Below, piece after piece: positions 1 to 64,000 of a stretch of DNA of 64,000 nt. The stretch is from Occultella glacieicola (GTDB lineage Bacteria > Actinomycetota > Actinomycetes > Actinomycetales > Beutenbergiaceae). The notes under the pieces are model-generated. The model saw only the letters and a list, made by a program, of their open reading frames with translations. It was not told the DNA's origin and did not search any database. A program made the position numbers and the translations under genes. Where the stretch lies: NCBI RefSeq assembly GCF_004353825.1, contig NZ_SMNA01000001.1, positions 434,001 to 498,000 of the forward strand. The letters run 5' to 3'. Numbering within the stretch: position 1 is the first letter of the stretch; every line of letters begins with the position of its first letter.

Positions 1-72
1 CACGGTCTCCGGATGACGCGCGCGAGGGCGCGCCCGTCACGGGCACCCAGGGATGCGATCTAGGCTCGAGCG

Positions 73-1956
73 GTGAGCGAACGCACCCCCCGCACGCCCC
101 GTGTGCGTGCCTCCGAACTGGTCGGCCGCGGCTGGCTGAACACCGGCGGCGCCGAGATCTCCCTCGCGGACCTGCGCGGCAAGATCGTCATCCTCGACTT
201 CTGGACGTTCTGCTGCATCAATTGCCTGCACGTCCTGGACGAGCTGCGCGACCTCGAGGAGCGGCACCGGGACAGCCTCGTGATCGTCGGCGTGCACTCG
301 CCGAAGTTCGTCCACGAGGCGGACCCTGACGCGCTCGTGGCCGCCGTGGAGCGGTACGGCGTGGCCCACCCGGTCCTCGACGATCCCGAGCTGGTGACCT
401 GGTCCGCGTACACGGCGCGCGCGTGGCCGACCCTCGTCGTGATCGACCCGGAGGGTTACATCGTCGCCCACATGGCGGGGGAGGGGCACGCCCCGAACCT
501 GGAGGTCCTGATCGCCGACCTGATCGCCGAGCACGACGCGAAGGGGACCCTGCACGCCGGCGACGGCCCGTACGTGGCGCCCGCACCGCCGTCGGGCACG
601 CTGCGGTTCCCAGCGAAGGTGATCGAGCTGCCGGGCGGCAACCTGCTCGTCGCGGACGCCGGCCACCACAGCCTGGTCGAACTCGAGCCCGACGGCGAGA
701 CGTTCGTCCGCAGGATCGGTTCCGGTGAGCGGGGGGCGGCGGACGGCCCGGCGGACGTCGCACGGTTCAACGAGCCGAACGGGCTGTGCCTGGTCCCGGA
801 GGAGCTGCGCGCATGGAGCGGCTACGACGTGATCGTCGCCGACACCGTGAACCACCGGCTGCGCGGCGTGCGGCTATCCGACGGGCAGGTCAGCACGGTC
901 GCCGGCACCGGACGCCCCTACCGGGTCGGCGCCCCGGACAACACCGATGAGCCCCGCGACGGCGTCTCCGGCGCCCGCCTGCAGAACCTCTCCTCGCCCT
1001 GGGACGTGGCCTGGGTGCCGCGGATCGGCGGCTTCCTCGTGGCGATGGCCGGCACCCACACCCTCTGGGAGTTCGACGACCAGCAGGACCACGTGTGGCA
1101 CGTCGGCGGCACCATGAACGAGGGGCTGGTGAGCGGGGAGATCCGGCAGGCCTGGTTCGCCCAGCCGTCCGGCCTGGCGGCCGACGACGACGGCCGGGTC
1201 TGGGTGGCGGACGCGGAGACGTCCGCCCTCCGGCTCGTGCACTTCACCGGCGGCTTCGACGCGGACGTGAGCACCGCCGTCGGGCAGGGTCTGTTCGAGT
1301 TCGGCCACGTCGACGGGCCGGCGGCGGACGCGCTCCTGCAGCACCCGCTCGACGTGTGCCTGCTCCCGGACGGCACGGTCGCGATCGCCGACACCTACAA
1401 CGGCGCCGTGCGGTGCTACGACCCGGCGACCGAGCAGGTCACCACGCTCGCCCGCGACCTCGCCGAACCGTCCGGACTGCTCGTCGTCGACGGCGGCGCG
1501 CACCTGCTCGTGGTCGAGTCCACCGCGCACCGGCTCACCCGGGTGCCGCTCGGGGAGGCCGGCAGGGTCGACACTGGCACGACGCACGACGGCGGCGCTC
1601 ACCGCACGCAGCGGCCGGTCACCGACGTCGGTCCTCGCCTCGAGCTCTCGGTGGTGTTCACCCCGGCGGCCGGTCGCAAGCTGGACGACCGGTTCGGGCC
1701 GTCGACGCAGGTCAGTGTCTCCGCGACCCCGACGTCGCTGCTGCGGGAGGGCGCCGGGATCGCCACGGACCTGAGCCGCAGCCTCACACTGGGACCCGGC
1801 GAGGGCGTGCTGCACGTCACCGCCCAGGCCGCGTCCTGTGACGCCGACCCCGCCGTGGAGTTCCCCGCCTGCCACCTGGCCCAGCAGGACTGGGGGATCC
1901 CGGTGCGGGTCGGCCCCGACGGTGTCGCGGAGCTCAGCCTGCCGCTGTTCGGCTGA
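73..1956 (+). CDS. Thioredoxin-like / NHL-repeat protein (NHLRC2-like)
   Basis: A protein of 627 residues. Residues about 15-165 form a thioredoxin/TlpA-like domain with the motif WTFCCINC (Cys47, Cys48, Cys51, so a CXXC is present), and the rest reads as NHL beta-propeller repeats (VADAGHHSLVEL, VADTVNHRLRG, IADTYNGAVR). This order is that of the NHLRC2 family, which is thought to have a redox role; the substrate is unknown. No signal peptide is visible, so it is probably cytoplasmic. The GTG start is preceded by TAGGCT at 61-66, a plausible -10 that would give a nearly leaderless mRNA; no clear ribosome binding site is seen. It ends 8 bases before the convergent heme oxygenase gene. The family is confident, the exact role is not. 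Confidence 0.9.
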   Translation: MSERTPRTPRVRASELVGRGWLNTGGAEISLADLRGKIVILDFWTFCCINCLHVLDELRDLEERHRDSLVIVGVHSPKFVHEADPDALVAAVERYGVAHPVLDDPELVTWSAYTARAWPTLVVIDPEGYIVAHMAGEGHAPNLEVLIADLIAEHDAKGTLHAGDGPYVAPAPPSGTLRFPAKVIELPGGNLLVADAGHHSLVELEPDGETFVRRIGSGERGAADGPADVARFNEPNGLCLVPEELRAWSGYDVIVADTVNHRLRGVRLSDGQVSTVAGTGRPYRVGAPDNTDEPRDGVSGARLQNLSSPWDVAWVPRIGGFLVAMAGTHTLWEFDDQQDHVWHVGGTMNEGLVSGEIRQAWFAQPSGLAADDDGRVWVADAETSALRLVHFTGGFDADVSTAVGQGLFEFGHVDGPAADALLQHPLDVCLLPDGTVAIADTYNGAVRCYDPATEQVTTLARDLAEPSGLLVVDGGAHLLVVESTAHRLTRVPLGEAGRVDTGTTHDGGAHRTQRPVTDVGPRLELSVVFTPAAGRKLDDRFGPSTQVSVSATPTSLLREGAGIATDLSRSLTLGPGEGVLHVTAQAASCDADPAVEFPACHLAQQDWGIPVRVGPDGVAELSLPLFG

Positions 1957-1964
1957 CGGCCGCC

Positions 1965-2672
1965 TCAGGCCGAGGGCGCCGACAGTCCCGAGGGCACCGA
2001 GGGTTCCGGTCGGTGCAACCGGCCGAGTGCGCCGAACACCTCGGCGTTCAGGTCGAAGGCCAGGCGGGCCTCGGCGACCAGGCGCTCCCGGTCCGAGCCG
2101 GTCAGGGGCAGGGCGTCCATCGCGGCCCGGTAGCGGTCCTTGAACGGCGGGATCTTCTCGATCTGCTCGAACGTGTAGAACGCCAGGCCGTCCTCGGCGA
2201 GCCCGTAGTGACGCTGCATCATCCGCTTGATCACCTGACCGCCGGACAGGTCGCCGAGGTAGCGGGTGTAGGCGTGCGCGAGGTAGCCGACCACGTCCTC
2301 GCCCAGCCCCTCGAGGCGGTCCACGTAGCGACGGGTCTCTGGCAGGATCGTGACCCGCCGGGCGTGCTCGGCCCCGATGAGGAACGCGAGGTCCGTGGCC
2401 AGGGCGTCCCCCCGGCGCAGCTCGTCGAAGACGAGCCCGGCGCCGGTGGGTGTCCTGCGGACACGGTCGCCGGCGGACTCGAGCGCGGCGTAGATCGCGC
2501 GATGCTGGACGGCCAGGGCGGCGTAGGCCGCCACGTCGAGGTGGCCGCCCATGAGGTTCTGCACGAAGCCGGTGGACTCGGCGCGCTCGTGGGCGTCCCG
2601 CGTGGCCGAGCGCAGGAGCAGGCTCGCGGGCTCGTCGAGGTCGGCGGCGGCCTGGGTGGGACTGAGGGTCAT
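1965..2672 (-). CDS. hmuO: Heme oxygenase (biliverdin-producing)
   Basis: A 235-residue protein of the bacterial heme oxygenase family, which opens heme to biliverdin, CO and ferrous iron in the cytoplasm. Family features are the N-terminal stretch RSATRDAHERAES, which carries the proximal heme-ligand histidine, the distal helix motif YLGDLSGGQ, and the conserved FYTFEQI. The ATG at 2672 fits the family N-terminus; the frame stays open much farther upstream, but those residues lack family character. An iron box lies 42 bases upstream, so the gene is probably repressed by IdeR/DmdR when iron is plentiful, as for corynebacterial hmuO. No heme transporter genes are next to it, which is unusual. 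The symbol follows the corynebacterial name. Confidence 0.93.
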   Translation of the reverse strand: MTLSPTQAAADLDEPASLLLRSATRDAHERAESTGFVQNLMGGHLDVAAYAALAVQHRAIYAALESAGDRVRRTPTGAGLVFDELRRGDALATDLAFLIGAEHARRVTILPETRRYVDRLEGLGEDVVGYLAHAYTRYLGDLSGGQVIKRMMQRHYGLAEDGLAFYTFEQIEKIPPFKDRYRAAMDALPLTGSDRERLVAEARLAFDLNAEVFGALGRLHRPEPSVPSGLSAPSA

Positions 2673-2713
2673 GTGACAACTTTCGCGACGATGTGTCAGG
2701 AAGATATCCCAAG

Positions 2714-2732
2714 ATAGGTGAGTCTTACCTAA
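2714..2732 (-). promoter_or_regulatory. Iron box (IdeR/DmdR/DtxR operator)
   Basis: Read on the minus strand the 19 bases are TTAGGTAAGACTCACCTAT, which match about 15 positions of the DtxR/IdeR consensus TTAGGTTAGSCTAACCTAA. The site lies 42 bases upstream of the heme oxygenase ATG, where a promoter is expected. The inference is iron-dependent repression of that gene. Confidence 0.8.
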
Positions 2733-2788
2733 CTTCGCAAGTGTGGGCCAACGGGGCGTCGAGGGCAACCATGTGGAGGTCCGCCCGA

Positions 2789-3541
2789 TCAGACCAGGTC
2801 GGTGACCGGGGTGAGCAGGTAGCGCCCGACCATGCCGACCGATCCGGCGAGGGAGTCCAGATAGGCGGCCTCCACCGAGCCGGACCCGCGCAGTTCCCAG
2901 AGGACCTCGGCATTCGCCCAGGCCGCCTCCCGCGCCTTCGCGATGCTCCAGGTGGCGATCAGGTTCGCGACCGGGGCGAACCGGCGGTCGGCCTCGAGGG
3001 CGAGGCCGCTCAGGAAGGACTGGCGGACCTCCTCCTGCACCAGGGCGAGGACGTCGGTGACCCTCCGGTAGTCGGCCCGCACGCCCGGACTGTCCGGGGT
3101 CAGGCCCAATTGACGGCAGGTGCGCACGACCGCGAGGCCGAGATCGTGGTTGATGTGGGCGTTCATCCCGGCCAGGGCGAACTGGATGGGAGCGCGCCGG
3201 GAGTCGGCGCGATCGGCGAACACCGGCGCCCAGGCGCGGTTCGGGGAGGGCGCGGACGCCGCCTCGAGGTAGTAGCCGGCGAAGACCACGTCCAGGCGGG
3301 TCAGGAACTCCCGGTCGGCGAAGCGGCCCGCGGTGATCTCGTCGCCGACGAGCGCCGTGACCCGCCGGTACATGGCGTGGAAGGCACCGACGCCGTCGCC
3401 CGTGGGGAAGCCGGAGCCGAGCAGGTCCAGGTGCACGAGCAGGGACTCGATGTCCGGGTGCTGCTCGGCGGGCGCCGGTTCGCGGCGTCGGCGGCGCAGG
3501 CGATCCCTGGCTGCGCCGAGCAGGTCGGAGAACCAGCCCAT
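2789..3541 (-). CDS. DUF5995 family protein
   Basis: A 250-residue protein with the DUF5995 signature: a central MNAHINHDLGLAV motif with two histidines and an aspartate that could bind metal, and conserved FLTRLDVVF and LATWSIAKAREAAW segments. The function of the family is unknown; the His/Asp motif has suggested a hydrolase, but that is a guess. No signal peptide or membrane segment is seen. It sits between the heme oxygenase and a TetR regulator on the same strand, with gaps of 46 and 116 bases, so an operon with the regulator gene just upstream is possible. Confidence 0.8.
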   Translation of the reverse strand: MGWFSDLLGAARDRLRRRRREPAPAEQHPDIESLLVHLDLLGSGFPTGDGVGAFHAMYRRVTALVGDEITAGRFADREFLTRLDVVFAGYYLEAASAPSPNRAWAPVFADRADSRRAPIQFALAGMNAHINHDLGLAVVRTCRQLGLTPDSPGVRADYRRVTDVLALVQEEVRQSFLSGLALEADRRFAPVANLIATWSIAKAREAAWANAEVLWELRGSGSVEAAYLDSLAGSVGMVGRYLLTPVTDLV

Positions 3542-3586
3542 GCGCCAGACGGTAGTCCTGCAGGGCCGTTCCGGTCCGGCGAATGT

Positions 3587-4210
3587 CTAGGCGGGTTGGA
3601 GGGCGTCCTCGGACAGCCCGACGGCGCGCAGCACGAACGACTCGGTGGCGGTGATCGCCCGCTCGCGGTCGGGGCCGGAATCGGGAAAGGTGCGACCGGA
3701 CAGGCACGAGTTGATCAGCGGGACCACGGCGGAGACGTCCTGGTCGGGCAGAGATCCGTCGGCGATGCCCGCCTCGAGGATCCGACGCAGCAGCACCTCG
3801 ACCTGGATCACGTGCTCCCGCAGCCGCATCCCGGTCTCGTGGGAGACCACCGAGCGCAGGTCCGGCCCCGGAGCGAGGTGGTAGACCCGCTTGAGGCTGA
3901 TCTGCTCGCGTACGTAGACACGCAACTGCTCGTGCGGGTCGTCCACCTGCGCGAGTGCCGCGGTCAGCTCGGCCACGAAGTGGGACGTCTCGTGCTCGAT
4001 GAAGCTGATCAGCAGCGATTCCTTGTCGGGGAAGTGGTTGTACACCGACGTGCGCCCGACGCCGGCCCGGGCCGCGATGTCCGCCAGGCTGACGGAGTCG
4101 AAACCCGCCTCGGCCATGAGCTGCGACAGCGCGGTGAAGAGCTTGGTGCGCACATGCGCACGGTGTTCGGCGAGGGTGGAACCGATGATCTTGGGCACGG
4201 CCGCCATCAT
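3587..4210 (-). CDS. TetR/AcrR family transcriptional regulator
   Basis: A 207-residue regulator with an N-terminal TetR DNA-binding domain whose helix-turn-helix reads SLADIAARAGVGRTSVYNHF, followed by an all-helical ligand domain with no recognised specificity. The start is uncertain: ATG at 4210 or 4207 gives the usual length before the HTH, ATG at 4225 would add five residues, and no strong ribosome binding site separates them. The natural target would be its own promoter and possibly the DUF5995 gene 45 bases downstream on the same strand. The ligand cannot be told from sequence. Confidence 0.88.
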   Translation of the reverse strand: MMAAVPKIIGSTLAEHRAHVRTKLFTALSQLMAEAGFDSVSLADIAARAGVGRTSVYNHFPDKESLLISFIEHETSHFVAELTAALAQVDDPHEQLRVYVREQISLKRVYHLAPGPDLRSVVSHETGMRLREHVIQVEVLLRRILEAGIADGSLPDQDVSAVVPLINSCLSGRTFPDSGPDRERAITATESFVLRAVGLSEDALQPA

Positions 4211-4266
4211 GCCACTTCGTGACATCAGAACCCAATCGGTCGTAAAACCGGGTGGTCCTGCCGGGA

Positions 4267-4734
4267 TCAGTCGACGCTGTCGAGGCGGGCGATCTCGTCG
4301 ACCGCGTCCAGGACGGCCCGCACGATCGGGACGTCCAGCGACAGCCACGTGACCGAGTCGACCTCGCTGAGGTCCAGCCAGCGCAACTCGTCGTGGTCCG
4401 CGAGCGGAGCGGGGTCGCCGTCGGTGATCCTGGCCAGCCAGACCCGCATCCGGTGTCCGTGCAGGATCGGCCAGTCCGTGTTGTCGGGGCCGTCCGGCCC
4501 GGGGACGGCGGTGCCGATCGCGACCTCCACGCCGAGTTCCTCCCGTAGTTCCCGACGCAGGGCCTCCAGGTCGTCCTCACCGGGTTCGACCTTCCCGCCG
4601 GGGAACTCCCACTGGCCGGCCAGCGACTTCGGAGCGCTCCGGCGGGCTGCGAGCAGGCGGGCGGGCGCGTCGAGGTCGTCGAGGATCGCGGCGGCGACCA
4701 CGAGGGAGCGAGGGGCTGACGTCATGTCCGCCAT
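4267..4734 (-). CDS. NUDIX hydrolase, MutT (8-oxo-dGTP diphosphatase) type
   Basis: A 155-residue protein with a complete Nudix box starting GGKVEPGEDDLEALRRELRE and followed by ELGV, which supplies the catalytic Glu residues (consensus GX5EX7REUXEEXGU). The lead-in AGQWEFPGGKVE is typical of MutT-like (deoxy)nucleoside triphosphate pyrophosphohydrolases, which remove 8-oxo-dGTP from the pool and avoid mutation. Length is as expected. The start could also be the ATG at 4725. Its promoter would lie in the long gene-free region that begins at 4735. Confidence 0.9.
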   Translation of the reverse strand: MADMTSAPRSLVVAAAILDDLDAPARLLAARRSAPKSLAGQWEFPGGKVEPGEDDLEALRRELREELGVEVAIGTAVPGPDGPDNTDWPILHGHRMRVWLARITDGDPAPLADHDELRWLDLSEVDSVTWLSLDVPIVRAVLDAVDEIARLDSVD

Positions 4735-4748
4735 CGTATCGACCCCGC

Positions 4749-5376
4749 CTATCCACAGACCTTGTGCACAGGTGTGTGTATCGCCGGCGTTTGCGCAGGT
4801 GACGCTTGTGGAGCCAGTAGGCGACGAGCGTGTGGAACCAGTGGGCGACGAGCGAACGACGCCACGGTGGCGAGCACGTGTCCGGTGGGTGTCCGGACCC
4901 TGGGTCCGGCCGGCGAGCGGATGCCCGTGCCGGCGGCCCCCGGAACGGAGCGCCGGGTGGGTCCCACGGCGCCGTCGATGCCCGGGTTATCCACAAATTT
5001 GATCCACACCTGTGTGCACAACCGGCATAACCGCAGGTGAACCTGTGGAACGAGCTGTGGGTCAACTGGGGATAAAAGAAAGCTCGGTGAACCCCTTGCG
5101 AACGGTCAGTGACGTGACTAGACATAACCCATCGAGTTCACCGACTCGGTCGCAGAGGAGGAGCACAGGCTCATCGGATGCGGGTTCGAGATCCAGGGCA
5201 GAACCGGGAGTGATCCCAGGGGACGTCAGGGAAGACGGGCCGGCACTGATGTGGCGGAGTTCAGCCGAAGCGGTCGGACCACCGGACGGGTCAACCGTTC
5301 GATGGGGCGGTAGGCGGTACTGGAAAGGCAATGATGTCCTTGCAGGCTCGGACGGCGGGGAGACCCGTTATCCACA
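4749..5376. other. Cluster of DnaA-box-like nonamers
   Basis: Two perfect TTATCCACA boxes lie at 4987-4995 and 5368-5376. One-mismatch forms lie at 4749-4757 (CTATCCACA), 5000-5008 (TGATCCACA), 5067-5075 (minus strand, TTATCCCCA), and TTGTGCACA at 4762-4770 and, on the minus strand, at 5013-5021. Four lie within 90 bases around an A/T-richer patch. No dnaA, dnaN or rpmH is nearby, so this could be a displaced origin, a DnaA-titration site or chance. Confidence 0.4.
4807..4854 (+). repeat. Two tandem 24-base direct repeats
   Basis: Copies at 4807-4830 and 4831-4854 both begin TGTGGA and end GGCGACGAGCG and differ at two positions. They are directly adjacent and lie inside the DnaA-box-like cluster. 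Function unknown; an iteron-like protein site or a simple duplication are both possible. Confidence 0.75.
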
Positions 5377-5808
5377 GAGCAGGGCTCGGATGCACAACCA
5401 GCAGCGCCGACTGTACGGATCCCGGACAGCCCGGGCCCTAGCAAGTGAGGAATCGGGGAGACCCGAATCCGAACACCGCGGGGTCAGGATGGACCTTGAT
5501 CCGGACAGAGTGCGGATCCTGGGACGCTGGGACCGTGCGCACCGCGTCGTCGCAGGAGTTTCGGCTCGGCAACGACGCAACCGTGTGACCCTGGGACGCC
5601 GGGGACCCACACACCCGCATCAGCGGACTCGATGCCCGGAGCGGATCCCGACGATGAACCGGTCGGTGGACTTGGTCCACGGATCGGGGGTGTGGATGAC
5701 ACCCGCATCGCACGGCCCGGATCGGGTACCTGTACCAGGGAAGGCTCACTGCTCAGGCAGGCGCAGCCGGCGGGCTCATCCCCAGCCGCTCATCGCCCCG
5801 GTACAAGC

Positions 5809-5841
5809 AAGGCCCCTCGGACGCTTACTCCGAGGGGCCTT
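5809..5841 (+). terminator. Strong hairpin terminator
   Basis: Arms AAGGCCCCTCGG (5809-5820) and CCGAGGGGCCTT (5830-5841) pair perfectly around a 9-base loop, and the stem can extend into flanking AAGC/GCTT. A T-rich stretch follows on the plus strand. No protein gene precedes it on that strand, so it would end a non-coding transcript, or insulate map from upstream transcription. Confidence 0.7.
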
Positions 5842-5960
5842 TGCTTTGCCCCTCCATCTTGACGGGTCCGCGGTGCCACACACGCACCGACACACCCATC
5901 CGCGGTGAGACGTTCGCCACGAAGCGGGGTCCGTCCCCCGGACGCCGTTAGGGTGGAGCC

Positions 5961-6728
5961 GTGATCGAACTCAAGACTCCCGCCGAGATCGAGGCGATGC
6001 GACCGGCCGGTTCCTTCGTGGCAGGTGTGCTCACCGCGTTGCAGGAGGCGGCCGGTGTCGGCGTCAACCTTCTGGAGCTCGACAAACTCGCCCATGGGAT
6101 GATCCGCGACGCCGGCGCCGAGTCGTGCTACATCGATTACCACCCGAGTTTCGGGGCGAGCCCGTTCGGCAAGGTGCTGTGCACCTCGGTCAACGATGCG
6201 GTGCTGCACGGGCTCCCGCACGACTACACCCTGCGCGACGGCGACCTGCTGTCCGTGGACTTCGCCGTCAGCGTGAACGGCTGGGTCGCCGACTCCGCGC
6301 TCAGCATCGTGGTCGGCACGCCGGCGGACGAGGACCTGCGGCTGATCAAGACCACCGAGCTCGCCCTCGAGGCCGGCATCAACGCGGCCACGGTCGGCAA
6401 CCGGCTCGGCGACATCTCGGCCGCGATCGGTGAGGTCGCCGCCGCGAACGGCTACGGAGTGAACACCGACTTCGGTGGCCACGGGGTCGGGCGTACCATG
6501 CACGGCGAACCGCACGTGCCGAACGCGGGCCGGGCCGGCCGGGGCATGCCGCTGCGCCCGGGGCTGGTGATCGCCATCGAGCCGTGGTTCATGCTCGGCA
6601 CCGACGAGATCTACACCGACCCGGACGGTTGGACGCTGCGCTCCAAGGACGGCTCCCGCGGCGCGCACAGCGAGCACACGATCGCGGTCACCGCGGACGG
6701 CCCGGTCGTCCTCACCGCGCGCGACTGA
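5961..6728 (+). CDS. map: Methionine aminopeptidase, type I
   Basis: A 255-residue cytoplasmic metallopeptidase that removes the initiator methionine from nascent proteins. The di-metal ligands are all visible: Asp100, Asp111, His174, Glu207 and Glu238, plus the substrate-binding His83 (VLHGLPH). It lacks the N-terminal zinc-finger or linker extension, so it is the short class Ia form; many actinobacteria carry more than one Map, and this need not be the only one. The GTG start follows GGTGGAGCC, which can serve as a ribosome binding site. It stands alone between the gene-free region and the kinase gene. Confidence 0.96.
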   Translation: MIELKTPAEIEAMRPAGSFVAGVLTALQEAAGVGVNLLELDKLAHGMIRDAGAESCYIDYHPSFGASPFGKVLCTSVNDAVLHGLPHDYTLRDGDLLSVDFAVSVNGWVADSALSIVVGTPADEDLRLIKTTELALEAGINAATVGNRLGDISAAIGEVAAANGYGVNTDFGGHGVGRTMHGEPHVPNAGRAGRGMPLRPGLVIAIEPWFMLGTDEIYTDPDGWTLRSKDGSRGAHSEHTIAVTADGPVVLTARD

Positions 6729-6758
6729 CCGCCCGGCTCCGGCCGCGCACACGGCGAC

Positions 6759-6787
6759 AGTGCTGTTGTGGCAGCCAGAACAGCACT
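6759..6787. repeat. Palindrome that matches a second site at 51815
   Basis: AGTGCTGTT (6759-6767) and AACAGCACT (6779-6787) are perfect inverted arms around an 11-base centre. The 20 bases at 6768-6787 match 51815-51834 at 18 of 20 positions, although the second copy lacks the left arm. This suggests a dispersed intergenic repeat family, or a binding site shared by two promoters. Confidence 0.65.
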
Positions 6788-6852
6788 CCCACCGGTCGGG
6801 AGCGGCCGATTTACCCTTGCCGGGTGATCGAGGGTCGCGCAGGATGGCGCCG

Positions 6853-7749
6853 ATGAGCATGCACCCCGGCCAGGCCCCCACCGACGAGTCGCTGGTCCGT
6901 CGCCTGCTCGCCGCCCAGTTCCCCGAGTGGGCCGATTTGCCGATCCGGCCGGTCGAGCACTACGGCACCGACCACGACATCTACCGCCTCGGGGCCGACC
7001 TCGTGGTGCGGCTGCCCCGCACCGAGTGGTCCGCCCGCCAGGCCCTCACCGAGTCGGTGTGGCTGCCGCGGCTCGCGCCGGTGCTGCCGCTGCGGGTCCC
7101 CGAGCAGGTCGGCCTCGGGGAACCTGCGGAGGGATTCGCCCACGTGTGGTCGGTCTGCACCTGGCTGCACGGCGCCTCGAGCGCCCACCGCGCCCCCACC
7201 GACCCGGTGCGCGCCGCCCATGACCTCGCCGAGTTCGTGACCGCGCTGCGCGGCATCGACACCGCCGACGCGCATGAGCGTCGGCCCGGATGGCGCGGCG
7301 GACCGCTGGCCGAGTCCGACGACGGGTTCCGGGCGGCGCTCACACAGCTCGGCGACCGTATCGACGCCACCGCCGCCCTGGCCTCCTGGGACGAGTCCCT
7401 GGCCGCGGACGTCTGGGCCGAGCCCGAGGTCTGGGTCCACGGGGATCTGCTCCCCGGGAACCTGATCGCCGTGGACGGCCGGCTGGACGCCGTGATCGAC
7501 TGGGGCGCCCTCAACGTCGGCGACCCGGCATGCGACCTGCAGCCGGCCTGGAGCGTGTTCGGCGGCGAGAGCCGCCGGGCCTACCGCGACGCCCTCGGCG
7601 TCGACGACGCGTCCTGGCTGCGCGGGCGTGGCTGGGCCCTCGCCCAGGCCGTCATCGCCCTGCCCTACTACTGGGAGACGAACCCCGGCATCGTGCGCCA
7701 GTCGGCCCACGCCGTCGAGCAGGTGCTCGCAGACGGCGTGCGACGCTGA
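6853..7749 (+). CDS. Aminoglycoside phosphotransferase (APH) family kinase
   Basis: A 298-residue protein of the APH/choline-kinase fold. The catalytic loop is VHGDLLPGNLI, with the catalytic Asp and the metal-binding Asn, and the DFG-equivalent reads VIDWGALNVGDP; both are intact. The N-terminal part has the YGTDHDIYRLGADLVVRLPR segment usual in this family. Chromosomal APH-like proteins phosphorylate varied small molecules, and nothing here proves antibiotic resistance. Start chosen at ATG 6853, because AGGA at 6841-6844 is well placed; 6844 and 6859 are alternatives. Confidence 0.88.
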   Translation: MSMHPGQAPTDESLVRRLLAAQFPEWADLPIRPVEHYGTDHDIYRLGADLVVRLPRTEWSARQALTESVWLPRLAPVLPLRVPEQVGLGEPAEGFAHVWSVCTWLHGASSAHRAPTDPVRAAHDLAEFVTALRGIDTADAHERRPGWRGGPLAESDDGFRAALTQLGDRIDATAALASWDESLAADVWAEPEVWVHGDLLPGNLIAVDGRLDAVIDWGALNVGDPACDLQPAWSVFGGESRRAYRDALGVDDASWLRGRGWALAQAVIALPYYWETNPGIVRQSAHAVEQVLADGVRR

Positions 7750-7819
7750 CGCCCGACGGCGGAACTTGCCCTTGCGTCGAGGGCTCGCCCGGCCGAGCAC
7801 ACCCGCAGAAGGAGGAACG

Positions 7820-7957
7820 ATGTCACCCGATCCGACCGCCGTCCACCCGATCCCCGCCTTCGGCCGGGTGGTGTTCCTGCGGCCGCTGGTCACCGCGCCG
7901 ATGATCCCGGCCCGGCCGATCCGCCAGCGGTTCTCCGATGCGGATGTGGCCCGATGA
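7820..7957 (+). pseudogene. Truncated N-terminus of a Vat-like xenobiotic O-acetyltransferase
   Basis: An open frame of 45 codons starts with a good ribosome binding site (GGAGGAA, 7811-7817) and ATG at 7820. Residues up to VVFLRPLVTAP resemble the start of CatB/Vat-type streptogramin or chloramphenicol O-acetyltransferases (PDPTAVHPIPAFGRVVFLRP). After that the sequence loses resemblance and stops; the left-handed beta-helix hexapeptide repeats are absent. Its stop overlaps the isochorismatase start (ATGA). It reads as a remnant whose leader now drives the next gene, or as a leader peptide. The similarity is from memory and was not searched. Confidence 0.5.
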
Positions 7958-8508
7958 CCACACTCTCGGCCCGGCCCAACACCGCGCTGCTGGTGATCGA
8001 CATGCAGAACGGGGTGGTGGCCGGGCTCCATCGGCGTGCCGAGGTGGTGGCGAACATCGGCGCCCTCGTGGAGAGCGCCCGCGGCGCGGGTGCGCCGGTC
8101 GTCTGGATCCAGGACTCCGGTGCGGACACGCCGCGGGGGAGCCGGGCCTGGGAGTACATCCCGGAACTGGTCCGCGAGGAGTCGGAGACCCTCGTCCACA
8201 AGACCTACCAGGACTCGTTCGAGGACACCGACCTGGAGGAGGCCCTGGCTGCGGCAGGAGTCGGCCGGGTGGTGGTGACCGGGGCCCACACCGATGCGTG
8301 CGTCCGGTCCACGATCCACGGCGCCCTCGTCCGAGGGTATGACGTGACGCTCGTCGAGGATGCCCACGCCGCCGCGGATCTGAGCTCGTGGGGTGCGCCG
8401 CCGCCGGCGCAGGTGATCGCCCACACCAACCTCTATTGGCGCAGCCAGCGAGCACCGGGTCGGGTCGCCGAGGTCACGGCCACGAAGGACGTGACGTTCG
8501 ACCGCTGA
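7954..8508 (+). CDS. Cysteine hydrolase, isochorismatase family
   Basis: A 184-residue protein with the triad of the isochorismatase-like fold: Asp16 in LLVIDMQ, Lys83 in VHKTYQDSF and Cys116 in GAHTDACVRST. Cysteine members (unlike true isochorismatases) hydrolyse amides such as nicotinamide, N-carbamoylsarcosine or ureidoacrylate; the substrate here is unknown. The start overlaps the stop of the short upstream frame (ATGA), so translation is probably coupled. Length and motifs are normal, so the gene looks functional. Confidence 0.9.
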   Translation: MTTLSARPNTALLVIDMQNGVVAGLHRRAEVVANIGALVESARGAGAPVVWIQDSGADTPRGSRAWEYIPELVREESETLVHKTYQDSFEDTDLEEALAAAGVGRVVVTGAHTDACVRSTIHGALVRGYDVTLVEDAHAAADLSSWGAPPPAQVIAHTNLYWRSQRAPGRVAEVTATKDVTFDR

Positions 8509-8566
8509 CGTCTGCGCCGGACGGGCTCGGTCAGCGGACCTCGGTCGACGGGGCCGGGGGTGGCGG

Positions 8567-9100
8567 TCAGACCCTCGAGGGCCACCTGTGCTGCATCCAC
8601 TCCGCCCACGAGGCGAAGCCGGTCGGCGGTGAATCGATCGGCTCAGTGCCGTTCAGTTCTCCTGGTGTCGGCACGTCGAAGCGGCTTGCCCAGTCCCTCA
8701 GTTCGGCTTCGGATATCGGCCACGTCGAGCCAGGGTCCGAGGCGAGTCGGAGGTCGTGGCGTCGTCGCTGCTCCTCCACGCCGATCGGGGCGTACCACAG
8801 GACCACGGAGCCGCCTGCCTGGTCCCCGGCGTACCGCAGAGCCGATCGTTCGGCACGGCTCCAGAGACCGAAATCGAGTGCGACGTTGACTCCGAGACGC
8901 ACGGCGCGCAGCGCGATCGCCACGAGCCGGCCTTCGATGACGTCGCTGGCCGACGACGGATTCTCGGCGCCGTAGAGCGCCTTCATCCACTCGTCCTTGG
9001 TCAGTCGAATCGCCTCGTGCTCGACCTCGAACCGGCGTGCTGCGGTCGTCTTCCCGCAGCCTGGCAAGCCGACCGTCAGGAACAAGGTGGGCCCGGTCAT
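8567..9100 (-). CDS. Predicted P-loop kinase (AAA_33 / zeta-toxin-like)
   Basis: A 177-residue ATP-binding protein with Walker A GLPGCGKT at residues 11-18. After it come LTKDEWM, the place of the substrate-binding Asp in predicted kinases, and LGVNVALDFGLWSRAERS. This is the small 'predicted kinase' family related to polynucleotide kinase and zeta toxin. The substrate is unknown; a role as toxin is unlikely without an antitoxin gene. It is convergent with the isochorismatase gene and lies 12 bases downstream of the PPOX-class gene on the same strand, so the two may form an operon. Confidence 0.82.
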   Translation of the reverse strand: MTGPTLFLTVGLPGCGKTTAARRFEVEHEAIRLTKDEWMKALYGAENPSSASDVIEGRLVAIALRAVRLGVNVALDFGLWSRAERSALRYAGDQAGGSVVLWYAPIGVEEQRRRHDLRLASDPGSTWPISEAELRDWASRFDVPTPGELNGTEPIDSPPTGFASWAEWMQHRWPSRV

Positions 9101-9112
9101 GATGGGCGATCC

Positions 9113-9589
9113 TCACACGCCGTCGCCCGGCCCCACCAGGCGCGCCGGGAACCCGCCGGTGGCGATCGGACCCCAGGTCTCGATCGTGATCCGGATCAGC
9201 GACTTCGCCTGCCGGCGCATCGCCTCGCGGTACTCGTCCCAGTCCGGGTGCTCGCCGGAGATGCACCGGAAGTACTCCACCAGCGGCTCCACGGAGTCCG
9301 GCGGGTCGATGACCTCGGCTGTGCCGTTGACCTGCACCCAGGCGTCCCCGAACTTCTCGGACAGGACGCACACCGACGCGGCCGGCCGCTTGCGCAGGTT
9401 CACGGCCTTCGCCCGGTCCGGGTACGTCGAGATCACAAGCCGGCCGCCGGTGTCCAGGCCGCAGGTGGCCGGGGAGAGTTGCGGGCTGCCGTCGTCCCGG
9501 GTGGTGAGCAGGATGCCCTGGTGGCGGGTCCGGACGAAGTCCTCGAGCTCGGTGCGTGAGACGGTGGTGTTCGTGGCGATCTGGGGCAC
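9113..9589 (-). CDS. PPOX-class F420-dependent oxidoreductase-like protein
   Basis: A 158-residue split-barrel flavin/F420-binding protein. The pattern HQGILLTTRDDGSPQLSPA, then STYPDRAKAVNLRKRPAASVCV, then AWVQVNGTAEVID is typical of the PPOX-class TIGR03618/F420 group. Cofactor choice (F420, FMN or heme) cannot be settled from sequence alone, though actinobacterial members often use F420. The GTG start is supported by GAGGAG five bases upstream. It is followed after 12 bases by the predicted kinase gene. Confidence 0.88.
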   Translation of the reverse strand: MPQIATNTTVSRTELEDFVRTRHQGILLTTRDDGSPQLSPATCGLDTGGRLVISTYPDRAKAVNLRKRPAASVCVLSEKFGDAWVQVNGTAEVIDPPDSVEPLVEYFRCISGEHPDWDEYREAMRRQAKSLIRITIETWGPIATGGFPARLVGPGDGV

Positions 9590-9635
9590 GGGGACTCCTC
9601 GGGTCAGCTGCGGCGGTCGGGACCAACGTAGGCGA

Positions 9636-10637
9636 TCAGACCAGTGCCGTCGTCGGGGCGACCAGCGTCTCCACCTCGGCGACGGCGTCGGCCAGGTCCG
9701 TCTGCTCGATCGGCCACAGGTCCACGCCCACCTCGAGCGTGGACCCCGATCCCGGCGTGAACACGATGCCCCGCAGCGGGGACACGTCCCGGTAGTCCCG
9801 GCCCCAGCCGAGCACCACGTACCGGGCGTCGATGAACTGGTCGTTCGTGGGATCGGTGTTCAGCCAGCCCCCGCCGGGCAGCCACACCGACGCCCACGCG
9901 TGCGAGGCGTCCACCCCGCGCAGCTTCTCCCGGCCGGGCGGCGGCATCGTCTCCAGGTAGCCGGACACGTACCGGGCGGCCAGACCCATCGAGCGCACGC
10001 AGCCGATCAGCAGGTGCGCGAAGTCCTGGCACACCCCGGCCCGCCCGGCGAGCACCTCCGGCAGCGTGGTGGACACCGACGTCGCGCCCGGGCGATAGGT
10101 GAAGTCGGTGTGGATCCGGGTGGCGAGCTCGGCCACCACCTGCGCCACCGGGCGGCCCGGCTCGAACGACGGCAACGCGTACTCGCGCACCTCCTCGCTC
10201 AGTTCGACCATCGGCGAGGCCAGCCGGGACTCCGCGATCGAGACCGCCGCACCCGGCCCGCCCATCGGGTCCCCGGGGGCCACCGGCCGCAGCGTCCGCA
10301 CCTGCTGGGCGACCTGCTCCCACGGCACCGGGGGCAGCCGGGCCGGATCCGCCCGGCGGCGCCCGGTCGAGACGACCGAGTGGCCCGTGACCCGCAGCCG
10401 CCGGTGCGGCTGCGTGACGTGGAAGTAGGTGGAACGGTTGCCGCCCCAGTCCTTGTGCTCGGCGACCACGTCCGCGCCGGGTTCGACCACCAGCCCGCTC
10501 GCGTGCACCTGCTGCCCGGCGCCGCGGCGCGGCAGCAACAGCGCACGCCCGTAGGAGGCCGTGACCTCCTCCGGGTAGGTGTAGGTGGTCGTGTGGGTGA
10601 GCCGGTAGTGCAGGTCGCCCTGGTGCGCCCTGCTCAC
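9636..10637 (-). CDS. Transglutaminase-like cysteine protease family protein
   Basis: A 333-residue protein with an N-terminal beta domain (LHYRLTHTTTYTYPEEVTAS, the bacterial transglutaminase-like N domain) and a C-terminal transglutaminase core with an intact triad: Cys203 (AGVCQDFAH), His246 (SHAWASVW) and Asp262 (NTDPTND). Such proteins are probably proteases or amidases rather than cross-linkers. The GTG start at 10637 overlaps the TGA of the preceding ATP-grasp/alpha-E gene (GTGA), so the two are translated together. The pairing is a conserved unit in many bacteria, suggested to make or process a peptide. Confidence 0.92.
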   Translation of the reverse strand: MSRAHQGDLHYRLTHTTTYTYPEEVTASYGRALLLPRRGAGQQVHASGLVVEPGADVVAEHKDWGGNRSTYFHVTQPHRRLRVTGHSVVSTGRRRADPARLPPVPWEQVAQQVRTLRPVAPGDPMGGPGAAVSIAESRLASPMVELSEEVREYALPSFEPGRPVAQVVAELATRIHTDFTYRPGATSVSTTLPEVLAGRAGVCQDFAHLLIGCVRSMGLAARYVSGYLETMPPPGREKLRGVDASHAWASVWLPGGGWLNTDPTNDQFIDARYVVLGWGRDYRDVSPLRGIVFTPGSGSTLEVGVDLWPIEQTDLADAVAEVETLVAPTTALV

Positions 10638-13207
10638 GGCGCGCTCCCGTACGCGGCGGAACCTGCGCCGTCGGGCGGCTTCGTATCCGGCCCGACGGCG
10701 CCGGGCCGGTCGGTCTCGTCGGCTCGCGGTACCCAGGTGCCCGCCGCGTCGAGCCACTCGGCCGGCATCGGCCGGGCGAAGTGCGCCTTCGCGATCTCCG
10801 CGCCGAGCTCCTCGAGGCGCCAGCGCAGCGACTCCAGCGCCTCGGCGAGCCGGGGCCTGGCCCCGCTCCCGTCCGGGGCGACGGCGGCCACCGGGTCGAA
10901 CTCGGCGAGCAGGTCGACCAGGTCCGCGAGCAGCCGGTCGCGGGCCAGCACCCGCGGCGCGGGCGTCGGCAGGGCCGCGAACCCGGCGCCGATCCGGGAC
11001 ACCTGGTGTGCCAGCGAGCGCGGGTTCCGCTCGTCCAGGAGCAGCAGCTCGCAGAACGTGTCCAGGCGGGCGTGGGTCTGCCACCGGCGCCGGTAGGTGA
11101 TCACGGACTCGTGCGCGATCAGCAGGGACTCCAGCACGAGCGAGTCGACCGCCGGGTCCCGGTGCGTGGTCACGGTGGCCAGGAGGGTGCGGACCAGCTG
11201 CTGGGCACGCTCGATCCGGCGTCCGATGTCCATCAGGGTCCAGCCGACGTCGCGGACCATCGACTCCGCGCCGATGCCGGCCAGGGCCAGCGACCCCTCG
11301 AGCGCCCGGGTCAGCACCGGGCCGAGACCGCCGTCGGAGGAACCCAGCTGGGAACGGCGGGCGCGCTCGCGGTTCAGGGCGCGCTCGATCGACCCCATCG
11401 CGATCCAGGTGTCCGGCGCCAACTGGTCGCGCACGGCGGTCGCGGACCGGGTCATGGCGTCCACGGCGTAGGCCACGGTGCCCGGGCGGGCGGCGTCGGT
11501 CACGAGCTCGGACAGGCTCCCGGTCGTGGTGACCTGCTCGAGAGCGGCGGTGAGCACCGCCAGCGCCTGCCCGCCGTGGCTGCCGGGGGCGAGGTGGTCG
11601 TCGTCCCACCGGTCGGTGACCGCCCGGACCAGGCGGATCGTGGCCTCGGTCCGCTCGGCGTAGCGTCCGAACCAGAACAGGTCCTCCGCGGCGCCCGCCG
11701 AGATCGACTTCGCGGTGGGCCGGCGCGGACCGTCCGGCGCGCCGTCCCGCAGCCACGGGTCGCTGATCGGCTGCGGCTCGGCGGACAGGATCCACACATC
11801 CTTGGCCACGGCCCCGAGCGTCACCCGGGCCACCGTCTGGGCGTGTTCGGGGGTCACCCGGGCCAGCGCCCCGGACAGCACCTGGTAGCCGCTCGGCCGC
11901 GCCACCGCGAACGTACGCAGCACGGTGGAACGGGCCTCGAGCGCGCCGGCGCCCACCGACGGCGTGGTGGAGGCGTCCACCGGCTCCTGTCCCACCCACC
12001 GGTGCGGCTCGGCGGAGATCCGCACGGCCAGGTCCGCGCGCTCGCCGACGCTCAGCTCCCACCCGTTGTACTCCGGCCCACCGGACTCGGTCGTCTTGAG
12101 CACCAGACGGTCCAGGTTCGCGATCACGTGCGAGCACATGCTGCGCTTGCCGCACCAGTAGGTGACCGCCGACCCGAGCAGCAGGTCGGTGCCGAGCAGC
12201 TCCCGGCACAGCCTCGGCAGGTACGTGAGCAGCGCCGGGTTCTCGAGCACGCCGCTGCCGAAGGTGTTCACCACGGTCACCGCGCCGGAGCGGGCCGCGT
12301 GCACGAGTCCCGGCACCCCGAGCTTGGAGTCGCCGCGCAGGTCGAGCGGGTCGCAGTAGGCGCCCTCGACCCGGCGGATCAGGACGTCCACCGGCTCCGG
12401 CTCGTCGAGGGAGCGCAGCCAGAGCCGCCCGTCCGAGACCACCAGGTCCTCGCCCTCGACCATCGGGTAGCCGAGCATCGTGGCCAGGTAGCCCTGGTCG
12501 AACGTGGTCCGTGAGCGCGGCCCGGAGGTGAGCAGGGCGACCCGCGGCGCGTCCCCGGCCGAGGGCGGTGCCACGTCATGCAGGGCGAGCCGCATGGCGT
12601 GGTAGAACGGCCCGAGCCTGCGGATCCGGGCCTGCCGGTACAGGCCGGCGAGCACCTGCGCGATCACCCGCCGGTTCTCCATCGCGAACCCCAGACCGGT
12701 GGGTGCCTGGGTGCGGTCGGCGAGGACCAGCCAGGAGCCGTCCGCGTTGCGGGCCAGGTCCGCGCCGTGCAGGAACAACTGGTGCGGCCCCGGGATCGTG
12801 ATGCCGTCCGCGGCCCGCAGGAAGCCCGGGTGGGCCAGCACGATCTCGGCCGGGAGGGCGCCGGAGCTGAGCAGCCGGCGCTGGGTGTACAGGTCGGTCA
12901 CGATCGCGTCCAACAGGTGCGCGCGCTGGCGCAGCGCCGCCTCGAGACCGGCCCACTCCACCTCGTCCAGCAGGACCGGCAGCGGGTCGAGCAGCCAGGG
13001 CCGGTCCTGCGGGTCCGCGCCGTAGCGGACGCCATGGTCCTCCAGCAGCGCCTGCACGTCCGCCCGGCGGCCGGCCAGCTGCTCCCAGGACCCGACCCCG
13101 GCCAGATCCGCGAGCTGGTCCCACGCCGCCCGGGCCGCGCCGCTGGACTGCAGCATCTCGTCGTGCCCCGGACCACCGGCACGGTAGCTGGCCAGCAGAT
13201 CGGTCAC
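10634..13207 (-). CDS. Circularly permuted ATP-grasp type 2 fused to alpha-E domain
   Basis: An 857-residue protein. Residues 1 to about 500 match the circularly permuted ATP-grasp type 2 domain (ENRRVIAQVL, VEGAYCDPLDLRGDSKLGVPGL, VVNTFGSGVLENP). Residues from about 510 match the alpha-E domain, beginning SAGAAEDLFWFGRYAERTEA. In many species these are two proteins; here they are one. The family is proposed, from genome context, to form peptide bonds in an unidentified small peptide handled by the linked transglutaminase. The 4-base overlap with the downstream transglutaminase gene supports joint function. No substrate is known. Confidence 0.92.
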   Translation of the reverse strand: MTDLLASYRAGGPGHDEMLQSSGAARAAWDQLADLAGVGSWEQLAGRRADVQALLEDHGVRYGADPQDRPWLLDPLPVLLDEVEWAGLEAALRQRAHLLDAIVTDLYTQRRLLSSGALPAEIVLAHPGFLRAADGITIPGPHQLFLHGADLARNADGSWLVLADRTQAPTGLGFAMENRRVIAQVLAGLYRQARIRRLGPFYHAMRLALHDVAPPSAGDAPRVALLTSGPRSRTTFDQGYLATMLGYPMVEGEDLVVSDGRLWLRSLDEPEPVDVLIRRVEGAYCDPLDLRGDSKLGVPGLVHAARSGAVTVVNTFGSGVLENPALLTYLPRLCRELLGTDLLLGSAVTYWCGKRSMCSHVIANLDRLVLKTTESGGPEYNGWELSVGERADLAVRISAEPHRWVGQEPVDASTTPSVGAGALEARSTVLRTFAVARPSGYQVLSGALARVTPEHAQTVARVTLGAVAKDVWILSAEPQPISDPWLRDGAPDGPRRPTAKSISAGAAEDLFWFGRYAERTEATIRLVRAVTDRWDDDHLAPGSHGGQALAVLTAALEQVTTTGSLSELVTDAARPGTVAYAVDAMTRSATAVRDQLAPDTWIAMGSIERALNRERARRSQLGSSDGGLGPVLTRALEGSLALAGIGAESMVRDVGWTLMDIGRRIERAQQLVRTLLATVTTHRDPAVDSLVLESLLIAHESVITYRRRWQTHARLDTFCELLLLDERNPRSLAHQVSRIGAGFAALPTPAPRVLARDRLLADLVDLLAEFDPVAAVAPDGSGARPRLAEALESLRWRLEELGAEIAKAHFARPMPAEWLDAAGTWVPRADETDRPGAVGPDTKPPDGAGSAAYGSAP

Positions 13208-13345
13208 GGTCGCCGTCCTCGGTCGCGGGAATGAACCGAGCCGATCCTATGCCCTAAGTAAAGGACCCGCAGTGGTGCAGCGCCGAGAATTTACCTCGCG
13301 TTGACACGGACGCCCACGAGGTGGTTGCGGGTCATACTTGGCCCC

Positions 13346-14314
13346 GTGTACCGCCTGCCCGCCCCGCTCGCCGCCGCGATCGACGCCGTGGTGGCCGAGC
13401 ACCCCGCGTCGAAGGTCGCCGCGGCCGCGCGGTCGCTGAGCGACCGGTACCTGGCCGACCACGCGGCCACCGCACCGATCATCGACTCCCGGCTGCGGGC
13501 CGCGGCGTACGTGCTGACCAGGATGCCGGCGACCTACGCGGCCGCCCGCGCCGCCGTCGAGCAGGTCCGCCTGAGCGTTCCCGACCTCGACCCGCGCCGC
13601 GTGCTCGACCTCGGCTGCGGCACCGGCGGTGTCAGCGCCGCGGTCGCGGACGCCTTCGACGGCATCGACGAACTCCGCCTGGTCGACTACTCGGCCGACG
13701 CCCTCGCGCTGGCGCAGCGCCTGCTCGCCGGTGCCGGACCGCGCCTGGTCGCCACCCAGCGCCGCCTCGGCGGCAACCCCGTGCCCGACGGCGGAGGCGC
13801 GGTCGATCTCGCGGTGTGCGGTTTCGTGCTGGGCGAGTTGGACGACGCCGCTCGCGCGGCGGTGGTCGCCGAGCTGGTCGCGGCCGCGCCGACGGTCGTC
13901 GTGGTGGAGCCCGGCACCCCGGCCGGGTACCGGAGGATCCTCGCCGCGCGCGAGCAGTTGCTCGCCGCGGGACTGACGCTCGCGGCGCCGTGCCCGCACC
14001 ACGAACCGTGCCCGCTCGCCGGCGACGACTGGTGCCACGCCGTCGCCCGTCTCGAACGGACGGTCGCGCACCGGGAGGCGAAGGGCGGCAGCCGCGACTA
14101 CGAGGACGAGAAGTTCTCCTACGTGGCCGCCACCCGGCTGCCCGTGGCCCGGCCCGCCGCCCGGGTGCTGCGGCACCCCCAGATCCGGCCCGGGCACGTG
14201 CGCCTGGAGCTGTGCCGGGCCGACGGGACCGCGGCCGGGGTGACCGTCTCGAAGAAGCAGGGCGCCGAGTACAAGGCGGCCCGCCGGGTGGCGTGGGGTG
14301 AGGGCTGGGGCTGA
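13346..14314 (+). CDS. Rsm22-like small ribosomal subunit methyltransferase
   Basis: A 322-residue protein of the Rsm22 family, which has a class I SAM-dependent methyltransferase fold (motif I VLDLGCGTGG). The C-terminal half has the cysteine-rich signature CPHHEPCPLAGDDWCH, thought to hold an iron-sulfur cluster, and EDEKFSYVA. Relatives act in mitochondrial ribosome assembly; bacterial roles are not well defined. The GTG at 13346 (reading VYRLPAPLAA) is chosen because it fits the family start; the frame is open to a TTG at 13301. The sequence CATACT at 13333-13338 could be a -10 giving a very short leader. Confidence 0.88.
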   Translation: MYRLPAPLAAAIDAVVAEHPASKVAAAARSLSDRYLADHAATAPIIDSRLRAAAYVLTRMPATYAAARAAVEQVRLSVPDLDPRRVLDLGCGTGGVSAAVADAFDGIDELRLVDYSADALALAQRLLAGAGPRLVATQRRLGGNPVPDGGGAVDLAVCGFVLGELDDAARAAVVAELVAAAPTVVVVEPGTPAGYRRILAAREQLLAAGLTLAAPCPHHEPCPLAGDDWCHAVARLERTVAHREAKGGSRDYEDEKFSYVAATRLPVARPAARVLRHPQIRPGHVRLELCRADGTAAGVTVSKKQGAEYKAARRVAWGEGWG

Positions 14315-14397
14315 GTCCTCGAGGACCGGAAACCACTGGCACGAGCGGCGGAAGTGGCGGATGATGGAGGTCACGATCGCCACTGGAGGTGGGGCAC

Positions 14398-15096
14398 ATG
14401 AGTGCCAGCCGAGTTCCCGATCCGGTCCCCGATGTGCTGCCGATGCTCGCCCGGGGCAAACACCGCAATCCGCGCCGCGGCGCCTGCTTCATGGAGCTGG
14501 CGTCCTACCTCGCCGGTGAGCCCTGGACCGACTCACCGGCCTGCACCGACGAGTCGCTCGCGCACCTGGCGCGCCTGGTCAACGACTTCACCCCGGACGC
14601 CCACCGGCCCGCGCTCGCCCCGCTGATCCCGTCGGTGATCGGGCTGCGCGCCCTCGGGCCCGGCTTCGAGGACGAGGTCGCCCTGGTGGCCGCCATGCAC
14701 GCGCTGCCGGTGGCGTCGATGGACCGGCAACGGGGCCTGGCCGTCGGGATGCTGCGCACCCTCGGCCTGGTCGACGCCTACCGGACCCGCGCCGCCGCGG
14801 AGGTCATGCGCAACGCCGCCCTGGAACTGGACACCTACGCCGACGCCAAGCGGTGGGGCCTGGCGTTCGCGGCCCGGATGGGCTCCGGCCCGGTGAACCA
14901 GTCCTCCGCCCAGGTGATCGTCGAGGTCGCCGTCCGCGGCATCGCCGAGGCCTGCGTCCCGGACCCGGCCAACCGGCTGCGGGCCCTGCTCGCCGACGTG
15001 ATCGAGATGGCCCGCGACCGGGCGGGCCTGGCCACCACCGAGCCGGCCCCGCTGACCCCGCAGCAGTGGCACGCGGTGGTGACCACGGCCCGCTGA
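14398..15096 (+). CDS. Conserved actinobacterial protein of unknown function
   Basis: A 232-residue protein. The N-terminal motif RRGACFMELASYLAGEPWTD, followed by SPACTDESLAHLARLVND, looks strongly conserved in type, with two cysteines and acidic residues, but I cannot assign it to a characterised family. The rest is mainly helical and alanine-rich, without membrane segments or signal peptide. ATG at 14398 is chosen because GGAGGT lies about eight bases upstream; GTG 14389 is an alternative. It stands 83 bases after the Rsm22-like gene on the same strand. Confidence 0.75.
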   Translation: MSASRVPDPVPDVLPMLARGKHRNPRRGACFMELASYLAGEPWTDSPACTDESLAHLARLVNDFTPDAHRPALAPLIPSVIGLRALGPGFEDEVALVAAMHALPVASMDRQRGLAVGMLRTLGLVDAYRTRAAAEVMRNAALELDTYADAKRWGLAFAARMGSGPVNQSSAQVIVEVAVRGIAEACVPDPANRLRALLADVIEMARDRAGLATTEPAPLTPQQWHAVVTTAR

Positions 15097-15210
15097 GCCC
15101 CGACCGGGTCCCCTGACTCGAAGTGCGGGTCCCGTGCGCGGTGATCGGCGGTTCGCATCAGATGCGCCGCGCCGTCTGGCACTGGCCGTACCCTCGGGCG
15201 CGCTAGCGGC

Positions 15211-16001
15211 CTACCGACTCCGGCCCTTGCGGTTCTGACGTTTCGAGGGCCGTCGTGGTCGGTTCGGACGCTGTCGTGGCGCTGCGCCGTCGTCGATGTC
15301 GAGTCGGGTGACGAGGCTTGCGAGGTTTCGAGGAAGCTGGTCGTGCAGGTACCCGGACAGCCAGCTACCGGATGCAGCCGCCGCCCAGACCGGCTCGCGC
15401 CGGGCGCGATCGTCGATCTGCGGCCAGAGGTCGCGCCGGCAGTTGAGCAGATCCTCAAGGACCCCGGCACCGAGGTTGCCCACGATGACCTCGTCGCCCG
15501 ACTCATGTTCAAGGATCGCGTCGAGCAGCGGCAGCGGGTCGTCGGCGCACAGGGCGTAGTCCGGGACCCGGAACAACGGGTCCAGCTCGAACGGCTCGAC
15601 GTGGGTGTCCGTTCGCACGTTGGTGGCATAGGCCTGCGCGAGTTCGACGATCTCGCTCGGTGGCAATTGGTAGACGAACTTGCCGCGACGAAAGCTGAGG
15701 CGCTCGGGCGAGAGCGGCAGCGAGGCCCGCACCGACTCCTTGAGATCGTCGACGAGTTCGCCCAGGAGGTAGTCGACCGGCTCGGGCGCGCTCTCGTCGG
15801 GAGGCGTGATCAGATGAGGGCGGAGCAGAGCGACGAAGGCCGCGAGTTCCTCCTCGGGAATACGAACCGCACAGGTGCCGGCAGTGATTCGCCGTCGAGC
15901 GCATCGATCACAACCTCCGTCCGTTCGACGTCACGCTCGTGGAGTGACACCCCCCGGCCCGTCATGGTGTCCACGAGCAGCTCGAACAGTCGGTCACTCA
16001 T
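15211..16001 (-). pseudogene. Frameshifted DUF6869-like protein
   Basis: Two frames on the minus strand together read as one protein. The first (from ATG 16001) gives MSDRLFELLVDTMTGRG and on to ESLPAPVRF; the second continues as RIPEEELAAFVALLRPHLITP and runs to the TAG at 15211. The switch requires a -1 shift at about 15862-15880. The C-terminal part has the DUF6869-like pattern VIVGNLGAGVLEDLL with PQIDDRARREPVWAAA. Either the gene is broken or there is one base error; no slippery site is evident. DUF6869 proteins often sit near toxin-immunity genes, which is only suggestive. Confidence 0.65.
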
Positions 16002-16126
16002 CGACGGGTGCCTCCTGCCTGGGGCCGGTGTTCCATCGCGGACGACGCGAGCGCGGCGGCGAGTTCAGCCATCGCTGCCTGAACGGACACGTGGGGCGGC
16101 CGGACCATCGGCGGAATCTTGGCCAT
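15998..16126 (-). CDS. Small protein of 42 residues upstream of the DUF6869-like gene
   Basis: A short frame from ATG 16126 (preceded by AGAGGG) to a TGA that overlaps the next ATG (ATGA at 16001). It begins MAKIPPMVRPPHVSVQ and is Ala/Pro-rich, with no known family. The overlap and ribosome binding site are the only support, but such coupling is the rule in this genome. It may be a partner or just a leader of the broken downstream gene. Confidence 0.45.
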   Translation of the reverse strand: MAKIPPMVRPPHVSVQAAMAELAAALASSAMEHRPQAGGTRR

Positions 16127-16214
16127 CGTATGAGTCCCTCTGAAGCAGGGTGGGTGCCCGAATCCTATGGATCATTGTGCGGTCCGGTCAGTAATCACCC
16201 GTACCCTCGCATCC

Positions 16215-16922
16215 GTGGATCTCTGGGATGAACTCGGGCAGCGGGTGCTGCCCTCGGCCGCTGCCGTCGCGCTCGACGTGCGGTCGCTGTACCTCGTGCT
16301 CGGTATCGCGCTCGCGGTGGTGGTGATCCGTCCGGCGTGGAACGTGGCGCGCCTCGGCGTGACCCTCGTGCACGAACTCGGGCACGCCCTGGTGGGCGTC
16401 GTGTTCGGCCGCCAGTTCACCGGGTTCGTGCTCCGGGCGGACATGTCCGGGCACGCCGTGACCCGCGGTCCCAGCCGCGGCTTCGGGCGAGCGGCGAGCA
16501 CCTGGGCCGGCTACCCGGCACCCGCCATCGTCGGCACTCTCATGGTCTGGGCCGCCGCACGCGGTTGGGCCGCGCCGGTCCTGACCGCGGTGCTTCTGAT
16601 CCTCGTCCTCTCCTTGATCCGAGTCCGATCGCTCCTGACCGCCGTGGTGATGATCGGCGTGATCGCCGGCACCGGAGCCTTGTGGTGGTGGCGCACCGAC
16701 GCGCTTCAGCAGCAGGTCCTCATCGGCGCCGGCCTGGTGCTCGTGGTCGGCGCGTGGCGGCACGTCGGCGCGGTGCTGCGCGATCGTGGCGGGTCGAGCG
16801 ACCCGGCGGTCTTGGCCTCGTTGACCCGGGTGCCGAAGGCGCTGTGGAACCTCACGTTCCTGCTGGTCTGCGCGGCTGCCTCCTGGGTGTGTGCGGTCGA
16901 GGTGCTCGCGCTTCGCGGTTGA
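16215..16922 (+). CDS. M50-family (site-2-protease-like) membrane metallopeptidase
   Basis: A 235-residue polytopic membrane protein with the zinc-binding motif HELGH within TLVHELGHALVGVVFG and a following FTGFVLRADMSGHA segment, as in the actinobacterial M50B-like group. About five to six hydrophobic stretches follow. These proteins cleave substrates inside the membrane or have lost activity; the second metal motif (NPDG-like) is not obvious here, so activity is unsure. The start is unsure too: GTG 16215 gives VDLWDELGQR and lies seven bases after TACCCT, a possible -10; ATG 16167 lacks a ribosome binding site. Confidence 0.8.
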   Translation: MDLWDELGQRVLPSAAAVALDVRSLYLVLGIALAVVVIRPAWNVARLGVTLVHELGHALVGVVFGRQFTGFVLRADMSGHAVTRGPSRGFGRAASTWAGYPAPAIVGTLMVWAAARGWAAPVLTAVLLILVLSLIRVRSLLTAVVMIGVIAGTGALWWWRTDALQQQVLIGAGLVLVVGAWRHVGAVLRDRGGSSDPAVLASLTRVPKALWNLTFLLVCAAASWVCAVEVLALRG

Positions 16923-16990
16923 CGCGGCCCTTCCGATCGACGCCGCGGGCGGGCCGATGAGTTTCCACGTCCGGGACGGTCCAACTGGGC

Positions 16991-17359
16991 ATGAGCCAAT
17001 TTCTGCTGTCCGTTCCGCACGACTCCGACGAGGAGCCGACCATGGAGACCATGGACCCGGCCGAGCTGGAGGCAGCCATGGCTGCCACCGGTGCGATCAT
17101 CGAGGAGCTGACGTCGACCGGCGCCTTTGTCTTCGCCGGCGGGCTGATGCCGCCATCGAGCGCGATGACGGTCGACAACACCGGCGAGTCGCTGAACACC
17201 GTCAACGGCCCCTTCGTCGATGCCCCCGAGTACCTCGGCGGCTTCTGGATCATCGACGTGGCCGATGAGCAGACCGCCCTTGACTGGGCCGCGCGCGCAT
17301 CGAAGGCCCTCGGCGGCCGGATCGAGGTCAGGGCCTTCCAGGTTCCGCCAGGCGACTGA
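16991..17359 (+). CDS. YciI family protein
   Basis: A 122-residue protein of the YciI/YCII dimeric ferredoxin-like fold (FLLSVPHDSDEE near the start, FAGGLMPP, FVDAPEYLGGFWIIDVADEQ). Such proteins are often linked to sigma-factor or DGPF-domain clusters and their function is unknown. The glycine-rich centre and length are typical. It is the last ordinary-composition gene before the mobile-element island that begins near 17.5 kb. Confidence 0.85.
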   Translation: MSQFLLSVPHDSDEEPTMETMDPAELEAAMAATGAIIEELTSTGAFVFAGGLMPPSSAMTVDNTGESLNTVNGPFVDAPEYLGGFWIIDVADEQTALDWAARASKALGGRIEVRAFQVPPGD

Positions 17360-17670
17360 GTTCACTTGTCGAGGGGATTCGGGTGGGCCCCTTACGGGCC
17401 GTCGCTCGATGGCGACATCTGCGCGCGCAACATAGGCGGCGGTATGCCCTATGTCAATACCAACATGGCCGTCCCCGTCCCGTAGCAGTGGTGGGGCGCG
17501 GACTTGGAACCCAGGCCCGTCGGCCTAGACGGTATGTAGCGACCCGGTCGCTGTGACGGGGGTGCGGGCCGGGGCCTCGCTCACGAGATTCGTGGGTTAC
17601 CGAGTAGGGGCTGCCTGCTCGGCCTATCCGACATTCGTGGGAGGCCCCGGAGTTTACCGAGCGTACGAGC

Positions 17671-18729
17671 GTGGGGCTCGACGTGCACGCACGATCGATC
17701 GTTGCAGCAGCGATCGACGGCGTCACGGGCGAGCTCATCCAGTCCAGACTGACCCCGTCGCATGTGCACATCCGCTCCTGGCTCGCCGACCTGCCTGGCC
17801 CAGTGGCGGTGGCCTATGAGGCGGGCCCGACTGGCTTCGGCCTGTCCCGTTCGCTGACCGCGGCGGGGATCAGGTGTGAAGTGGTGGCGCCCTCGAAGTT
17901 GCAGCGCCCCAGCGGTGACCGGGTCAAGACCGATGCCAGGGACGCGGTGCACCTAGCGCGGCTGCTGCGACTGGATGAGTTCACCGCGGTCTGGGTCCCG
18001 ACCCTGGATCAGGAGACCGCCCGTGATCTGGTCCGGGCGCGTGAGGACGCCCGCGGTGACTTGATGCAGGCCCGGCACCGACTCTCCAAGCTGCTGCTGC
18101 GTCAGGGCCTCGTCTACTCCGAAGGCCGCGCCTGGACCGGGGCGCATGAGGCCTGGCTGCGTCGGCAGCGTTTCCAGTCACCGGCGCTGCAGCTGGCGTT
18201 CGAGTCCGACTTCGAAGCCGTGCTCACGGTGCAGGCGCGGCGGGACCGACTCGATGAAGCGATCGCGATGGCCCAGGACAGTGAGTTCACGCCGATTGTG
18301 CGGCGACTGGGCTGTCTGCGAGGGATCAGCAACCTAACCGGGCTGGCTTTGGCGGTCGAGGTCGGCGACTGGCACCGCTTCACCGGTAACAGCATCGGCT
18401 CCTTCGTCGGGCTGGTCCCCTCGGAGTGCTACTCCGGCGCCTCACGGGTACAGGGCTCGATCACCAAGACCGGAAACACCCACCTGCGGCGACTGCTGGT
18501 CGAGGCCGCCTGGCACCACCGCGCCCGCTACGCCATCGGCAAGACCATCCAAGACCGATGGGAGCTGGCTCCAGTGGCCGCCCGCGCCCGCGGAGACGCC
18601 GGGAACCGGCGCCTGCACGCCCGCTGGAACAGTTTCCGCGAACGCCGCAAGCGGCACGTGGTCGCCAACGTCGCCATCGCCCGCGAGCTGTCCGGCTGGT
18701 GCTGGTCCCTGGCCGTTCTCGAGGAGTAG
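17671..18729 (+). CDS. IS110 family transposase (recombinase)
   Basis: A 352-residue transposase with an N-terminal DEDD/RuvC-like domain (GLDVHARSIVAAAID; YEAGPTGFGL; DRVKTDARDAVHLARLLR) and a C-terminal transposase_20 domain holding the conserved catalytic serine region (YSGASRVQGSITKTGNTHLRR). The protein appears full-length, so the element could be active. IS110 enzymes are guided by an element-encoded bridge (seek) RNA that pairs with donor and target DNA. The GTG start fits, though the frame is open slightly upstream. Confidence 0.95.
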   Translation: MGLDVHARSIVAAAIDGVTGELIQSRLTPSHVHIRSWLADLPGPVAVAYEAGPTGFGLSRSLTAAGIRCEVVAPSKLQRPSGDRVKTDARDAVHLARLLRLDEFTAVWVPTLDQETARDLVRAREDARGDLMQARHRLSKLLLRQGLVYSEGRAWTGAHEAWLRRQRFQSPALQLAFESDFEAVLTVQARRDRLDEAIAMAQDSEFTPIVRRLGCLRGISNLTGLALAVEVGDWHRFTGNSIGSFVGLVPSECYSGASRVQGSITKTGNTHLRRLLVEAAWHHRARYAIGKTIQDRWELAPVAARARGDAGNRRLHARWNSFRERRKRHVVANVAIARELSGWCWSLAVLEE

Positions 18730-18998
18730 CCCACCGCTTCGCCGACCAACGTGGTGCAAGCAGCGCGTGGAGCGACCCGCGACGCAACTATGAGCAGCCC
18801 GGTCCCGCCAGGTGACGCTCGACCCTAGACACGCGGCCCGCTCCAGCCGAACACCCCGTCCTGCGGTAACCAACCCGCGCATATCAGTCTGACCGCGCGT
18901 CGCCAACGACGCGCTCACCACCGACACCGTCGACGAAGCAGAGGCGCCCGCCCCACCAACACGGGACGGGCGCCTCACTCTGCCACTTGACAGAAACG
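18730..18998 (+). ncRNA. Candidate bridge/seek RNA region of the IS110-type element
   Basis: About 270 bases of noncoding DNA lie between the transposase stop and the right repeat. In the IS1111 group the guide RNA is encoded downstream of the recombinase. Several hairpins are possible, the strongest at 18941-18976. I have not folded the RNA or located guide loops, so position and limits are inferred from element layout only. Confidence 0.35.
18941..18976 (+). terminator. Hairpin near the right end of the IS110-type element
   Basis: Arms GAGGCGCCCGCCCC (18941-18954) and GGGACGGGCGCCTC (18963-18976) pair at 13 of 14 positions around an 8-base loop. There is no T-run, so it may end transcripts from either side or be a structural part of the guide RNA. 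Confidence 0.5.
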
Positions 18999-19006
18999 GC
19001 TACATA

Positions 19007-21364
19007 TCAGTTGCCGGCGGTGGGAACCGTTTCCAAGTATGGGTGATAAGCGTCGTGAATCTTGAGCCTTTGTTCGGGCACCCGTGGTTGCACCCTCCGC
19101 GCCAATGCCTCGACCCGTTCACTTTCGCTTCCGACCTCCGGGTAAACGAAGTCATTTGCATGTGCTTCCGGCCCCAGCACGCATATCGATATCAGCTTTT
19201 CGATCGTTCGATCCACGCGGTCCTCCGCAATACCTGCCTCCACCAGCCCAGTCGACAACTGCGCACGAGAGAGGATGGCAGGAGCGCCTAAGAGAGAGTA
19301 CAAAGCGCTTCGGAGCTCGGGAACAGTAACCCCGTTCTCCACCAACAGCGCATCGAACGCATAGTTAGAGTACACCTCGCGTGCAGCAATCATGTCGCTA
19401 CACGTTATCCTATTATTGCCGCGGTCAATGGCGCTTGCTACGGCCGCGTTCGCCAAGACCAGGACATCTCTGGGTCGGGGTTGAACGCTCGACGCTATGA
19501 ACGTACGCGTATCGATGTCGTTAACCTCTGGCGGAAAGACTTCGTCCCACACGCTCTTGCCTGGCCGTCCGCCGGCTTTGACTTCGTACCGAGCCTCGAG
19601 CACGTGCAGCAGAGTATTGGCGTCCTGCCATTTCACGGTTGAGAGAGGGAGCTTGTCGGGCTCACGAGCCTCGGTGCGCAGGTAGTGATAGATGTCGCTG
19701 CGCAGGAACACGGACACTGTCAGGCGCACTCGGTCGCGCCACCAATCTTGGCGATCAAAATCGCGCACTACGTTGCCTCGGGCCACGAGCAGACCCAGGA
19801 TGAACTTCGCCACTAATCGCAAGTCGACATTCTTGTCCCAACCTTTATCGAGGTTGTCGACAAGAATTGCGACTCGCCTCCGCGTGCGGAGCACGCCTCC
19901 GAGGACAGACCGCAACTGATTGAGCGCCTGTGCGTGAAACGCCTCATTGATGAGGTCCCGCCGAGGTGAACTCGAGTCCCCAGACGCGACTCGGTGCGAC
20001 AAGTGGTCGAGTGTCTGCTCAAGTCGTGTCGAGATGTCTGCGCGAAGGTCGAACGGCGCGTTCTCAACGTAGTTGATGAACCGTTGCTCGTCAGCACTCA
20101 CCGGGATGGTCGGGCCTCGTGCGTCGATGGCTTGAAGGACCGCAGACCCGACTTCGGATTGTATGACGAAGCGCCAGAGCGCATCGAAAAAGTAGTCCTG
20201 TTGTCCAGCAGGAAGGCTCATGACGGTCTCGAACATGGCTGGGAACTCGAAGGCGGGCGGTTTGATGAGGACTACGAGGTTCGTCTTGTTTGCGCGCAGG
20301 TGGTCGAGTGCACGAAATGCATTCGCCGTCTTACCTGTCCCCCGGTGGCCAACGAAGATGGTGTCCCGCGCATCGATGACGTCGTTGTAAGCTGACGTTT
20401 CGACGAAGTATTCGGAAAGTTCATTCAACTCATTCTCGGCAACATGCTCTCCGAATTTGAGGAGCGAGAGAGGGTTCCTTGGAGAACGTCGGGGCCTACT
20501 CCAGTCAACGCCTTCGAACGGCAGCGAGTCGAGCCAATCTCGAGCGAGTTGCACGCACTCTCGGGCGTACGTGTACTTCTGCAGAAGGGCCTCGTAGTCG
20601 AACGGGGCGTCGTACTCGGGTTCGGCCAACATGAAGATCGGCGTATCCAAACCGCGTGCTAGTCCAGCTGCAATGGCGTGCCGAACATTTATGACAGTGG
20701 ATCTGTTCCTGTGTGGTCCTGCGAAGTGAATCAGTACGCCAGCACTACGCATGATTGATGGGGCGAGCCAAGTTATCGGCTCAAAACTTGACTCCTTTGG
20801 ATCGGAGACTAAGACTTGAGTGCCGCGCTTGCGACGCTCATCGATGAATGCGCTCAATCGTGAGGATGCTTCGAAAGGGTCGAATGTAGGACAGTAGAGC
20901 AGGGAATCGCGCGGCTCTGAAACCTCAGGGAGGCTTGGCTCCAGCAAGTCGTCGTAGGCGGTCCTTTCATCTTCCCACGGAGTACTCTCAAGAAGATGTG
21001 AGCTCAAGTCGGTACTGTTGAAGTAGGAGGTATAGCCCAGCGGTTTCAACGTGGACAACTCGTTGAAGTCTTGCTTGCCGCTAGTCACAGATTGGTCGAG
21101 AAGGATTCGGATCGACTTTCCCCGTGCCATTGCATAGCCGAGCTCAAAAGCGACGTTTGAGTTGAGTTGGGTTAGATCGAATACGGCCGAGGCAGATTGG
21201 TCGATTTGAGAGAGGACTCGTGAAATTACCACTCGTCCGTCGACGTCCAGATCTTCCCAACTCTTGGCAGACACGCCTTGCTGGATGAGTTGGGTGACGG
21301 TGCGTCTCATCGTGTCGCCGATACTCCGTGGGCTACTAGGGTAGCCAAAGAACACGTCGATCAT
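19007..21364 (-). CDS. TIR/NDT-like double Rossmann + Sll1717-type P-loop ATPase; candidate defence protein
   Basis: A 785-residue protein with visibly lower G+C than its surroundings. Residues 1-130 look like a TIR or nucleoside-deoxyribosyltransferase-like domain: VFFGYPSSP at the start, KSWEDLDVDGRVVISRVL, and FDLTQLNSNVAFELGYA with a candidate catalytic Glu74. Residues 153-260 look like a second Rossmann unit (SAGVLIHFAG, NVRHAIAAGLARGL, FMLAEPEYDAPFDY). Residues about 325-620 form a P-loop ATPase with Walker A GHRGTGKT (339-346) and Walker B VAILVDNLDKGWD (498-510), a motif I associate with the Sll1717 family of STAND/ORC-CDC6-like ATPases. The C-terminus looks winged-helix-like. Its stop codon falls in the IS110 repeat, so a few residues may be lost. 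Function is inferred from architecture only. Confidence 0.8.
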   Translation of the reverse strand: MIDVFFGYPSSPRSIGDTMRRTVTQLIQQGVSAKSWEDLDVDGRVVISRVLSQIDQSASAVFDLTQLNSNVAFELGYAMARGKSIRILLDQSVTSGKQDFNELSTLKPLGYTSYFNSTDLSSHLLESTPWEDERTAYDDLLEPSLPEVSEPRDSLLYCPTFDPFEASSRLSAFIDERRKRGTQVLVSDPKESSFEPITWLAPSIMRSAGVLIHFAGPHRNRSTVINVRHAIAAGLARGLDTPIFMLAEPEYDAPFDYEALLQKYTYARECVQLARDWLDSLPFEGVDWSRPRRSPRNPLSLLKFGEHVAENELNELSEYFVETSAYNDVIDARDTIFVGHRGTGKTANAFRALDHLRANKTNLVVLIKPPAFEFPAMFETVMSLPAGQQDYFFDALWRFVIQSEVGSAVLQAIDARGPTIPVSADEQRFINYVENAPFDLRADISTRLEQTLDHLSHRVASGDSSSPRRDLINEAFHAQALNQLRSVLGGVLRTRRRVAILVDNLDKGWDKNVDLRLVAKFILGLLVARGNVVRDFDRQDWWRDRVRLTVSVFLRSDIYHYLRTEAREPDKLPLSTVKWQDANTLLHVLEARYEVKAGGRPGKSVWDEVFPPEVNDIDTRTFIASSVQPRPRDVLVLANAAVASAIDRGNNRITCSDMIAAREVYSNYAFDALLVENGVTVPELRSALYSLLGAPAILSRAQLSTGLVEAGIAEDRVDRTIEKLISICVLGPEAHANDFVYPEVGSESERVEALARRVQPRVPEQRLKIHDAYHPYLETVPTAGN

Positions 21365-21592
21365 ATGCCCTCCCCATTGGAGTCAAGCGGTTGCTTTGGT
21401 TCTACACGTCGGCGAGGCGGCTGGCAAGGGCCAAATGGTGCGCCGCTTGGCGGAAGGCACGACCCAACCGATCCCCACCAGGTCGGAAGGGATGATCCTA
21501 GCGTCGGCCGGCTCGCTTGCTAGCACGAGCTGAGCGTCCATAGTGGGTTGCTAGAGACCTCCGGTAGGGCCGGTGTCTGGCCAGACTCGGCC

Positions 21593-21620
21593 TGAATTGC
21601 CCTGAATGTTCTGGAGGGTG
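21593..21620 (+). repeat. IS3 element inverted repeat, left
   Basis: Begins TGAATTGCCCTG and ends CTGGAGGGTG. It pairs with the reverse complement of 22911-22938, which begins TGAACTGCCCTG. Confidence 0.85.
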
Positions 21621-21625
21621 GTTGG

Positions 21626-22561
21626 TTACGCGACCTCCGGGATGGGGGTCACGGGCGTAGCCTGCCGGTGAGCGTGTTCGAACTCAATGGGTGGCAGTTG
21701 CCCGATTGAGGAGTGGAGGCGGTCGTGGTTGTACCAGTGGACCCAGCGGGCGACTTGCCACTCGACCTCAGCGTGGTTCTTCCAGGTCGGTCCACCGTCG
21801 TTGATCGCCTCGGTCTTGAACAGCCCGATCGTCGACTCGCACAGCGCGTTGTCCAGCGCATCACCGACGGTTCCGATGGATCCGGCGATGCCTGCCTTGG
21901 CCAGTTCGGCGGTCAGCACCAGCGAGACGTATTGAGACCCGGCATCGGAGTGGTGGACGAGCCGGCCGCGCTCCCAGGTTGCTCCGGCGCGGTGACGCGC
22001 GTCGATCGCCTGGCGCAAGGCGTCGGTGACCAGGAAGGCGCGCATGCTTGTGGCGACTCGCCAGCCCAGGATGCGGCGGGAGTACACGTCTACGACGAAG
22101 GCGACGTAGATGAACCCGGTCAGCGTCCAGACGTAGGAGAAGTCGGCCACCCACAGCTGGTCAGGCGCGGTGGGCACATGCCAGCCGCGCTTGACCAGGT
22201 CGGGATGCCGTGGCGCCTCGGCCGACCGGCGGGTCGTGGTGGTGCGGTGCCGTCCCCGGATCGCGCCCGTGATCCCGGCGATGGCCATGAGCCGGGCGAC
22301 CTGATCGCGGCCCACGTCCAGGCCGGCGCGACGGGCGGCGTGCCACAGCTTGCGCACCCCGTACACGCCCCAGTTCTCCCGGTGGAGCGTCACCAGAGCG
22401 TTGGCCAGGTAGGCCCCCTCCAGCAGCGCCGTGCTCACCGGCTGAGACTTGTGGGCGTAGTAGGTGGACGGCGCGATCTTCATTCCATGCTGAGTTAGCA
22501 CGGCGCAGATCGGCTCGACGCCGAACCGGTCCCTGTAGGTGTCGATGTAGGCCACGATCAC
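21626..22561 (-). CDS. IS3 family transposase OrfB (DDE integrase)
   Basis: A 311-residue integrase-like transposase. After an HTH_21-type segment (ENWGVYGVRKLWHAARRAG, VARLMAIAGI) comes the rve catalytic core with its triad visible: Asp in WVADFSYV, Asp in VHHSDAGSQY, and Glu in NALCESTIGLFK, followed by the family's C-terminal WYNHDRLHSSI. GTG at 22561 overlaps the expected stop of orfA (GTGA). The protein looks intact, so it could act if OrfA or the OrfAB fusion can be made. Confidence 0.95.
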   Translation of the reverse strand: MIVAYIDTYRDRFGVEPICAVLTQHGMKIAPSTYYAHKSQPVSTALLEGAYLANALVTLHRENWGVYGVRKLWHAARRAGLDVGRDQVARLMAIAGITGAIRGRHRTTTTRRSAEAPRHPDLVKRGWHVPTAPDQLWVADFSYVWTLTGFIYVAFVVDVYSRRILGWRVATSMRAFLVTDALRQAIDARHRAGATWERGRLVHHSDAGSQYVSLVLTAELAKAGIAGSIGTVGDALDNALCESTIGLFKTEAINDGGPTWKNHAEVEWQVARWVHWYNHDRLHSSIGQLPPIEFEHAHRQATPVTPIPEVA

Positions 22562-22883
22562 TTGAGTCGGCGGTCGAGCTCCGCCTGAGCGAAAACGCTG
22601 ACGCGGTCTTGAGGATCTCGTTCGCGCGCTCCAGCTCGGCCACGCGCTTCTTCAATGCGCGCACCTCCTCGGACTCACTCGAGCGAGCGGCCGCAGGCCG
22701 GCCGCCGCCGGCGCGCTCGGCCTCCTCAATCCAGTTCCGCAGCGTCGCGGGGTTAACGTCCAGGAGCGAGCCGACATGCTTCCGGGCTCCCAACTTCGAC
22801 TCGGTGCCCTCGGCGAGCTTCTCGCGGTACATCCGCACCGCCCGCTCCCGAAACTCACCGTCGTATCTCCTCGGTGCTGACAT
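22558..22883 (-). pseudogene. IS3 family OrfA with a one-base frame break
   Basis: From ATG 22883 the frame gives a typical OrfA: MSAPRRYDGEFRERAVRMYR, helix-turn-helix around LLDVNPATLRNWIEEAER, and a leucine-zipper-like coil ending ANEILKTASAF. Related OrfA proteins continue FFAQAELDR-; here that continuation (FAQAELDRRLK, stop overlapping orfB) lies in the -1 frame. A run of four T on the minus strand (A4 at 22592-22595) marks the break, as if one T of five were lost. Read without a shift, the frame runs on as nonsense for about 140 codons. OrfAB fusion would then need a +1 (not the usual -1) shift. Confidence 0.75.
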
Positions 22884-22910
22884 GAGATCCAGTCTCCTTT
22901 GCTAAATCAG

Positions 22911-22938
22911 CACCCTCCAGGAGATCCAGGGCAGTTCA
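22911..22938 (-). repeat. IS3 element inverted repeat, right
   Basis: On the minus strand it begins TGAACTGCCCTGGAT and ends CTGGAGGGTG, matching the left repeat at 21593-21620. Confidence 0.85.
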
Positions 22939-23039
22939 CCGCTGCCATCTCCTTGATCAGCCAAACGACTGCGAAGTTCCGCTGCCTACTCCGCAGCGGG
23001 CCTTATCGTGACGTAGCCTCGACGCCCAGGGAGGGTGCC

Positions 23040-23999
23040 ATGCCGTTTGAACTTGACAATCGACTCGTTGTAGGAGTCGCTTCCAGTGCCCTGTTCGACC
23101 TCTCCGACTCTGATGCAGTCTTCCGTGCGAAAGGCGAAGCGGAGTATCGGCGGTACCAGGAGCAGCACCTCAACGACACGCTCAAGCCGGGCGAGGCATA
23201 CCCGTTCATCAGGCGATTGCTCTCCCTCAACGATCTTGCCGACGCGCCGGATGACCCCCTGGTCGAGGTGATCGTGCTATCCCGCAATGATCCTGACACG
23301 GGTCTGCGCGTCATGAAATCGATCCAGGCACTTGGCCTTCCTATCACGCGCGCTGTGTTCATGCAGGGGCGGTCACCGCACAAGTTTATGCCCGCCTTCA
23401 ACATGTCCCTATTCTTGTCGGCGAGCGCCGAGGCCGTACGCGAGGCGGTGGACGCACGCCTCCCCGCGGGCCAGGTCCTGCCTTCGGCGGCCGTCGAAGA
23501 GGATGACTCCGGCGACCTCCGCATTGCCTTCGACTTCGACGGTGTCCTGGCGGATGACGCGTCGGAGGGGGTAATGCAGGCACAGGGTTTGCCGGCGTTC
23601 CACGCGCACGAGGTCGCCAACCTCGCTACGCCTCACAGCCCCGGTCCCCTAAAGGCGTTCCTCGAAGCGATCAACCGGATCCAGGACCGCGAGCAGGCGC
23701 GGTTCCTGGTAGACCCTGGGTACCGCATCAGAGTCCACGTGGCGATCGTGACCGCTCGCAACGCCCCGTCGCACGAGCGAGCCATGGGCAGTTTGAAGGA
23801 GTGGGGTGTACGGGTGAACGACGCGTTCTTCCTGGGCGGCGTGGAGAAGGCCCGTGTGCTTGAAATCCTCAAACCGCACATCTTCTTCGACGATCAAGCG
23901 GGGCACCTCGCGGGCGCCGCAAAGGTCGCGCCTAGCGTTCACGTGCCCTTCGGCATCGCGAACGCCGCTCCGCCAGCGTCGAACGAGCCGCGCCACTGA
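23040..23999 (+). CDS. 5'-nucleotidase (cytosolic NT5C1-like family)
   Basis: A 319-residue protein of the 5'-nucleotidase family related to cytosolic AMP/IMP-specific enzymes, which dephosphorylate nucleoside monophosphates. The start VVGVASSALFDLSDSDAVF, the middle IVLSRNDPDTGLRVMKSI, and the HAD-type motif FDFDGVLADD (Asp165, Asp167), then IVTARNAPSHER and HIFFDDQAGHL are all in family order, so it looks intact. ATG at 23040 follows AGGGAGGG; the frame is open farther upstream but into the IS3 repeat. It is the only gene left of its kind in the island, next to the IS3 element and the Rossmann-ATPase gene. Its island position hints at nucleotide depletion or salvage linked to defence, which is not proven. 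Confidence 0.85.
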   Translation: MPFELDNRLVVGVASSALFDLSDSDAVFRAKGEAEYRRYQEQHLNDTLKPGEAYPFIRRLLSLNDLADAPDDPLVEVIVLSRNDPDTGLRVMKSIQALGLPITRAVFMQGRSPHKFMPAFNMSLFLSASAEAVREAVDARLPAGQVLPSAAVEEDDSGDLRIAFDFDGVLADDASEGVMQAQGLPAFHAHEVANLATPHSPGPLKAFLEAINRIQDREQARFLVDPGYRIRVHVAIVTARNAPSHERAMGSLKEWGVRVNDAFFLGGVEKARVLEILKPHIFFDDQAGHLAGAAKVAPSVHVPFGIANAAPPASNEPRH

Positions 24000-24202
24000 A
24001 GGCGCATCGGACTCGGACGCTCACCGGTGCCAACGGGAGGCCTGCAGCGAGCCGACTAGAGTTCTTGTGGAGGTCGCTAACCCCTGAGACCGTCCGGCAT
24101 CGGATGCCCCAATCTGGGCGGTTTGACGCTCCCCCGCAGCAGCGCGCATCAACTCACCTCAAGGCGCGTTAGGCGTGACTTCGGCGTCGAGGGCTACCGG
24201 TC

Positions 24203-25681
24203 CTAGCCCTCGGGCCGGTCGGTCCAGCCGTGCCGGGCGAGCACTCCGGCCAGGTCCGGCGGGGTGTAGGCGGGGCCCTTGAGGATCTTCCCGTCCTCGC
24301 GCAGGATCGGGCGGCCGTCGGCACCGAGCTTGGACAGGTTCGAACGGTGGATCTCGGCGAGCACGTGCTCCAGCGGAATGCCGCACTCGATCGCCATGCC
24401 GTAGACCACGTAGACCAGGTCGCCGAGCGCGTCGGCGGTGGCGACGGTGTCCCGGCGGCCGTCGTCGAGGGCCTCGGCGCGGGCGAACGCGACCTCGAGC
24501 TCGGCGCCGGCGGCGTCACCGTAGACGGCCTGGACCAGTTCGGCGAGCTCCTCGGCGACCAGGGCCAGGCGCATCGGCACCCGCGGCCGGTCGACGTTCG
24601 GGGCGCCGCCGGTGAGCGGCATGGCGTAGATGCGGTGGAACTCGTCGACGAGCACCTCGGGGTCGCGCCCCGAGTGCGGTGTGCCGGGGGTGCCCGAGGG
24701 CGGTGGCGCGGTCGGGCGCCCGACCGCACCGCCGCCGTCGGGCAGGGTGTTCTCGGCCACCTGCGGCAGCGGCACCTCGCCCTCGCGGGCGTACCAGTGC
24801 CCGCCGGCGCGCAGGTGCGCGACGACCGCACGCTCGAGCGAGCTGTGCTGCGGGAGGGTGTCCAGGTCCACCTCGCCGCGGCGGTTGAACACGAAGAACA
24901 TGACGTCGGTGTCCGCGGTGGTGCGGGCCGGTGTGAGTTCCCAGCGCCGTTGGAAGGACGCCATGTTCGACCCGGGCGCGAGGACCTCGCTCAGCTGCGG
25001 GTCGAGCAGCCAGCTGGCGCAGTGGATGTTGGCGGCCGGGTAGTCGGGGAAGTGCCGGGCGAAGAACGTGACCGCGCGAGCGAACGAGGCGTCCACGGCG
25101 GCCGGGGTGAGCGGTCCGGTCCGCGGGATGTGCGCGGACAGGGCGATGCCCTCGGCGCCCGGGCGGCGGCGCGGGGTGTACTGGAGGCGGCCGAGCCAGT
25201 AGTTGCCGCCGGTCCAGTGGCCGATCAGCCAGTCCTGGGTGTGCAGCCCGAACTCGCCGAAGGTGAGCCGGTGCACGTGCATCTGCTGGCCGAGGTCACC
25301 GAGGGAGCGCCAGGAGATCGCGTCCGAGATGCCGCGCTCGCGGTGGAACTCGCGCACGTCGCCCGCGGTGGCCACGAACGCGAGGAACGCGCCGATCCCG
25401 TCGCCGCCGCGGCTGGTGCCCGGTTCGCGGGGGAAGATCGGGCCGGGGGCGTCCATGGTGATGTCGCCGAGGCGATCGCGGAGGGCGTTCGCGTAGCCGG
25501 TGACCCGCTCGAGGGTGCCGGAGTCGGTGAGCGCGTTCGCGACGGCGGCCTCGGCCTCCGGCAGGTCCTCCGGGCGCAGGCCGAGCAGGACCAGGATCTC
25601 GGGCAGGTCGGGCGCTCCGAGCCGGGCGGCGACGTCCGCGGCGGTCAGGGGAGTGAGCATGCGGGGGTACGCGGCAGGCAT
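24203..25681 (-). CDS. Acyltransferase (DUF5596-like) fused to MazG-like pyrophosphohydrolase
   Basis: A 492-residue fusion. The N-terminal part, to about residue 320, fits the DUF5596/GNAT-like 'acyltransferase domain-containing' family (WLGRLQYTPRRR, HIPRTGPLTPAAVDASF, HFPDYPAANIHCASWLLDP). After a Pro/Gly-rich linker, the end is a MazG-type all-alpha NTP pyrophosphohydrolase (LALVAEELAELVQAVYGDA, ADALGDLVYVVYGMAIECG, SNLSKLGADGRPI). The two activities have no obvious common pathway. ATG 25681 is chosen because TACGGT sits nine bases before it as a possible -10 (leaderless); ATG 25660 is an alternative. The fusion has no internal stop and reads as one protein. Confidence 0.82.
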   Translation of the reverse strand: MPAAYPRMLTPLTAADVAARLGAPDLPEILVLLGLRPEDLPEAEAAVANALTDSGTLERVTGYANALRDRLGDITMDAPGPIFPREPGTSRGGDGIGAFLAFVATAGDVREFHRERGISDAISWRSLGDLGQQMHVHRLTFGEFGLHTQDWLIGHWTGGNYWLGRLQYTPRRRPGAEGIALSAHIPRTGPLTPAAVDASFARAVTFFARHFPDYPAANIHCASWLLDPQLSEVLAPGSNMASFQRRWELTPARTTADTDVMFFVFNRRGEVDLDTLPQHSSLERAVVAHLRAGGHWYAREGEVPLPQVAENTLPDGGGAVGRPTAPPPSGTPGTPHSGRDPEVLVDEFHRIYAMPLTGGAPNVDRPRVPMRLALVAEELAELVQAVYGDAAGAELEVAFARAEALDDGRRDTVATADALGDLVYVVYGMAIECGIPLEHVLAEIHRSNLSKLGADGRPILREDGKILKGPAYTPPDLAGVLARHGWTDRPEG

Positions 25682-25782
25682 GGAGCAACCGTACGGGGTG
25701 CGAGCGCGTGCCCTACCGGCGGGTGTTGTTGTGCGGCCCATGGCGCCGGTGGGCCGCACGATCGCACGTTCGACCCGGTGCC

Positions 25783-26598
25783 TCAGTGGGCGCCGCCCTC
25801 CCAGGTGTCGCCGCACGGGCCGCCGCCGGTCGCCTCGTCGATCGTGACATCCGCACCCGTGTTCGGGTCGACGAGCGGCAGGTAGAACCGGGAGACCTCC
25901 AGGCTGGCCTGCGGCACGAAGTGCAGGATCAGCGAGCGGCGGAACCGATCCGCCGAGGTGTTCGGCAGCGACCCGTGCACCATGCTGCCGTGGAAGAACA
26001 GCACGTCGCCGGCGCGCATCTCGGTCTGCACGGCCGCCATGCCCTCGGGCGGGCGGACCAGGCCGGTCGTGAAGGACTCCGTGGCGTCGGCCTCCTCCGG
26101 GCACACGACCTCCATCGTGTGCGATCCCGGCACCACGGCGAGCGCGCCGTTCTCGGCGTCGCAGTCGTCGACGGCGATCCACGCCGCCACGCAGGTCTCC
26201 GGGTGGGCGCGCAGGAAGTAGTTGTCCTGGTGCATCGCCTGGCCGCGGGCCGTCGGTGGCTTGAAGTAGAACATCGACTGCGCGCCCCACACGCTTCCGA
26301 CGAGGTCGGTCGTGAGATCGACGATGCGGGGATCGCTCAGGTACTGCCGGGCGAGCCGGCCGATCGCCAGGTCGGGCCGGCGGTGCGGCTGCATGAACCG
26401 CGGATAGCGGGCGAGGATGTCATCCTCGTCGACCTCGTGGGTGGCGCCGACGGCGGTGCGATCCCGCTCGACCTGTTCCATGTAGGTGTCCCGGATGGCG
26501 GCCACCTCCGCGGGGTCGAGCAGACCCTTGACGTGGACGACTCCGTCCCGGTCGTACTGCTCGCGGCGGGTGGCGGGGCTGGCGACTAGCGTGGTCAT
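25783..26598 (-). CDS. Phytanoyl-CoA dioxygenase family protein (PhyH)
   Basis: A 271-residue Fe(II)/2-oxoglutarate dioxygenase of the PhyH family. The iron site is visible: His and Asp in QAMHQDNYFLRAH and the distal His in LFFHGSMVHGSLPN, with an Arg downstream in RRSLILHF for 2-oxoglutarate. Start at ATG 26598 (MTTLVASPAT); ATG 26661 would add 21 residues without family character. The divergent AraC-type regulator starts 72 bases away, so it is probably the activator of this gene. The substrate is unknown; related bacterial enzymes hydroxylate ectoine or other small molecules. Confidence 0.9.
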   Translation of the reverse strand: MTTLVASPATRREQYDRDGVVHVKGLLDPAEVAAIRDTYMEQVERDRTAVGATHEVDEDDILARYPRFMQPHRRPDLAIGRLARQYLSDPRIVDLTTDLVGSVWGAQSMFYFKPPTARGQAMHQDNYFLRAHPETCVAAWIAVDDCDAENGALAVVPGSHTMEVVCPEEADATESFTTGLVRPPEGMAAVQTEMRAGDVLFFHGSMVHGSLPNTSADRFRRSLILHFVPQASLEVSRFYLPLVDPNTGADVTIDEATGGGPCGDTWEGGAH

Positions 26599-26669
26599 GC
26601 CCCCAGCGTGTCCCGCGTCGGTGCCGGCCAGAATGGACGGTCTCGCCGCAAACATGGACAATCCGACTC

Positions 26670-27500
26670 ATGCCTGCTGCGCGTGCCCGCCGGGATGACC
26701 GCGGTCCGGTGATCGACGGGGTGCTGCCCGGCCGGTTGAGCGTCGGGACGGGGTTCGACACCGTGCGACCCCGAGGGGTGCCGGAGTGGCTGATCATGCT
26801 CACCGTCGGCGGTCGCGGCCGGCTGCGGCCCGCCACCTCCCGCGACTGGATCGAGCTGCCGCCGCGGTCGATCGTCGCCTACCGGCCGCACGTGCCGCAG
26901 GAGTACGGAACCGCGCCGAGCCCCGGCACCTGGGAGGTCCTGTGGATGCACGTGCACCCGCGGGCCGACTGGCTGCCGCTGCTGGAGTGGGCGCCGTGCG
27001 CACCCGGCATCGGTCGGCTCGACCTCTCCGCCGTCATCGCCGAGCGGGTCCAGGTGGCGCTGACCCGGGCGGTCGCGCACCACCTGACCGGGCTCGGGCA
27101 GTCCCGGGCGCTCGCGATGAATGCGGTCGAGGAGGGGTTGCTGTGGAGCGAGTCGGAGAATCCCCGCAGCGGGCGCACCGACGCCACGGTGCTGGCGGTC
27201 CTGGAGCACGTCGGAACGCACCTCGGCGCCCCGCACAGCCTGACCTCGCTCGCCGCGGTCGCGGGGGTCTCCCCATCCCACCTCGGCAGGACCATGAAGG
27301 AAGCGACCGGCATGTCGGTGATGGCCGTCGTCGAGCGGATGAGGATGGACGCCGCCCGCGAGCTGCTCGATCACACCGGCCTGACGGTAGCCCAGGTCGC
27401 CGCCCGGGTGGGCTACCCGGACCCGTTGTACTTCTCGAGGCGGTTCCGCCGCGACAGTGGTCTGCCGCCACGGGCCTGGCGACGGCGCACCGGGCGCTAG
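26670..27500 (+). CDS. AraC family transcriptional regulator
   Basis: A 276-residue regulator. An N-terminal cupin-like sensing domain (LIMLTVGGRGRLRPATSRDW, AYRPHVPQEYG) is followed by two helix-turn-helix units: LTSLAAVAGVSPSHLGRTMK and TVAQVAARVGYPDPLYFSRRF. It is divergent from the PhyH dioxygenase gene with 71 bases between them, a classic arrangement in which an AraC protein activates its neighbour when it senses the substrate. Confidence 0.92.
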   Translation: MPAARARRDDRGPVIDGVLPGRLSVGTGFDTVRPRGVPEWLIMLTVGGRGRLRPATSRDWIELPPRSIVAYRPHVPQEYGTAPSPGTWEVLWMHVHPRADWLPLLEWAPCAPGIGRLDLSAVIAERVQVALTRAVAHHLTGLGQSRALAMNAVEEGLLWSESENPRSGRTDATVLAVLEHVGTHLGAPHSLTSLAAVAGVSPSHLGRTMKEATGMSVMAVVERMRMDAARELLDHTGLTVAQVAARVGYPDPLYFSRRFRRDSGLPPRAWRRRTGR

Positions 27501-27506
27501 TCGGCG

Positions 27507-27833
27507 TTAGTCGCCGCCCGGCCGCTCCTCGGTGCCGGCCGAGCGCAGTGCGGCGCGGCGGAGCATCTCGTGGGCCTCCTCCGGGGGCAGGGTCGCCTGG
27601 CCGACGTCCTCCGCGGCATCGAGGGTCGGTGCGGCGCCGGGCAGCTCGGCCTGGAACGCGGCCGCGGCGGCGTCGATCTCGGCCTGGCTGTGCTGGTTGG
27701 CCAGGGTCATGATCTCGCCCCACAACTGCTTCGCCTCGTCCTCCTGCTCGGGGCCCGCCTGCTCGGACAGTTCGAGGGTCTCGAGGCGGGCGCCGATCTC
27801 GTCCATGCGCCGGCGGAACTTCGCGTAGTCCAT
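27507..27833 (-). CDS. Hypothetical protein, 108 residues
   Basis: A mainly helical, acidic protein starting MDYAKFRRRMDEIGARLE, with heptad-like spacing in the first 60 residues that could form a coiled coil. I do not recognise a family. No membrane segment or signal peptide. It is convergent with the AraC gene (6 bases apart) and downstream of a MarR gene on the same strand. Confidence 0.65.
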   Translation of the reverse strand: MDYAKFRRRMDEIGARLETLELSEQAGPEQEDEAKQLWGEIMTLANQHSQAEIDAAAAAFQAELPGAAPTLDAAEDVGQATLPPEEAHEMLRRAALRSAGTEERPGGD

Positions 27834-27859
27834 TCGACCGAGCGTAGGAGCCCCGCGGC

Positions 27860-28381
27860 TCAGGAGCGAACGGCGGCCATGGGGAGTTCAACCGGGGGGC
27901 CGCCGGTGCCGGTCAGGTCGATGTCCCGCAGCCCGCACGCGACCCGGCGCAGCAGGCCGCGCAGCACCTCCCGCTCGTCCGGCGCGAGCACCCCCATGGT
28001 GGCATCCTCGGCCGCCCGCACCCGGCGCTCGAGCTCGGCCAGCGTGGTCCGGCCGGAGGCGGTGGCCACCACCCGGCGGGCCCGCCGGTCGGTGGGGCTC
28101 TGCTCCCGCAGGACCAGGTCCGCCTCGACGAGGTCGTCGATGAGGTAGGTCATCACGGTCCGGTCGATGCCGAGGTGGGCGGCCAGGGCGACCTGGGTCG
28201 GCTGGTCCCCGTGGACCACGACGTCGAGCACCTGGTACCCGCGGGAGCCGTGCGGGACATCCGCGACCACCTCCGCCACGGCCGCCTCGTAGGCCCGCAG
28301 CAGGGTCCCGACGTGCCAGCCGAAGTCACCCTCGCGGCGGGCTCGGCACCGCTCGTGCGTGGTTTCGGGGTTCGTGGCCAT
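27860..28381 (-). CDS. MarR family transcriptional regulator
   Basis: A 173-residue winged-helix regulator (QVLDVVVHGDQPTQVALAAHL; IDRTVMTYLIDDLVEADLVLRE; wing SPTDRRARRVV). ATG at 28381 is preferred over the extension to 28417. It is divergent from two luciferase-like oxidoreductase genes; the 125-base gap has a clear inverted repeat at 28408-28430 that could be its operator. The likely scheme is repression of itself and of the oxidoreductases until an aromatic or lipophilic ligand binds. Confidence 0.9.
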   Translation of the reverse strand: MATNPETTHERCRARREGDFGWHVGTLLRAYEAAVAEVVADVPHGSRGYQVLDVVVHGDQPTQVALAAHLGIDRTVMTYLIDDLVEADLVLREQSPTDRRARRVVATASGRTTLAELERRVRAAEDATMGVLAPDEREVLRGLLRRVACGLRDIDLTGTGGPPVELPMAAVRS

Positions 28382-28407
28382 GGGGGAATGATACGCCCGG
28401 ATGTGCG

Positions 28408-28430
28408 GTTGATCCAATCATCGGATCGAC
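28408..28430. promoter_or_regulatory. Candidate MarR operator
   Basis: GTTGATCC (28408-28415), 7-base spacer, GGATCGAC (28423-28430): arms match at 7 of 8. It lies 27 bases upstream of the marR start and 76 bases upstream of the first LLM gene, so it can act on both. Confidence 0.55.
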
Positions 28431-28506
28431 ATATGATCTGCCAGACAACACATATCGCCGTGATCCCCGAGGGCTCACGGCGACCCGGAACACACGAGGT
28501 GCGCAC

Positions 28507-29439
28507 ATGCCGGACTACGGCCACGACCTGACCTTCGGAACCTTCATCACCCCCACGAACGCCGCGCCGGCGACGGTGGTGGACCTCGCGAAGGCCACCG
28601 AGGCGGCCGGGCTCGACCTGGCCACGTTCCAGGACCATCCCTACCAGGCGGGCTTCCTCGACACCTGGACGCTGCTCAGCTACGTGGCCGCGCAGACCGA
28701 GCGGGTCTCGCTGTCCGCCAACGTGATCAACCTGCCGCTGCGCCCGCCCGCCATGCTCGCCCGCGCCGCCGCCAGCCTCGACCTGCTCTCCGGAGGCCGG
28801 TTCGAGCTGGGCCTCGGCGCCGGCGCGTTCTGGGACGCCATCGGGGCCATGGGTGGCCCCCGCCGCACGCCCGGTGAGTCGATCACTGCTCTGAGCGAGG
28901 GCATCGACATCATCCGGGGCCTCTGGGACACCAGCACCCGGGAGCGCCTCGTCGTCGATGGCGAGTTCTACCGGGTGGACGGCGCCAAGCGCGGCCCGGC
29001 CCCGGCGCACGACATCCAGATCTGGCTCGGCGCCTACAAGCCGCGGATGCTGCGCCTGATCGGGCGCAAGGCCGATGGTTGGCTGCCCTCCCTCGGCTAC
29101 GTGAAGGACCTGAACGACCTGACCACCTCGAACGCGACCATCGACGAGGCCGCGCTCGCCGCCGGACGCACCCCGGGCGACGTGCGCCGGTTGTTGAACA
29201 TCGGCGGCACGTTCTCCGCCCAGCGCGGCGACGCCCTGTTGTCCGGTCCGCCCGAGCAGTGGGCCGAGCAGCTCGCCGACCTCACCCTCGAATACGGCTT
29301 CTCCACCTACATCCTCTCCGGCGACGACGCCCGGTCGATGATGATCCTCGGACAGGAGGTCGCCCCCGCCGTCCGCGAACTCGTACGCGCCGAACGTGGC
29401 GCCGACCGGACGGACCCGACCTCCGCCGTCGGGCGCTGA
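28507..29439 (+). CDS. LLM class flavin-dependent oxidoreductase
   Basis: A 310-residue luciferase-like TIM-barrel monooxygenase/reductase, which uses FMN or F420. Family motifs: FGTFITPTNAAPATVVDLAK, FQDHPYQ near the first strand-loop, LARAAASLDLLSGGRFELGLGAG, and IWLGAYKPRMLRLIGRKADGW. The next gene, starting 2 bases after the stop, begins with a paralogous domain of similar length, so the pair came from a duplication. The divergent MarR gene is its likely regulator. Substrate unknown. Confidence 0.92.
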   Translation: MPDYGHDLTFGTFITPTNAAPATVVDLAKATEAAGLDLATFQDHPYQAGFLDTWTLLSYVAAQTERVSLSANVINLPLRPPAMLARAAASLDLLSGGRFELGLGAGAFWDAIGAMGGPRRTPGESITALSEGIDIIRGLWDTSTRERLVVDGEFYRVDGAKRGPAPAHDIQIWLGAYKPRMLRLIGRKADGWLPSLGYVKDLNDLTTSNATIDEAALAAGRTPGDVRRLLNIGGTFSAQRGDALLSGPPEQWAEQLADLTLEYGFSTYILSGDDARSMMILGQEVAPAVRELVRAERGADRTDPTSAVGR

Positions 29440-29441
29440 CC

Positions 29442-31724
29442 ATGGACTACGGACACCACCTCGAGTTCGGGGCCTTCGTCAACCCCGACAGCGCCGACCC
29501 GGCCGGCGTCGTCGACCTCGCCCGGCGCGCCGAGGAGCTCGGCCTCGACCTCGTCACCGTGCAGGACCACCCCTACCAACCCGCGTTGCTGGAGACCTGG
29601 ACCCTGCTCTCCTGGATCGCCGGCAGCACGGACCGGATCCGGATCGCCCCGAACGTGCTGAACATGGCGATCCGCCCGCCCGCCGTGCTCGCCCGCGCCG
29701 CCGCGAGCCTCGACCTGCTCTCCGGCGGGCGCCTCGAGCTCGGCCTCGGCGCCGGGCACTTCTGGGACGCGATCGCCGCGATGGGGACCCCGCGGCTCAG
29801 TCCTGGCGAGTCCGTGGACGCGCTCACGGAGGCGATCGAGCTGCTCCGCGCCGTCTGGGCCGGTGACGCCTCGAGCCCGCTCGAGGTACCCGGCGCCTTC
29901 CACGCGCTCGACGGCGCCCAGGGCGGCCCCGCCCCCGCCCACACCATCCCGCTGTGGATCGGCGCGCTCAAGCCGCGCATGCAGCGCCTCATCGGCGCCA
30001 AGGCGGACGGCTGGTGGCCCTCGCTCGGGCGCCTCGCACCCGGCGACCTGGCCGCCGGGAACGCCGTGATCGACACCGCCGCGACCGAGGCCGGGCGCGA
30101 CCCCCGCGAGATCCGTCGCCTCCTCAACATCACCGGCTCCTTCGGCCCGACGGCGCAGGGCGAGTTGAGTGGACCGCCGTCGGCCTGGGTGGAGCAACTG
30201 CTCCCGTACGTGCTGGACGACGGCGTGGGCACGTTCGTGTACGCGGCCTCCGGTGGGGCGGACCTCGAGCGGTTCGCGACCGAGGTGGCGCCCGCCCTGC
30301 GCGAGGCCGTCGCCGCCGAGCGGCACGCCCGGTCGACCCCCGTGGGTGCCGTGGTGCCGCTGGCGGTCCGCGCCAAGCGGCGCGAAGGCATCGACTACGA
30401 CACCGTGCCGGCCGCGCTGGCCGCGACCGCCGTCGAGCCCGGCCACGCCGGCTTCGCGGGTGTGCGCAACACCTATCTGCGCGGCGGCTCACCCGGTCTG
30501 GTGCTGCGACCCGGCGACGCCGACGAGGTGGCGCAGGCGCTCGCGTTCGCGCGGTCCCAGCCGGTGCCGCTCGCGGTCCGCAGCGCCGGGCACGGCATCA
30601 GTGGCCGCTCCACGAACGACGGTGGCATCGTCATCGACCTGTCCCGCCTGAACGGGATCGAGGTCCTCGACGTCGACACCCGGCGGGTCCGGATCGAGCC
30701 GGGCGCCCGCTGGGGCGAGGTGGCGCAGGCGTTGCACCCGCACGGCTGGGCGCTCAGCTCGGGTGACTTCGGGGGCGTGGGCGTCGGCGGGCTGGCCACG
30801 GCCGGCGGGATCGGCTGGCTCGGCCGCAAGCACGGGCTCACCATCGACCACCTGCGCGCCGTCGAGATCGTCCTCGCCGACGGCGCTCTGGTGCGGGCCG
30901 ACGCCGAGCACCACCCCGACCTGTTCTGGGCGGTGCGCGGTGCGGGTGCGAACCTCGGGATCGTCACCGCGTTCGAGTTCGAGGTGGACGAGGTCGGCGA
31001 CGTCGGCTTCGCCCAGCTGGTCTTCGACGCCGGTAACGTCGCCACCTTCCTCGAGAACTGGGGCGCCCTGCAGGAGGCGGCGCCGCGGGACCTGACCAGC
31101 TTCCTGATCATCGGGCGCCCGCGCGGGGGGCAGGTGGTCGCCACCGTGATGGCGACGGTCGACTCCGACGACCCGGACACCGTGATCAGCAGGCTCCAGC
31201 CGTTCGCGACGCTCGGCCCGCTGCTGCAGCAGGCCGTGCAGATCCTGCCCTACCCGGCGATCGTGGCCACGCCCGACGGCGGCCAGCACGGCCAGGGCGA
31301 GCCGGCCACCCGGTCCGCGCTCGTGGAACACCTCACGCCCGAGTTCGCCGCGGCCGCGGCCAAGCTCATCCACAGCGGGGTGTCCTACTTCTTCCAGATC
31401 CGCTCCGTGGGCGGCGCCGTCGCCGACGTGCCGCCGGAGGAGACGGCGTACGCGCACCGGTCCGCGAACTTCTCCGTGACCGCGTTCGGCGCCGGCCGCA
31501 CCCGCCTGGACGCGGTCTGGGACACCCAGATCCAGCCGCACGCGAACGGCCTCTACCTGAGCTTCGAGACCGACCCGAGGCCCGAACGGATCGCCGACGC
31601 GTTCCCGCCGGCCACGCTGGCCCGGCTGCGCGAGATCAAGGCGCGAGTGGACCCCGAGAACGTGTTCCGGGACAACTTCAACGTGGCGCCGGCGGAGCCG
31701 GGGATCACGGCCGTGGCCGGCTGA
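29442..31724 (+). CDS. Fusion: LLM flavin oxidoreductase + berberine-bridge-type FAD oxidase
   Basis: A 760-residue fusion. Residues 1 to about 295 are an LLM domain close to the preceding gene (HLEFGAFVNPDS, LARAAASLDLLSGGRLELGLGAG). Residues about 335-760 are a FAD-binding PCMH domain with a BBE C-terminal end: VRSAGHGISGRS, with His384 in the place of the covalent FAD ligand, then GGIGWLGRKHGLTIDHL, where the second covalent Cys of plant enzymes is replaced, so attachment is probably single. The end INPENVF-like motif reads VDPENVFRDNFN. ATG at 29442 follows the previous stop closely. The two flavin domains may act in sequence on one substrate. Confidence 0.9.
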   Translation: MDYGHHLEFGAFVNPDSADPAGVVDLARRAEELGLDLVTVQDHPYQPALLETWTLLSWIAGSTDRIRIAPNVLNMAIRPPAVLARAAASLDLLSGGRLELGLGAGHFWDAIAAMGTPRLSPGESVDALTEAIELLRAVWAGDASSPLEVPGAFHALDGAQGGPAPAHTIPLWIGALKPRMQRLIGAKADGWWPSLGRLAPGDLAAGNAVIDTAATEAGRDPREIRRLLNITGSFGPTAQGELSGPPSAWVEQLLPYVLDDGVGTFVYAASGGADLERFATEVAPALREAVAAERHARSTPVGAVVPLAVRAKRREGIDYDTVPAALAATAVEPGHAGFAGVRNTYLRGGSPGLVLRPGDADEVAQALAFARSQPVPLAVRSAGHGISGRSTNDGGIVIDLSRLNGIEVLDVDTRRVRIEPGARWGEVAQALHPHGWALSSGDFGGVGVGGLATAGGIGWLGRKHGLTIDHLRAVEIVLADGALVRADAEHHPDLFWAVRGAGANLGIVTAFEFEVDEVGDVGFAQLVFDAGNVATFLENWGALQEAAPRDLTSFLIIGRPRGGQVVATVMATVDSDDPDTVISRLQPFATLGPLLQQAVQILPYPAIVATPDGGQHGQGEPATRSALVEHLTPEFAAAAAKLIHSGVSYFFQIRSVGGAVADVPPEETAYAHRSANFSVTAFGAGRTRLDAVWDTQIQPHANGLYLSFETDPRPERIADAFPPATLARLREIKARVDPENVFRDNFNVAPAEPGITAVAG

Positions 31725-31790
31725 GGTCCCGGCGCGACGAGTCTTGATTCAGCCTGTCCTTAATTCAGGTATCGCTGTACTGTCGGCGAC

Positions 31791-32126
31791 ATGACCGCCG
31801 GCACCGCAACGCTCACCCACACCGCCGCGCTCGCGCGCCTCGGCCACGCGCTCTCCGACCCGACCCGCGCCGGCATCCTGCTTGCGCTCCGGGAGGCGCC
31901 CGCCTACCCGTCGGACCTGGCGGACGCGCTGGAGGTGTCCCGGCAGGTGATGTCGAACCACCTCGCCTGCCTGCGCGGCTGTGGCCTGGTCGAGGCGGTC
32001 CCGGAGGGGCGGAGGACCTGGTACCGCCTCGCCGACCAACACCTCGCACCGGCGCTCGACGAGCTCCTGCGGGTGGTGCTGTTCGTCGAGCCGGACTGCT
32101 GCGACGGCGACGGGTGCGCCTGCTGA
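31791..32126 (+). CDS. ArsR/SmtB (CmtR-like) metal-sensing repressor
   Basis: A 111-residue winged-helix repressor (RAGILLALREAPAYPSDLADAL; VSRQVMSNHLACLRGCGLVE). Cys in the recognition-helix region (LACLRGCG) and a cysteine-rich tail (CCDGDGCAC) suggest a soft-metal sensor such as CmtR for Cd/Pb. It overlaps by one base with a CDF transporter gene, so it probably represses an operon for metal export. The promoter region 31725-31790 has repeated ATTCAG motifs that could be its operator. Confidence 0.9.
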   Translation: MTAGTATLTHTAALARLGHALSDPTRAGILLALREAPAYPSDLADALEVSRQVMSNHLACLRGCGLVEAVPEGRRTWYRLADQHLAPALDELLRVVLFVEPDCCDGDGCAC

Positions 32127-32806
32127 TGAGCCTCCCGACCCTCACCGCCGAGCGGCGCGAGGTGCTGCACCGACGGATCCGGATCATCGTCGCGATCACG
32201 ATCGGCTACAACGTCATCGAGGCCGCCGTCGCGCTCGCGGCGGGCGCGGCGGCGTCCTCGACGGCGCTGATCGGCTTCGGCCTCGACTCCACGATCGAGG
32301 TGCTCTCCGCCGTCGTCGTCGCCTGGCAGTTCACCCGGCGCGACCCCGAACGGTGGGAGAAGCCCGCGCTGCGGGTCATCGCGATCGCGTTTTTCGCGCT
32401 CGCGGCGTACGTCTCCGTCGCCTCGGTGTTCGCGCTGGCCGGCGGAGGCGAGGTCCGGCACTCCACGGTCGGCATCGTGATCGCGGCCGTGAGCGTGGTG
32501 GTGATGCCGTTCCTGTCCTACGCCGAGCGCCGCGCCGGCCGCGAGGTCGGCTCCGCGACCGCCGTCGCCGACTCCAAGCAGACCCTGATCTGCACCTACC
32601 TCTCGGCCGCGGTGCTGCTCGGCCTCGTGGCGAACAGCCTGTTCGGGTGGTGGTGGGCCGACGCCGTCGCCGGACTCGTGATCGCCGCATTCGCACTGCG
32701 GGAGGGGGCCGAGGCCTGGAAGGGCGACGCGTGCGCCACGAGCGTCGGCATGATCCTGGAGACCGGCCACGACGACCACCTCGACCACGACCGCGACGAC
32801 CACTAG
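32126..32806 (+). CDS. Cation diffusion facilitator (CDF) family transporter
   Basis: A 226-residue membrane protein with about six hydrophobic segments (IIVAITIGYNVIEAAVALAA, STALIGFGLDSTIEVLSAVVV, VIAIAFFALAAYVSVASVFA, STVGIVIAAVSVVVMPFL and others) and a short His-rich C-tail (ETGHDDHLDHDRDDH) that may bind metal. The usual long cytoplasmic C-terminal domain is missing, as in the small actinobacterial group next to ArsR genes. ATG at 32126 overlaps the regulator's stop (TGATG). Presumed function: efflux of Cd, Zn or a similar ion by proton exchange. Confidence 0.87.
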   Translation: MSLPTLTAERREVLHRRIRIIVAITIGYNVIEAAVALAAGAAASSTALIGFGLDSTIEVLSAVVVAWQFTRRDPERWEKPALRVIAIAFFALAAYVSVASVFALAGGGEVRHSTVGIVIAAVSVVVMPFLSYAERRAGREVGSATAVADSKQTLICTYLSAAVLLGLVANSLFGWWWADAVAGLVIAAFALREGAEAWKGDACATSVGMILETGHDDHLDHDRDDH

Positions 32807-32905
32807 TTGGAGCCCGCTGCGGCCACCCGCGATGCGCAATACGGTTGGCGAAGTGGCGTGGTGACCCCCCGCCGTCGACCATCGAGCCCGTAGTGAGGAA
32901 GACCC

Positions 32906-34588
32906 GTGAGCACCGCACCGATCGACGCCACCACCACCAGCGCCTGGGCGGAACTGACCGGCCACGCCTCCGCCCAGCGGCCGGACCTGCGCGCCTGGTT
33001 CGACGCCGACCCCGGCCGGGCCGAGCGGCTCACGTTCGACGCCGCGGACCTGCACGTGGACCTGTCCAAGAACCTCGTCACCGACGAGACCCTGGCCCTG
33101 CTGCTGCGCCTGGCCGAGGAGGTCGGGCTCGCGGGCCGAATCGAGGCGATGTTCACCGGTGAGCACATCAACGTCACCGAGGACCGGGCCGTGCTGCACA
33201 CCGCGCTGCGCCGGCCGGCCGGGGCGAGCCCCGCGCTCGTGGTCGACGGGCAGGACGTGGACGCGGACGTGCACGCGGAACTCGCGAAGGTCTACGCGTT
33301 CGCCGAGCAGGTGCGCTCGGGCACGTGGACGGGGGTCACCGGCAAGCGGGTCGCCACCGTGGTCAACATCGGCATCGGCGGCTCCGACCTCGGCCCGGTG
33401 ATGGCCTACGAGGCGCTCGCGCCCTACGTGCAGGAGGGGCTCGAGGTCCGGTTCATCTCCAACATCGACCCCAGCGACGTCGCCGAGACCACCGCCGGGC
33501 TGGACCCGGAGACCACCCTGTTCATCGTCGCGTCGAAGACGTTCGGCACCCTGGAGACGCTCACGAACGCCCGGCTCGCCCGCGAGTGGCTGTGGACGAA
33601 CCTGGAGTCCGCGGGCGCCATCGACGGCTCCGAGGACTCCCGCACCGGCGCCGTCGCCAAGCACTTCGTGGCCGTGTCCACGGCCCTGGACAAGGTCGCC
33701 GCGTTCGGCATCGACCCGGGCAACGCGTTCGGCTTCTGGGACTGGGTGGGCGGCCGGTACTCGGTCGACTCCGCGATCGGTACCTCGCTCGCGATCGCGA
33801 TCGGCCCGGAGGCGTTCGCCGAGTTCCTGGCCGGCTTCCACGCCATCGACCAGCACCTGCGCTCGATCCCGTTCGCGCAGAACGTGCCGGTCCTGATGGG
33901 TCTGTTGAACGTCTGGTACGTCAACTTCCTCGACGCGCACACGCACGCGGTGCTGCCGTACGCGCAGTACCTGCACCGGTTCCCGGCGTACCTGCAGCAG
34001 CTCACCATGGAGTCCAACGGCAAGGGCGTGCGGTGGGACGGCACCCCGGTCACCACCGAGACCGGTGAGGTGTTCTGGGGTGAGCCCGGCACGAACGGCC
34101 AGCACGCGTTCTACCAGCTCATCCACCAGGGCACCCGGATCATCCCGGCGGACTTCATCGCCGTGGCGAACCCGGCCAGGCCGCTGCGCGACGGGGACAC
34201 GGACGTGCACGCCCTGTTCCTCGCGAACTTCTTCGCCCAGACCAAGGCCCTCGCGTTCGGCAAGACCGCGGACGAGGTCCGCGCCGAGGGCACCGCCGAG
34301 GCGATCGTCCCGGCCCGGGTGTTCACCGGGAACCGGCCGACCACCTCGATCCTGGCCCCGGCGCTGACCCCGTCGGTGCTCGGCCAGTTGATCGCCCTGT
34401 ACGAGCACATCACGTTCGTGCAGGGCGTGGTCTGGGGCATCGACAGCTTCGACCAGTGGGGCGTGGAGCTCGGCAAGCAGCTCGCCACCCAGATCGCCCC
34501 GGCGGTCACCGGGGACGCCGACGCGCTGGCCGCCCAGGACGCCTCCACGCAGGCGCTGATCCGGCACTACCTGGCCCAGCGTGACTGA
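32906..34588 (+). CDS. pgi: Glucose-6-phosphate isomerase
   Basis: A 560-residue glycolytic enzyme that interconverts glucose 6-phosphate and fructose 6-phosphate. All PGI signatures are present: [11 protein letters not shown] for phosphate binding, [18 protein letters not shown], the Glu of MESNGKGV, the His of [10 protein letters not shown], and the C-terminal Lys of [10 protein letters not shown]. The length matches the actinobacterial/eukaryotic-type enzyme. GTG start with GAGGA eight bases upstream. It stands alone, between the CDF gene and the VapBC pair. Confidence 0.97.
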
Positions 34589-34652
34589 GTGGGCGCGGCC
34601 GGCCCGTCGGGGCGCCCGGTGGGTGACGGTCACGCGACCTGGAGGTCCCAGA

Positions 34653-34666
34653 TAGCACTTGTGCTA
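34653..34666. promoter_or_regulatory. Palindromic operator of the vapBC promoter
   Basis: A perfect inverted repeat TAGCAC-TT-GTGCTA lies 23 bases before the antitoxin ATG and overlaps the probable promoter (TAGGAT at 34677-34682, six bases before the ATG). Antitoxin autorepression is the standard role of such a site. Confidence 0.6.
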
Positions 34667-34688
34667 CCTCGCGAGCTAGGATAGGACC

Positions 34689-34946
34689 ATGGAAACGACG
34701 GTGGGTCTTCGGGAGTTGCGGCAGTCCGCGTCCGACCTGGTGCGTCGCGTCGCGGCCGGCGAGGAGATCACTGTCACTGTGGCTGGGCGTCCGAGCGCTC
34801 GCCTCGTGCCCGCCAGGCCTGCACGATGGCGTTCCTGGAGCGCACTGGACGGGCTCTTCCGTGGCCCCGCAGACGAGCACTGGACGGCTGACCGTGACCT
34901 AGTCGACGGAGATCTGCGCGATCCGTGGGAACGCTCGAGTGAGTGA
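34689..34946 (+). CDS. Type II antitoxin, Phd/YefM family
   Basis: An 85-residue antitoxin. The N-terminal Phd/YefM fold (TVGLRELRQSASDLVRRVAAGEEITVTVAGRPSA, shortened here to its visible core GLRELRQSASDLVRRV) binds DNA, and the acidic, Trp-containing tail would wrap the toxin. It overlaps the PIN toxin gene by 8 bases and has a palindromic operator upstream. ATG start is close to a -10, so the mRNA is nearly leaderless. Confidence 0.92.
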   Translation: METTVGLRELRQSASDLVRRVAAGEEITVTVAGRPSARLVPARPARWRSWSALDGLFRGPADEHWTADRDLVDGDLRDPWERSSE

Positions 34947-35334
34947 CACTGATCGCAGCATCCTGGATACCAGCGTGGTCATCGGCGTGGAACCGGCCGC
35001 CATCAGCGGGGACCTGGCGATCAGTGCGGCGACGCTCGCCGAGTTGCACTTCGGGGTGCTCGTGGCCCGGAATGCTCAGGTCCGGGCCGAACGTCTGCGC
35101 CGGCTCAGCATGATCGAGCGCAACTTCGATCCGCTGCCTGTCGATGAAGCCGTCGCTGCCAGTTATGGGCAGCTCGCCGCAGCCGTGGGCGCGGCGGGTC
35201 GCCAACCTCGCCGGCGGACGATGGACCTTCTGATCGCGGCCACCGCCCACGCCCACGATGCTCGCCTCGTCACCCGCAACCCGGCCGACTTCGCCGGGTT
35301 GGCGGAGTACATCGAGATCTTCGTGCCGTCGTGA
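34939..35334 (+). CDS. vapC: Type II toxin, PIN domain (VapC family)
   Basis: A 131-residue PIN-domain ribonuclease. The acidic residues are visible: Asp in SILDTSVVI, Glu in AATLAELHFG, Asp in MDLLIAATAHAH, and a last Asp in NPADFAGL. Such toxins cleave tRNA or other RNA when the antitoxin is degraded. GTG start within the antitoxin gene's end gives an 8-base overlap, which indicates coupled translation. All catalytic residues are kept, so it should be active. Confidence 0.92.
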   Translation: MSDTDRSILDTSVVIGVEPAAISGDLAISAATLAELHFGVLVARNAQVRAERLRRLSMIERNFDPLPVDEAVAASYGQLAAAVGAAGRQPRRRTMDLLIAATAHAHDARLVTRNPADFAGLAEYIEIFVPS

Positions 35335-35371
35335 GCGCGCGGGCTCCTGCGCCTCGACGACGCCCTGACCA

Positions 35372-36994
35372 TCAGCGGATCCTGACCGGGTCCATCCAGG
35401 CCAACACGTGCTCGGTGCCGAACGGCCACAACGCCTCCAGAGCGGCGGCCGGGTCGGTGCCGAGCGTGGGCAGCCCGGGCACCGTGAGCCCGGTCCGCAC
35501 CGGCCGGGCCGGTGCGTCCGCCGGCAGCCCGGCCAGCCGGCGGGCGTAGGCGAGTCCGTCACGCAGGTCGCCGAGCGCGTCGACGAGGCCGAGCCCGACG
35601 GCGTCGCGTCCGCTCCAGATCCGGCCTCGCCCCAGTTCGTCGACCCGCGCCGGGGTCAGCCCGCGGCCGGTCGCGACCCGGTCGACGAACCTGGCGTAGA
35701 CCTCGCCCATCAGCTTGGTCATCCGCTCGCGCTGGGCGTCGGTGAACGGGCGGGCGGTGCTGAGGGCGAGGGCGTCCTCGCGGCCCACCGGCTCCGCGTT
35801 GAAGCCGTGCCGGTCCGAGAACTCGGTGAGCACCGGCTTGCCGATGACCACACCGATGCTGCCGGTCAGGGTGAACGGGCTGGCCAGTACATGGTCGGCG
35901 CCGGCGAGCACGTAGTACCCGCCGGACCCGGCCACGGACCCCATCACGGCCACGACCGGCTTGCGGCAGGCGACCACGGCCCGGTGGATCACGTCCGAGG
36001 CGAGCGCGGACCCGCCGCCGGAGTCCACGAAGAGCACGATCGCCTTGGTGTGCTCGTCACGATCGGCCCGCCGGAGCGCCGCGACCACGGTGTCCGACCC
36101 CGCCCGCGGGCCGCCCAGCACCGGCACCGGCGGGCCGCCCCCGCTCGACCCCGAGACGATGGCGCCGACCACGGGAACGACCGCGACGCCGTCGGGCCGG
36201 ACGCGCAGCGGCGTTCGGCGCCCTGCGCCGGTGTGTTGCCGTCGCAGCAGATCGAGCGTGCGGGCCAGCGACGTGTCGGCGACGGTGACGAGCTCGTCGT
36301 CGTAGGCGATCCGGGTGATCAGGCCGACCTCGAGCAGCTCCGCGGCCGAGGTCAGCCCGGCGTCCAGCCAACCGCGGGCCGCGTCCTCGGAAACGCCACG
36401 ACCGGCGGCGAGCGCGTGCACCCAGGACGACTCGGCGGAGTCGAGGTAGGCGCCGAGCTGCTCGCGCTGGGCGTCGTCCATGTGGTCCTGGCTGAACGGG
36501 GTGAGCGCGGACTTGTACTCGCCGATCCGCAGGTTCTCGAACCCGATGCCGTGCCCGCGCAGGAACGCGCCGAGGTAGATCTGCTCGCCGGCGAGCCCGG
36601 GCACGGACACGTCCGCGGACTCCGGCGCGACGACGTCCGGCACCGGGGCGGTGGCGAGCAGCCCGGTCATCGAGACTTGCTCGAGGTAGGCGACCACGTG
36701 CTTGCGTTCGGCGAGGTGGGCCAGCAGCCCGGCGATCGCGCCCGCCGTGGCCAGATCCGCGGTGAGCCCGCGCACGCGCACCACCACGGACTTCACCCAG
36801 TCGGCCTCCCCGATCCGGTCCAGGCGCTCGGCCAGGGAGTCCAGCGAGGAGGTGCGCTGCAGCAGGGCGGCGAGGCCGGGGCGGCGCTGGGCGGGGTAGG
36901 GGCCGGACAGGTCGACGATCACCCGGTCGGGTTCGGTGTCCGGGCCGGGGCGTCGTCCGAGCAGGGGAGCCAGGGGAGTGGGGAGGGCGCGCAT
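35372..36994 (-). CDS. sppA: Signal peptide peptidase SppA (protease IV type)
   Basis: A 540-residue serine protease of the S49 family with two tandem crotonase-like domains. The catalytic Lys is in IGEYKSALTPFSQD (first domain) and the nucleophile Ser in GSVAGSGGYYVLA (second domain), as in the E. coli-type double-length enzyme. No N-terminal membrane anchor is seen (start MRALPTPLAPLLG), so it may be peripheral or cytoplasmic, which is common in actinobacteria. It is convergent with the vapC gene and divergent from the BrkB-type gene. Confidence 0.93.
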   Translation of the reverse strand: MRALPTPLAPLLGRRPGPDTEPDRVIVDLSGPYPAQRRPGLAALLQRTSSLDSLAERLDRIGEADWVKSVVVRVRGLTADLATAGAIAGLLAHLAERKHVVAYLEQVSMTGLLATAPVPDVVAPESADVSVPGLAGEQIYLGAFLRGHGIGFENLRIGEYKSALTPFSQDHMDDAQREQLGAYLDSAESSWVHALAAGRGVSEDAARGWLDAGLTSAAELLEVGLITRIAYDDELVTVADTSLARTLDLLRRQHTGAGRRTPLRVRPDGVAVVPVVGAIVSGSSGGGPPVPVLGGPRAGSDTVVAALRRADRDEHTKAIVLFVDSGGGSALASDVIHRAVVACRKPVVAVMGSVAGSGGYYVLAGADHVLASPFTLTGSIGVVIGKPVLTEFSDRHGFNAEPVGREDALALSTARPFTDAQRERMTKLMGEVYARFVDRVATGRGLTPARVDELGRGRIWSGRDAVGLGLVDALGDLRDGLAYARRLAGLPADAPARPVRTGLTVPGLPTLGTDPAAALEALWPFGTEHVLAWMDPVRIR

Positions 36995-37117
36995 GGTTCG
37001 AGGCTAACCCGGCCGTCCCGGCGGGGCCCCGATAGGATGCCGCCGCCAGGCCGTTCAAGGGGCCACGCCATCGGGGCACCGCGTCCCGACGTCGGAAGCG
37101 GGGGTGATGGGCAGCGC

Positions 37118-38323
37118 ATGTCCGGCACCGTGAAAGGCCGAGCCGCCGCACCCGCACGGCGGGTGGCGGCCGTGGCCGAGCGGGCCCTCGGTCTGTTCCC
37201 GGCCCGGGTCTGGAGCCACTTCACCCGGAACCGCGGGTTCGTGCTCGCCGCCGGAGTGAGCTACCAGGCGCTGTTCGCGATCTTCGCGACGCTCTACGTC
37301 GCGTTCGCGAGCGTGGGACTCTGGCTCGGCGCGAACACCCGCGCGATCGACGCCCTGATCGCGCTCATCGACTCCTATCTGCCCGGGTTGATCGGGGAGA
37401 ACGGGGTCCTCACCGAGGAGCAGGTGTACACGATCGCCCAGGACGCGTCGGCGCTGCTGAGCATCACCGGGCTGATCGCCGTGATCGTGTTCATCTGGAC
37501 CGCGATCGGCTGGATCTCCTACTCACGGCTGGCCGTGCGGGCCATCTTCGACCTGCCGCCGGACACTCGTCAGTACGTGCTGCTGAAGGCGCGCGACTTC
37601 GTCATGGCCCTCGTCTTCAGCCTGATGCTGCTCGCCGGCGGGGTGCTGAGCAGTGCCGGCTCCTGGTTCCTCTCCACGATCTTCGCGGCCCTGGGCTGGA
37701 GCACCATGTCGCCCGCGTTCGGCCTCGTGATCGGCCTGGCGACGAACCTGGTGGCGTTCGCCGTGAACACCCTGACCATCGCGGGGATCTTCAAGTTCCT
37801 CGCCGGCGCGAGCGTCCCCTGGCGGCTCATCGTCCCCGGCGCCGCCCTCGGCGGGGCCGCGACCGTGGTGCTGCAGCTCGCGGCCGGGTACCTGCTCAGC
37901 AGTTCGCCCTCCAACCCGCTGCTCGCGACGTTCGCGGTGTTCATCGGGCTGCTGCTGTGGTGCCGCTTCGCGGGCGTGGTGCTGCTCGTCGCGGCCTCGT
38001 GGGTCGCGGTCACCGTCACCGACGCGGGGCTGTCGCTCGCGGCGGAGCCGGCGCCCGAACGGGAGGAGGACGTCCGGATCGCCGAGGTGCTGGCCGCCGT
38101 CGAGAAGATCCGGGACGCGACGGCGCAACGTCGGGACGCGCCGTTCTACCGGCGCCGGGCCGCACGCCGGCGGGAGGAGGAGGCGATCGCCGAACTGGAG
38201 GACCTGCTCCGCGGGGACGCGGTTCCGGTGGGCGCCGGGTCGTCCGGCGACGGGACGCGTGAGGAAGGGTCCGCGGCACCGAGCAGGCGTGAGCGGCCAG
38301 CGCCGTTGCGGAGGTCGCGCTAG
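37118..38323 (+). CDS. YihY/BrkB family membrane protein
   Basis: A 401-residue inner membrane protein with about six transmembrane segments and the family motif FTRNRGFVLAAGVSYQALFA near the start (residues about 35-55). Residues 320-401 form a charged cytoplasmic tail with repeated Arg/Glu. The family was named from a misassigned RNase BN; its function (possibly transport or envelope integrity) is not settled. The ATG at 37118 follows GGGGGTG. Its stop shares the CTAG tetramer with the stop of the convergent small gene. Confidence 0.9.
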   Translation: MSGTVKGRAAAPARRVAAVAERALGLFPARVWSHFTRNRGFVLAAGVSYQALFAIFATLYVAFASVGLWLGANTRAIDALIALIDSYLPGLIGENGVLTEEQVYTIAQDASALLSITGLIAVIVFIWTAIGWISYSRLAVRAIFDLPPDTRQYVLLKARDFVMALVFSLMLLAGGVLSSAGSWFLSTIFAALGWSTMSPAFGLVIGLATNLVAFAVNTLTIAGIFKFLAGASVPWRLIVPGAALGGAATVVLQLAAGYLLSSSPSNPLLATFAVFIGLLLWCRFAGVVLLVAASWVAVTVTDAGLSLAAEPAPEREEDVRIAEVLAAVEKIRDATAQRRDAPFYRRRAARRREEEAIAELEDLLRGDAVPVGAGSSGDGTREEGSAAPSRRERPAPLRRSR

Positions 38324-38556
38324 CGACGGCGCTGCGGCTCCGTCATCACCAGTTTGCCGCGGTCGTCGATCTCGAGAAGCACGCGCTTCTCCCGCTGCGT
38401 GATCGTCACCACGAGCCAGCCGATCAGCCAGAGACCTGCCGTGAAGACCGAGAGCAGCAGGTGCAGGATGTGGTTGGGCGTCGTACCGAAGACGACGACG
38501 GCGTTGAAGTCGCTCTGGTACTCGAGCCGAGCCCCTTGCTCGACGGCCCGACTCAC
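38320..38556 (-). CDS. Small membrane protein of unknown function
   Basis: A protein of 78 residues if started at GTG 38556. It has one hydrophobic segment (LHLLLSVFTAGLWLIGWLVV) followed by a short basic tail; the pattern FNAVVVFGTTPNHILHLLLS recalls actinobacterial one-helix proteins of about 100 residues. The family-like sequence continues upstream (RRRTLSTAV) with no ATG or GTG in frame, so either a rare start is used or the N-terminus is damaged. It ends in the CTAG shared with the BrkB-type gene. Confidence 0.6.
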   Translation of the reverse strand: MSRAVEQGARLEYQSDFNAVVVFGTTPNHILHLLLSVFTAGLWLIGWLVVTITQREKRVLLEIDDRGKLVMTEPQRRR

Positions 38557-38734
38557 GGCGGTTGAGAGCGTGCGCCGACGGGACTCGTCGGTGACCGCCG
38601 GGGCGGCCGCGGGGCTCTCCTGTCCGGCAGGTGCAGTCGTCAGGGTGTCTCCCCATCGTCGGAGCGGGTGACCAGAGCCTACACACGTGGCCGCACTCTG
38701 GTCCGGGGGGTGATGAGAGCCGCCCCGAGTCTCG

Positions 38735-38747
38735 GCGGGTGACGAGA
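38735..38747 (-). repeat. Partial copy of the tRNA-Gly 3' end
   Basis: GCGGGTGACGAGA is identical to 38859-38871, the acceptor and T-arm end of the tRNA gene, and lies about 110 bases downstream of the tRNA 3' end. It may be a remnant attachment site or tRNA duplicate. Confidence 0.5.
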
Positions 38748-38814
38748 GCCGTCGTCACGACCGGCTCGTGCCTCGCCGGGCGTTCCTCCTCCCGAGTCTC
38801 GGCACCCCTCGCAT

Positions 38815-38846
38815 GAGAAAGGCCGCCTCGACTTCGTCGGGCGGCC
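38815..38846 (-). terminator. Terminator of tRNA-Gly
   Basis: On the minus strand GGCCGCC (38846-38840) and GGCGGCC (38827-38821) form a perfect stem around a 12-base loop, followed by TTTCTC. It lies 11 bases past the tRNA 3' end. Confidence 0.8.
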
Positions 38847-38857
38847 GTCTCATTGCG

Positions 38858-38928
38858 AGCGGGTGACGAGAATCGAACTCGCGCTATCAGCTTGGGAAGC
38901 TGAAGTTCTACCACTGAACTACACCCGC
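38858..38928 (-). tRNA. tRNA-Gly (anticodon CCC)
   Basis: A 71-base cloverleaf: acceptor GCGGGTG/CACCCGC, D-arm with CAGTGGTAG, anticodon stem TCAGC/GCTGA closing loop TTCCCAA (anticodon CCC), and T-arm with GTTCGATTC. The CCA end is not encoded. Reads GGG glycine codons, common at this G+C content. Confidence 0.95.
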
Positions 38929-39008
38929 ATGCGCCCGGTGACCCGAACGCGCCGCCAGCATACCCGGTGCCGGGGATGGGTTTCACCCCGGCGCGCTAAC
39001 GTGGGCGC

Positions 39009-39590
39009 GTGCTGCTCTCCGATCGCGACATCCGCGCCGAACTGACCACCGGGCGGATCGGCCTGGATCCCTTCGACGAGACGATGATCCAGCCCTCCAG
39101 CGTCGATGTCCGGCTGGACCGGTTCTTCCGCCTCTTCGACAACCACAAGTACCCCGTGATCGACCCCGCCCTGGACCAGCCCGAACTCACCCGGATGGTC
39201 GAGGCCGCCCCCGGCGACCCGTTCGTGCTCCATCCCGGCGAGTTCGTCCTCGGGTCCACGTACGAGCTGATCAGCCTGCCGGACGACGTCGCGGCCCGCC
39301 TCGAGGGCAAGTCCAGCCTCGGTCGGCTCGGACTGCTGACGCACTCCACGGCCGGGTTCATCGACCCCGGGTTCTCCGGCCACGTCACGCTCGAGCTGTC
39401 GAACGTCGCGACCCTGCCGATCCTGCTCTGGCCCGGCATGAAGATCGGGCAGATGTGCTACTTCCGGCTGTCCAGCCCCGCCGAGCACCCGTACGGGTCC
39501 GGCGCCCAAGGCTCGCGCTACCAGGGCCAACGGGGCCCGACGGCGTCGCGTTCGCACCTGGGGTTCCACCGCACCGACGTGGGTCGGTAG
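39009..39590 (+). CDS. dcd: dCTP deaminase (bifunctional dUMP-forming type)
   Basis: A 193-residue homotrimeric enzyme of pyrimidine nucleotide metabolism. The core [20 protein letters not shown] followed by [14 protein letters not shown], with the catalytic Glu and the downstream Thr, is nearly that of mycobacterial Dcd, which deaminates dCTP and hydrolyses the dUTP to dUMP in one site. The start GTG at 39009 ([12 protein letters not shown]) lies six bases after TAACGT, a plausible -10, so a leaderless mRNA is likely. The next gene begins 5 bases after its stop. Confidence 0.96.
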
Positions 39591-39594
39591 GGCC

Positions 39595-40596
39595 ATGCCC
39601 GACGGCGCAGCCCGGGTCCTGCAGGTCGGCCTCGCCGAGGTGCAGCACCTGTTGCTGCTCGGCGCGGACGTCACCGACGAGGAGGTCGAGGCTCTCGCGC
39701 TGAGCCGGTTCCCGGAGGCGGGCCGGGTGAACGCCACGACGCTCGCGCTCACCCCGACGGCCGCCATCGAGGGCCCGTGGGAGGTCGCCGATCCCGGCTT
39801 GCTCGGCGTCGGGGTCGAACTGACCCAGGCGTACGCGATCACCGTCCCGGCCGAGCGCGGCGACCCGGTACCCGAGCACCTGCGCGGCCTCGGCGGCATC
39901 CTGGACGCGTTCGCAGGGGGGCAGCCGCAGGGACACGAACTCGCGATCGTCGAGTTCGCCCAGGCCGCCGCCCGCCGGCTCGGTGGGACTCTGCGGGTGG
40001 CCGGGACCGGCGCCCTGATCGTCCCCGAGCCGGGCGTGGACCTGGCCGTGCACTCCGAGGTGTGGCTGCATCCGGACGCCCTCGTGCACGTGCTGACCCC
40101 GGCGCTGCCCGGGGTGAGCCTGGACCTGGGTGCGGACCCGGGGCCCGACGCGGGCGCGCACCGGGCGTCGCCGACGCCGCGGCCCGCAGCCGCCGCACCG
40201 GCCGGCACCGAGGAACTGGACGACGGCGAACGGGCCTGGATCCACGCGGAGGCCGACGCCTACGACGCGCATGCGCTCGCGGCCGAACCCGCCACCGAGG
40301 CCTACGGTGCCGTGTGCCCGTTGCCCGACGGCGGCACGATCGCCGTCGAGGTCGAGGCGGAGGTGTCCGTGCCCCTGGTGCTCGAGGGCCTGGACTGGGC
40401 CCGGTCCGGAGTGATCCGCTACGACGTGCGTTGGTTCCCGGTGGACCCCGAGGCCTACCACGCCGGGCCGACCGGCGCCCGGATGGTCGCCGCCCGGGAC
40501 CGGGCCACGGCGCTCGTGGAGGGGGCCGCGCGGGCTCTCCTGGAGGCCATCGGCGGTGAGACGACGGACGACGACGGATTCCTCGTCGACCCGTGA
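39595..40596 (+). CDS. Hypothetical protein, 333 residues
   Basis: No family recognised. The N-terminal 190 residues alternate hydrophobic strands and helices (ARVLQVGLAEVQHLLLLGADVT; LGVGVELTQAYAI; HELAIVEFAQAAARRLGG). After an Ala/Pro linker, the C-terminal half repeats a similar length and type, so two related domains are possible. No membrane segment. It starts 5 bases after dcd (ATG 39595) and is probably cotranscribed with it. Confidence 0.7.
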   Translation: MPDGAARVLQVGLAEVQHLLLLGADVTDEEVEALALSRFPEAGRVNATTLALTPTAAIEGPWEVADPGLLGVGVELTQAYAITVPAERGDPVPEHLRGLGGILDAFAGGQPQGHELAIVEFAQAAARRLGGTLRVAGTGALIVPEPGVDLAVHSEVWLHPDALVHVLTPALPGVSLDLGADPGPDAGAHRASPTPRPAAAAPAGTEELDDGERAWIHAEADAYDAHALAAEPATEAYGAVCPLPDGGTIAVEVEAEVSVPLVLEGLDWARSGVIRYDVRWFPVDPEAYHAGPTGARMVAARDRATALVEGAARALLEAIGGETTDDDGFLVDP

Positions 40597-40899
40597 ACCG
40601 GGCCTGATCCGGACCAGTACCGGGCGCTCGACCGATCGCCGGACCTCACTCGGGCGAGCCCGGACCCGGCCCGTGGTCCGGCCCCCGGATCGCGGACGCC
40701 GGGGACGGGAGGGTCTCTCACCTTGGTAGGATCCGAACGGTTCCCATCCACTCCATCACGCCGCCCGAACAGGGTCGGCGTGCATGGCCGCACCTTCACT
40801 CCTTACAACCTAAGCACCGCCGGTTCCACCGAAATCCCCATTCGCGTGACGCCAAAGTTCGACTGACAATCTGACCACGCCCACTGATCAGGAGCGGAC
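40597..40899. other. Upstream region of the Mrp antiporter operon
   Basis: A 303-base region without a gene. It has G+C-rich inverted stretches just after the preceding gene (possible terminator around 40600-40700) and a T/A-richer stretch from about 40740 on. I see no known riboswitch. The ribosome binding site AGGAG lies at 40890-40894, five bases before the GTG of mrpA. Confidence 0.5.
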
Positions 40900-43875
40900 G
40901 TGCTGCAGCTACTCGCTTTGCACCTTCTCGCCGCCGTGGCTGCGCCTGCCATCATGCGGCGATTCGGTCGCAAGGGGTTCCTGCCGCTGGCGTTGGTGCC
41001 CGGGTCGGCGGCGGTCTGGGCGGTCGTGAACACGGGTGCCGTGGTGGACGGGCGCGGTCCCACGCTGGACGTGTCCTGGATCCCGGCGCTGGACATGTCG
41101 TTGTCCTTCCGGCTGGACGTCCTGTCCTGGCTCATGGTGATCCTGGTGGGCGGTGTCGGCGCCATCGTGCTCGGCTACTGCGCCTGGTACTTCGCCTCCG
41201 GTGCCAAGTTCCTGGGCCGGTTCGCAGGGGTCTTCGTCGCATTCGCCGGGGCGATGCTCGGGCTCGTCACCACGGACAACACGCTCGTGCTGTACGTGTT
41301 CTGGGAACTCACCACGGTGTTCTCCTACCTGCTGATCGGGCACTACTTCGACCGCAAGGGCGCCCGCCGGGCCGCGATGCAGGCGATCATCGTGACCACC
41401 CTCGGCGGGCTCGCGATGCTGTTCGGCTTCCTCATCCTCGGCGAGGCCGAGGGTGGCTCGTACACGATCTCCGAACTGATCGCCGCACCGCCGGCAGGCG
41501 GTGGGCTGGTGACCGCCGCGATCGTGCTGGTCCTCGTCGGCGCGATCAGCAAGTCCGCGCTCGTGCCGTTCCACTTCTGGCTCCCCGGGGCGATGGCCGC
41601 TCCGACACCGGTGAGCGCCTACCTGCACGCCGCCGCGATGGTGAAGGCCGGTGTGTACCTGGTCGCCCGGTTCGCGCCCGGCTTCGCCGAGACGCCGGTG
41701 TGGCAGTGGATGATCCTGCTCACCGGTGGCGCCACGATGATCCTCGGCGGCTACCGTGCGCTGCGTCAGCACGACCTGAAACTGCTCCTCGCGTTCGGCA
41801 CCGTCAGCCAGCTCGGCTTCCTGATCCTGCTGGTGGGGCAGGCCGACCGGGCCGTCGCGCTCGCCGGGCTCGCCCTCATCGGCGCACACGCCATGTTCAA
41901 GGCCGCCCTGTTCCTGACCGTCGGCGTCATCGACGCCGCCGCCGGCACCCGGGACCTGCGCCAGCTCTCCGGGCTGGCCAAGCACCTCCCGTGGGCCACC
42001 GTGCCCGGGGTGCTCGCCGCGTTCTCGATGGTGGGGCTGCCCCCGTTCGCCGGCTACGTCGGCAAGGAGGCGGCCCTCGAGGCTCTCGTGCACCTCGATG
42101 ACCCGATGTCCGTGGCCGTGCTTGTCGTCGTCGTGATCGGGTCCATCCTCACGTTCGCCTACGGGATGCGCTTCCTCTGGGGTGCGTTCGCCCGGAAGAA
42201 GGGCGTGCCGGACACGTCGGTGGACAAGGAGGCGACCGGTCTCTACGTGGCGCCGAACGTGCTCGCCTTCGCCGGGCTGTTCGCCGGCCTGTTCCCGGTG
42301 GCCGGAGAGACCCTGCTGGCGCCGTACGCGGACACCTACCCCCAGGGCGAGCCCGGGCACCTGACCCTCTGGGGCGGTTTCGGGATCCCGCTGCTGCTGA
42401 CCGGTGTGATCATCGTGGCCGGACTGCTCCTGATGCTCGGCCGGACCGCGATCGAACGGGCCCAGGAGCTGGTCTCCGTCGGTCCGGACGCGGACCGGAC
42501 CTACCGCGGCACGATGCGCCGGCTGGACAGCATCTCGGTCGCGGTCACCTCGATCACCCAGCGTGGTTCGCTGCCCGTCTACCTGGGCCTGATCCTCCTC
42601 ACCACCGTGGTGATGATCTGGACCTCCGCCTACGCCGGAGGGCTGCGCATCGGTGCGCTCAAGCCCTGGGACTACCCGGTCCAGGCGGGGGTGGCGGTCG
42701 TGATCGCGGTGGCCGCGTTCCTGACCGCGCGGGCCCGGCGCCGGCTGAAGGCCGTGGTCCTGCTGGGCATCACCGGCTACGGGGTCGTGCTGCTGTTCGC
42801 GCTGCAGGGCGCCCCCGACCTGGCCCTGACCCAGGCCCTGGTGGAGACGATCACCCTGGTCGTGTTCATCCTGGTCCTGCGCCGGCTGCCGGCCTACTTC
42901 TCGAACCGGCCGCTCAAGGCGAGCCGGTGGTGGCGGGCGATCCTCGCGACCATCGTCGGGGTGACCGTGACGTTCGTGGCGCTCGTGATCCCGAACGCGC
43001 GGGTCACCGACACCATCGCGGAGCTGTTCCCCGAGGAGGCCTACAACTTCGGCTACGGCAGGAACATCGTCAACGTCACGCTCGTGGACATCCGGGCCTG
43101 GGACACGATGGGTGAGATCTCGGTCCTGCTGGTCGCCGCCACCGGTGTCGCGTCCCTGGTGTTCCTCCGGGCCCGGGCGGGCCGCGTCGAGCGGATCCGC
43201 GACCATGACATGGACCGGGGCTCGGTCTGGGCCAGCGACTCCCCGGGTGACGACGCGCTGGTACGGCGGTCCCGGACTCAGCCGGTGCGCAGCACCCGGA
43301 ACCGCCGGTGGATCAGCGCCGGCGTCGCCCTCGCGCCGCACCGGCGGTCGGTGATCTTCGAGGTCGCCACCCGGCTGATCTTCCACACGATGCTCGTGTT
43401 CGCCGTCTACCTGCTCTTCGCCGGGCACAACTCACCCGGCGGTGGGTTCGTCGCCGGCCTGGTGGCCGGTATCGCGCTGACCGTCCGCTACCTGGCCGGC
43501 GGCCGGTACGAGCTCGGCGAGGCGGCGCCGGTCCTGCCCGGTCTTCTCCTCGGCAGCGGGCTGTTCCTCTCCGCCGGCGCCGGGGCTGTGCCGCTCGCGT
43601 TCGGCGGTGTGGTGCTGCAGTCCGCGGTGATCGACTTCCACCTCGGCTACCTCGGCGACGTGCACCTGGTCACCACACTCTTCTTCGACATCGGGGTGTT
43701 CCTGGTGGTCGTCGGCCTGATGCTGGACATCCTGCGCTCGCTCGGCGCCGAGGTGGACCGCCAGGGCGAGGCCGAGGGCCGCGCGGCGCCGGACGTCGCC
43801 CACGACTCGCCGCGATCCACCGCGGACGATGCCCAGCCCCTCGAGGACGCCCTGGCCGGAGGTGGCCCCCGATGA
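40900..43875 (+). CDS. mrpA: Na+/H+ antiporter subunit A (MrpA/MnhA), with MrpB-like end
   Basis: A 991-residue polytopic membrane protein, the largest subunit of the Mrp sodium/proton antiporter. The NuoL-like antiporter core spans roughly residues 100-430 (DNTLVLYVFWELTTVFSYLLI, ISKSALVPFHFWLPGAMAAP with the key Lys, AYLHAAAMVKAGVYL). A middle region follows, and the last 170 residues (HTMLVFAVYLLFAGHNSPGG, VLQSAVIDFHLGYLGDVHLV) are the MrpB domain, so B is fused to A and no separate mrpB exists. It is the first gene of a six-gene operon. Its stop overlaps the start of mrpC (ATGA). GTG start with AGGAG. Confidence 0.95.
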   Translation: MLQLLALHLLAAVAAPAIMRRFGRKGFLPLALVPGSAAVWAVVNTGAVVDGRGPTLDVSWIPALDMSLSFRLDVLSWLMVILVGGVGAIVLGYCAWYFASGAKFLGRFAGVFVAFAGAMLGLVTTDNTLVLYVFWELTTVFSYLLIGHYFDRKGARRAAMQAIIVTTLGGLAMLFGFLILGEAEGGSYTISELIAAPPAGGGLVTAAIVLVLVGAISKSALVPFHFWLPGAMAAPTPVSAYLHAAAMVKAGVYLVARFAPGFAETPVWQWMILLTGGATMILGGYRALRQHDLKLLLAFGTVSQLGFLILLVGQADRAVALAGLALIGAHAMFKAALFLTVGVIDAAAGTRDLRQLSGLAKHLPWATVPGVLAAFSMVGLPPFAGYVGKEAALEALVHLDDPMSVAVLVVVVIGSILTFAYGMRFLWGAFARKKGVPDTSVDKEATGLYVAPNVLAFAGLFAGLFPVAGETLLAPYADTYPQGEPGHLTLWGGFGIPLLLTGVIIVAGLLLMLGRTAIERAQELVSVGPDADRTYRGTMRRLDSISVAVTSITQRGSLPVYLGLILLTTVVMIWTSAYAGGLRIGALKPWDYPVQAGVAVVIAVAAFLTARARRRLKAVVLLGITGYGVVLLFALQGAPDLALTQALVETITLVVFILVLRRLPAYFSNRPLKASRWWRAILATIVGVTVTFVALVIPNARVTDTIAELFPEEAYNFGYGRNIVNVTLVDIRAWDTMGEISVLLVAATGVASLVFLRARAGRVERIRDHDMDRGSVWASDSPGDDALVRRSRTQPVRSTRNRRWISAGVALAPHRRSVIFEVATRLIFHTMLVFAVYLLFAGHNSPGGGFVAGLVAGIALTVRYLAGGRYELGEAAPVLPGLLLGSGLFLSAGAGAVPLAFGGVVLQSAVIDFHLGYLGDVHLVTTLFFDIGVFLVVVGLMLDILRSLGAEVDRQGEAEGRAAPDVAHDSPRSTADDAQPLEDALAGGGPR

Positions 43876-44393
43876 TCGACATGACACCGAACGTCACCCT
43901 CGCGATCGTGGTCGGCGTCCTCGTCGGTACCGGGGTGTACCTGCTCCTGGAGCGCAGCCTGTCCCGCGTCATCATCGGCGTGACCCTGATCAGCAACGGC
44001 GTGAACGTCCTGATGCTGATCGCCGGGGGAGCCGCCGGCGGTCCACCGCTGATCGGTAGCGGTCCCAACGAGGAGATGGCCGACCCGTTGCCCCAGGCGA
44101 TGGTCCTCACCGCGATCGTCATCAACCTCGGCCTGACCGCCTTCGTGCTCGCGATGGCCTACCGGAGCTGGCAGCTGCACGGCCATGACGAGGTGCAGGA
44201 CGACCTCGAGGACCGCCGGATCGCGCGCCGCGCCGAACGCGGTGCGGTGGACCGGCGAGCGGACGACGTCGGCACCAACCTGGCCATCGAGGCCGCCGAG
44301 GCACGTGACGAGACCGAGGAGGTACCCCTGGTCACCGGACACGGGCCGCAGCTGGGTGCCGAGGACCACGAGGTCAAGGGAGAGCGATCATGA
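43872..44393 (+). CDS. mrpC: Na+/H+ antiporter subunit C (MrpC, NuoK-like)
   Basis: A 173-residue membrane protein. Three NuoK-like transmembrane segments (VTLAIVVGVLVGTGVYLLLE, VIIGVTLISNGVNVLMLIAG, ADPLPQAMVLTAIVINLGLT) are followed by an acidic cytoplasmic tail of about 60 residues that is longer than usual. ATG at 43872 overlaps the mrpA stop by 4 bases; its own stop overlaps the mrpD start. Confidence 0.95.
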   Translation: MIDMTPNVTLAIVVGVLVGTGVYLLLERSLSRVIIGVTLISNGVNVLMLIAGGAAGGPPLIGSGPNEEMADPLPQAMVLTAIVINLGLTAFVLAMAYRSWQLHGHDEVQDDLEDRRIARRAERGAVDRRADDVGTNLAIEAAEARDETEEVPLVTGHGPQLGAEDHEVKGERS

Positions 44394-45928
44394 CCTGGCT
44401 CGTCCCGCTACCGGTCGTCGTCCCGCTGATCGCGGCCGGCCTGGCCCTGGCCATGTCCCGGCGCCCGCGGGTCCAGGGCGCGATCTCGGTGGCCGCCCTG
44501 AGCATCGTGCTCGCGGTCGCCATCGGCCTGATCTTCGTCACCCACACCCAGGGCCCGCAGGTCGTGAACGTCGGTGGCTGGTCGGCGCCTGTGGGGATCG
44601 CGCTCGTCGGTGACCGGCTCTCCGCCCTGATGCTGCTCGTCTCGGCGATCGTGCTGCTGTGCGTGCTCCTGTACTCGCTGGCGCAGGGCATCGCCGACGG
44701 CAACGAGGGTGCGCCGGTCGCCATCTACCACCCGACCTATCTGGTCCTTTCCGCCGGGGTCGCCAACGCGTTCCTGTCCGGGGACCTGTTCAACCTCTAC
44801 GTCGGGTTCGAGATCCTGCTCGCGGCCTCGTTCGTCCTGCTCACCCTCGGTGGGACCGGCGAACGGATCCGGGCCGGGTCGATCTACGTCATCGTCTCGC
44901 TGCTGTCCTCGGTGCTGTTCCTGATATCGATCGCGATGATCTACGCGGCGACCGGCACGCTGAACCTCGCCCAGCTGTCCGAGCGGCTGCTCGAGATCGA
45001 CCCCGGGGTGCGCCTGGTCCTGCAGGTGATGCTGTTGATGGGCTTCGCGATCAAGGCCGCGGTGTTCCCACTCTCGGCCTGGCTACCCGATTCGTATCCG
45101 ACGGCGCCGGCCCCGGTCACCGCCGTGTTCGCCGGGTTGCTGACCAAGGTCGGGGTGTACGCGATCATCCGGATGCAGACGTTGCTGTTCACCGACGGCG
45201 CCCTGGACACCGTCCTGATGTGGGCGGCGCTCCTGACGATGCTCGTGGGCATCATCGGCGCCGTGGCCCAGGACGACATCAAACGTTTGCTGTCCTTCAC
45301 GCTGGTCAGCCATATCGGCTACATGATCTTCGGGATCTCGCTGGCGAACCAGACGGGACTGTCCTCGGCCATCTTCTATGTGGCCCACCACATCACCGTG
45401 CAGACCGCGCTGTTCCTGGTCGCCGGCCTCATCGAGCGCCGTGGCGGGACCACGTCGCTGGAGAAGCTCGGCAGCCTCGGCAAGTTCGCGCCGGCCCTAG
45501 CGATCCTGTTCTTCGTGCCCGCGATGAACCTGGCCGGGATCCCGCCGATGTCCGGCTTCCTCGGTAAGGTCGGCCTGCTCCAGGCGGGCCTGGAACTGGG
45601 GTCGCCGCTGGCCCTGGCGACGGTCGCCGGCGGCCTGCTCACGTCCCTGCTCACGCTCTACGCCGTGGTCAAGGCCTGGAACAAGGCGTTCTGGCAGGAC
45701 GCCCCCGAGAAGCTGCCCGGCGACAGCACGCCGCGTTCGATGTTCGGCCCGGCCGCGGTCCTCGCCGCCCTCGGGGTGCTGTTCGCGGTGGTCGGCGGCC
45801 CGCTGTACCACTACACCGACGCGGCGGCCCGGGACCTGCAGGCCCAGACCCCGTACGTCGACGCGGTGCTGGTGCATGGCGACCGGGGCGAGGGCGACTC
45901 CGACGCGGCCGGGGGTGACGACGGATGA
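44390..45928 (+). CDS. mrpD: Na+/H+ antiporter subunit D (MrpD, NuoM/N-like)
   Basis: A 512-residue protein with about 14 transmembrane segments, the second antiporter-like subunit. Visible core: FNLYVGFEILLAASFVLLTL, LMGFAIKAAVFPLSAWLPDS (with the conserved Lys in the NuoN-type helix), AVFAGLLTKVGVYAIIRMQ, and LLSFTLVSHIGYMIFG. Overlaps mrpC (ATGA) and mrpE. Confidence 0.96.
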   Translation: MTWLVPLPVVVPLIAAGLALAMSRRPRVQGAISVAALSIVLAVAIGLIFVTHTQGPQVVNVGGWSAPVGIALVGDRLSALMLLVSAIVLLCVLLYSLAQGIADGNEGAPVAIYHPTYLVLSAGVANAFLSGDLFNLYVGFEILLAASFVLLTLGGTGERIRAGSIYVIVSLLSSVLFLISIAMIYAATGTLNLAQLSERLLEIDPGVRLVLQVMLLMGFAIKAAVFPLSAWLPDSYPTAPAPVTAVFAGLLTKVGVYAIIRMQTLLFTDGALDTVLMWAALLTMLVGIIGAVAQDDIKRLLSFTLVSHIGYMIFGISLANQTGLSSAIFYVAHHITVQTALFLVAGLIERRGGTTSLEKLGSLGKFAPALAILFFVPAMNLAGIPPMSGFLGKVGLLQAGLELGSPLALATVAGGLLTSLLTLYAVVKAWNKAFWQDAPEKLPGDSTPRSMFGPAAVLAALGVLFAVVGGPLYHYTDAAARDLQAQTPYVDAVLVHGDRGEGDSDAAGGDDG

Positions 45929-46560
45929 GGGTGAGTGGATCACGCAAGTGGCTCGAGAAGATCCCGATGGTGCTGTGGCTCACGGTGCTCTGGGTGCTGT
46001 TCTGGGGCGACCTGAGCCTGGCGAACGTGCTCGCCGGCGCGCTGATCGGGCTCTTCGTGATGACCGTGATGCCGATGCCGCGGATCGGCTTCGAGGGCCG
46101 GGTCTCCTTCATCGGTACCGCGATCCTGCTCGGGAAGTTCGCCGTCGACGTCCTCCTGGCCTCCGTGCAGGTGGCCCGCCAGGCCCTTAGGTTCGGGCAC
46201 GACCCGCACGGCGCGGTGATCAGGGTGCCCCTGCGGTCCCACTCGGACCTCTACCTGACCCTCACCGCGGTGCTCTGCTCCCTGGTGCCCGGTTCCATCA
46301 TCGTGGAGGCGCACCGGCTGTCCGGCACCCTGTACGTGCACGTCCTGGATGTGCCGGCCGCGGGCGGGATCGCTAAGGCGAAGGCGGACGTGCTCGCCCA
46401 GGAGCGACGGGTGCTGTACGCGCTCGCGACCGACGCCGACATCGCCGAGGCGGGGCTGCCGCCCCGGCCGTGGAAGCGGGGCCGCACCGACGGGCCCGAC
46501 CCGACCACCGCCGTCGGGCCCTCCGGCCCGGCCGGCGACGACCAGGCGGTGACCCGATGA
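45925..46560 (+). CDS. mrpE: Na+/H+ antiporter subunit E (MrpE)
   Basis: A 211-residue protein with two or three N-terminal membrane segments (PMVLWLTVLWVLFWGDLSLA; NVLAGALIGLFVMTVMPMP) and a soluble alpha/beta domain (YLTLTAVLCSLVPGSIIVEA, TLYVHVLD). It has a C-terminal extension rich in Pro/Gly. Start overlaps mrpD by 4 bases and the stop overlaps mrpF. Confidence 0.94.
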   Translation: MRVSGSRKWLEKIPMVLWLTVLWVLFWGDLSLANVLAGALIGLFVMTVMPMPRIGFEGRVSFIGTAILLGKFAVDVLLASVQVARQALRFGHDPHGAVIRVPLRSHSDLYLTLTAVLCSLVPGSIIVEAHRLSGTLYVHVLDVPAAGGIAKAKADVLAQERRVLYALATDADIAEAGLPPRPWKRGRTDGPDPTTAVGPSGPAGDDQAVTR

Positions 46561-46898
46561 GTGTGGGTGTGCTGATCACGTGCGGGGTGCTGCTCACGGC
46601 GGCCGCCATACTTGCGATGAGCCGGGTGGAGCGCGGGCCGAGCATGCTCGACCGGATCGTGGCGATCGACGTGATGGTGGCCGCGATCATCGGCTGCCTC
46701 ACCATCCTGTCGGCCTGGACCGGACGCTCCGACCTGGTGCCGGTGCTCATGGTGCTCGCCCTGGTCGGGTTCGTCGGGTCCGTGACGCTGGCCCGGTTCG
46801 CGGCCGCCGAACCCGAGGAGGAACGCCGCATCCTCACCCCCGAGGAGATCGCCGAGGCGGACGCCAAGGTGCGGGCCGAACTGGAGGAGGAGTCGTGA
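46557..46898 (+). CDS. mrpF: Na+/H+ antiporter subunit F (MrpF)
   Basis: A 113-residue protein with three membrane segments (GVLITCGVLLTAAAILAMS; RIVAIDVMVAAIIGCLTIL; VPVLMVLALVGFVGSVTLA) and the conserved GPSMLDRIVAIDV near the second. A charged tail follows. Overlapping ATGA with mrpE and GTGA with mrpG. Confidence 0.94.
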   Translation: MSVGVLITCGVLLTAAAILAMSRVERGPSMLDRIVAIDVMVAAIIGCLTILSAWTGRSDLVPVLMVLALVGFVGSVTLARFAAAEPEEERRILTPEEIAEADAKVRAELEEES

Positions 46899-47275
46899 AC
46901 GCCTCGGACGTCGTCACCGTCGCCTCGTCGGTGCTCCTGGTCCTGGGGAGCCTGCTCACCCTGATCGCCGCCATCGGCGTGACCAGGTTCCCGGACCTGC
47001 TCGCCCGCATGCACGCCGCGACCAAACCCCAGGTGCTCGGCCTGGTGCTGATGATGACCGGCCTGGCCCTGTCGCTGGGTGACTCACAGCTGGGGTGGAA
47101 GCTCACCCTGGTGGTGCTCTTCCAACTGATCACCGCGCCCGTCTCGGCGCACATGGTCGGGCGGGCCGGCTACCGCACCGGCAAGGTGCGTTCGGACCTG
47201 CTCGTGGTCGACGAACTCACCGAGGACCTGCGGGCCGCTCGCGAGGAGACGGACCGCGAGCAAGCGGGCCGCTGA
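46895..47275 (+). CDS. mrpG: Na+/H+ antiporter subunit G (MrpG)
   Basis: A 126-residue protein with three membrane segments and the PhaG/MnhG signature GVTRFPDLLARMHAATKPQV. The GTG start at 46895 overlaps the mrpF stop. It is the last gene of the operon, which together encodes the complex that exports sodium and helps with pH and salt stress. A convergent small gene follows at 47314. Confidence 0.95.
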   Translation: MNASDVVTVASSVLLVLGSLLTLIAAIGVTRFPDLLARMHAATKPQVLGLVLMMTGLALSLGDSQLGWKLTLVVLFQLITAPVSAHMVGRAGYRTGKVRSDLLVVDELTEDLRAAREETDREQAGR

Positions 47276-47313
47276 CCCGTCGTCGGGCGCCGGTGACCAC
47301 CGGTGCGGGCTGC

Positions 47314-47562
47314 TCAGCCCTTCGTGAGGTCCCCGGAGGACAACCACTTACCGGCCGTCCGGGTGGCGAACGTCCGCGCGAACGCGACCACGGCGCCGCT
47401 GACCGCCGCGAACACCACGAGTTCGGTCAGGCTGATCTCGCCATCGTCCGCCGTGGGCGGCTCGTGCCCGGTGACGCCCTTCCAGGCCAGTTCGATGACC
47501 TTGTTCGCGGCGAACCCGGCGGCGATGGCGGCGACGGTGGTCACGATCTTCTGGGCGTTCAT
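47314..47562 (-). CDS. DUF4235 domain-containing protein
   Basis: An 82-residue membrane protein with two hydrophobic segments: residues about 5-25 (IVTTVAAIAAGFAANKVIEL) and 48-68 (LVVFAAVSGAVVAFARTFAT). The pattern WKGVTGHEPPTADDGEISLTE between them is typical of DUF4235. The function is unknown. It lies between the mrp operon (convergent) and the thiamine transporter (divergent). Confidence 0.88.
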   Translation of the reverse strand: MNAQKIVTTVAAIAAGFAANKVIELAWKGVTGHEPPTADDGEISLTELVVFAAVSGAVVAFARTFATRTAGKWLSSGDLTKG

Positions 47563-47669
47563 GCGGGCTCCTCGGATTGCGGGTCGGCGCCCCCAGCCTA
47601 TCCGTCAAGGACCGCGCACCGCCCGGCGAGGCGAGCACCCGGGCGCGGTGTACGGTTGAGCCCACAAAC

Positions 47670-47752
47670 GACAGGGGAGCGCGACAGCGCTGAGAGTGCG
47701 GCCCGCCGCAGACCCTCGAACCTGCACCGGTTAGCACCGGCGAAGGGAGTCG
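47670..47752 (+). promoter_or_regulatory. TPP riboswitch (THI element)
   Basis: The conserved core is visible in order: GGGGAGC at 47674-47680, CTGAGAGT at 47690-47697, GACCCTCGAACCTG at 47711-47724, and GGTTAGCACCGGCGAAGGGA at 47729-47748. A -10-like TACGGT lies at 47651-47656. It controls the thiamine ABC transporter genes that follow; thiamine pyrophosphate binding should lower expression. Confidence 0.95.
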
Positions 47753-47792
47753 AGTCTTCTCTCCCAGGTGGCGTTCACGCGCCATCTGGACC

Positions 47793-47816
47793 CCTTCTCA
47801 ATGTCCGTTGAGGAGG
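47793..47816 (+). promoter_or_regulatory. Ribosome-site-sequestering hairpin of the TPP riboswitch
   Basis: CCTTCTCAA (47793-47801) can pair with TTGAGGAGG (47808-47816) in a 9-pair stem with one G-U. That would hide the GAGGAGG ribosome binding site of the thiamine-binding protein gene, so control is probably at translation. No alternative terminator with a T-run is seen. Confidence 0.6.
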
Positions 47817-47822
47817 AAGCAC

Positions 47823-48935
47823 ATGTTCCATCACACACACGCTCCGGGTGCCGCACCCGCACGCCGCCGCCGCGCCGCTGCCGGCCTGGGGGCGGTCGCG
47901 GTGTCGGTCGGGCTGGCGCTCGCCGGTTGCTCGCTGACCGGGGGCGACGGCGCCGGAGAGTCCAGCGAGGACGGTGGCGGCGGCCTGCTGCGGGTCGTCA
48001 CGCACGACTCGTTCAGCCTGTCCGAGGACCTGATCGCCCAGTTCGAGTCCGACTCCGGCTACACGCTGGAGTTCAGCGCCCCCGGTGACGGCGGCGCCCT
48101 GGTGAACCAGCTGATCCTCACCTCGGACGCCCCGCTCGGGGACGTCGCGTTCGGCGTCGACAACTCCTTCGCCAGCCGCGCCATCGACGCCGGGGTCTTC
48201 GAGCCGTACACACCCGGGAACCTGCCGGCCAGTGCCGAGCAGTACCTGGCCGACGACGCCGGCTCGCTCACCCCGATCGACGTGGGCGACGTCTGCCTGA
48301 ACGTCGACCACACCTGGTTCGCCGAGCACGGCATCGCCGAACCGGCCACCCTCGAGGACCTGCTCGCGCCCGAGTACGAGGGGCTGACCGTGGTGTCCAA
48401 CCCGGCCACCTCCTCCCCGGGGCTCGCCTTCCTGCTGGCCACGGTGGGCGCGTTCGGCGAGGACGGTTGGGTGGACTACTGGAGCCAGCTGGCCGCGAAC
48501 GGGCTCAAGGTGGTGCAGGGCTGGTCCGACGCCTACTCCGTGGACTTCTCCGGCTCCTCCGGTCAGGGCGCGTACCCGATCGTGCTCTCCTACTCCACGT
48601 CGCCGGCGTTCGAGGTGGCCGAGGGTGCGGACGCCGCCCCCACCGGAGCCCTGCTGGACACCTGCTTCCGGCAGGTCGAGTACGCCGGGGTGCTGGCCGG
48701 GGCCGAGAACCCCGAGGGGGCCAGGGCATTCATCGACTTCCTGCTCTCCGCCGGGGTGCAGGCGGACATCCCGGGCCAGATGTACGTCTACCCCGTGGAC
48801 GACAGCATCGACCTGCCCGAGTCCTGGACCGCGTTCGCGCCGCTCGCCCCCGAGCCGTTCGAGGTCGCGACCGAGGAGATCGACGCGAACCGGGACGCGT
48901 GGATCGAGACCTGGACCGACACCGTGATCGGCTGA
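47823..48935 (+). CDS. Thiamine ABC transporter, substrate-binding lipoprotein
   Basis: A 370-residue lipoprotein with a basic N-terminus and lipobox LALAGC (Cys36), so it is anchored outside the membrane. The mature part fits the ThiB/TbpA family (LRVVTHDSFSLSEDLIAQFE; GDVAFGVDNSFASRA; VQGWSDAYSVDFSGSSGQGA; QMYVYPVD). It binds thiamine and hands it to the permease. ATG at 47823 has GAGGAGG as ribosome site; the frame's earlier GTG is inside the riboswitch hairpin. First gene of the three-gene operon. Confidence 0.93.
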   Translation: MFHHTHAPGAAPARRRRAAAGLGAVAVSVGLALAGCSLTGGDGAGESSEDGGGGLLRVVTHDSFSLSEDLIAQFESDSGYTLEFSAPGDGGALVNQLILTSDAPLGDVAFGVDNSFASRAIDAGVFEPYTPGNLPASAEQYLADDAGSLTPIDVGDVCLNVDHTWFAEHGIAEPATLEDLLAPEYEGLTVVSNPATSSPGLAFLLATVGAFGEDGWVDYWSQLAANGLKVVQGWSDAYSVDFSGSSGQGAYPIVLSYSTSPAFEVAEGADAAPTGALLDTCFRQVEYAGVLAGAENPEGARAFIDFLLSAGVQADIPGQMYVYPVDDSIDLPESWTAFAPLAPEPFEVATEEIDANRDAWIETWTDTVIG

Positions 48936-48946
48936 GGAACCGAGCG

Positions 48947-50680
48947 ATGTCCGGCCACGCGAGACCCGCGACGAGGCGCCCCGGCGGCCGCGCCGGCACC
49001 CTCCGGTGGGGCGGCGCGCTCGCCTGGGTGACGGCGGGTGCGATCCCGCTCGTCTTCCTCGGCGTGTTCTTCGCGTGGCCGGTCGCGACCCTGGTGGGAC
49101 GCGGGTTCGTCACCGACGGGGCGCTCGACCTCTCCGGCTTCGCGGAGGTCTTCGCCCGCCCGCGGACCTGGCGGATCATCCGGCTCACGCTCGTCCAGGC
49201 GCTGCTCGGCACCGCGGGTTCGGTGCTGCTCGGGCTGCCCGGCGCGTACGTGCTGTACCGGCGCACGTTCCGGGGCCGGGCCCTGGTGCGGGCGTTCGTC
49301 ACGGTGCCGTTCGTGCTGCCGACCGTGGTGGTGGGCGTCGCCTTCCGGTCACTGCTGACCGAGGGCGGGCCGCTCGGCTTCCTCGGGCTGGACGGGACCT
49401 TCACCGCGATCGTCCTGGCGCTCGTGTTCTTCAACTACACCGTGGTGGTCCGGACCGTCGGCGGTCTGTGGGAGCGGCTCGACCCGCGCACCGAGCAGGC
49501 CGCCCGGGCTCTCGGCGCACCGCCGTGGCGGGCGTTCCTGACCGTGACGCTGCCCGCCCTCACCCCGGCCATCGTGTCCGCGGCGTCCGTGGTCTTCCTG
49601 TTCTGCGCCACCGCGTTCGGGGTGGTCATGGTCCTCGGCGGCACCCGGTACGGCACCATCGAGACCGAGATCTGGGTCCAGACCACCCAGTTCCTGGACC
49701 TGCGCACGGCGGCCGTGCTGTCCGTGGTCCAGCTCGTCGTGGTCGGGATCTCACTGGCCCTGTTCTCCCGGGCCCGGGCCCGCCGCGAACGCGCGCTCGA
49801 CCTGCAGGGCGCCCGCCGCGACGAGCGGGCCGCGCAGCGGCTACGCCTCTGGGACGGACGCCGCCCCGGCGGTGACCTCTTTCCCACCATGGTGACCTCC
49901 GCCGTCGTCGGGGCCCTGCTCGCCCTACCCCTCGGGAACCTGCTCGTGCGCTCCCTGCGCACCCCGGACGGGTGGGGCCTGGGCAACTACGCGGCGCTCG
50001 GCACCACCGGCGGGGACAACGCGCTGACCGTCCCGGTCTGGGAGGCCGCCGCGAACTCGCTGCGGATCGCCGTGGACGCCACCCTCCTCGCCGTGCTGAT
50101 GGGCACCCTGGTCGCGCTCGTGGTATCCCGCCGGCCCCGCAACCCGGTGGGCAGGCGCGCGGTGTGGTGGCTGGACGCCGTGTTCATGCTGCCGCTGGGG
50201 GTGTCCGCGGTGACGGTGGGGTTCGGGTTCCTGATCACGCTGAACCACCCGCCGCTGGACCTGCGCAGTTCCGCGATCCTGATCCCGATCGCGCAGGCGG
50301 TGGTGGCGATCCCGCTCGTGGTGCGCACCGTGCTGCCGGTGCTCCGGGCGATCGACCCACACCTGCGGGAGGCGGCCGGCGTCCTCGGCGCGGCGCCCTG
50401 GCGGGTGCTGCTGACCGTGGACGGGCCGTTCCTGATCCGCTCCCTCGGGCTCGCGATCGGGTTCGCGTTCGCGGTCTCGCTCGGGGAGTTCGGGGCCACG
50501 TCGTTCCTGTCCCGCCCGGACCGGCCGACGCTCCCGGTGGTCATCTTCAGGCTGATCGGGCAGCCGGGACCGGAGAACTACGGGATGGCGCTCGCGGCGT
50601 CCGTGGTGCTGGCACTGCTCACCGCGACCATCATGGGTGTGGCCGAACGGCTGCGCCGCGAGGGCGCGGGGGAGTTCTGA
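48947..50680 (+). CDS. Thiamine ABC transporter, permease (ThiP-like)
   Basis: A 577-residue protein with two fused binding-protein-dependent permease domains and about 12 membrane segments. The two EAA-like loops are ERLDPRTEQAARALGAPPWRAFL and IDPHLREAAGVLGAAPWRVLL. This double permease is typical of ThiP and Fe3+ (FbpB) transporters; the riboswitch points to thiamine. It starts 11 bases after the binding protein stop and overlaps the ATPase gene by one base (TGATG). Confidence 0.93.
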   Translation: MSGHARPATRRPGGRAGTLRWGGALAWVTAGAIPLVFLGVFFAWPVATLVGRGFVTDGALDLSGFAEVFARPRTWRIIRLTLVQALLGTAGSVLLGLPGAYVLYRRTFRGRALVRAFVTVPFVLPTVVVGVAFRSLLTEGGPLGFLGLDGTFTAIVLALVFFNYTVVVRTVGGLWERLDPRTEQAARALGAPPWRAFLTVTLPALTPAIVSAASVVFLFCATAFGVVMVLGGTRYGTIETEIWVQTTQFLDLRTAAVLSVVQLVVVGISLALFSRARARRERALDLQGARRDERAAQRLRLWDGRRPGGDLFPTMVTSAVVGALLALPLGNLLVRSLRTPDGWGLGNYAALGTTGGDNALTVPVWEAAANSLRIAVDATLLAVLMGTLVALVVSRRPRNPVGRRAVWWLDAVFMLPLGVSAVTVGFGFLITLNHPPLDLRSSAILIPIAQAVVAIPLVVRTVLPVLRAIDPHLREAAGVLGAAPWRVLLTVDGPFLIRSLGLAIGFAFAVSLGEFGATSFLSRPDRPTLPVVIFRLIGQPGPENYGMALAASVVLALLTATIMGVAERLRREGAGEF

Positions 50681-51678
50681 TGGGTGGTCTGGGTATCGCC
50701 GGTGCCGTGGTCACCTATGCCGGGACGACGGCGGTGGCCGGGGTCGATCTGGACGTGGCGGTCGGTGAAGTGGTCGCCCTGCTCGGGCCCTCCGGGTGCG
50801 GCAAGTCCTCGCTGCTGCGCGCGGTCGCGGGCCTCGAGCCGCTCGCTGCCGGTCGGGTCGCGTGGGACGGGGCGGACCTGGCCGACGTCCCGGTGCACCG
50901 GCGAGGGTTCGGGCTGATGTTCCAGGACGGCCAGTTGTTCACGCACCGCGACGTCGCCGGGAACGTCGCCTACGGTCTCGAGATGGCCCGGGTGCCCGCG
51001 GCCGAGCGCCGGGACCTGGTGGACGAACTGTTGGAGCTGGTCGGCCTGGCGGGCTACCAGCGGCGCCCGGTGGCCACGCTGTCCGGAGGCGAGCAGCAGC
51101 GGGTCGCACTGGCCCGCTCGCTCGCGCCCCGACCCCGGCTGCTGCTCCTGGACGAGCCCCTCTCGGCCCTGGACCGGGCCCTGCGCGAACGCCTCGCCAG
51201 CGACCTGCACGACATCCTCCGGCGCGCCGGCACCACCTCCCTGTACGTCACCCACGACCACGACGAGGCCTTCACCGTCGCCGACCGGGTCGCCGTGATG
51301 CGCGCCGGGGAACTGGTCCAGGTGGGCACCCCAGCCGCGCTGTGGGCGGCCCCCGCCGACTCCGACGTCGCCGCGTTCCTGGGGTACCGGGTGGTCCGGG
51401 TTGGCGGTGGCGGGCGGCTCGGGCTCGGGCCGCAGGCGCTCCAGGTGGTCGGGGTCGTCGCCGCTTCCTCGCACACGCCCGGCCCGCCCGGCTCGAACGA
51501 TGACGGCGACCTGACCGGGCGAGTCACCGCCGTCGGATTCTCGCGCGGGCGCACGACCGTGACGGTGGACCTGCCCGACTGGGGCGAACAGCGCGCCGTC
51601 GCCGCCGGCGTCGCCGCGATCGAGACCGGTGACCTGGTGCGGCTGCGCCTGGACCCGGCCGGCCTCGTCGACCTCTGA
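50680..51678 (+). CDS. Thiamine ABC transporter, ATP-binding protein (ThiQ-like)
   Basis: A 332-residue ABC ATPase. Walker A GPSGCGKS, Q-loop FQDGQLF, signature LSGGEQQRVALARSL, Walker B LLLLDEPLSALD and the H-loop His of YVTHDHDEA are intact. It drives the permease upstream. The C-terminal about 100 residues form an extra TOBE-like domain (DLTGRVTAVGFSRGRTTVTVD). ATG overlaps the permease stop. Confidence 0.93.
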   Translation: MGGLGIAGAVVTYAGTTAVAGVDLDVAVGEVVALLGPSGCGKSSLLRAVAGLEPLAAGRVAWDGADLADVPVHRRGFGLMFQDGQLFTHRDVAGNVAYGLEMARVPAAERRDLVDELLELVGLAGYQRRPVATLSGGEQQRVALARSLAPRPRLLLLDEPLSALDRALRERLASDLHDILRRAGTTSLYVTHDHDEAFTVADRVAVMRAGELVQVGTPAALWAAPADSDVAAFLGYRVVRVGGGGRLGLGPQALQVVGVVAASSHTPGPPGSNDDGDLTGRVTAVGFSRGRTTVTVDLPDWGEQRAVAAGVAAIETGDLVRLRLDPAGLVDL

Positions 51679-51814
51679 CCTGCCCAAGGACATGGCGCGG
51701 ACGCACCCGCGTCCAGGCCCGGGCTGCGCGCCGAGCGAGCGGCAGTGGCCAGACCTGCTCTTCCGCGTGTAGCGGCGGCGGGCGTTCTGGCCCGGGTCGG
51801 CTGAGCGTGCGGAA

Positions 51815-51834
51815 GTGGCAGCCATAACGGCACT
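51815..51834. repeat. Dispersed repeat copy matching 6768-6787
   Basis: GTGGCAGCCATAACGGCACT matches 18 of 20 bases of the repeat downstream of map. It lies in the gap between the thiamine ATPase gene and the VOC gene. Flanking GCGGAA precedes it. No function known. Confidence 0.6.
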
Positions 51835-51913
51835 CTCGATCGCGCGGCTGGACGCTGGTGGCGTGGCTCACGGGAATACCGCTGGCGCTCTCGCGTTGCT
51901 GGGAGTACGATAC

Positions 51914-51925
51914 TTGAAGAGTCAA
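51914..51925. promoter_or_regulatory. Candidate operator upstream of the VOC gene
   Basis: TTGA-AGAG-TCAA, a perfect inverted repeat in ACTTGAAGAGTCAACT, 20 bases before the ATG and close to the ribosome site AAGGAG at 51931-51936. Similar TTGA-N4-TCAA sites are used by MarR-type quinone or redox sensors of dioxygenase genes. The regulator is not in the window. Confidence 0.5.
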
Positions 51926-51944
51926 CTAATAAGGAGCCGGAGAC

Positions 51945-52826
51945 ATGGCCACGATCGCCCACCACGATCAACTCGCACAGGACACCGCCATGGGCGTCGT
52001 GGACCTCATGGTCCGCGACCTCGACGCGATGATCGCCTACTACTCGACCGGCGTCGGCCTCGACGTGATCGCCCACGAGGGCCCCAGCGCCATCCTCGGC
52101 CGCGGGACCACGCCAATCATGCACCTGCGCCAGGAGAAGGACCTGCCCGAGTTCAACCGGCGCGACGCCGGCCTGTTCCACACCGCGATCCTGTTCGACA
52201 CCCAGGCCGGGCTCGCCGGTTCGGTGAACTCAACGGCCCGGTTCGCACCGCGCAGCTTCACCGGGTCCTCCGATCACCTGGTCTCGGAGGCGTTCTACTT
52301 CGACGACCCCGAGGGCAACGGCGTCGAGCTGTACTGGGACCGCCCGCGTGAGGTGTGGACCCGCACCGCAGGCGGTGGCGTGCAGATGGCGACCCTGCCG
52401 CTCGACCCGAACGCGTACCTGCGCGACCACCTCACCGACCAGGCGCTGACCAAGCCGGAGCTCGCCGTCGCGAACATCGGACACGTGCACCTGCAGGTCG
52501 GTGACATCGACGTCGCCGAGCAGTTCTATGTCGGCGTGCTCGGCTTCGACGTGATGGCCCGGTTCGGCGCCCAGGCGCTGTTCGTTGCCGCCGGCGGCTA
52601 CCACCACCACATCGGCATGAACACCTGGAACAGCGCCGGCGCCGGCCCGCGGGCCGCCTCGCTCGGCCTCGGCCAGGTCAGCATCGAGGTGCCGACCACC
52701 GACGACCTGGACGCGCTCGCCGCCCGCCTGGCCGCGCAGGGGATCGAACGCCGCCACGACGGTGCCGTGCTCCGGTTCGACGACCCGTGGAAGACCCTCG
52801 TCGAGGTTCGCCCCACCGCCGTCTGA
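51945..52826 (+). CDS. VOC family protein (CatE-like ring-cleaving dioxygenase type)
   Basis: A 293-residue protein with two vicinal-oxygen-chelate domains: MGVVDLMVRDLDAMIAYYST, FHTAILFD and YFDDPEGNGVELYWDRP in the first, IGHVHLQVGDIDVAEQFYVG and the HHHIGMNTW metal-site motif in the second. This is the layout of Bacillus CatE (catechol-2,3-dioxygenase-like) and of MhqO-type proteins, which clear quinones and catechols. Ligand residues look kept, but the true substrate is unknown. An inverted repeat and AAGGAG lie upstream. Confidence 0.9.
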   Translation: MATIAHHDQLAQDTAMGVVDLMVRDLDAMIAYYSTGVGLDVIAHEGPSAILGRGTTPIMHLRQEKDLPEFNRRDAGLFHTAILFDTQAGLAGSVNSTARFAPRSFTGSSDHLVSEAFYFDDPEGNGVELYWDRPREVWTRTAGGGVQMATLPLDPNAYLRDHLTDQALTKPELAVANIGHVHLQVGDIDVAEQFYVGVLGFDVMARFGAQALFVAAGGYHHHIGMNTWNSAGAGPRAASLGLGQVSIEVPTTDDLDALAARLAAQGIERRHDGAVLRFDDPWKTLVEVRPTAV

Positions 52827-52924
52827 CCGGAGCCTGGCGGCACCGCCGGGCCCGTCCGATCCTGACCCCAAATGGTGCCCGAAAGGGCGTATCGGCGGTC
52901 CGGGCGGGACGCTCATCATGTGCT

Positions 52925-54415
52925 ATGAGCCATGGAGACGCAGACGCAGGAGTGATGACGCCCCGGTCCCAGTTCTACGACCAGGGCAAGTTCGGCAGGT
53001 TGTTCCCCACCCTGCCCCCGTTCGCCTCGGACACCCCACTCATCCGGGACGCGCTGACCGACCTCGGCGCGCCCGGTGGGCCGATGGATGCCGGTGATCT
53101 GGTGACCGACCCGATCGCGTCGATCACCGACCCGGTCCTGAGCGAACACAACCCGGACAACCCGACGATGACGGCGGGGATGACCTTCCTCGGTCAGTTC
53201 CTCGACCATGACATGACGTTCGACCCGACTTCCAGCCTGGCCCGTCGGCAGGACCCCGAGTCGATCCGCAACTTCCGGATCCCCGCCCTGGATCTGGACA
53301 GCGTCTACGGCGGTGGGCCGGGGGTCTCGCCGCACCTGTACGACCGCTGGGTCGACCGTGGCCAGACCACCTTCCTCGTCGACCCGATCCCGGGCTGCGA
53401 GCCGTTCAGCGTGGACGGCACCACCCGCTACGACGTTCCGCGCAACGCCCAGAACACCGCCATCCTGGGCGACCCGCGCAACGACGAGAACCTGATCGTC
53501 GACCAGTTGCACCTGGCGATGCTCAAGTTCCACAACGCCGTGGTCGCGGACGTGCGGGACGAACTCGGCAGCGCCTACTCCGCCGAGGACGTGTTCGCCG
53601 AGGCGCATCGTGAGGTGCGCTGGCACTACCAGTGGATGGTGCTGCACGAGTTCCTGCCGCTGACGATCGGCGCGGACCTGTGCACCGACATCCTCACGAA
53701 CGGGCGCAAGCACTACAGCTGGCGCAACTCGCCGTACATCCCGGTGGAATTCTCGGTCGCTGCCTACCGGTTCGGGCATTCGCAGGTGCGGCCCACCTAC
53801 CGCGCGAACTTCGGGACCAGCGCCATCGACACCGCCCAGCAGTTCTTCGCGCCGATCTTCGACCCCGCCAGCACCTCCGACGATCCGGACGACCTGCGCG
53901 GTGGGTGCCGTGCGCCACGGCGGTTCATCGACTGGCAGACGTTCTTCGACTTCGGCGATGGCCGGGCGCGGCGTAACAAGAAGATCGACACGACACTCTC
54001 GACGGCCCTGTTCGCGCTCATGGGTCAGACCCCCGGACAGTCGACCTCGCTCGCCGCCCGGAACCTGCTGCGCGGCCTGACCATGCAGGTGCCGTCCGGG
54101 CAACGGGTCGCGAAGGCCATGAACTTGCCGCTGCTCGATCCCGCCGACCTGGCGGACGTGGAGGCCACGGCGCTGAAGGGACGCACGCCGCTGTGGTTCT
54201 ACATCCTGCGGGAGGCGGACGTGGTGGCCGACGGTGTGCATCTGGGGCCGGTAGGCGGACGGATCGTCGGTGAGGTGTTCACCGGGCTGATCGAGGGTGA
54301 CGCGAACTCCTATCTCAGCCAGGACCCGGAGTGGCTGCCGCGATACGGCACCGGGGACGGGTTCACGATGGTGGACCTGCTCACCAAGGCGGGGGTGGTC
54401 GCCGCGCTCGCCTGA
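52925..54415 (+). CDS. Animal-type heme peroxidase family protein
   Basis: A 496-residue protein of the animal haem peroxidase (peroxidase-cyclooxygenase) superfamily. Distal motif FLGQFLDHDMTFDPT with His95, the PGCEPFSVDG region, RNDENLIVDQLHLAMLKFHN, and the proximal VAAYRFGHSQVRPTY are visible; the last supplies the heme-ligand His. No signal peptide is present (start MSHGDADAGV), so it would be cytoplasmic, which is uncommon for a peroxidase of this class. The ATG at 52925 is chosen over the frame's earlier start, which lacks family character. Substrate unknown. Confidence 0.9.
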   Translation: MSHGDADAGVMTPRSQFYDQGKFGRLFPTLPPFASDTPLIRDALTDLGAPGGPMDAGDLVTDPIASITDPVLSEHNPDNPTMTAGMTFLGQFLDHDMTFDPTSSLARRQDPESIRNFRIPALDLDSVYGGGPGVSPHLYDRWVDRGQTTFLVDPIPGCEPFSVDGTTRYDVPRNAQNTAILGDPRNDENLIVDQLHLAMLKFHNAVVADVRDELGSAYSAEDVFAEAHREVRWHYQWMVLHEFLPLTIGADLCTDILTNGRKHYSWRNSPYIPVEFSVAAYRFGHSQVRPTYRANFGTSAIDTAQQFFAPIFDPASTSDDPDDLRGGCRAPRRFIDWQTFFDFGDGRARRNKKIDTTLSTALFALMGQTPGQSTSLAARNLLRGLTMQVPSGQRVAKAMNLPLLDPADLADVEATALKGRTPLWFYILREADVVADGVHLGPVGGRIVGEVFTGLIEGDANSYLSQDPEWLPRYGTGDGFTMVDLLTKAGVVAALA

Positions 54416-54464
54416 CCCGCCCTGTGCCTGAGACGGAGGCGGACCCACCTGAGATGCTGGGGCC

Positions 54465-55442
54465 ATGACGAACCTCGAGGTGCGGCCGACCGAGACGCTC
54501 GCGACGCCGTCGGGCACCTGTGAATCGCGGTTCGAGGTGTTCGACGCCCGGGAGGTCCCGCTCGGCGGGATCCGCGGCATCCTGGTGCGCCGGACCCTAC
54601 CCCAGCGAGCCCTGCCGACCGTCGGCGGGTGGTGCTTCCTGGACCAGTTCGGGCCGTCCACCGATGTGCCCATGGAGGTACTGCCGCACCCGCATACCGG
54701 GCTGCAGACCGTGACCTGGCCGATGTCCGGCGAGATCCACCACCGCGACAGCCTCGGCAACGACGTCTGGGTCCGGCCCGGCGAGCTGAACCTGATGACC
54801 TCCGGGCGGAACATCTCGCACTCGGAGTTCTCCGAGCCGGGGGAGCTGCTCGGGCTGCAGTTCTGGGCGGCACTGCCGAGCGGGGCCGCCGAGGGCGAGC
54901 CCTCCTTCCAGCAGGTGAGGGACCTGCCAGTGCTGGAGGCCGACGGCGTCCGGATCATCGTGTTCGTCGGTTGCCTCGGCGGGGTGGTATCGCCGGCGGT
55001 CGTGCACACGCCGCTGCTCGGCGCGGACGCCGCGTTCGGCTCCGGAGCGCGCTCCACCCTCGCACTCCGCCCGGACTTCGAGCACGCGGTCCTGGTGATC
55101 TCCGGCAGCCTTGTGGTCGACGGCCGTGACCTCGAGCCCGGACCGCTCGCCTACCTCGGTGCCGGCCGGTCCGACCTCACGCTCGCGGCCGGACCCGACG
55201 GCGCCCGGTTCGTCCTGCTCGGCGGCACGCCGTTCGAGGAGGACCTGGTGATGTTCTGGAACTTCGTGGGCCGCTCCCACGAGGAGGTCGCCGCCGCCCG
55301 GGCGGACTGGCAGGCGGATGCCGACCTGCCGCCGGAGCAGCGCCGGTTCGGGTTCGTGGCCGGCCACGGTGAGCAGCGCATCCCGTCACCGGACCTGCCG
55401 AACGTGCGGCTGTCCCCCCGGCGACGCCGCCCCGCCAGTTAG
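54465..55442 (+). CDS. Pirin family protein
   Basis: A 325-residue double-cupin protein. The N-terminal metal-site residues are in PHPHTGLQTVTWPMSGEIHH and MTSGRNISHSEFSE, the standard pirin pattern of His/His/His/Glu. Bacterial pirins can act as quercetin dioxygenases or bind regulatory partners. ATG with a weak ribosome site. It is convergent with the GNAT gene, and a large terminator hairpin lies between. Confidence 0.92.
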   Translation: MTNLEVRPTETLATPSGTCESRFEVFDAREVPLGGIRGILVRRTLPQRALPTVGGWCFLDQFGPSTDVPMEVLPHPHTGLQTVTWPMSGEIHHRDSLGNDVWVRPGELNLMTSGRNISHSEFSEPGELLGLQFWAALPSGAAEGEPSFQQVRDLPVLEADGVRIIVFVGCLGGVVSPAVVHTPLLGADAAFGSGARSTLALRPDFEHAVLVISGSLVVDGRDLEPGPLAYLGAGRSDLTLAAGPDGARFVLLGGTPFEEDLVMFWNFVGRSHEEVAAARADWQADADLPPEQRRFGFVAGHGEQRIPSPDLPNVRLSPRRRRPAS

Positions 55443-55450
55443 CCCAGGGC

Positions 55451-55531
55451 AGCGCTGACATAGCACCTCCTACCCTGAGATCGCACCGTCGCGCGGTGCG
55501 ATCTCAGAGTGGGAGGTGCTATGTCAGCGCT
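55451..55531. terminator. Very long bidirectional hairpin between convergent genes
   Basis: Arms at 55451-55488 and 55494-55531 match at 36 of 38 positions around a 5-base loop. The stem begins AGCGCTGACATAGCACCTCC. It lies 9 bases after the pirin stop and 20 bases before the GNAT stop. It is long for a terminator and would form an RNA hairpin in either transcript. Confidence 0.85.
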
Positions 55532-55551
55532 TTGGGGGGAGGCGGGTCGGG

Positions 55552-56670
55552 TCAGAGGGCGAGCTGCCAGGCCGCCCAGACGCTGGCCTGGCGGAAGCCC
55601 AGAGCCACGTTGATGTCGAGCATGTAGTTGTTCTCCTCGGCGTTCCAGGTGTGCACCCGGCGAGCGGCGGGGACCTCGCGGGCGATCAGCTCGAGGTTCG
55701 CGGCCTTGACCAGCATGCCCAGGCGCTTGCCCCGGTGCTCGGCCAGCACCAGGGTGTTCTCCTGGTAGAGCACGTCCGGCTTGCCCGGTGCGGTCTCGAT
55801 CTCGGTGTAGCCGGCGAGGGTTCCGGTCGGGACGTGACGGGCGGCCGTGGTGTAGGTCATCTTGCCCATCGCGGCCCGGACGGAGTCGAGGTTGGCGACC
55901 CGGTCGGCGTCCCACACCTCCTCCTGCAGGTCGAGGCCGGCGGACGGGGCGTCCGTGCTCATCCGGGTCTGCAGCACGCAGTATTGCTCGACCCACTCCT
56001 GAGGTACCGGGCCCATCCAGGTGACCAGGTCGTAGTCCGACCCGGCCTTCGCCCGCGCCTGCTGCCGGAACCGGACCAGCGTGTCCGGGTCCACGGGCAG
56101 CGGCAACTGCGAGTGGCGTTCCACCTGCTCCAGTGCGAAACCGCGGGCCAGTGCGAACCGGGCCCCCGGGGTGCTGCCGTCGAAGCGGCCGGTCCCGGTC
56201 GGCGGGACCAGAGCGTCGGGGGACGCGGCGTCCGGCTCGGTGGTGATGCCGGCGTCGGCCATCACCTTGGTGCGGCCGGCCCCGCGGGCGATCGCGACGG
56301 CGGCGTCCCAGAGCTGAGCGCCGAGTCCGTGCCGCCGCGCCGTGGCGAGGACCTCGACCTCGATGAACGCCATGTGGGTGTTGTCCTTCAGCGGCAGGTA
56401 GACCCAGGCGGCGCCGAGGACGGAGTCGGGGTCGCCGTCGGCGGTGTTGGCGTCGAGGCCGACGAGCAGGTGCTTGCGAGCCGTCTTCTGGTTCGCGCGG
56501 GAGGCGGTGATGGTCTCGGCGGAGTCGGCCAGGTCGGTGTTGCCGAGGATCTCGAGCACGCCGGCGGCACTGACGGCGGTGGCGCCGCGCACCCGCCAGT
56601 CGGGGGCTTCATCGGATCGGGCGGGCGTCGGTGCCTCGCTGATCCGGAACGTGGTGGCGATCGTGTCCAT
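55552..56670 (-). CDS. Double-domain GNAT N-acetyltransferase
   Basis: A 372-residue protein with two GNAT domains. The first has VLATARRHGLGAQLWDAAV as its acetyl-CoA-binding motif A, the second has LVLAEHRGKRLGMLVKAANL and a final TWNAEENNYMLDINVALGF, as in the mycothiol-synthase-like or Eis-unrelated double GNAT group of actinobacteria. The substrate is unknown; this is not MshD by its motifs that I can see, but it is related in layout. ATG 56670 is chosen; the frame is open farther upstream. Confidence 0.88.
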   Translation of the reverse strand: MDTIATTFRISEAPTPARSDEAPDWRVRGATAVSAAGVLEILGNTDLADSAETITASRANQKTARKHLLVGLDANTADGDPDSVLGAAWVYLPLKDNTHMAFIEVEVLATARRHGLGAQLWDAAVAIARGAGRTKVMADAGITTEPDAASPDALVPPTGTGRFDGSTPGARFALARGFALEQVERHSQLPLPVDPDTLVRFRQQARAKAGSDYDLVTWMGPVPQEWVEQYCVLQTRMSTDAPSAGLDLQEEVWDADRVANLDSVRAAMGKMTYTTAARHVPTGTLAGYTEIETAPGKPDVLYQENTLVLAEHRGKRLGMLVKAANLELIAREVPAARRVHTWNAEENNYMLDINVALGFRQASVWAAWQLAL

Positions 56671-56875
56671 GACCTCAGGGTGATCCCGCACCGGGCCGGT
56701 GCGCCAGACATTTACCCGCCCGACGGCGGCCGCCCTCGGGGGCAGTTCTGCCCGTGGGCGGCGTCCGCTGCGCGCGGCGCGCGTTGTTACGCTGCTGGAC
56801 GTTTGCCAGTACCGGCGCACGACCGGCCCAGCGCCGGTCGAACCGCCGGTCGATCACCACCGACAGGAGGACCAC

Positions 56876-57571
56876 ATGGACGGGAACGGCTTCTTCCCGG
56901 GAGGCATCTGGATCCTGTTCGTGGTGATCTTCGCGGTGCTCGCGATCATCGGCTGGCGGGCGAACAAGAAGCGCCAGGAACGGCTCCGGGCGTTCGCCGC
57001 CCAGCGTGGATGGGTCTACACGGCGAACGTGCCCACCCTCGTGAACCGGTGGCAGAGCCCGCCGTTCCGGCAGGGCAGCTCCCGGCGGGCCAGCGAGGTC
57101 CTCACCGGGACCTTCCACGGTGAGCAGATCTCCAGCTTCACCTACACGTACACGACCGGCAGCGGGAAGAACAGGACCACGCACCACTACCACGTGGTGT
57201 CCCTGCATCTACCGACGGCCCTGCCCGGACTCCAGCTGACCCCGGAGGGCGCGGGTACCGCGATCGCGAAGTTCTTCGGCGGCCAGGACATCGAGTTCGA
57301 GTCCGCGGCCTTCAACGACGCCTGGCGGGTGAGGGCCTCCTCCGCCCGGTTCGCCTACGACTTCATACACCCACGGATGATGGAGCGTCTGCTCCAGGGG
57401 GACGCGGTCGGTCGGTCCATCACCGTGGAGGGGGAGGACATCTACCTCTGGGCCAACGGCCGGCAGCAACTCGCCTACATCGACGCGTACCTGAACCTGC
57501 TGTACGGGATCGTCGACCGGGTCCCCCGGCACCTGTGGCTCAACGTGGGCCACGACCCGCTCGCGGAGTAG
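56876..57571 (+). CDS. Membrane-anchored protein, paralogue 1
   Basis: A 231-residue protein with one N-terminal membrane segment (IWILFVVIFAVLAIIGW, residues about 10-28), then a soluble domain starting with RAFAAQRGWVYTANVP and continuing FTYTYTTGSGKNRTTHHYHV, a DUF3137-like pattern. It shares most of its length with the next gene (KFFGGQDIEFESAAFN, RHLWLN.G.DPLA). No function known. ATG 56876 follows CAGGAGG. Confidence 0.75.
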   Translation: MDGNGFFPGGIWILFVVIFAVLAIIGWRANKKRQERLRAFAAQRGWVYTANVPTLVNRWQSPPFRQGSSRRASEVLTGTFHGEQISSFTYTYTTGSGKNRTTHHYHVVSLHLPTALPGLQLTPEGAGTAIAKFFGGQDIEFESAAFNDAWRVRASSARFAYDFIHPRMMERLLQGDAVGRSITVEGEDIYLWANGRQQLAYIDAYLNLLYGIVDRVPRHLWLNVGHDPLAE

Positions 57572-57573
57572 CG

Positions 57574-58296
57574 GTGGACCTGACCCCCGCATTGGCAGCC
57601 TTCGCCATCGTGGCCCTGGTGTTCGGCGGCGTGGTCGCGGCCGTGGTCGGCCTGGTGCTGCTGGTCCGGCGCGCGAACCGCCGCCGGCGGGCCGCGAACG
57701 CACACTGGGCCGCCTCGCGCGGCTGGCGCTACGACCCCCAGGTGCACGGCCTGGAGCGCCGCTGGCAGAGCCCGCCGTTCGGGCAGGGCAGCAGGCGCAG
57801 TGCGACCGACGTCTTCACGGGCCTGTTCCACGGCCGGCAGGCCCTCAGCTTCACCTACACCTACGTCACGAGCAGCGGCGAGAACAGCACCACGCACCAC
57901 CACCACGTGCTCGCGTTGCAACTGCCGGTCCCGCTGCCGTGGCTGCAGCTCAGCCCGGACGGCGCGGGCTCATCGATCGCCAAGTTCTTCGGTGGCCAGG
58001 ACATCGAGTTCGAGTCGGCGGCCTTCAACGAGGTGTGGCGGATCCAGGGCCCGCCGGGCCAGTACCCGTTCGACTTCATCCACCCGCGTCTGATGGAGCG
58101 CCTGCTGGCGCCGGACGCGGTCGGCCGGCACATCACCGTCGAAGGGCGCGACCTCCTGTTGTGGGTCCACGGGGCGCAGCAGATCCAGAACATCGACCCC
58201 TACCTGAACCTCCTCTACGGGATCGTCGAGGCGATCCCCCGGCACCTGTGGCTGAACATGGGGTACGACCCGCTGGCCGGAGTGGTCGACGCCTGA
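57574..58296 (+). CDS. Membrane-anchored protein, paralogue 2
   Basis: A 240-residue paralogue of the preceding gene: one membrane segment (residues about 8-32, AFAIVALVFGGVVAAVVGLV), then the same soluble domain (SRGWRYDPQVHGLERRWQSP; FTYTYVTSSGENSTTHHHHV; KFFGGQDIEFESAAFN). The GTG start is 2 bases after the previous stop, so both are in one operon. It is tail-to-tail with the response regulator gene (stops abut at 58296/58297). Confidence 0.78.
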   Translation: MDLTPALAAFAIVALVFGGVVAAVVGLVLLVRRANRRRRAANAHWAASRGWRYDPQVHGLERRWQSPPFGQGSRRSATDVFTGLFHGRQALSFTYTYVTSSGENSTTHHHHVLALQLPVPLPWLQLSPDGAGSSIAKFFGGQDIEFESAAFNEVWRIQGPPGQYPFDFIHPRLMERLLAPDAVGRHITVEGRDLLLWVHGAQQIQNIDPYLNLLYGIVEAIPRHLWLNMGYDPLAGVVDA

Positions 58297-58938
58297 TCAG
58301 CGGCGGATCAGTCCACGACGGCGTGCGGCGGCGGTTGCCGCGGTCCGCGAGTCCACGCCGAGCTTGGTGAAGATGTGCACCAGGTGGGACTTCACGGTCG
58401 CCTCGGAGATGAACAGTTCCCGGGCGATCTGCTGGTTCGAGCGCCCGTCCGCCACCAACGTGAGGACCTGCGTCTCGCGCCGGGACAGCGACTGGTCCGG
58501 GGTGCGCATCCGGTCCATCAGCCGCAGGGCGACGGCGGGCGCCAGCGCGGACTGCCCGGCCGCCGCGGTCCGGACCGCGGCGAGCAGCTCGTCCGGCGGC
58601 GCGTCCTTGAGCAGGTACCCCGAGGCGCCCGCCTCGACCGCCGCGAGGATGTCCGCGTCGGTGTCGTAAGTGGTCAGGATGAGCACCCGGGGGGCCGCCG
58701 ACAGCGCGGTGATCCGGGCGGTCGCGTCCACGCCGGCCATCTCGCGACCGAACTGCAGGTCCATCAGCACCACGTCGAGGCCGGGTGGCTGGGCCGACGT
58801 CAGGTCGACGGCTGTTCGCACCGCCTCGTCGGCGGTGCCGGCCTGGGCGACCACGCGCAGGTCCGGCTCGGTCTCCAGGACGGCCCTCAGCCCGGCGCGC
58901 ACCACCGGGTGGTCGTCCGCGAGCAGGATGGTGATCAT
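58297..58938 (-). CDS. Response regulator, NarL/LuxR type
   Basis: A 213-residue response regulator. The receiver domain has acidic residues in LLADDHPVVR, the phospho-acceptor Asp60 in VLMDLQF and Lys in LLKDAPPDEL; the C-terminal LuxR helix-turn-helix is LSRRETQVLTLVADGRSNQQ followed by IARELFISEATVKSHLVHIF. Its start overlaps the stop of the sensor kinase gene by 4 bases, so they are cotranscribed. Probable target: the ABC exporter genes that diverge from the kinase gene. Confidence 0.95.
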   Translation of the reverse strand: MITILLADDHPVVRAGLRAVLETEPDLRVVAQAGTADEAVRTAVDLTSAQPPGLDVVLMDLQFGREMAGVDATARITALSAAPRVLILTTYDTDADILAAVEAGASGYLLKDAPPDELLAAVRTAAAGQSALAPAVALRLMDRMRTPDQSLSRRETQVLTLVADGRSNQQIARELFISEATVKSHLVHIFTKLGVDSRTAATAAARRRGLIRR

Positions 58939-60344
58939 GTTCGTGGTCCTTCCGCGGCCGCGTCGTCGGGCCCGACGGCGGAGCCCGGGTGAGTCCGTCC
59001 GGCGGCGGTCGCCCGTTCGGTCGAGCCGGTCGAGGGCGTCGAGCCGGTCGCGTCGGCCGCGCCTGTTGCATCCGATCCGATCGGGAACCTCACGGCGACG
59101 GCGGTGCCGCCTCCCGGAGTGGACTCCACGGTCAGGCTGCCGCCGAGCTCGGCGGCCCGGGACCGCATCGACGTCAGCCCGAACCCGCCGTCGGGCCCCG
59201 GCCTGGGGTGCTCGACCCCGGCGGCGGTGAGGCCGCCGGACTCGAATCCGACGCCGTCGTCCACCACGTCGAGGGACACCTGCTGGTCCATCACCGTCAG
59301 GGTCACGGTGGCCCGGCCGGCCCGGGCGTGGCGGGTGGTGTTGGCCAGGGCGGACTGGGCGACCCGCAGCAGCGCGACCTCCACCGGGGTCGGCAGGGCG
59401 ATCGGCCGGCCCTCCAGGTGGAACGCGACCGGGAGCGCCGCGCGTTCGGTGGTACGCGCACAGAGCCGCTCCAGGGCCGCGACGAGGGAGCCGCCCTGCA
59501 GGTCCGCCGGGGCGAGTGCGGCGACGAGACGGCGGGCCTCGCGCAGGTTCTCCTGTGCGGTGCTGCGGGCCTGCTCCACGAGGTCGGCCACCTCGGCCAG
59601 ATCGGATCGGCCGGGGAGGTCGGAGCAGACCCGGAGCCGGCGGCCGGACGCCAGCAGCAGGAGCTGGATGCTCGACAGGCCCTGGGCGAGCGTGTCGTGG
59701 ATCTCCCGGGCCAGGCGCTCCCGTTCGGCGAGCACGCCCTGCTCGCGTTCGGCAACGGCGAGCTCGGCCCGGGTCTGCAGCAGTTCGGCGATCAGTGCCC
59801 GGCGCCGCTCCGACTCCGCGCTCAACTGCCCGAAGCCCCACACCACGGCCACGGCCACGGCCGCGCCGAGGAACGGGCCGATCGCCATCGCCGGGGTGAA
59901 CGCCGGCTGGTGCCAGGCGAACCCGGCCACCGCCGCGACGGCCGTCAGCGCCACCAGGACCAGGCCCGTGCGCCAGGAGAGCAGGTGCAGCAGCAGGAAG
60001 AACCACGCGAACGCCAGCCAGATCGCATCCGGGGTGAGCCAGAGCAGCACCAGCCAGGCCAGGAGCAGCACCGCGAGCCAGAGGCCGGCTGCCCGAGATC
60101 CCGGCCGCACGGCCGGCGCCAGCGGGCCGACCGCGTACACCAGACCCACCACGATGGCGATGACCATGACCCCGACCGGTGTTCCGCCGTCGGCGGCGAA
60201 CGCCCGCGCGACGGCGAGGACCAGCAGCGCCGCGACCAGAAGGTGCAGGCACAGCCGCAGCAGCCACGGCACGGCCGAGGTGCCGGCGGACCCGGTGGCG
60301 CGTTGCCTGGTCGGCATGGCTGGCAGGGTCGGCAGGGTGGTCAT
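58935..60344 (-). CDS. Two-component sensor histidine kinase (NarX/LiaS type)
   Basis: A 469-residue kinase. About five or six membrane segments lie in residues 25-175, followed by the HisKA_3 dimerisation box LAREIHDTLAQGLSSIQLLL with phospho-acceptor His216 and a HATPase_c domain (ALANTTRHARAGRATVTL, VVDDGVGFE, GFGLTSMRSRAAELGGSL). No large extracellular domain is present, so the signal is probably in the membrane or envelope, as for cell-envelope stress kinases linked to ABC exporters. The Gly/Thr-rich tail is unusual but probably unstructured. Confidence 0.95.
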   Translation of the reverse strand: MTTLPTLPAMPTRQRATGSAGTSAVPWLLRLCLHLLVAALLVLAVARAFAADGGTPVGVMVIAIVVGLVYAVGPLAPAVRPGSRAAGLWLAVLLLAWLVLLWLTPDAIWLAFAWFFLLLHLLSWRTGLVLVALTAVAAVAGFAWHQPAFTPAMAIGPFLGAAVAVAVVWGFGQLSAESERRRALIAELLQTRAELAVAEREQGVLAERERLAREIHDTLAQGLSSIQLLLLASGRRLRVCSDLPGRSDLAEVADLVEQARSTAQENLREARRLVAALAPADLQGGSLVAALERLCARTTERAALPVAFHLEGRPIALPTPVEVALLRVAQSALANTTRHARAGRATVTLTVMDQQVSLDVVDDGVGFESGGLTAAGVEHPRPGPDGGFGLTSMRSRAAELGGSLTVESTPGGGTAVAVRFPIGSDATGAADATGSTPSTGSTERATAAGRTHPGSAVGPDDAAAEGPRT

Positions 60345-60544
60345 GGCCGTCTCAGCCTACGGAGCCGCAGGGGGCGCGGCATCCGTCGAACGTTGGATCG
60401 CGTGCTCCGACCATCGCTGCCCGCGGTGCCGTCCGGCGGGCGATGTGGGGCAGGGGGCCCGAGCGGGACGCTGATCGAGGTCGCCCACCCGGCGGCCCGG
60501 CCCGCCCCCGTGCGGCCCCACGATCCACAGCCTGGAGATCACTC

Positions 60545-61606
60545 GTGTTCGTCGCCCTCAGGGACCTGAAGTTCGCGAAGGGACGGTTCGCCCTGATGGG
60601 CGCCGTCGTCACCCTCATCACCTTGCTCGTCGTGCTGCTGTCCGGGCTCACCGCCGGCCTCGGCCGCGAGAACGTCTCGGCCATCACGGACCTGGACGCC
60701 GACCACCTGGTGTTCGCCGCACCCGCGCAGGGGCAGGACATCTCGTTCTCCGACTCCGTGATCCCGGCGGGCACGCAAGAGGCCTGGACCGGGGTCGACG
60801 GCGTCGCCTCGGTCGAGCCGATCGCGCTCGGCATGTCCCGGGTGGAGTCGGGCGAGCGCTCCACCGGCGTCGCGTTCTTCGCCGTCGGCGGCTCCTCCAC
60901 GCTGCCGCCGGCGGCCGTGCGAGGCGGCGAGGTGGTGCTCGCCGAGCAGGCCGCCGAGGATCTCGGTGTGGTCGCCGGCGACACCGTCGCCGTCGGTGGG
61001 ACCGAGCTCGAGGTGGCCGCGGTCGCCGGGCGGGACTCCTACTCCCACGCCCCCGTCGCGTGGATCTCCACGGCGGACCGGCCGACGACCGGCGCCGACC
61101 CCACCGCCGCAACCGTCCTCGCGATCCACGCCGGCGCCGCGGACCTCCCGGCGGCGGACGCCGACCTCGGCACCGAGACCGTCACCGTCGCCGACTCGCT
61201 GAACGCGATCGGCTCCTACTCCTCCGAGAACGGCTCCCTGCAACTCATGCGGGGGCTGCTGCTCGCCATCTCCGCGCTCGTGATCGGTGCGTTCTTCACG
61301 GTCTGGACAGTGCAGCGCAGCCCCGAGATCGCGATCCTCAAGGCGGTCGGCGCGTCCACCGGCTATCTGTTGCGCGACGCCGTCGGGCAGGCGTTCGTGC
61401 TGCTGCTGTTCGGGACCGGGCTCGGCGCGGCGCTCGCCGCCGGTCTGGGGGCGCTCGCCTCGGCCGCGGTGCCGTTCGTCCTCGACCCGGCCACCGTGCT
61501 GCTGCCGGCCGCGCTACTGGTGGTGCTCGGCCTGGTCGGGGCGGCCGCCTCACTGCGCCGGATCGCCACTGTGGACCCACTGACGGCGCTCGGCAGCGCC
61601 CGCTGA
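60545..61606 (+). CDS. ABC transporter permease, FtsX/MacB-like
   Basis: A 353-residue permease with the FtsX fold. One membrane segment lies near the start (FALMGAVVTLITLLVVLLSG), then a long extracytoplasmic domain (residues about 45-230), then three segments near the end (LLLAISALVIGAFFTVWTVQ; AVGQAFVLLLFGTGLGAALA; LLPAALLVVLGLVGAAASLR). GTG start at 60545 follows GGAGATC. It is the partner of the ATPase downstream and is divergent from the two-component genes, a common arrangement for peptide-antibiotic or lipoprotein-related exporters. Confidence 0.9.
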   Translation: MFVALRDLKFAKGRFALMGAVVTLITLLVVLLSGLTAGLGRENVSAITDLDADHLVFAAPAQGQDISFSDSVIPAGTQEAWTGVDGVASVEPIALGMSRVESGERSTGVAFFAVGGSSTLPPAAVRGGEVVLAEQAAEDLGVVAGDTVAVGGTELEVAAVAGRDSYSHAPVAWISTADRPTTGADPTAATVLAIHAGAADLPAADADLGTETVTVADSLNAIGSYSSENGSLQLMRGLLLAISALVIGAFFTVWTVQRSPEIAILKAVGASTGYLLRDAVGQAFVLLLFGTGLGAALAAGLGALASAAVPFVLDPATVLLPAALLVVLGLVGAAASLRRIATVDPLTALGSAR

Positions 61607-61638
61607 ACCCCCAACCCCACCTGACCAGGAGAACCGCC

Positions 61639-62319
61639 ATGACCATGCACCTCAACGACGTCACCCTCACCTACCCCGACGGGGACGGCCGCCTCACCGC
61701 TCTCGACCACGTCACCGTGCACGCCGAGCCGGGTGCGCTCACGGCCGTCGTCGGACCGTCCGGCTCGGGCAAGTCCAGCCTGCTGGCCGTGGCCGCGACC
61801 CTGATCACCCCGGACTCCGGGCAGGTCCTGCTCGACGGCACCGACCTGGTCGGGCTGAGCCGGGCGCAGCGCACCAGCGTCCGGCGCAAGCGGATCGGCA
61901 TCGTGTTCCAGTCCGCGAACCTGCTCGCCTCCCTGACCGCGCTCGAACAGCTCACCGTGATGGCGCACCTCGCGGGCGGGGTGACCACGGCGGCCGGCGA
62001 GCGAGCCGCGGAACTGCTCGACGCCGTCGGGCTCGCCGCCCGGGCCGACCGCCGCCCGCACCAGCTCTCCGGCGGACAGCGCCAGCGGGTCACGATCGCC
62101 CGTGGGCTCATGAACGACCCGTCCGTGCTCCTCGTCGACGAGCCCACCAGCGCGCTGGACACCGAGCGCGGGGCCGCGATCCTGGACCTGCTGCGCCGGC
62201 TCACCACCGAGCGTGACCTGGCCACGATCGTGGTCACCCACGACCGGGACCACCTCGCCCACGCCGACCAGGTCGTCGAGATCACCGACGGCCGGGCCCG
62301 CGTGCTCGCCGCGGCCTGA
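61639..62319 (+). CDS. ABC transporter ATP-binding protein (LolD/MacB type)
   Basis: A 226-residue ATPase. Walker A GPSGSGKS, Q-loop FQSANLLASLTALEQ, signature LSGGQRQRVTIARGL, Walker B VLLVDEPTSALD and switch His in VVTHDRDH are intact, in the LolD/FtsE/MacB-type form. ATG 61639 with CAGGAG upstream, 32 bases after the permease stop. It probably couples ATP use to the FtsX-like permease. Confidence 0.94.
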   Translation: MTMHLNDVTLTYPDGDGRLTALDHVTVHAEPGALTAVVGPSGSGKSSLLAVAATLITPDSGQVLLDGTDLVGLSRAQRTSVRRKRIGIVFQSANLLASLTALEQLTVMAHLAGGVTTAAGERAAELLDAVGLAARADRRPHQLSGGQRQRVTIARGLMNDPSVLLVDEPTSALDTERGAAILDLLRRLTTERDLATIVVTHDRDHLAHADQVVEITDGRARVLAAA

Positions 62320-62363
62320 GCACCGCGCCGAGCGTCCCACCGGAGCCGCCGAGGTAGTCACCT

Positions 62364-62405
62364 GGCCCTCGATTCAGTCCCGAACACCTGGCTGACTCGA
62401 GGGCC
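62364..62405 (+). terminator. Hairpin downstream of the ABC exporter genes
   Basis: GGCCCTCGATTCAG (62364-62377) and CTGACTCGAGGGCC (62392-62405) match at 13 of 14 positions around a 14-base loop. No T-run follows. Probable terminator or transcript end structure; the next gene starts 157 bases later. Confidence 0.5.
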
Positions 62406-62562
62406 GGCCGACGGTCTCGGCGCATGGTGCCGCCGCGGCAGTCAGGTCAGGTCCCGTCGCTGCGGTCGTGCCCGGTCCGCCCCGATCGACCCTCGGTGCT
62501 ACCCGCCGCGGCGTCGTAGAGTGGAAACCCCACCCCAGCGGCCGAGATCGAGGTGAGTGCAG

Positions 62563-63174
62563 ATGCCCGCCGAGACGATCACCGCTGCCACCGAGTTCGT
62601 CGTCACCACCCTCGCCGTGCTCGCCGGCACCGCTGCCGTGGGCGTCGCGGCCGTGGGCACCACGTTCTGGCTGGTGGTGCGTCGGGTGCGCCGCTCGAAG
62701 GCGCTTCGCCGCGGCATGGACCGCGGGCTGCTGGGCGCCCGCAGTGTGATGTCCGACGGCGCAGGTCGCCACGGCGCACGGCTCCAGTTGACCATCGCAC
62801 GGGAGCGGGAGGCGACCGCGAGGGCCCTCGCCGCGGCCGGGGCGCAGGGCCGTCCGGTCGGGGACCTGCCGGCCATCGCCGAGCAGTTGGAGTCGGTCGC
62901 CGACGGTCTCGACGAACGGCTCCGGCTCGTCGAGCGGGAACCGGATCCGGCCCTGCGGGACCGGATCACCCGGCGGCTCGCGGGCGAGGTCGGCGAGTAC
63001 CAGCGGCTCGCCACCGGGCTGCGGGAGTCGGCGATGGGCAACCACAGCGCCGCCGCGGAACTGGGAGCGGCCGCCGATCGCCTGCAGATCGAGGGTGAGG
63101 CGCTGCGGACCTGGGACGTCCACCGCGCGGAGCGCGACGCCCTGCCGGACTCCGGGACGGGTGGTCGTGGCTGA
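62563..63174 (+). CDS. Membrane-anchored coiled-coil protein of unknown function
   Basis: A 203-residue protein. One membrane segment at about residues 14-40 (TTLAVLAGTAAVGVAAVGTT), then an Arg-rich linker and a long Glu/Arg/Ala-rich helical domain that probably forms a coiled coil (IAEQLESVADGLDERLRLVE). No family recognised. It overlaps the PspA-like gene by 8 bases, so the two are probably one functional unit at the membrane. ATG 62563 follows GAGGTGAG. Confidence 0.75.
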   Translation: MPAETITAATEFVVTTLAVLAGTAAVGVAAVGTTFWLVVRRVRRSKALRRGMDRGLLGARSVMSDGAGRHGARLQLTIAREREATARALAAAGAQGRPVGDLPAIAEQLESVADGLDERLRLVEREPDPALRDRITRRLAGEVGEYQRLATGLRESAMGNHSAAAELGAAADRLQIEGEALRTWDVHRAERDALPDSGTGGRG

Positions 63175-63838
63175 GGGAAGCATCCGGGCCCGGCTGGTCC
63201 GCCTGGTTCGGGTGCGCCGAGCCGGCACCCCCACGGGCGACCCCGCCGAGCGGCTCGCCGCGCACCTGTCCGAACAGCAGGCGCTGCTGGCCACCGCCCG
63301 GCGCTCGCTCGTGGAGCTGGCCGTGAGCAGGCGGCGCACGGATCTGCAGGCGGGACGCGCCGACGACGAGGCCCGCGCCGCCACCGAACGGGCTCGGCGG
63401 GCTGTGGCGGACGGGCAGGACACGATCGCCAGGCGGCACCTGAGCGACGCCGTCGACGCCGAACGGCGCCGGGACGCCCTGCGGCAGCGGTTCGGCGTCC
63501 TGGACGGCCAGGTCACCCACCTCGAGCAGCGTCTCGACCTGCTCGAGTCCCAGTTGGGACAGGCCACCGCGCAGCTGCACGACCTGCGCGCCGACCGGGA
63601 CGCGGCGACCGCCGCCCTGAACATCCAGTCCGCGCTCGGCGCCGCCGGTGGTCAGACCGATCAGACCGCGCAGGCGCGCGACCACCTGCGCCGGATCCAG
63701 GCCGAGACGGCCGCCCGGGACGAGATCGCCTGGGACGACCCTGACTCCCCGCAGGTGCGGGCCGCGTTCGCGGACCTGGAGCGGACCATCGCGGCGAACC
63801 AGCGGCTGATCACCGGGCTCGACCACCCGCAGGGCTAG
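63167..63838 (+). CDS. PspA/IM30 family protein
   Basis: A 223-residue protein, almost entirely helical with long coiled coils (LVRVRRAGTPTGDPAERLAA near the start; DAERRRDALRQRFGVLDGQV; HLEQRLDLLESQLGQATAQL), as in the PspA/IM30 phage-shock family, which bind stressed membranes. The start is GTG 63167 (MAEGSIRARL); GTG 63161 is an alternative. It overlaps the membrane-anchored gene upstream by 8 bases, which may recruit it. The C-terminal part differs from classical PspA, so the family call is fair, not certain. Confidence 0.75.
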   Translation: MAEGSIRARLVRLVRVRRAGTPTGDPAERLAAHLSEQQALLATARRSLVELAVSRRRTDLQAGRADDEARAATERARRAVADGQDTIARRHLSDAVDAERRRDALRQRFGVLDGQVTHLEQRLDLLESQLGQATAQLHDLRADRDAATAALNIQSALGAAGGQTDQTAQARDHLRRIQAETAARDEIAWDDPDSPQVRAAFADLERTIAANQRLITGLDHPQG

Positions 63839-63843
63839 CCGCC

Positions 63844-64000
63844 TCAGGCGAGTTCGCGCAGCGCCGCGCCCAGGTCCGTGTGCCGGAACTCGAACCCGGC
63901 GGCGAGTAGCTTCTCGGGGGCGACCCACCGGCTCTTGAGCACGAGCTCGGACTCCTGGCGCAGCACGAGCATCCCGATCTCCAGCAGCCACCGCGGCGCC
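63844..64000 (-). CDS. TIGR01777-family epimerase, C-terminal end (partial)
   Basis: The window ends inside this gene. The 51 codons seen read LLEIGMLVLRQESELVLKSR followed by WVAPEKLLAAGFEFRHTDLG and AALRELA, then TGA at 63844-63846. This is the DUF1731 C-terminal domain of the SDR-like TIGR01777 (YfcH/SulA-like) family, whose KSRWV.P motif is kept. The N-terminal NAD-binding Rossmann domain lies outside the window. Confidence 0.85.
   Translation of the reverse strand, partial: APRWLLEIGMLVLRQESELVLKSRWVAPEKLLAAGFEFRHTDLGAALRELA

Follow-up and report, generated by a model that had tools for sequence, protein, structure and literature searches.

In Swarozyc, a DUF4062 TIR-like NADase, the phage portal is gripped by an auxiliary domain of winged-helix type, and the members tested in the study concerned are not described as having an NTPase switch (PMC13174449). 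NAD+ hydrolysis is also the activity through which the NDT effector of Retron-Eco1 acts in defence (PMC12405507). DS-41 (DefensePredictor) has been validated against phage (PMC13092281), and Avs proteins have a long C-terminal sensor.

Here we analysed a gene lying in a stretch of 64,000 nucleotides of the Occultella glacieicola genome (GCF_004353825.1, contig NZ_SMNA01000001.1, positions 434,001 to 498,000; hereafter the window, to which the coordinates of the gene, its parts and its neighbours refer). A single gene encodes a 785-aa protein with the layout TIR/NDT - Rossmann - STAND, which we regard as very likely to be an undescribed anti-phage defence protein, its defence phenotype being inferred.

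Results

An intact gene encodes a protein of three parts

The gene occupies positions 19007..21364 of the reverse strand, as defined by the open reading frame list, NCBIfam and AlphaFold2. It is intact, with 785 codons and an ATG start preceded by a GGGGAGG ribosome-binding-like stretch, and is found in one copy in its own genome. Its G+C content is 0.566 (0.65 at third positions), compared to mostly 0.69-0.76 in the kilobases around it and to about 0.72 in the genome. With an input of 71 sequences, AlphaFold2 modelled the whole protein with a pLDDT of 89.7 and a pTM of 0.87, and residues 1-295 with a pLDDT of 92.5 and a pTM of 0.91. The protein consists of a TIR/NDT unit (unit 1), a second Rossmann unit (unit 2) and a STAND NTPase module, the fold being that predicted by the model. 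Sequence libraries gave a firm name for the C-terminal part only and weak NDT and TIR matches for the N-terminal part.

The original prediction, made from sequence alone, had claimed this reading frame, a Walker A motif at residues 339-346, a low G+C content and two different flanking insertion sequences, all of which held. It had also proposed a TIR/NDT-like N-terminus followed by a second Rossmann-like unit; this held as well, since AlphaFold2 folds the first 260 residues in this way.

The active site of unit 1 resembles that of TIR NADases

Unit 1 (residues 1-132; 20969..21364, reverse strand) is the predicted catalytic effector and was assigned to the TIR/NDT fold by AlphaFold2, fold comparison, a DNPH1 profile match and a weak match to Pfam PF05014 (21.1 bits, under the gathering score of 28.8). 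Fold comparison gave Z scores of 11.4 for DNPH1, 11.3 for the SPARTA TIR (over 126 residues), 10.8 for MilB, 10.6 for AbTir and 9.7 for SARM1. The sequence matches of the N-terminal part were weak (NDT, 4e-4; CAP12 TIR, 0.18), and a profile of residues 1-295 matched DNPH1/Rcl chains at 9e-5 and NDT chains at 0.014, while TIR chains were absent from its matches up to E 10. The TIR/NDT assignment stands despite these weak matches because the fold bears it out.

The predicted catalytic glutamate, Glu74 (codon 21143..21145, reverse strand), is the aligned counterpart of the Glu in the GYELG motif of DNPH1 and, together with N70, G76 and W36, is identical in all the sequences of the 72-sequence alignment from which residue conservation was counted. 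As the pattern used for the genome scan contains Glu74, conservation was rechecked in the 31 relatives with the ATPase pattern, for which the N-terminal motif is not needed, and E74, N70, D63 and W36 were kept in 31/31. The conservation of Glu74 is thus not due to chance, since relatives that can be found without the N-terminal motif retain it. The possible catalytic Glu74 put forward in the original prediction is therefore confirmed as to its conservation (72/72), while catalysis is still inferred.

A Tyr is found beside the catalytic Glu in NDT, DNPH1 and EcThsB2, forming a hydrogen bond with that Glu in NDT and DNPH1, and a Phe or Ala in NADase TIRs (PMC11204291). In the structural alignments, the first model residue pairs with DNPH1 residue 20 and with SARM1 residue 561, which places Phe5 at the position of DNPH1 Tyr24, assuming that the first residues of those alignments are gap-free; in the alignment of 72 sequences, Phe occupies position 5 in 65, with Leu in four, His in one and a gap in two. 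Column 50, the equivalent of human DNPH1 Asp80 (which is mutated in entries 8rpt and 8rps), holds Ile (56 sequences) or Val (16 sequences) throughout, and the DNPH1 phosphate-binding Ser position is Asn in 66/72 and Ser in five. Because the DNPH1/NDT-type Tyr is replaced by Phe and DNPH1 Asp80 by Ile/Val, the active site points to NADase chemistry of TIR type rather than to the hydrolysis of deoxynucleotides, an inference made without biochemical data on NAD+ hydrolysis; the original TIR-or-NDT label is hence refined to a TIR-like rather than NDT-like active site. Nor does the NDT look of unit 1 argue against NADase activity, since the NDT effector of Retron-Eco1 itself acts by way of NAD+ hydrolysis. 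Module swapping was not shown: when the N-terminal module was sought on other C-termini, the only matches were full-length members and a generic 45-residue NDT motif, the latter in 67/326 Bacteroidota.

Unit 2 is a Rossmann-like unit without the glutamate

Unit 2 (residues 151-290; 20495..20914, reverse strand) was delimited by AlphaFold2, alignment and hhalign, and its residues 154-279 contain strands and helices in the same order as unit 1. An hhalign comparison of the two units placed all strands and helices in register with an E of 0.0026 and a probability of just 4.7%, against E values of 0.02-0.3 for four ATPase pieces used for comparison. The equivalent of Glu74 is Ala232 here and Ile, Val or Leu across the family, and D188, E191, G234, P254 and D256 are near-invariant. 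Unit 2 is likely to be a Glu-less duplicate of unit 1; this is inferred, the weak hhalign support being suggestive and not a proof. From conservation, without ligand data, we infer that the near-invariant set may form a binding surface.

The C-terminal module is a putative STAND switch

Residues 298-785 (19010..20473, reverse strand) form an NTPase of STAND/ORC-Cdc6 type with a winged helix, of the Sll1717 family, as judged by NCBIfam and fold comparison. Residues 304-777 match the Sll1717 P-loop ATPase model (NF047389) at 6e-78, with 262.9 bits against a cut-off of 75, and the fold of residues 300-780 gave Z scores of 14.3 with the NRC4 resistosome, 14.0 with SSO1545, 13.9 with ORC2, 13.7 with RPP1, 13.4 with CED-4 and 11.3 with RdrA. 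The Walker A motif GHRGTGKT (residues 339-346; 20327..20350, reverse strand) and the Walker B region (residues 499-506; 19847..19870, reverse strand), with the invariant Asp503 and Asp506, were identified by sequence and conservation; K345, D503, D506 and R555 are identical in 72/72 relatives. In the AlphaFold2 model the last helix spans residues 771-777 and the protein ends at residue 785, without C-terminal LRR/TPR repeats. The ATPase is, in all likelihood, a switch of the NLR/ORC-Cdc6 STAND type with a nucleotide-binding domain (NBD) and a winged helix, its fold being predicted by the model. The earlier Sll1717-type assignment accordingly held and is refined to such a switch, and a Walker B placed at 498-510 held and is refined to L501-V-D-N-L-D506.

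A 508-aa ATPase-only Sll1717 protein was observed near what seem to be type I restriction genes (L193, 1030-4083 and 5704-7230). The ATPase chassis may thus also be found by itself in defence-like surroundings.

The gene lies at a site of exchangeable cargo

The gene belongs to a variable island (17416..24183) that is absent or replaced in three congeners, in which the DNA on both sides continues with 86-91% identity. In the window the site holds an IS110 family transposase (17671..18729, forward strand; NCBIfam, 3e-59), the 785-aa gene, an IS3 family element (21593..22938, reverse strand) and a 5'-nucleotidase (22899..23999, forward strand; PF06189, 1e-123; PADLOC candidate PDC-S08, 2e-137). 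The IS3 element is bounded by 28-nt terminal inverted repeats (21593-21620 and 22911-22938) and contains a transposase at 21626-22883 (NCBIfam, 7e-78); the start of the nucleotidase reading frame overlaps its end, and the PF06189 domain begins near 23040. No clear direct repeat of the target was seen at the ends of the IS3 element, a state that might result from rearrangement of one flank once the element had inserted. The G+C content of the PDC-S08-type nucleotidase (0.63) is likewise lower than that of its neighbours. The neighbours of the 785-aa gene in the window, namely IS110, IS3, 5'-nucleotidase, M50B and YCII genes, include no partner gene, and neither here nor in the annotated plasmid copies does a ThsA-like or other receiver gene adjoin it.

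One congener has merely about 236-250 bp between the flanks, that is, an empty site; another has a subtilase in the interval; in the third, the interval encodes a SIR2_2 protein of 676 aa (PADLOC candidate PDC-S65, 9e-144) together with a DUF4143 protein that matches PDC-S01. The site is thus a hotspot with exchangeable defence-type cargo within the genus. The mobile defence island of the original prediction is in this way upheld, mobility and a hotspot within the genus being supported and defence itself inferred.

In congener G439 (L147, 3055-5085), the SIR2_2 gene was observed beside a DUF4143 fragment and a gene for a 448-aa protein that neither Pfam nor PADLOC matched, a set that could represent another defence cassette at the hotspot.

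Relatives are widespread, patchy and often mobile

A genome scan confirmed 210 relatives, of which the best 80 were kept; full-length relatives occur in more than 20 phyla, including the archaeon Methanofastidiosum. The 43 genomes checked have in essence one full-length copy apiece. By tblastn, 14 plasmid records were found, 12 of them covering more than 80% of the protein, in Rhodococcus, Leptolyngbya, Leptospira, Ochrobactrum, Paraburkholderia, rhizobia and others. No relative was found in phage records or viral contigs, the viral scan being limited to short exact peptide patterns. Within the window's phylum, any match was seen in only 4/396 genomes and full-length members are rare, the other three genomes having two ATPase-only proteins and one protein cut by a contig end; the latter, a 46% match, was rejected as an ATPase-only protein because of this truncation. 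The tree has 28 phylum changes (minimum 21, shuffled mean 53), so that the family is clustered by phylum with some mixing, a pattern compatible with transfer.

The copy on a Rhodococcus plasmid adjoins TIR and DUF4062 genes; among other relatives, AbiE-type genes and a TIR-like gene between recombinases (L069) were found as neighbours, and copies also lie beside MobF relaxase, type IV secretion genes, integrases and IS elements. A tally of neighbours in 20 genomes against control stretches taken from those genomes showed restriction-modification and helicase families to be just modestly commoner, with PADLOC models that overlap too much; the small difference in Pfam neighbours concerned Eco57I methylase, SNF2, PLD and resolvase, versus sigma factors, ABC and SRP in the controls. 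Homologues sitting solely in housekeeping contexts, which would have refuted the original prediction, were not seen: the relatives are patchy and often plasmid-borne or beside integrases or defence genes.

The Rhodococcus qingshengii plasmid copy (L005, 9971-12364), which lies beside TIR, DUF4062 and WD40-repeat genes, has one in-frame stop at codon 106 and may be a pseudogene or reflect a sequencing error.

Discussion

The reading that we favour, with moderate confidence and without any experiment, is that of a one-gene anti-phage receptor, in which a STAND switch would oligomerise the TIR/NDT domains, leading to NAD+ destruction and abortive infection. In the resting state the C-terminal STAND NTPase (NBD and winged helix) would be held ADP-bound; a cue of infection would cause its nucleotide exchange and oligomerisation, which would cluster the N-terminal TIR/NDT domains, and these, by means of Glu74, would cleave NAD+ (or NADP+) at its N-glycosidic bond; the infected cell, deprived of NAD(P)+, would then stop growing or die. 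Since no LRR/TPR repeat region follows the switch, we propose that regulation or ligand sensing falls to unit 2, the probable copy lacking the Glu. The fold in three parts, conservation of both active sites, the single-gene layout, the mobility of the gene and its place at a hotspot are shown; oligomerisation, the NAD+ substrate, the trigger and the defence phenotype are inferred, and the trigger is unidentified because there are neither C-terminal sensor repeats nor a partner gene. The defence reading rests on the SIR2 (PDC-S65) gene, subtilase or empty site of the congeners, the plasmid relatives, the TIR and DUF4062 neighbours and a distant kinship with DS-41. Against the NADase-receptor reading stand the sequence profile, closest to DNPH1 and not to TIR, and the same lack of sensor repeats and partner gene; the modest excess in the neighbour tally weighs little either way. 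As a bolder and more tentative reading, the protein may be a minimal prokaryotic TIR-NLR whose repeat sensor has been replaced by an internal dead duplicate of the effector, which would sense a nucleotide signal, such as an infection product or a modified nucleotide of the phage, and gate the STAND switch; effector and sensor would then stem from one duplication inside a single protein.

Among the alternatives, one that leaves the STAND switch and the defence role unchanged is that the N-terminal domain is an N-glycosidase of NDT/DNPH1 type that destroys (deoxy)nucleotides, for instance modified phage dNMPs, and not NAD+. In its favour, the residue 1-295 profile finds DNPH1/Rcl and NDT and no TIR, and DNPH1 and the CMP N-glycosidase MilB are among the best folds. 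It is nevertheless unlikely given the changes at the Asp80, Ser and Tyr positions, and the Retron-Eco1 NDT effector itself works via NAD+. Less probable still, the domain could make a signalling nucleotide, cyclic ADP-ribose or a base-exchanged adenine dinucleotide, as ThsB does, and either a second protein or its own unit 2 would read this signal. Such TIR folds do make signals in Thoeris (PMC11204291) and in plants, and the conserved D188, E191, G234 and D256 of unit 2 could bind a nucleotide; however, neither in the window nor in the annotated plasmid copies is there a receiver gene next to it, which makes this alternative very unlikely.

It could also be argued that the protein is a regulator or serves the maintenance of mobile elements (plasmid stability, exclusion of other elements) and not phage defence, since copies lie beside conjugation, integrase and IS genes and no phage record has one. 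We consider this improbable: within the window's genus, a SIR2 gene of defence type can take the place of this gene at the chromosomal site, and immunity is a better fit than housekeeping for a STAND switch that carries a TIR/NDT effector.

If the favoured receptor reading is true, the family would be a widespread single-gene relative of plant TIR-NLRs, in more than 20 phyla and at least one archaeon, with the same effector and switch and no repeat sensor. It would show STAND immune receptors to be able to function with a sensor that arose from their own effector, and would offer a compact single-protein system for studying how STAND switches fire. The domain edges, the two active sites and the empty congener site make the reading directly testable.

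No PADLOC, NCBIfam or Pfam model covers the whole TIR/NDT - Rossmann - STAND layout and no paper describing it was found in the literature searched, although priority cannot be claimed, as most subscription papers and supplements were outside our reach. The original claim that no described system has this layout thus held in PADLOC, NCBIfam and the literature searched, but the protein belongs to a large family and is not isolated. With that, none of the three results named as refuting the original prediction came up, and its interpretation is supported, with defence itself inferred. Among known systems, DS-41 shares with it the P-loop ATPase superfamily of Sll1717, but the match to DS41_1 (NF053860; 1e-11, 44.5 bits) is far under the cut-off of 370, and that model, of 448 positions, lacks the TIR/NDT and second Rossmann units. 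Thoeris differs in that the adjacent ThsA effector gene is missing here. Retron-Eco1 has a similar NDT-like effector domain with defence via NAD+ hydrolysis, but needs a reverse transcriptase and msDNA, none of which occurs among the neighbours examined of the 785-aa family. Swarozyc is likewise a single protein with a TIR/NDT-related N-terminus and a catalytic Glu, patchy and mobile, whereas the 785-aa protein has in addition a STAND module and a second Rossmann unit, and no Pfam match to DUF4062 up to E 1. Avs5 (SIR2-STAND) and other bacterial STAND defence proteins also place an NAD-consuming N-terminal effector on a STAND NTPase, but the 785-aa protein ends after the winged helix. The NBD-winged-helix STAND switch is shared with the plant TIR-NLR RPP1, which also has an N-terminal TIR, and with the CED-4 and NRC4 resistosomes; from these the 785-aa protein differs in being prokaryotic, in doing without C-terminal LRR/WD repeats and in carrying an extra Rossmann unit between effector and switch.

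What the first reader, a model, noticed from the sequence alone, without database searches (positions are those of the whole stretch)
28408..31724. Duplicated LLM oxidoreductases, the second fused to a berberine-bridge-type oxidase
The second gene joins LLM and PCMH/BBE domains, a rare combination, and the whole cluster is divergent from a MarR gene with a good operator. The combination suggests two-step flavin chemistry on one compound under ligand control.
Basis: partly seen in the sequence, partly recalled or inferred. Interest (0 to 1): 0.55.

Follow-up and report, generated by a model that had tools for sequence, protein, structure and literature searches.

The report
Enzyme domain decaying into docking module
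A soil bacterium carries two copies of one enzyme, the second welded to a different oxidase, and relatives suggest that the welded copy slowly stops being an enzyme and becomes a handle that holds the oxidase against the free working copy.

Summary
A divergent MarR gene (27863-28381, minus) faces an LLM oxidoreductase gene (28507-29439) and, 2 nt on, a 760-aa LLM-BBE fusion (29442-31724). The fusion is not rare: 69 of 396 genomes of the order carry it, and it occurs in other Actinomycetota and Chloroflexota.

The new result is a reduction series. Fusions with no neighbouring LLM gene keep a conserved LLM domain. Where a separate LLM gene lies beside the fusion, as here, the fused LLM has diverged faster than its own BBE domain in 27 of 27 rows, outside the range of 85 lone fusions, mainly in active-site loops. 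In seven "split" loci the BBE keeps only an 82-190-aa relic of the LLM's N-terminal half. The window is an early case.

Best reading: the working LLM pairs with the fused pseudo-LLM, as LuxA does with LuxB, keeping an LLM and a covalent-FAD oxidase together. Dimerisation and substrate are inferred; only 4 independent contrasts exist (p 0.125). The BBE part has the FAD-linking His, no second (Cys) link and a gatekeeper Val. F420 dependence is uncertain: 24 of 69 fusion genomes lack CofD.

The parts
27863..28381 (-). MarR-family regulator, 173 aa from the ATG at 28381
   Evidence: Pfam MarR_2 4e-10; MarR- or HxlR-like neighbours at many related loci
28408..28437 (+). putative promoter TTGATC-N17-TATGAT (28409-28437) overlapping an imperfect inverted repeat (28408-28430), candidate MarR operator
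   Evidence: repeat read by eye, not listed; binding not tested
28507..29439 (+). LLM1: separate LLM oxidoreductase, predicted catalytic partner; keeps 86 of 86 conserved positions
29442..31724 (+). LLM-BBE fusion gene, 760 aa, start 2 nt after the LLM1 stop
29442..30341 (+). fused LLM domain (residues 1-300), mildly decayed: 75 of 86 conserved positions kept
30477..31697 (+). BBE/PCMH-type FAD oxidase domain (residues 346-752), nearest solved structure EncM
30591..30593 (+). codon of His384, predicted FAD attachment (EncM His78)
   Evidence: alignment; His in 113 of 113 fused rows, 11 of 13 other BBE rows (2 gaps) and 4 of 4 outgroup rows
30777..30779 (+). codon of Val446, oxygen-gatekeeper position (EncM Thr139)
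   Evidence: Val in 130 of 130 aligned BBE rows, 4 outgroup rows included

Best explanation
The pair encodes one two-flavin enzyme complex. The separate LLM protein is the catalytic TIM-barrel subunit. The LLM domain of the fusion is its dimer partner, increasingly non-catalytic, and tethers a covalent-FAD BBE-type oxidase to it. This would work like LuxA/LuxB, with an oxidase welded to the passive half. A MarR regulator controls the divergent promoter in response to an unknown small molecule. Shown: gene structure, conservation of the fusion, asymmetric decay of the fused LLM where a partner LLM gene exists, the relic in split loci, and the BBE motif residues. Inferred: physical dimerisation, passing of substrate between the two sites, oxidase activity, and ligand control.
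For: LLM-minus-BBE identity within the same protein: 27 fusion rows with a neighbouring LLM gene lie between -0.22 and +0.006, 85 lone fusions between +0.029 and +0.178 (Mann-Whitney U=0, p 3e-15, relatedness not corrected; at 80% BBE identity the groups shrink to 18 and 47). Positions conserved in the separate LLMs only (107 columns, so the fusions were not used to choose them): lone fusions mean 0.925 (n=87), fusions with partner 0.707 (n=27), separate LLMs 0.980 (n=43). In 12 strongly decayed domains (11 distinct) the conserved positions of the six b-to-a loops scored are kept at 4-25% while helix a3 keeps 81%. The split BBE N-termini match LLM residues 20-101 (HHalign 98.2%, E 5.9e-14; reversed 0.14%, best of 30 column shuffles 0.51%), and one (L095) is predicted as a b1-a1-b2-a2-b3-a3-b4 unit. 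The BBE tree, rooted on 4 outgroup rows, has lone fusions branching first and the split form nested with fusion-then-LLM forms. Within Occultella, mean dN/dS is LLM1 0.181, fused LLM 0.275, BBE 0.134. For LuxF and complete luciferase a paper places the dimer interface on the side of a2-a4 (PMC4432964, passages).
Against: No dimer was modelled or measured. That a2 and a3 form the LLM dimer interface is recalled for LuxAB; in MsuD, another member of the fold family, the four-helix bundle is formed by a1 and a8 and the dimer interface by other parts (PMC8234197, passages), and here a2 is kept little better than other helices in decayed domains (0.57, against 0.46-0.53 for a4, a5, a6 and a8). Only 4 phylogenetically independent contrasts exist on supported branches (4 of 4 agree, sign test p 0.125; 8 on all branches). 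The separate LLMs fall mostly in one clade of the LLM tree, so one gain of the partner with later losses is possible. In the window the fused LLM still keeps the conserved D-H-P-Y motif (residues 42-45) and may be active. Some lone, intact fusions sit inside the two-LLM clades (for example L133, L149).
Confidence: 0.55

Rival explanations
1. Two working isozymes: the fused LLM has not become passive but has changed its substrate or cofactor, and the separate LLM does the old reaction.
For: The fused LLM is kept in frame and under purifying selection in Occultella (dN/dS 0.275), and the window copy keeps H43 and Y45.
Against: In 12 fusion rows (11 distinct) the conserved positions of the b-to-a loops that form the active site of such barrels are mostly lost (4-25% kept), and the split relics match only LLM residues 20-101, too little for a whole LLM enzyme.
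Confidence: 0.2
2. The residual LLM part only helps the BBE domain fold or stay soluble and makes no contact with the separate LLM; the genes are merely co-regulated.
For: No interaction has been shown; the relic is modelled with moderate confidence. That each split locus has an LLM gene is how I chose them, so it is no test.
Against: Decay of the fused LLM tracks the presence of the neighbouring LLM gene (119 of 119 rows, with a threshold chosen after seeing the data and the split rows set by hand), which a folding role alone does not predict.
Confidence: 0.15
3. The LLM part is a strictly F420-dependent enzyme, so the complex is an F420 redox system.
For: The best-scoring LLM families in NCBIfam are F420 families, below cut-off. 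CofD is in 48 of 49 named fusion or split genomes searched, in 45 of 69 fusion genomes against 96 of 327 others in the order (p 6e-8, not corrected for relatedness), and in 33 of 36 genomes with only the LLM. An F420_oxidored-like gene flanks the fusion in 5 loci (one by Pfam; four by similarity to it).
Against: 24 of 69 fusion genomes lack CofD, yet 17 lone fusions from such genomes keep their LLM about as well (0.971 against 0.979 in the 69 others, some of which were not searched for CofD). FO synthase was not found in the window's own genome. Of three neighbouring oxidoreductases scanned, one scores 36.7 against the npdG cut-off 149.8 and two had no match at 1e-8.
Confidence: 0.35

Closest known systems
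Bacterial luciferase LuxA/LuxB
   Same: Same fold family (PF00296); one conserved and one diverged copy side by side; the diverged copy predicted to be a structural partner (LuxAB facts recalled).
   Different: Here the diverged copy carries a C-terminal BBE oxidase and in split loci has shrunk to an N-terminal part; no light chemistry implied.
LuxF non-fluorescent flavoprotein (atrophied PF00296 domain; PMC4432964, passages read)
   Same: A luciferase-type TIM barrel that lost core elements and is stabilised at a dimer interface.
   Different: LuxF lacks a2, b3, a3 and a4; the relics here match LLM residues 20-101 (a1 to b4, with a2 and a3) and lost the rest; they are fused to an oxidase.
EncM (BBE-type flavoprotein)
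   Same: Nearest solved structure to the BBE part (phmmer 5e-57; Foldseek TM 0.85 over the target); shared His for covalent FAD.
   Different: EncM makes a flavin-N5-oxide; it has Thr139 where this family has Val, and EncM T139V showed oxidase activity (PMC7662398, passages read).
6-hydroxy-D-nicotine oxidase and mitomycin radical oxidase (McrA)
   Same: Related BBE-type FAD enzymes.
   Different: Chains of 448-459 residues that match the BBE part only; their substrates are in their names.
FGD1 and Mer (F420-dependent LLM enzymes)
   Same: Among the best solved LLM matches; LLM1 H44 aligns with FGD1 His40 (tag offset of 20 inferred), described as part of the F420 pocket (PMC3859598, PMC11448927, passages read).
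   Different: Distant (about 1e-17 at best); F420 use not established here, and many carriers lack CofD.

Membership tests
LLM (bacterial luciferase-like) family PF00296 | Significant match to the Pfam model above the gathering score | tested here: met
   168.7 and 151.4 bits against cut-off 27.9
BBE-like oxidases (PF01565 + PF08031) | PCMH FAD-binding domain plus BBE C-terminal element | tested here: met
   119 and 26.7 bits, both above cut-off; structural match to EncM
BBE-like oxidases, bicovalent type | His plus Cys for two FAD links | tested here: not met
   His in all 113 fused rows; no Cys in any of 130 rows at the Cys position, which I set by recalled BBE motif: predicted single link
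EncM-type flavin-N5-oxide oxygenase | Thr at the oxygen-activating position (EncM 139) | tested here: not met
   Val in 130 of 130 BBE rows
F420-dependent LLM families (NCBIfam) | Score over a curated cut-off | tested here: not met
   LLM1: best TIGR03619 126.2 bits against 166.9; fusion 113.4
F420-dependent LLM families (NCBIfam) | Carrier genomes make F420 | tested here: inconclusive
   CofD in 45 of 69 and 48 of 49 carrier genomes but absent in 24 of the 69; CofE in 32 of 32, with and without CofD, so uninformative
LuxA/LuxB-like heterodimer | Adjacent conserved and diverged LLM copies | tested here: met
LuxA/LuxB-like heterodimer | Physical heterodimer | not testable with these tools
   single-chain prediction only
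MarR family | Winged-helix MarR domain above cut-off | tested here: met
   MarR_2 40.1 bits against 27

The most novel reading that the evidence does not exclude
A flavoenzyme domain has been converted, possibly in more than one lineage, from an active half of a fusion enzyme into a docking module that recruits a separate copy of itself, so that an LLM oxidoreductase and a covalent-FAD oxidase stay physically coupled. The family shows the steps today, from intact fusion through mild decay (the window) to a half-barrel relic.
Probability: 0.5. Interest if true: 0.7.

Novelty: new variant of a known kind. Interest (0 to 1): 0.55.

Why it matters
It would give an ordered natural series of an enzyme domain becoming a non-catalytic docking part, testable with a handful of genes. 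It also argues that the LLM and BBE reactions need to be held together, which narrows the search for their substrate. Name-based annotation (two LLM enzymes plus an oxidase) would miss this.

Tried and rejected
Rarity of the fusion: rejected. F420 as sure cofactor: not accepted (24 CofD-free carriers). CofE as an F420 marker: useless, present in 32 of 32. Neighbouring genes as a substrate clue: 10 neighbours scanned with Pfam gave nothing consistent; PhyH, AraC, ArsR, cation-efflux and phosphoglucose isomerase genes flank the window genes with no visible link. The conserved-column score is partly circular for lone fusions, because they helped to choose the columns (the same holds); searches are the tests that avoid this. 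The LLM tree places decayed domains on long branches and was not used for direction; the outgroup-rooted BBE tree was. PADLOC gave only weak generic matches. Ten literature searches: 'luciferase-like monooxygenase' with 'berberine bridge', 'F420' with 'LLM class' and 'berberine', 'hemerythrin' with 'luciferase-like' and 'F420', and two on LuxA/LuxB interface terms found no paper; some searches gave papers whose passages I read; one search listed 2 and one search listed 4 that I did not open. So the fusion was not found in print by these searches of that library. Papers seen as passages only: PMC11375781, PMC7662398, PMC8234197, PMC3859598, PMC11448927, PMC4432964.

Rows dropped or set: three loci with a partner LLM (L105, L125, L131) are not among the 27, because their fused LLM did not enter the LLM set; L086 and L092 (frame interrupted) and L091 (cut by the contig end) were not counted as intact fusions. 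The 27 hold near copies (four Occultella rows; L077 and L122 identical in the LLM). L080 was not counted as having a partner, because its second LLM seems to belong to another unit; L027, whose neighbouring LLM frame is short, was counted as having one, except, which left both out. Smaller duplicate loci of the same genomes were left out. CofD counts leave out two matches below the cut-off; only the best candidates per genome were scored (two), and some of the 69 fusions are seen by partial matches (for example G342 from residue 257, G006 from 76).
Full report
WHAT IS THERE. The window lies in a genome whose nearest named relatives found are Occultella species (fusions 93% and 91% identical in O. 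gossypii and O. aeris). Three genes form the unit: MarR (27863-28381, minus), LLM1 (28507-29439) and the LLM-BBE fusion (29442-31724). The fusion's ATG lies 2 nt after the LLM1 stop (sequence), and the domains score above Pfam cut-offs. LLM1 and the fused LLM are 56% identical. The AlphaFold model of the fusion is confident (mean pLDDT 89.5, pTM 0.84).

HOW COMMON. In a sample of 396 genomes of the order, at E up to 1e-60 and with two candidates scored per genome, I count 69 with the fusion (a few by partial matches), 5 with split genes and 36 with only the LLM. Of 79 loci fetched from named genomes, 69 were tagged as one-frame fusions, in Microbacteriaceae, Micromonosporaceae, Nocardiopsis, Streptomyces, Nonomuraea, Amycolatopsis and some Chloroflexota and Thermomicrobiales MAGs. 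The combination is therefore an established family, not a local oddity.

ARRANGEMENTS. Four arrangements occur: fusion alone; LLM then fusion (the window); fusion then LLM; and BBE then LLM in separate frames (split). Neighbouring regulators are MarR or HxlR proteins: of 42 neighbours that I picked as candidates, 21 match MarR_2 and 15 match HxlR.

THE FUSED LLM DECAYS WHEN A SECOND LLM IS PRESENT. I compared, inside each fusion, how similar its LLM and its BBE domains are to those of dereplicated lone fusions. For 85 lone fusions the LLM is the better conserved half (difference +0.029 to +0.178). For 27 rows with a neighbouring LLM it is not (-0.22 to +0.006), with no overlap. The BBE domains of the two groups are about equally conserved (median identity 0.593 with partner, 0.568 alone), so this is not general divergence. 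The 27 rows include near copies; at 80% BBE identity they reduce to 18 and the 85 to 47. With columns chosen only from 43 separate LLMs, lone fusions keep 0.925 and partnered ones 0.707, with overlap at the mild end (lone minimum 0.841, partnered maximum 0.879). Within Occultella mean dN/dS is 0.181 for LLM1, 0.275 for the fused LLM and 0.134 for BBE, with fused above LLM1 in 6 of 6 pairs of four genomes. The window is thus a mild case: 75 of 86 conserved positions kept, against 86 of 86 in LLM1.

WHERE IT DECAYS. In 12 strongly decayed domains (11 distinct), conserved positions of the b-to-a loops, where TIM barrels hold the active site, are kept at 4-25%: the loop after b1 25%, the DHPYQ loop 19%, after b3 19%, after b4 12%, loop 5 4%, loop 6 12%. 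Helix a3 is kept at 81%, a1 at 75%, b6 at 100% and the stretch 141-170 at 81%; helix a2 only at 57%, and a4, a5, a6 and a8 at 46-53% (1-13 positions per segment). LLM1 H44, in the DHPYQ loop, aligns with FGD1 His40, which published work places in the F420 pocket (PMC3859598 and PMC11448927, passages).

THE END STATE. In the seven split loci the BBE protein starts with a further stretch, 82-190 aa with the start codons that I chose. As a profile it matches LLM residues 20-101 (98.2%, E 5.9e-14), while its reverse scores 0.14% and 30 column shuffles at most 0.51%. For L095 the stretch is predicted as b1-a1-b2-a2-b3-a3-b4 at pLDDT about 63-80. On the outgroup-rooted BBE tree, lone fusions branch first and the split form (100*) is nested with two fusion-then-LLM rows (96*). 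So splitting looks secondary. LuxF is a published case of PF00296 atrophy, but it lacks a2, b3, a3 and a4 (PMC4432964, passages), whereas these relics kept a2 to a3.

LIMITS. Related sequences are not independent. The rows agree in 119 of 119 cases, but with a threshold set after seeing the data and split rows set by hand; only 4 independent contrasts stand on supported branches, all agreeing (p 0.125). The separate LLMs fall mostly in one clade of the LLM tree, so a single gain of the partner with later losses is not ruled out. The interface idea is recalled for LuxAB; the LuxF paper puts the luciferase dimer interface on the side of a2-a4, but MsuD uses other parts (PMC8234197, passages).

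THE OXIDASE HALF. It aligns best with EncM. The FAD-linking His is in 113 of 113 fused rows, no row of 130 has a Cys at the second-link position, and the position of EncM Thr139 is Val in 130 of 130 rows. EncM T139V showed oxidase activity (PMC7662398, passage). I therefore predict a singly linked FAD oxidase that passes electrons to oxygen, not an N5-oxide oxygenase.

THE LLM COFACTOR. F420 is favoured by association but not settled. CofD is in 48 of 49 named carrier genomes that could be searched, out of 50 asked and 74 available; the 49 include one split and a few interrupted loci. In the order it is in 45 of 69 fusion genomes, 33 of 36 LLM-only genomes and 60 of 286 with none of these or the split genes. 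But 24 fusion genomes lack it, and the 17 lone fusions among their loci keep the LLM about as well. The window's genome has CofD but no FO synthase found by two searches.

CONTROL REGION. A promoter-like TTGATC-N17-TATGAT with an inverted repeat over the -35 and spacer lies at 28408-28437 and is invariant in the four genomes aligned. It is a plausible MarR site; no binding evidence exists.

VERDICT.

Noticed in passing
   Followed up: partly
L101:5308-6423 (G000 contig C20:369508-370404): The window's genome has a CofD gene over the cut-off but no FO synthase (FbiC/CofH) by two searches; the same holds for several relatives. An MFS-like gene (below family cut-offs) lies just upstream. Possible FO salvage.
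   Followed up: partly
24 genomes: A CofE-like ligase over the cut-off is present in all 24 fusion genomes in which CofD was not found.
   Followed up: no
L034, L040, L041, L042, L025: An F420_oxidored-like gene flanks the fusion in Agromyces (downstream) and Cryobacterium (upstream); L034 by Pfam PF03807, the others by similarity; far below or without a match to npdG in the three scanned.
   Followed up: partly
L066: Record titled Planococcus sp. APC 4015 carries a fusion and flanks that group with Microbacterium; the record may be mislabelled.
   Followed up: no
L080:4466-6736 and 7995-10235: Streptomyces wuyuanensis seems to hold two divergently oriented LLM/BBE units, the first much diverged.
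   Followed up: no
window 28455-28483: 13-nt inverted repeat (92% complementary) in the leader between promoter and LLM1 start.
   Followed up: no
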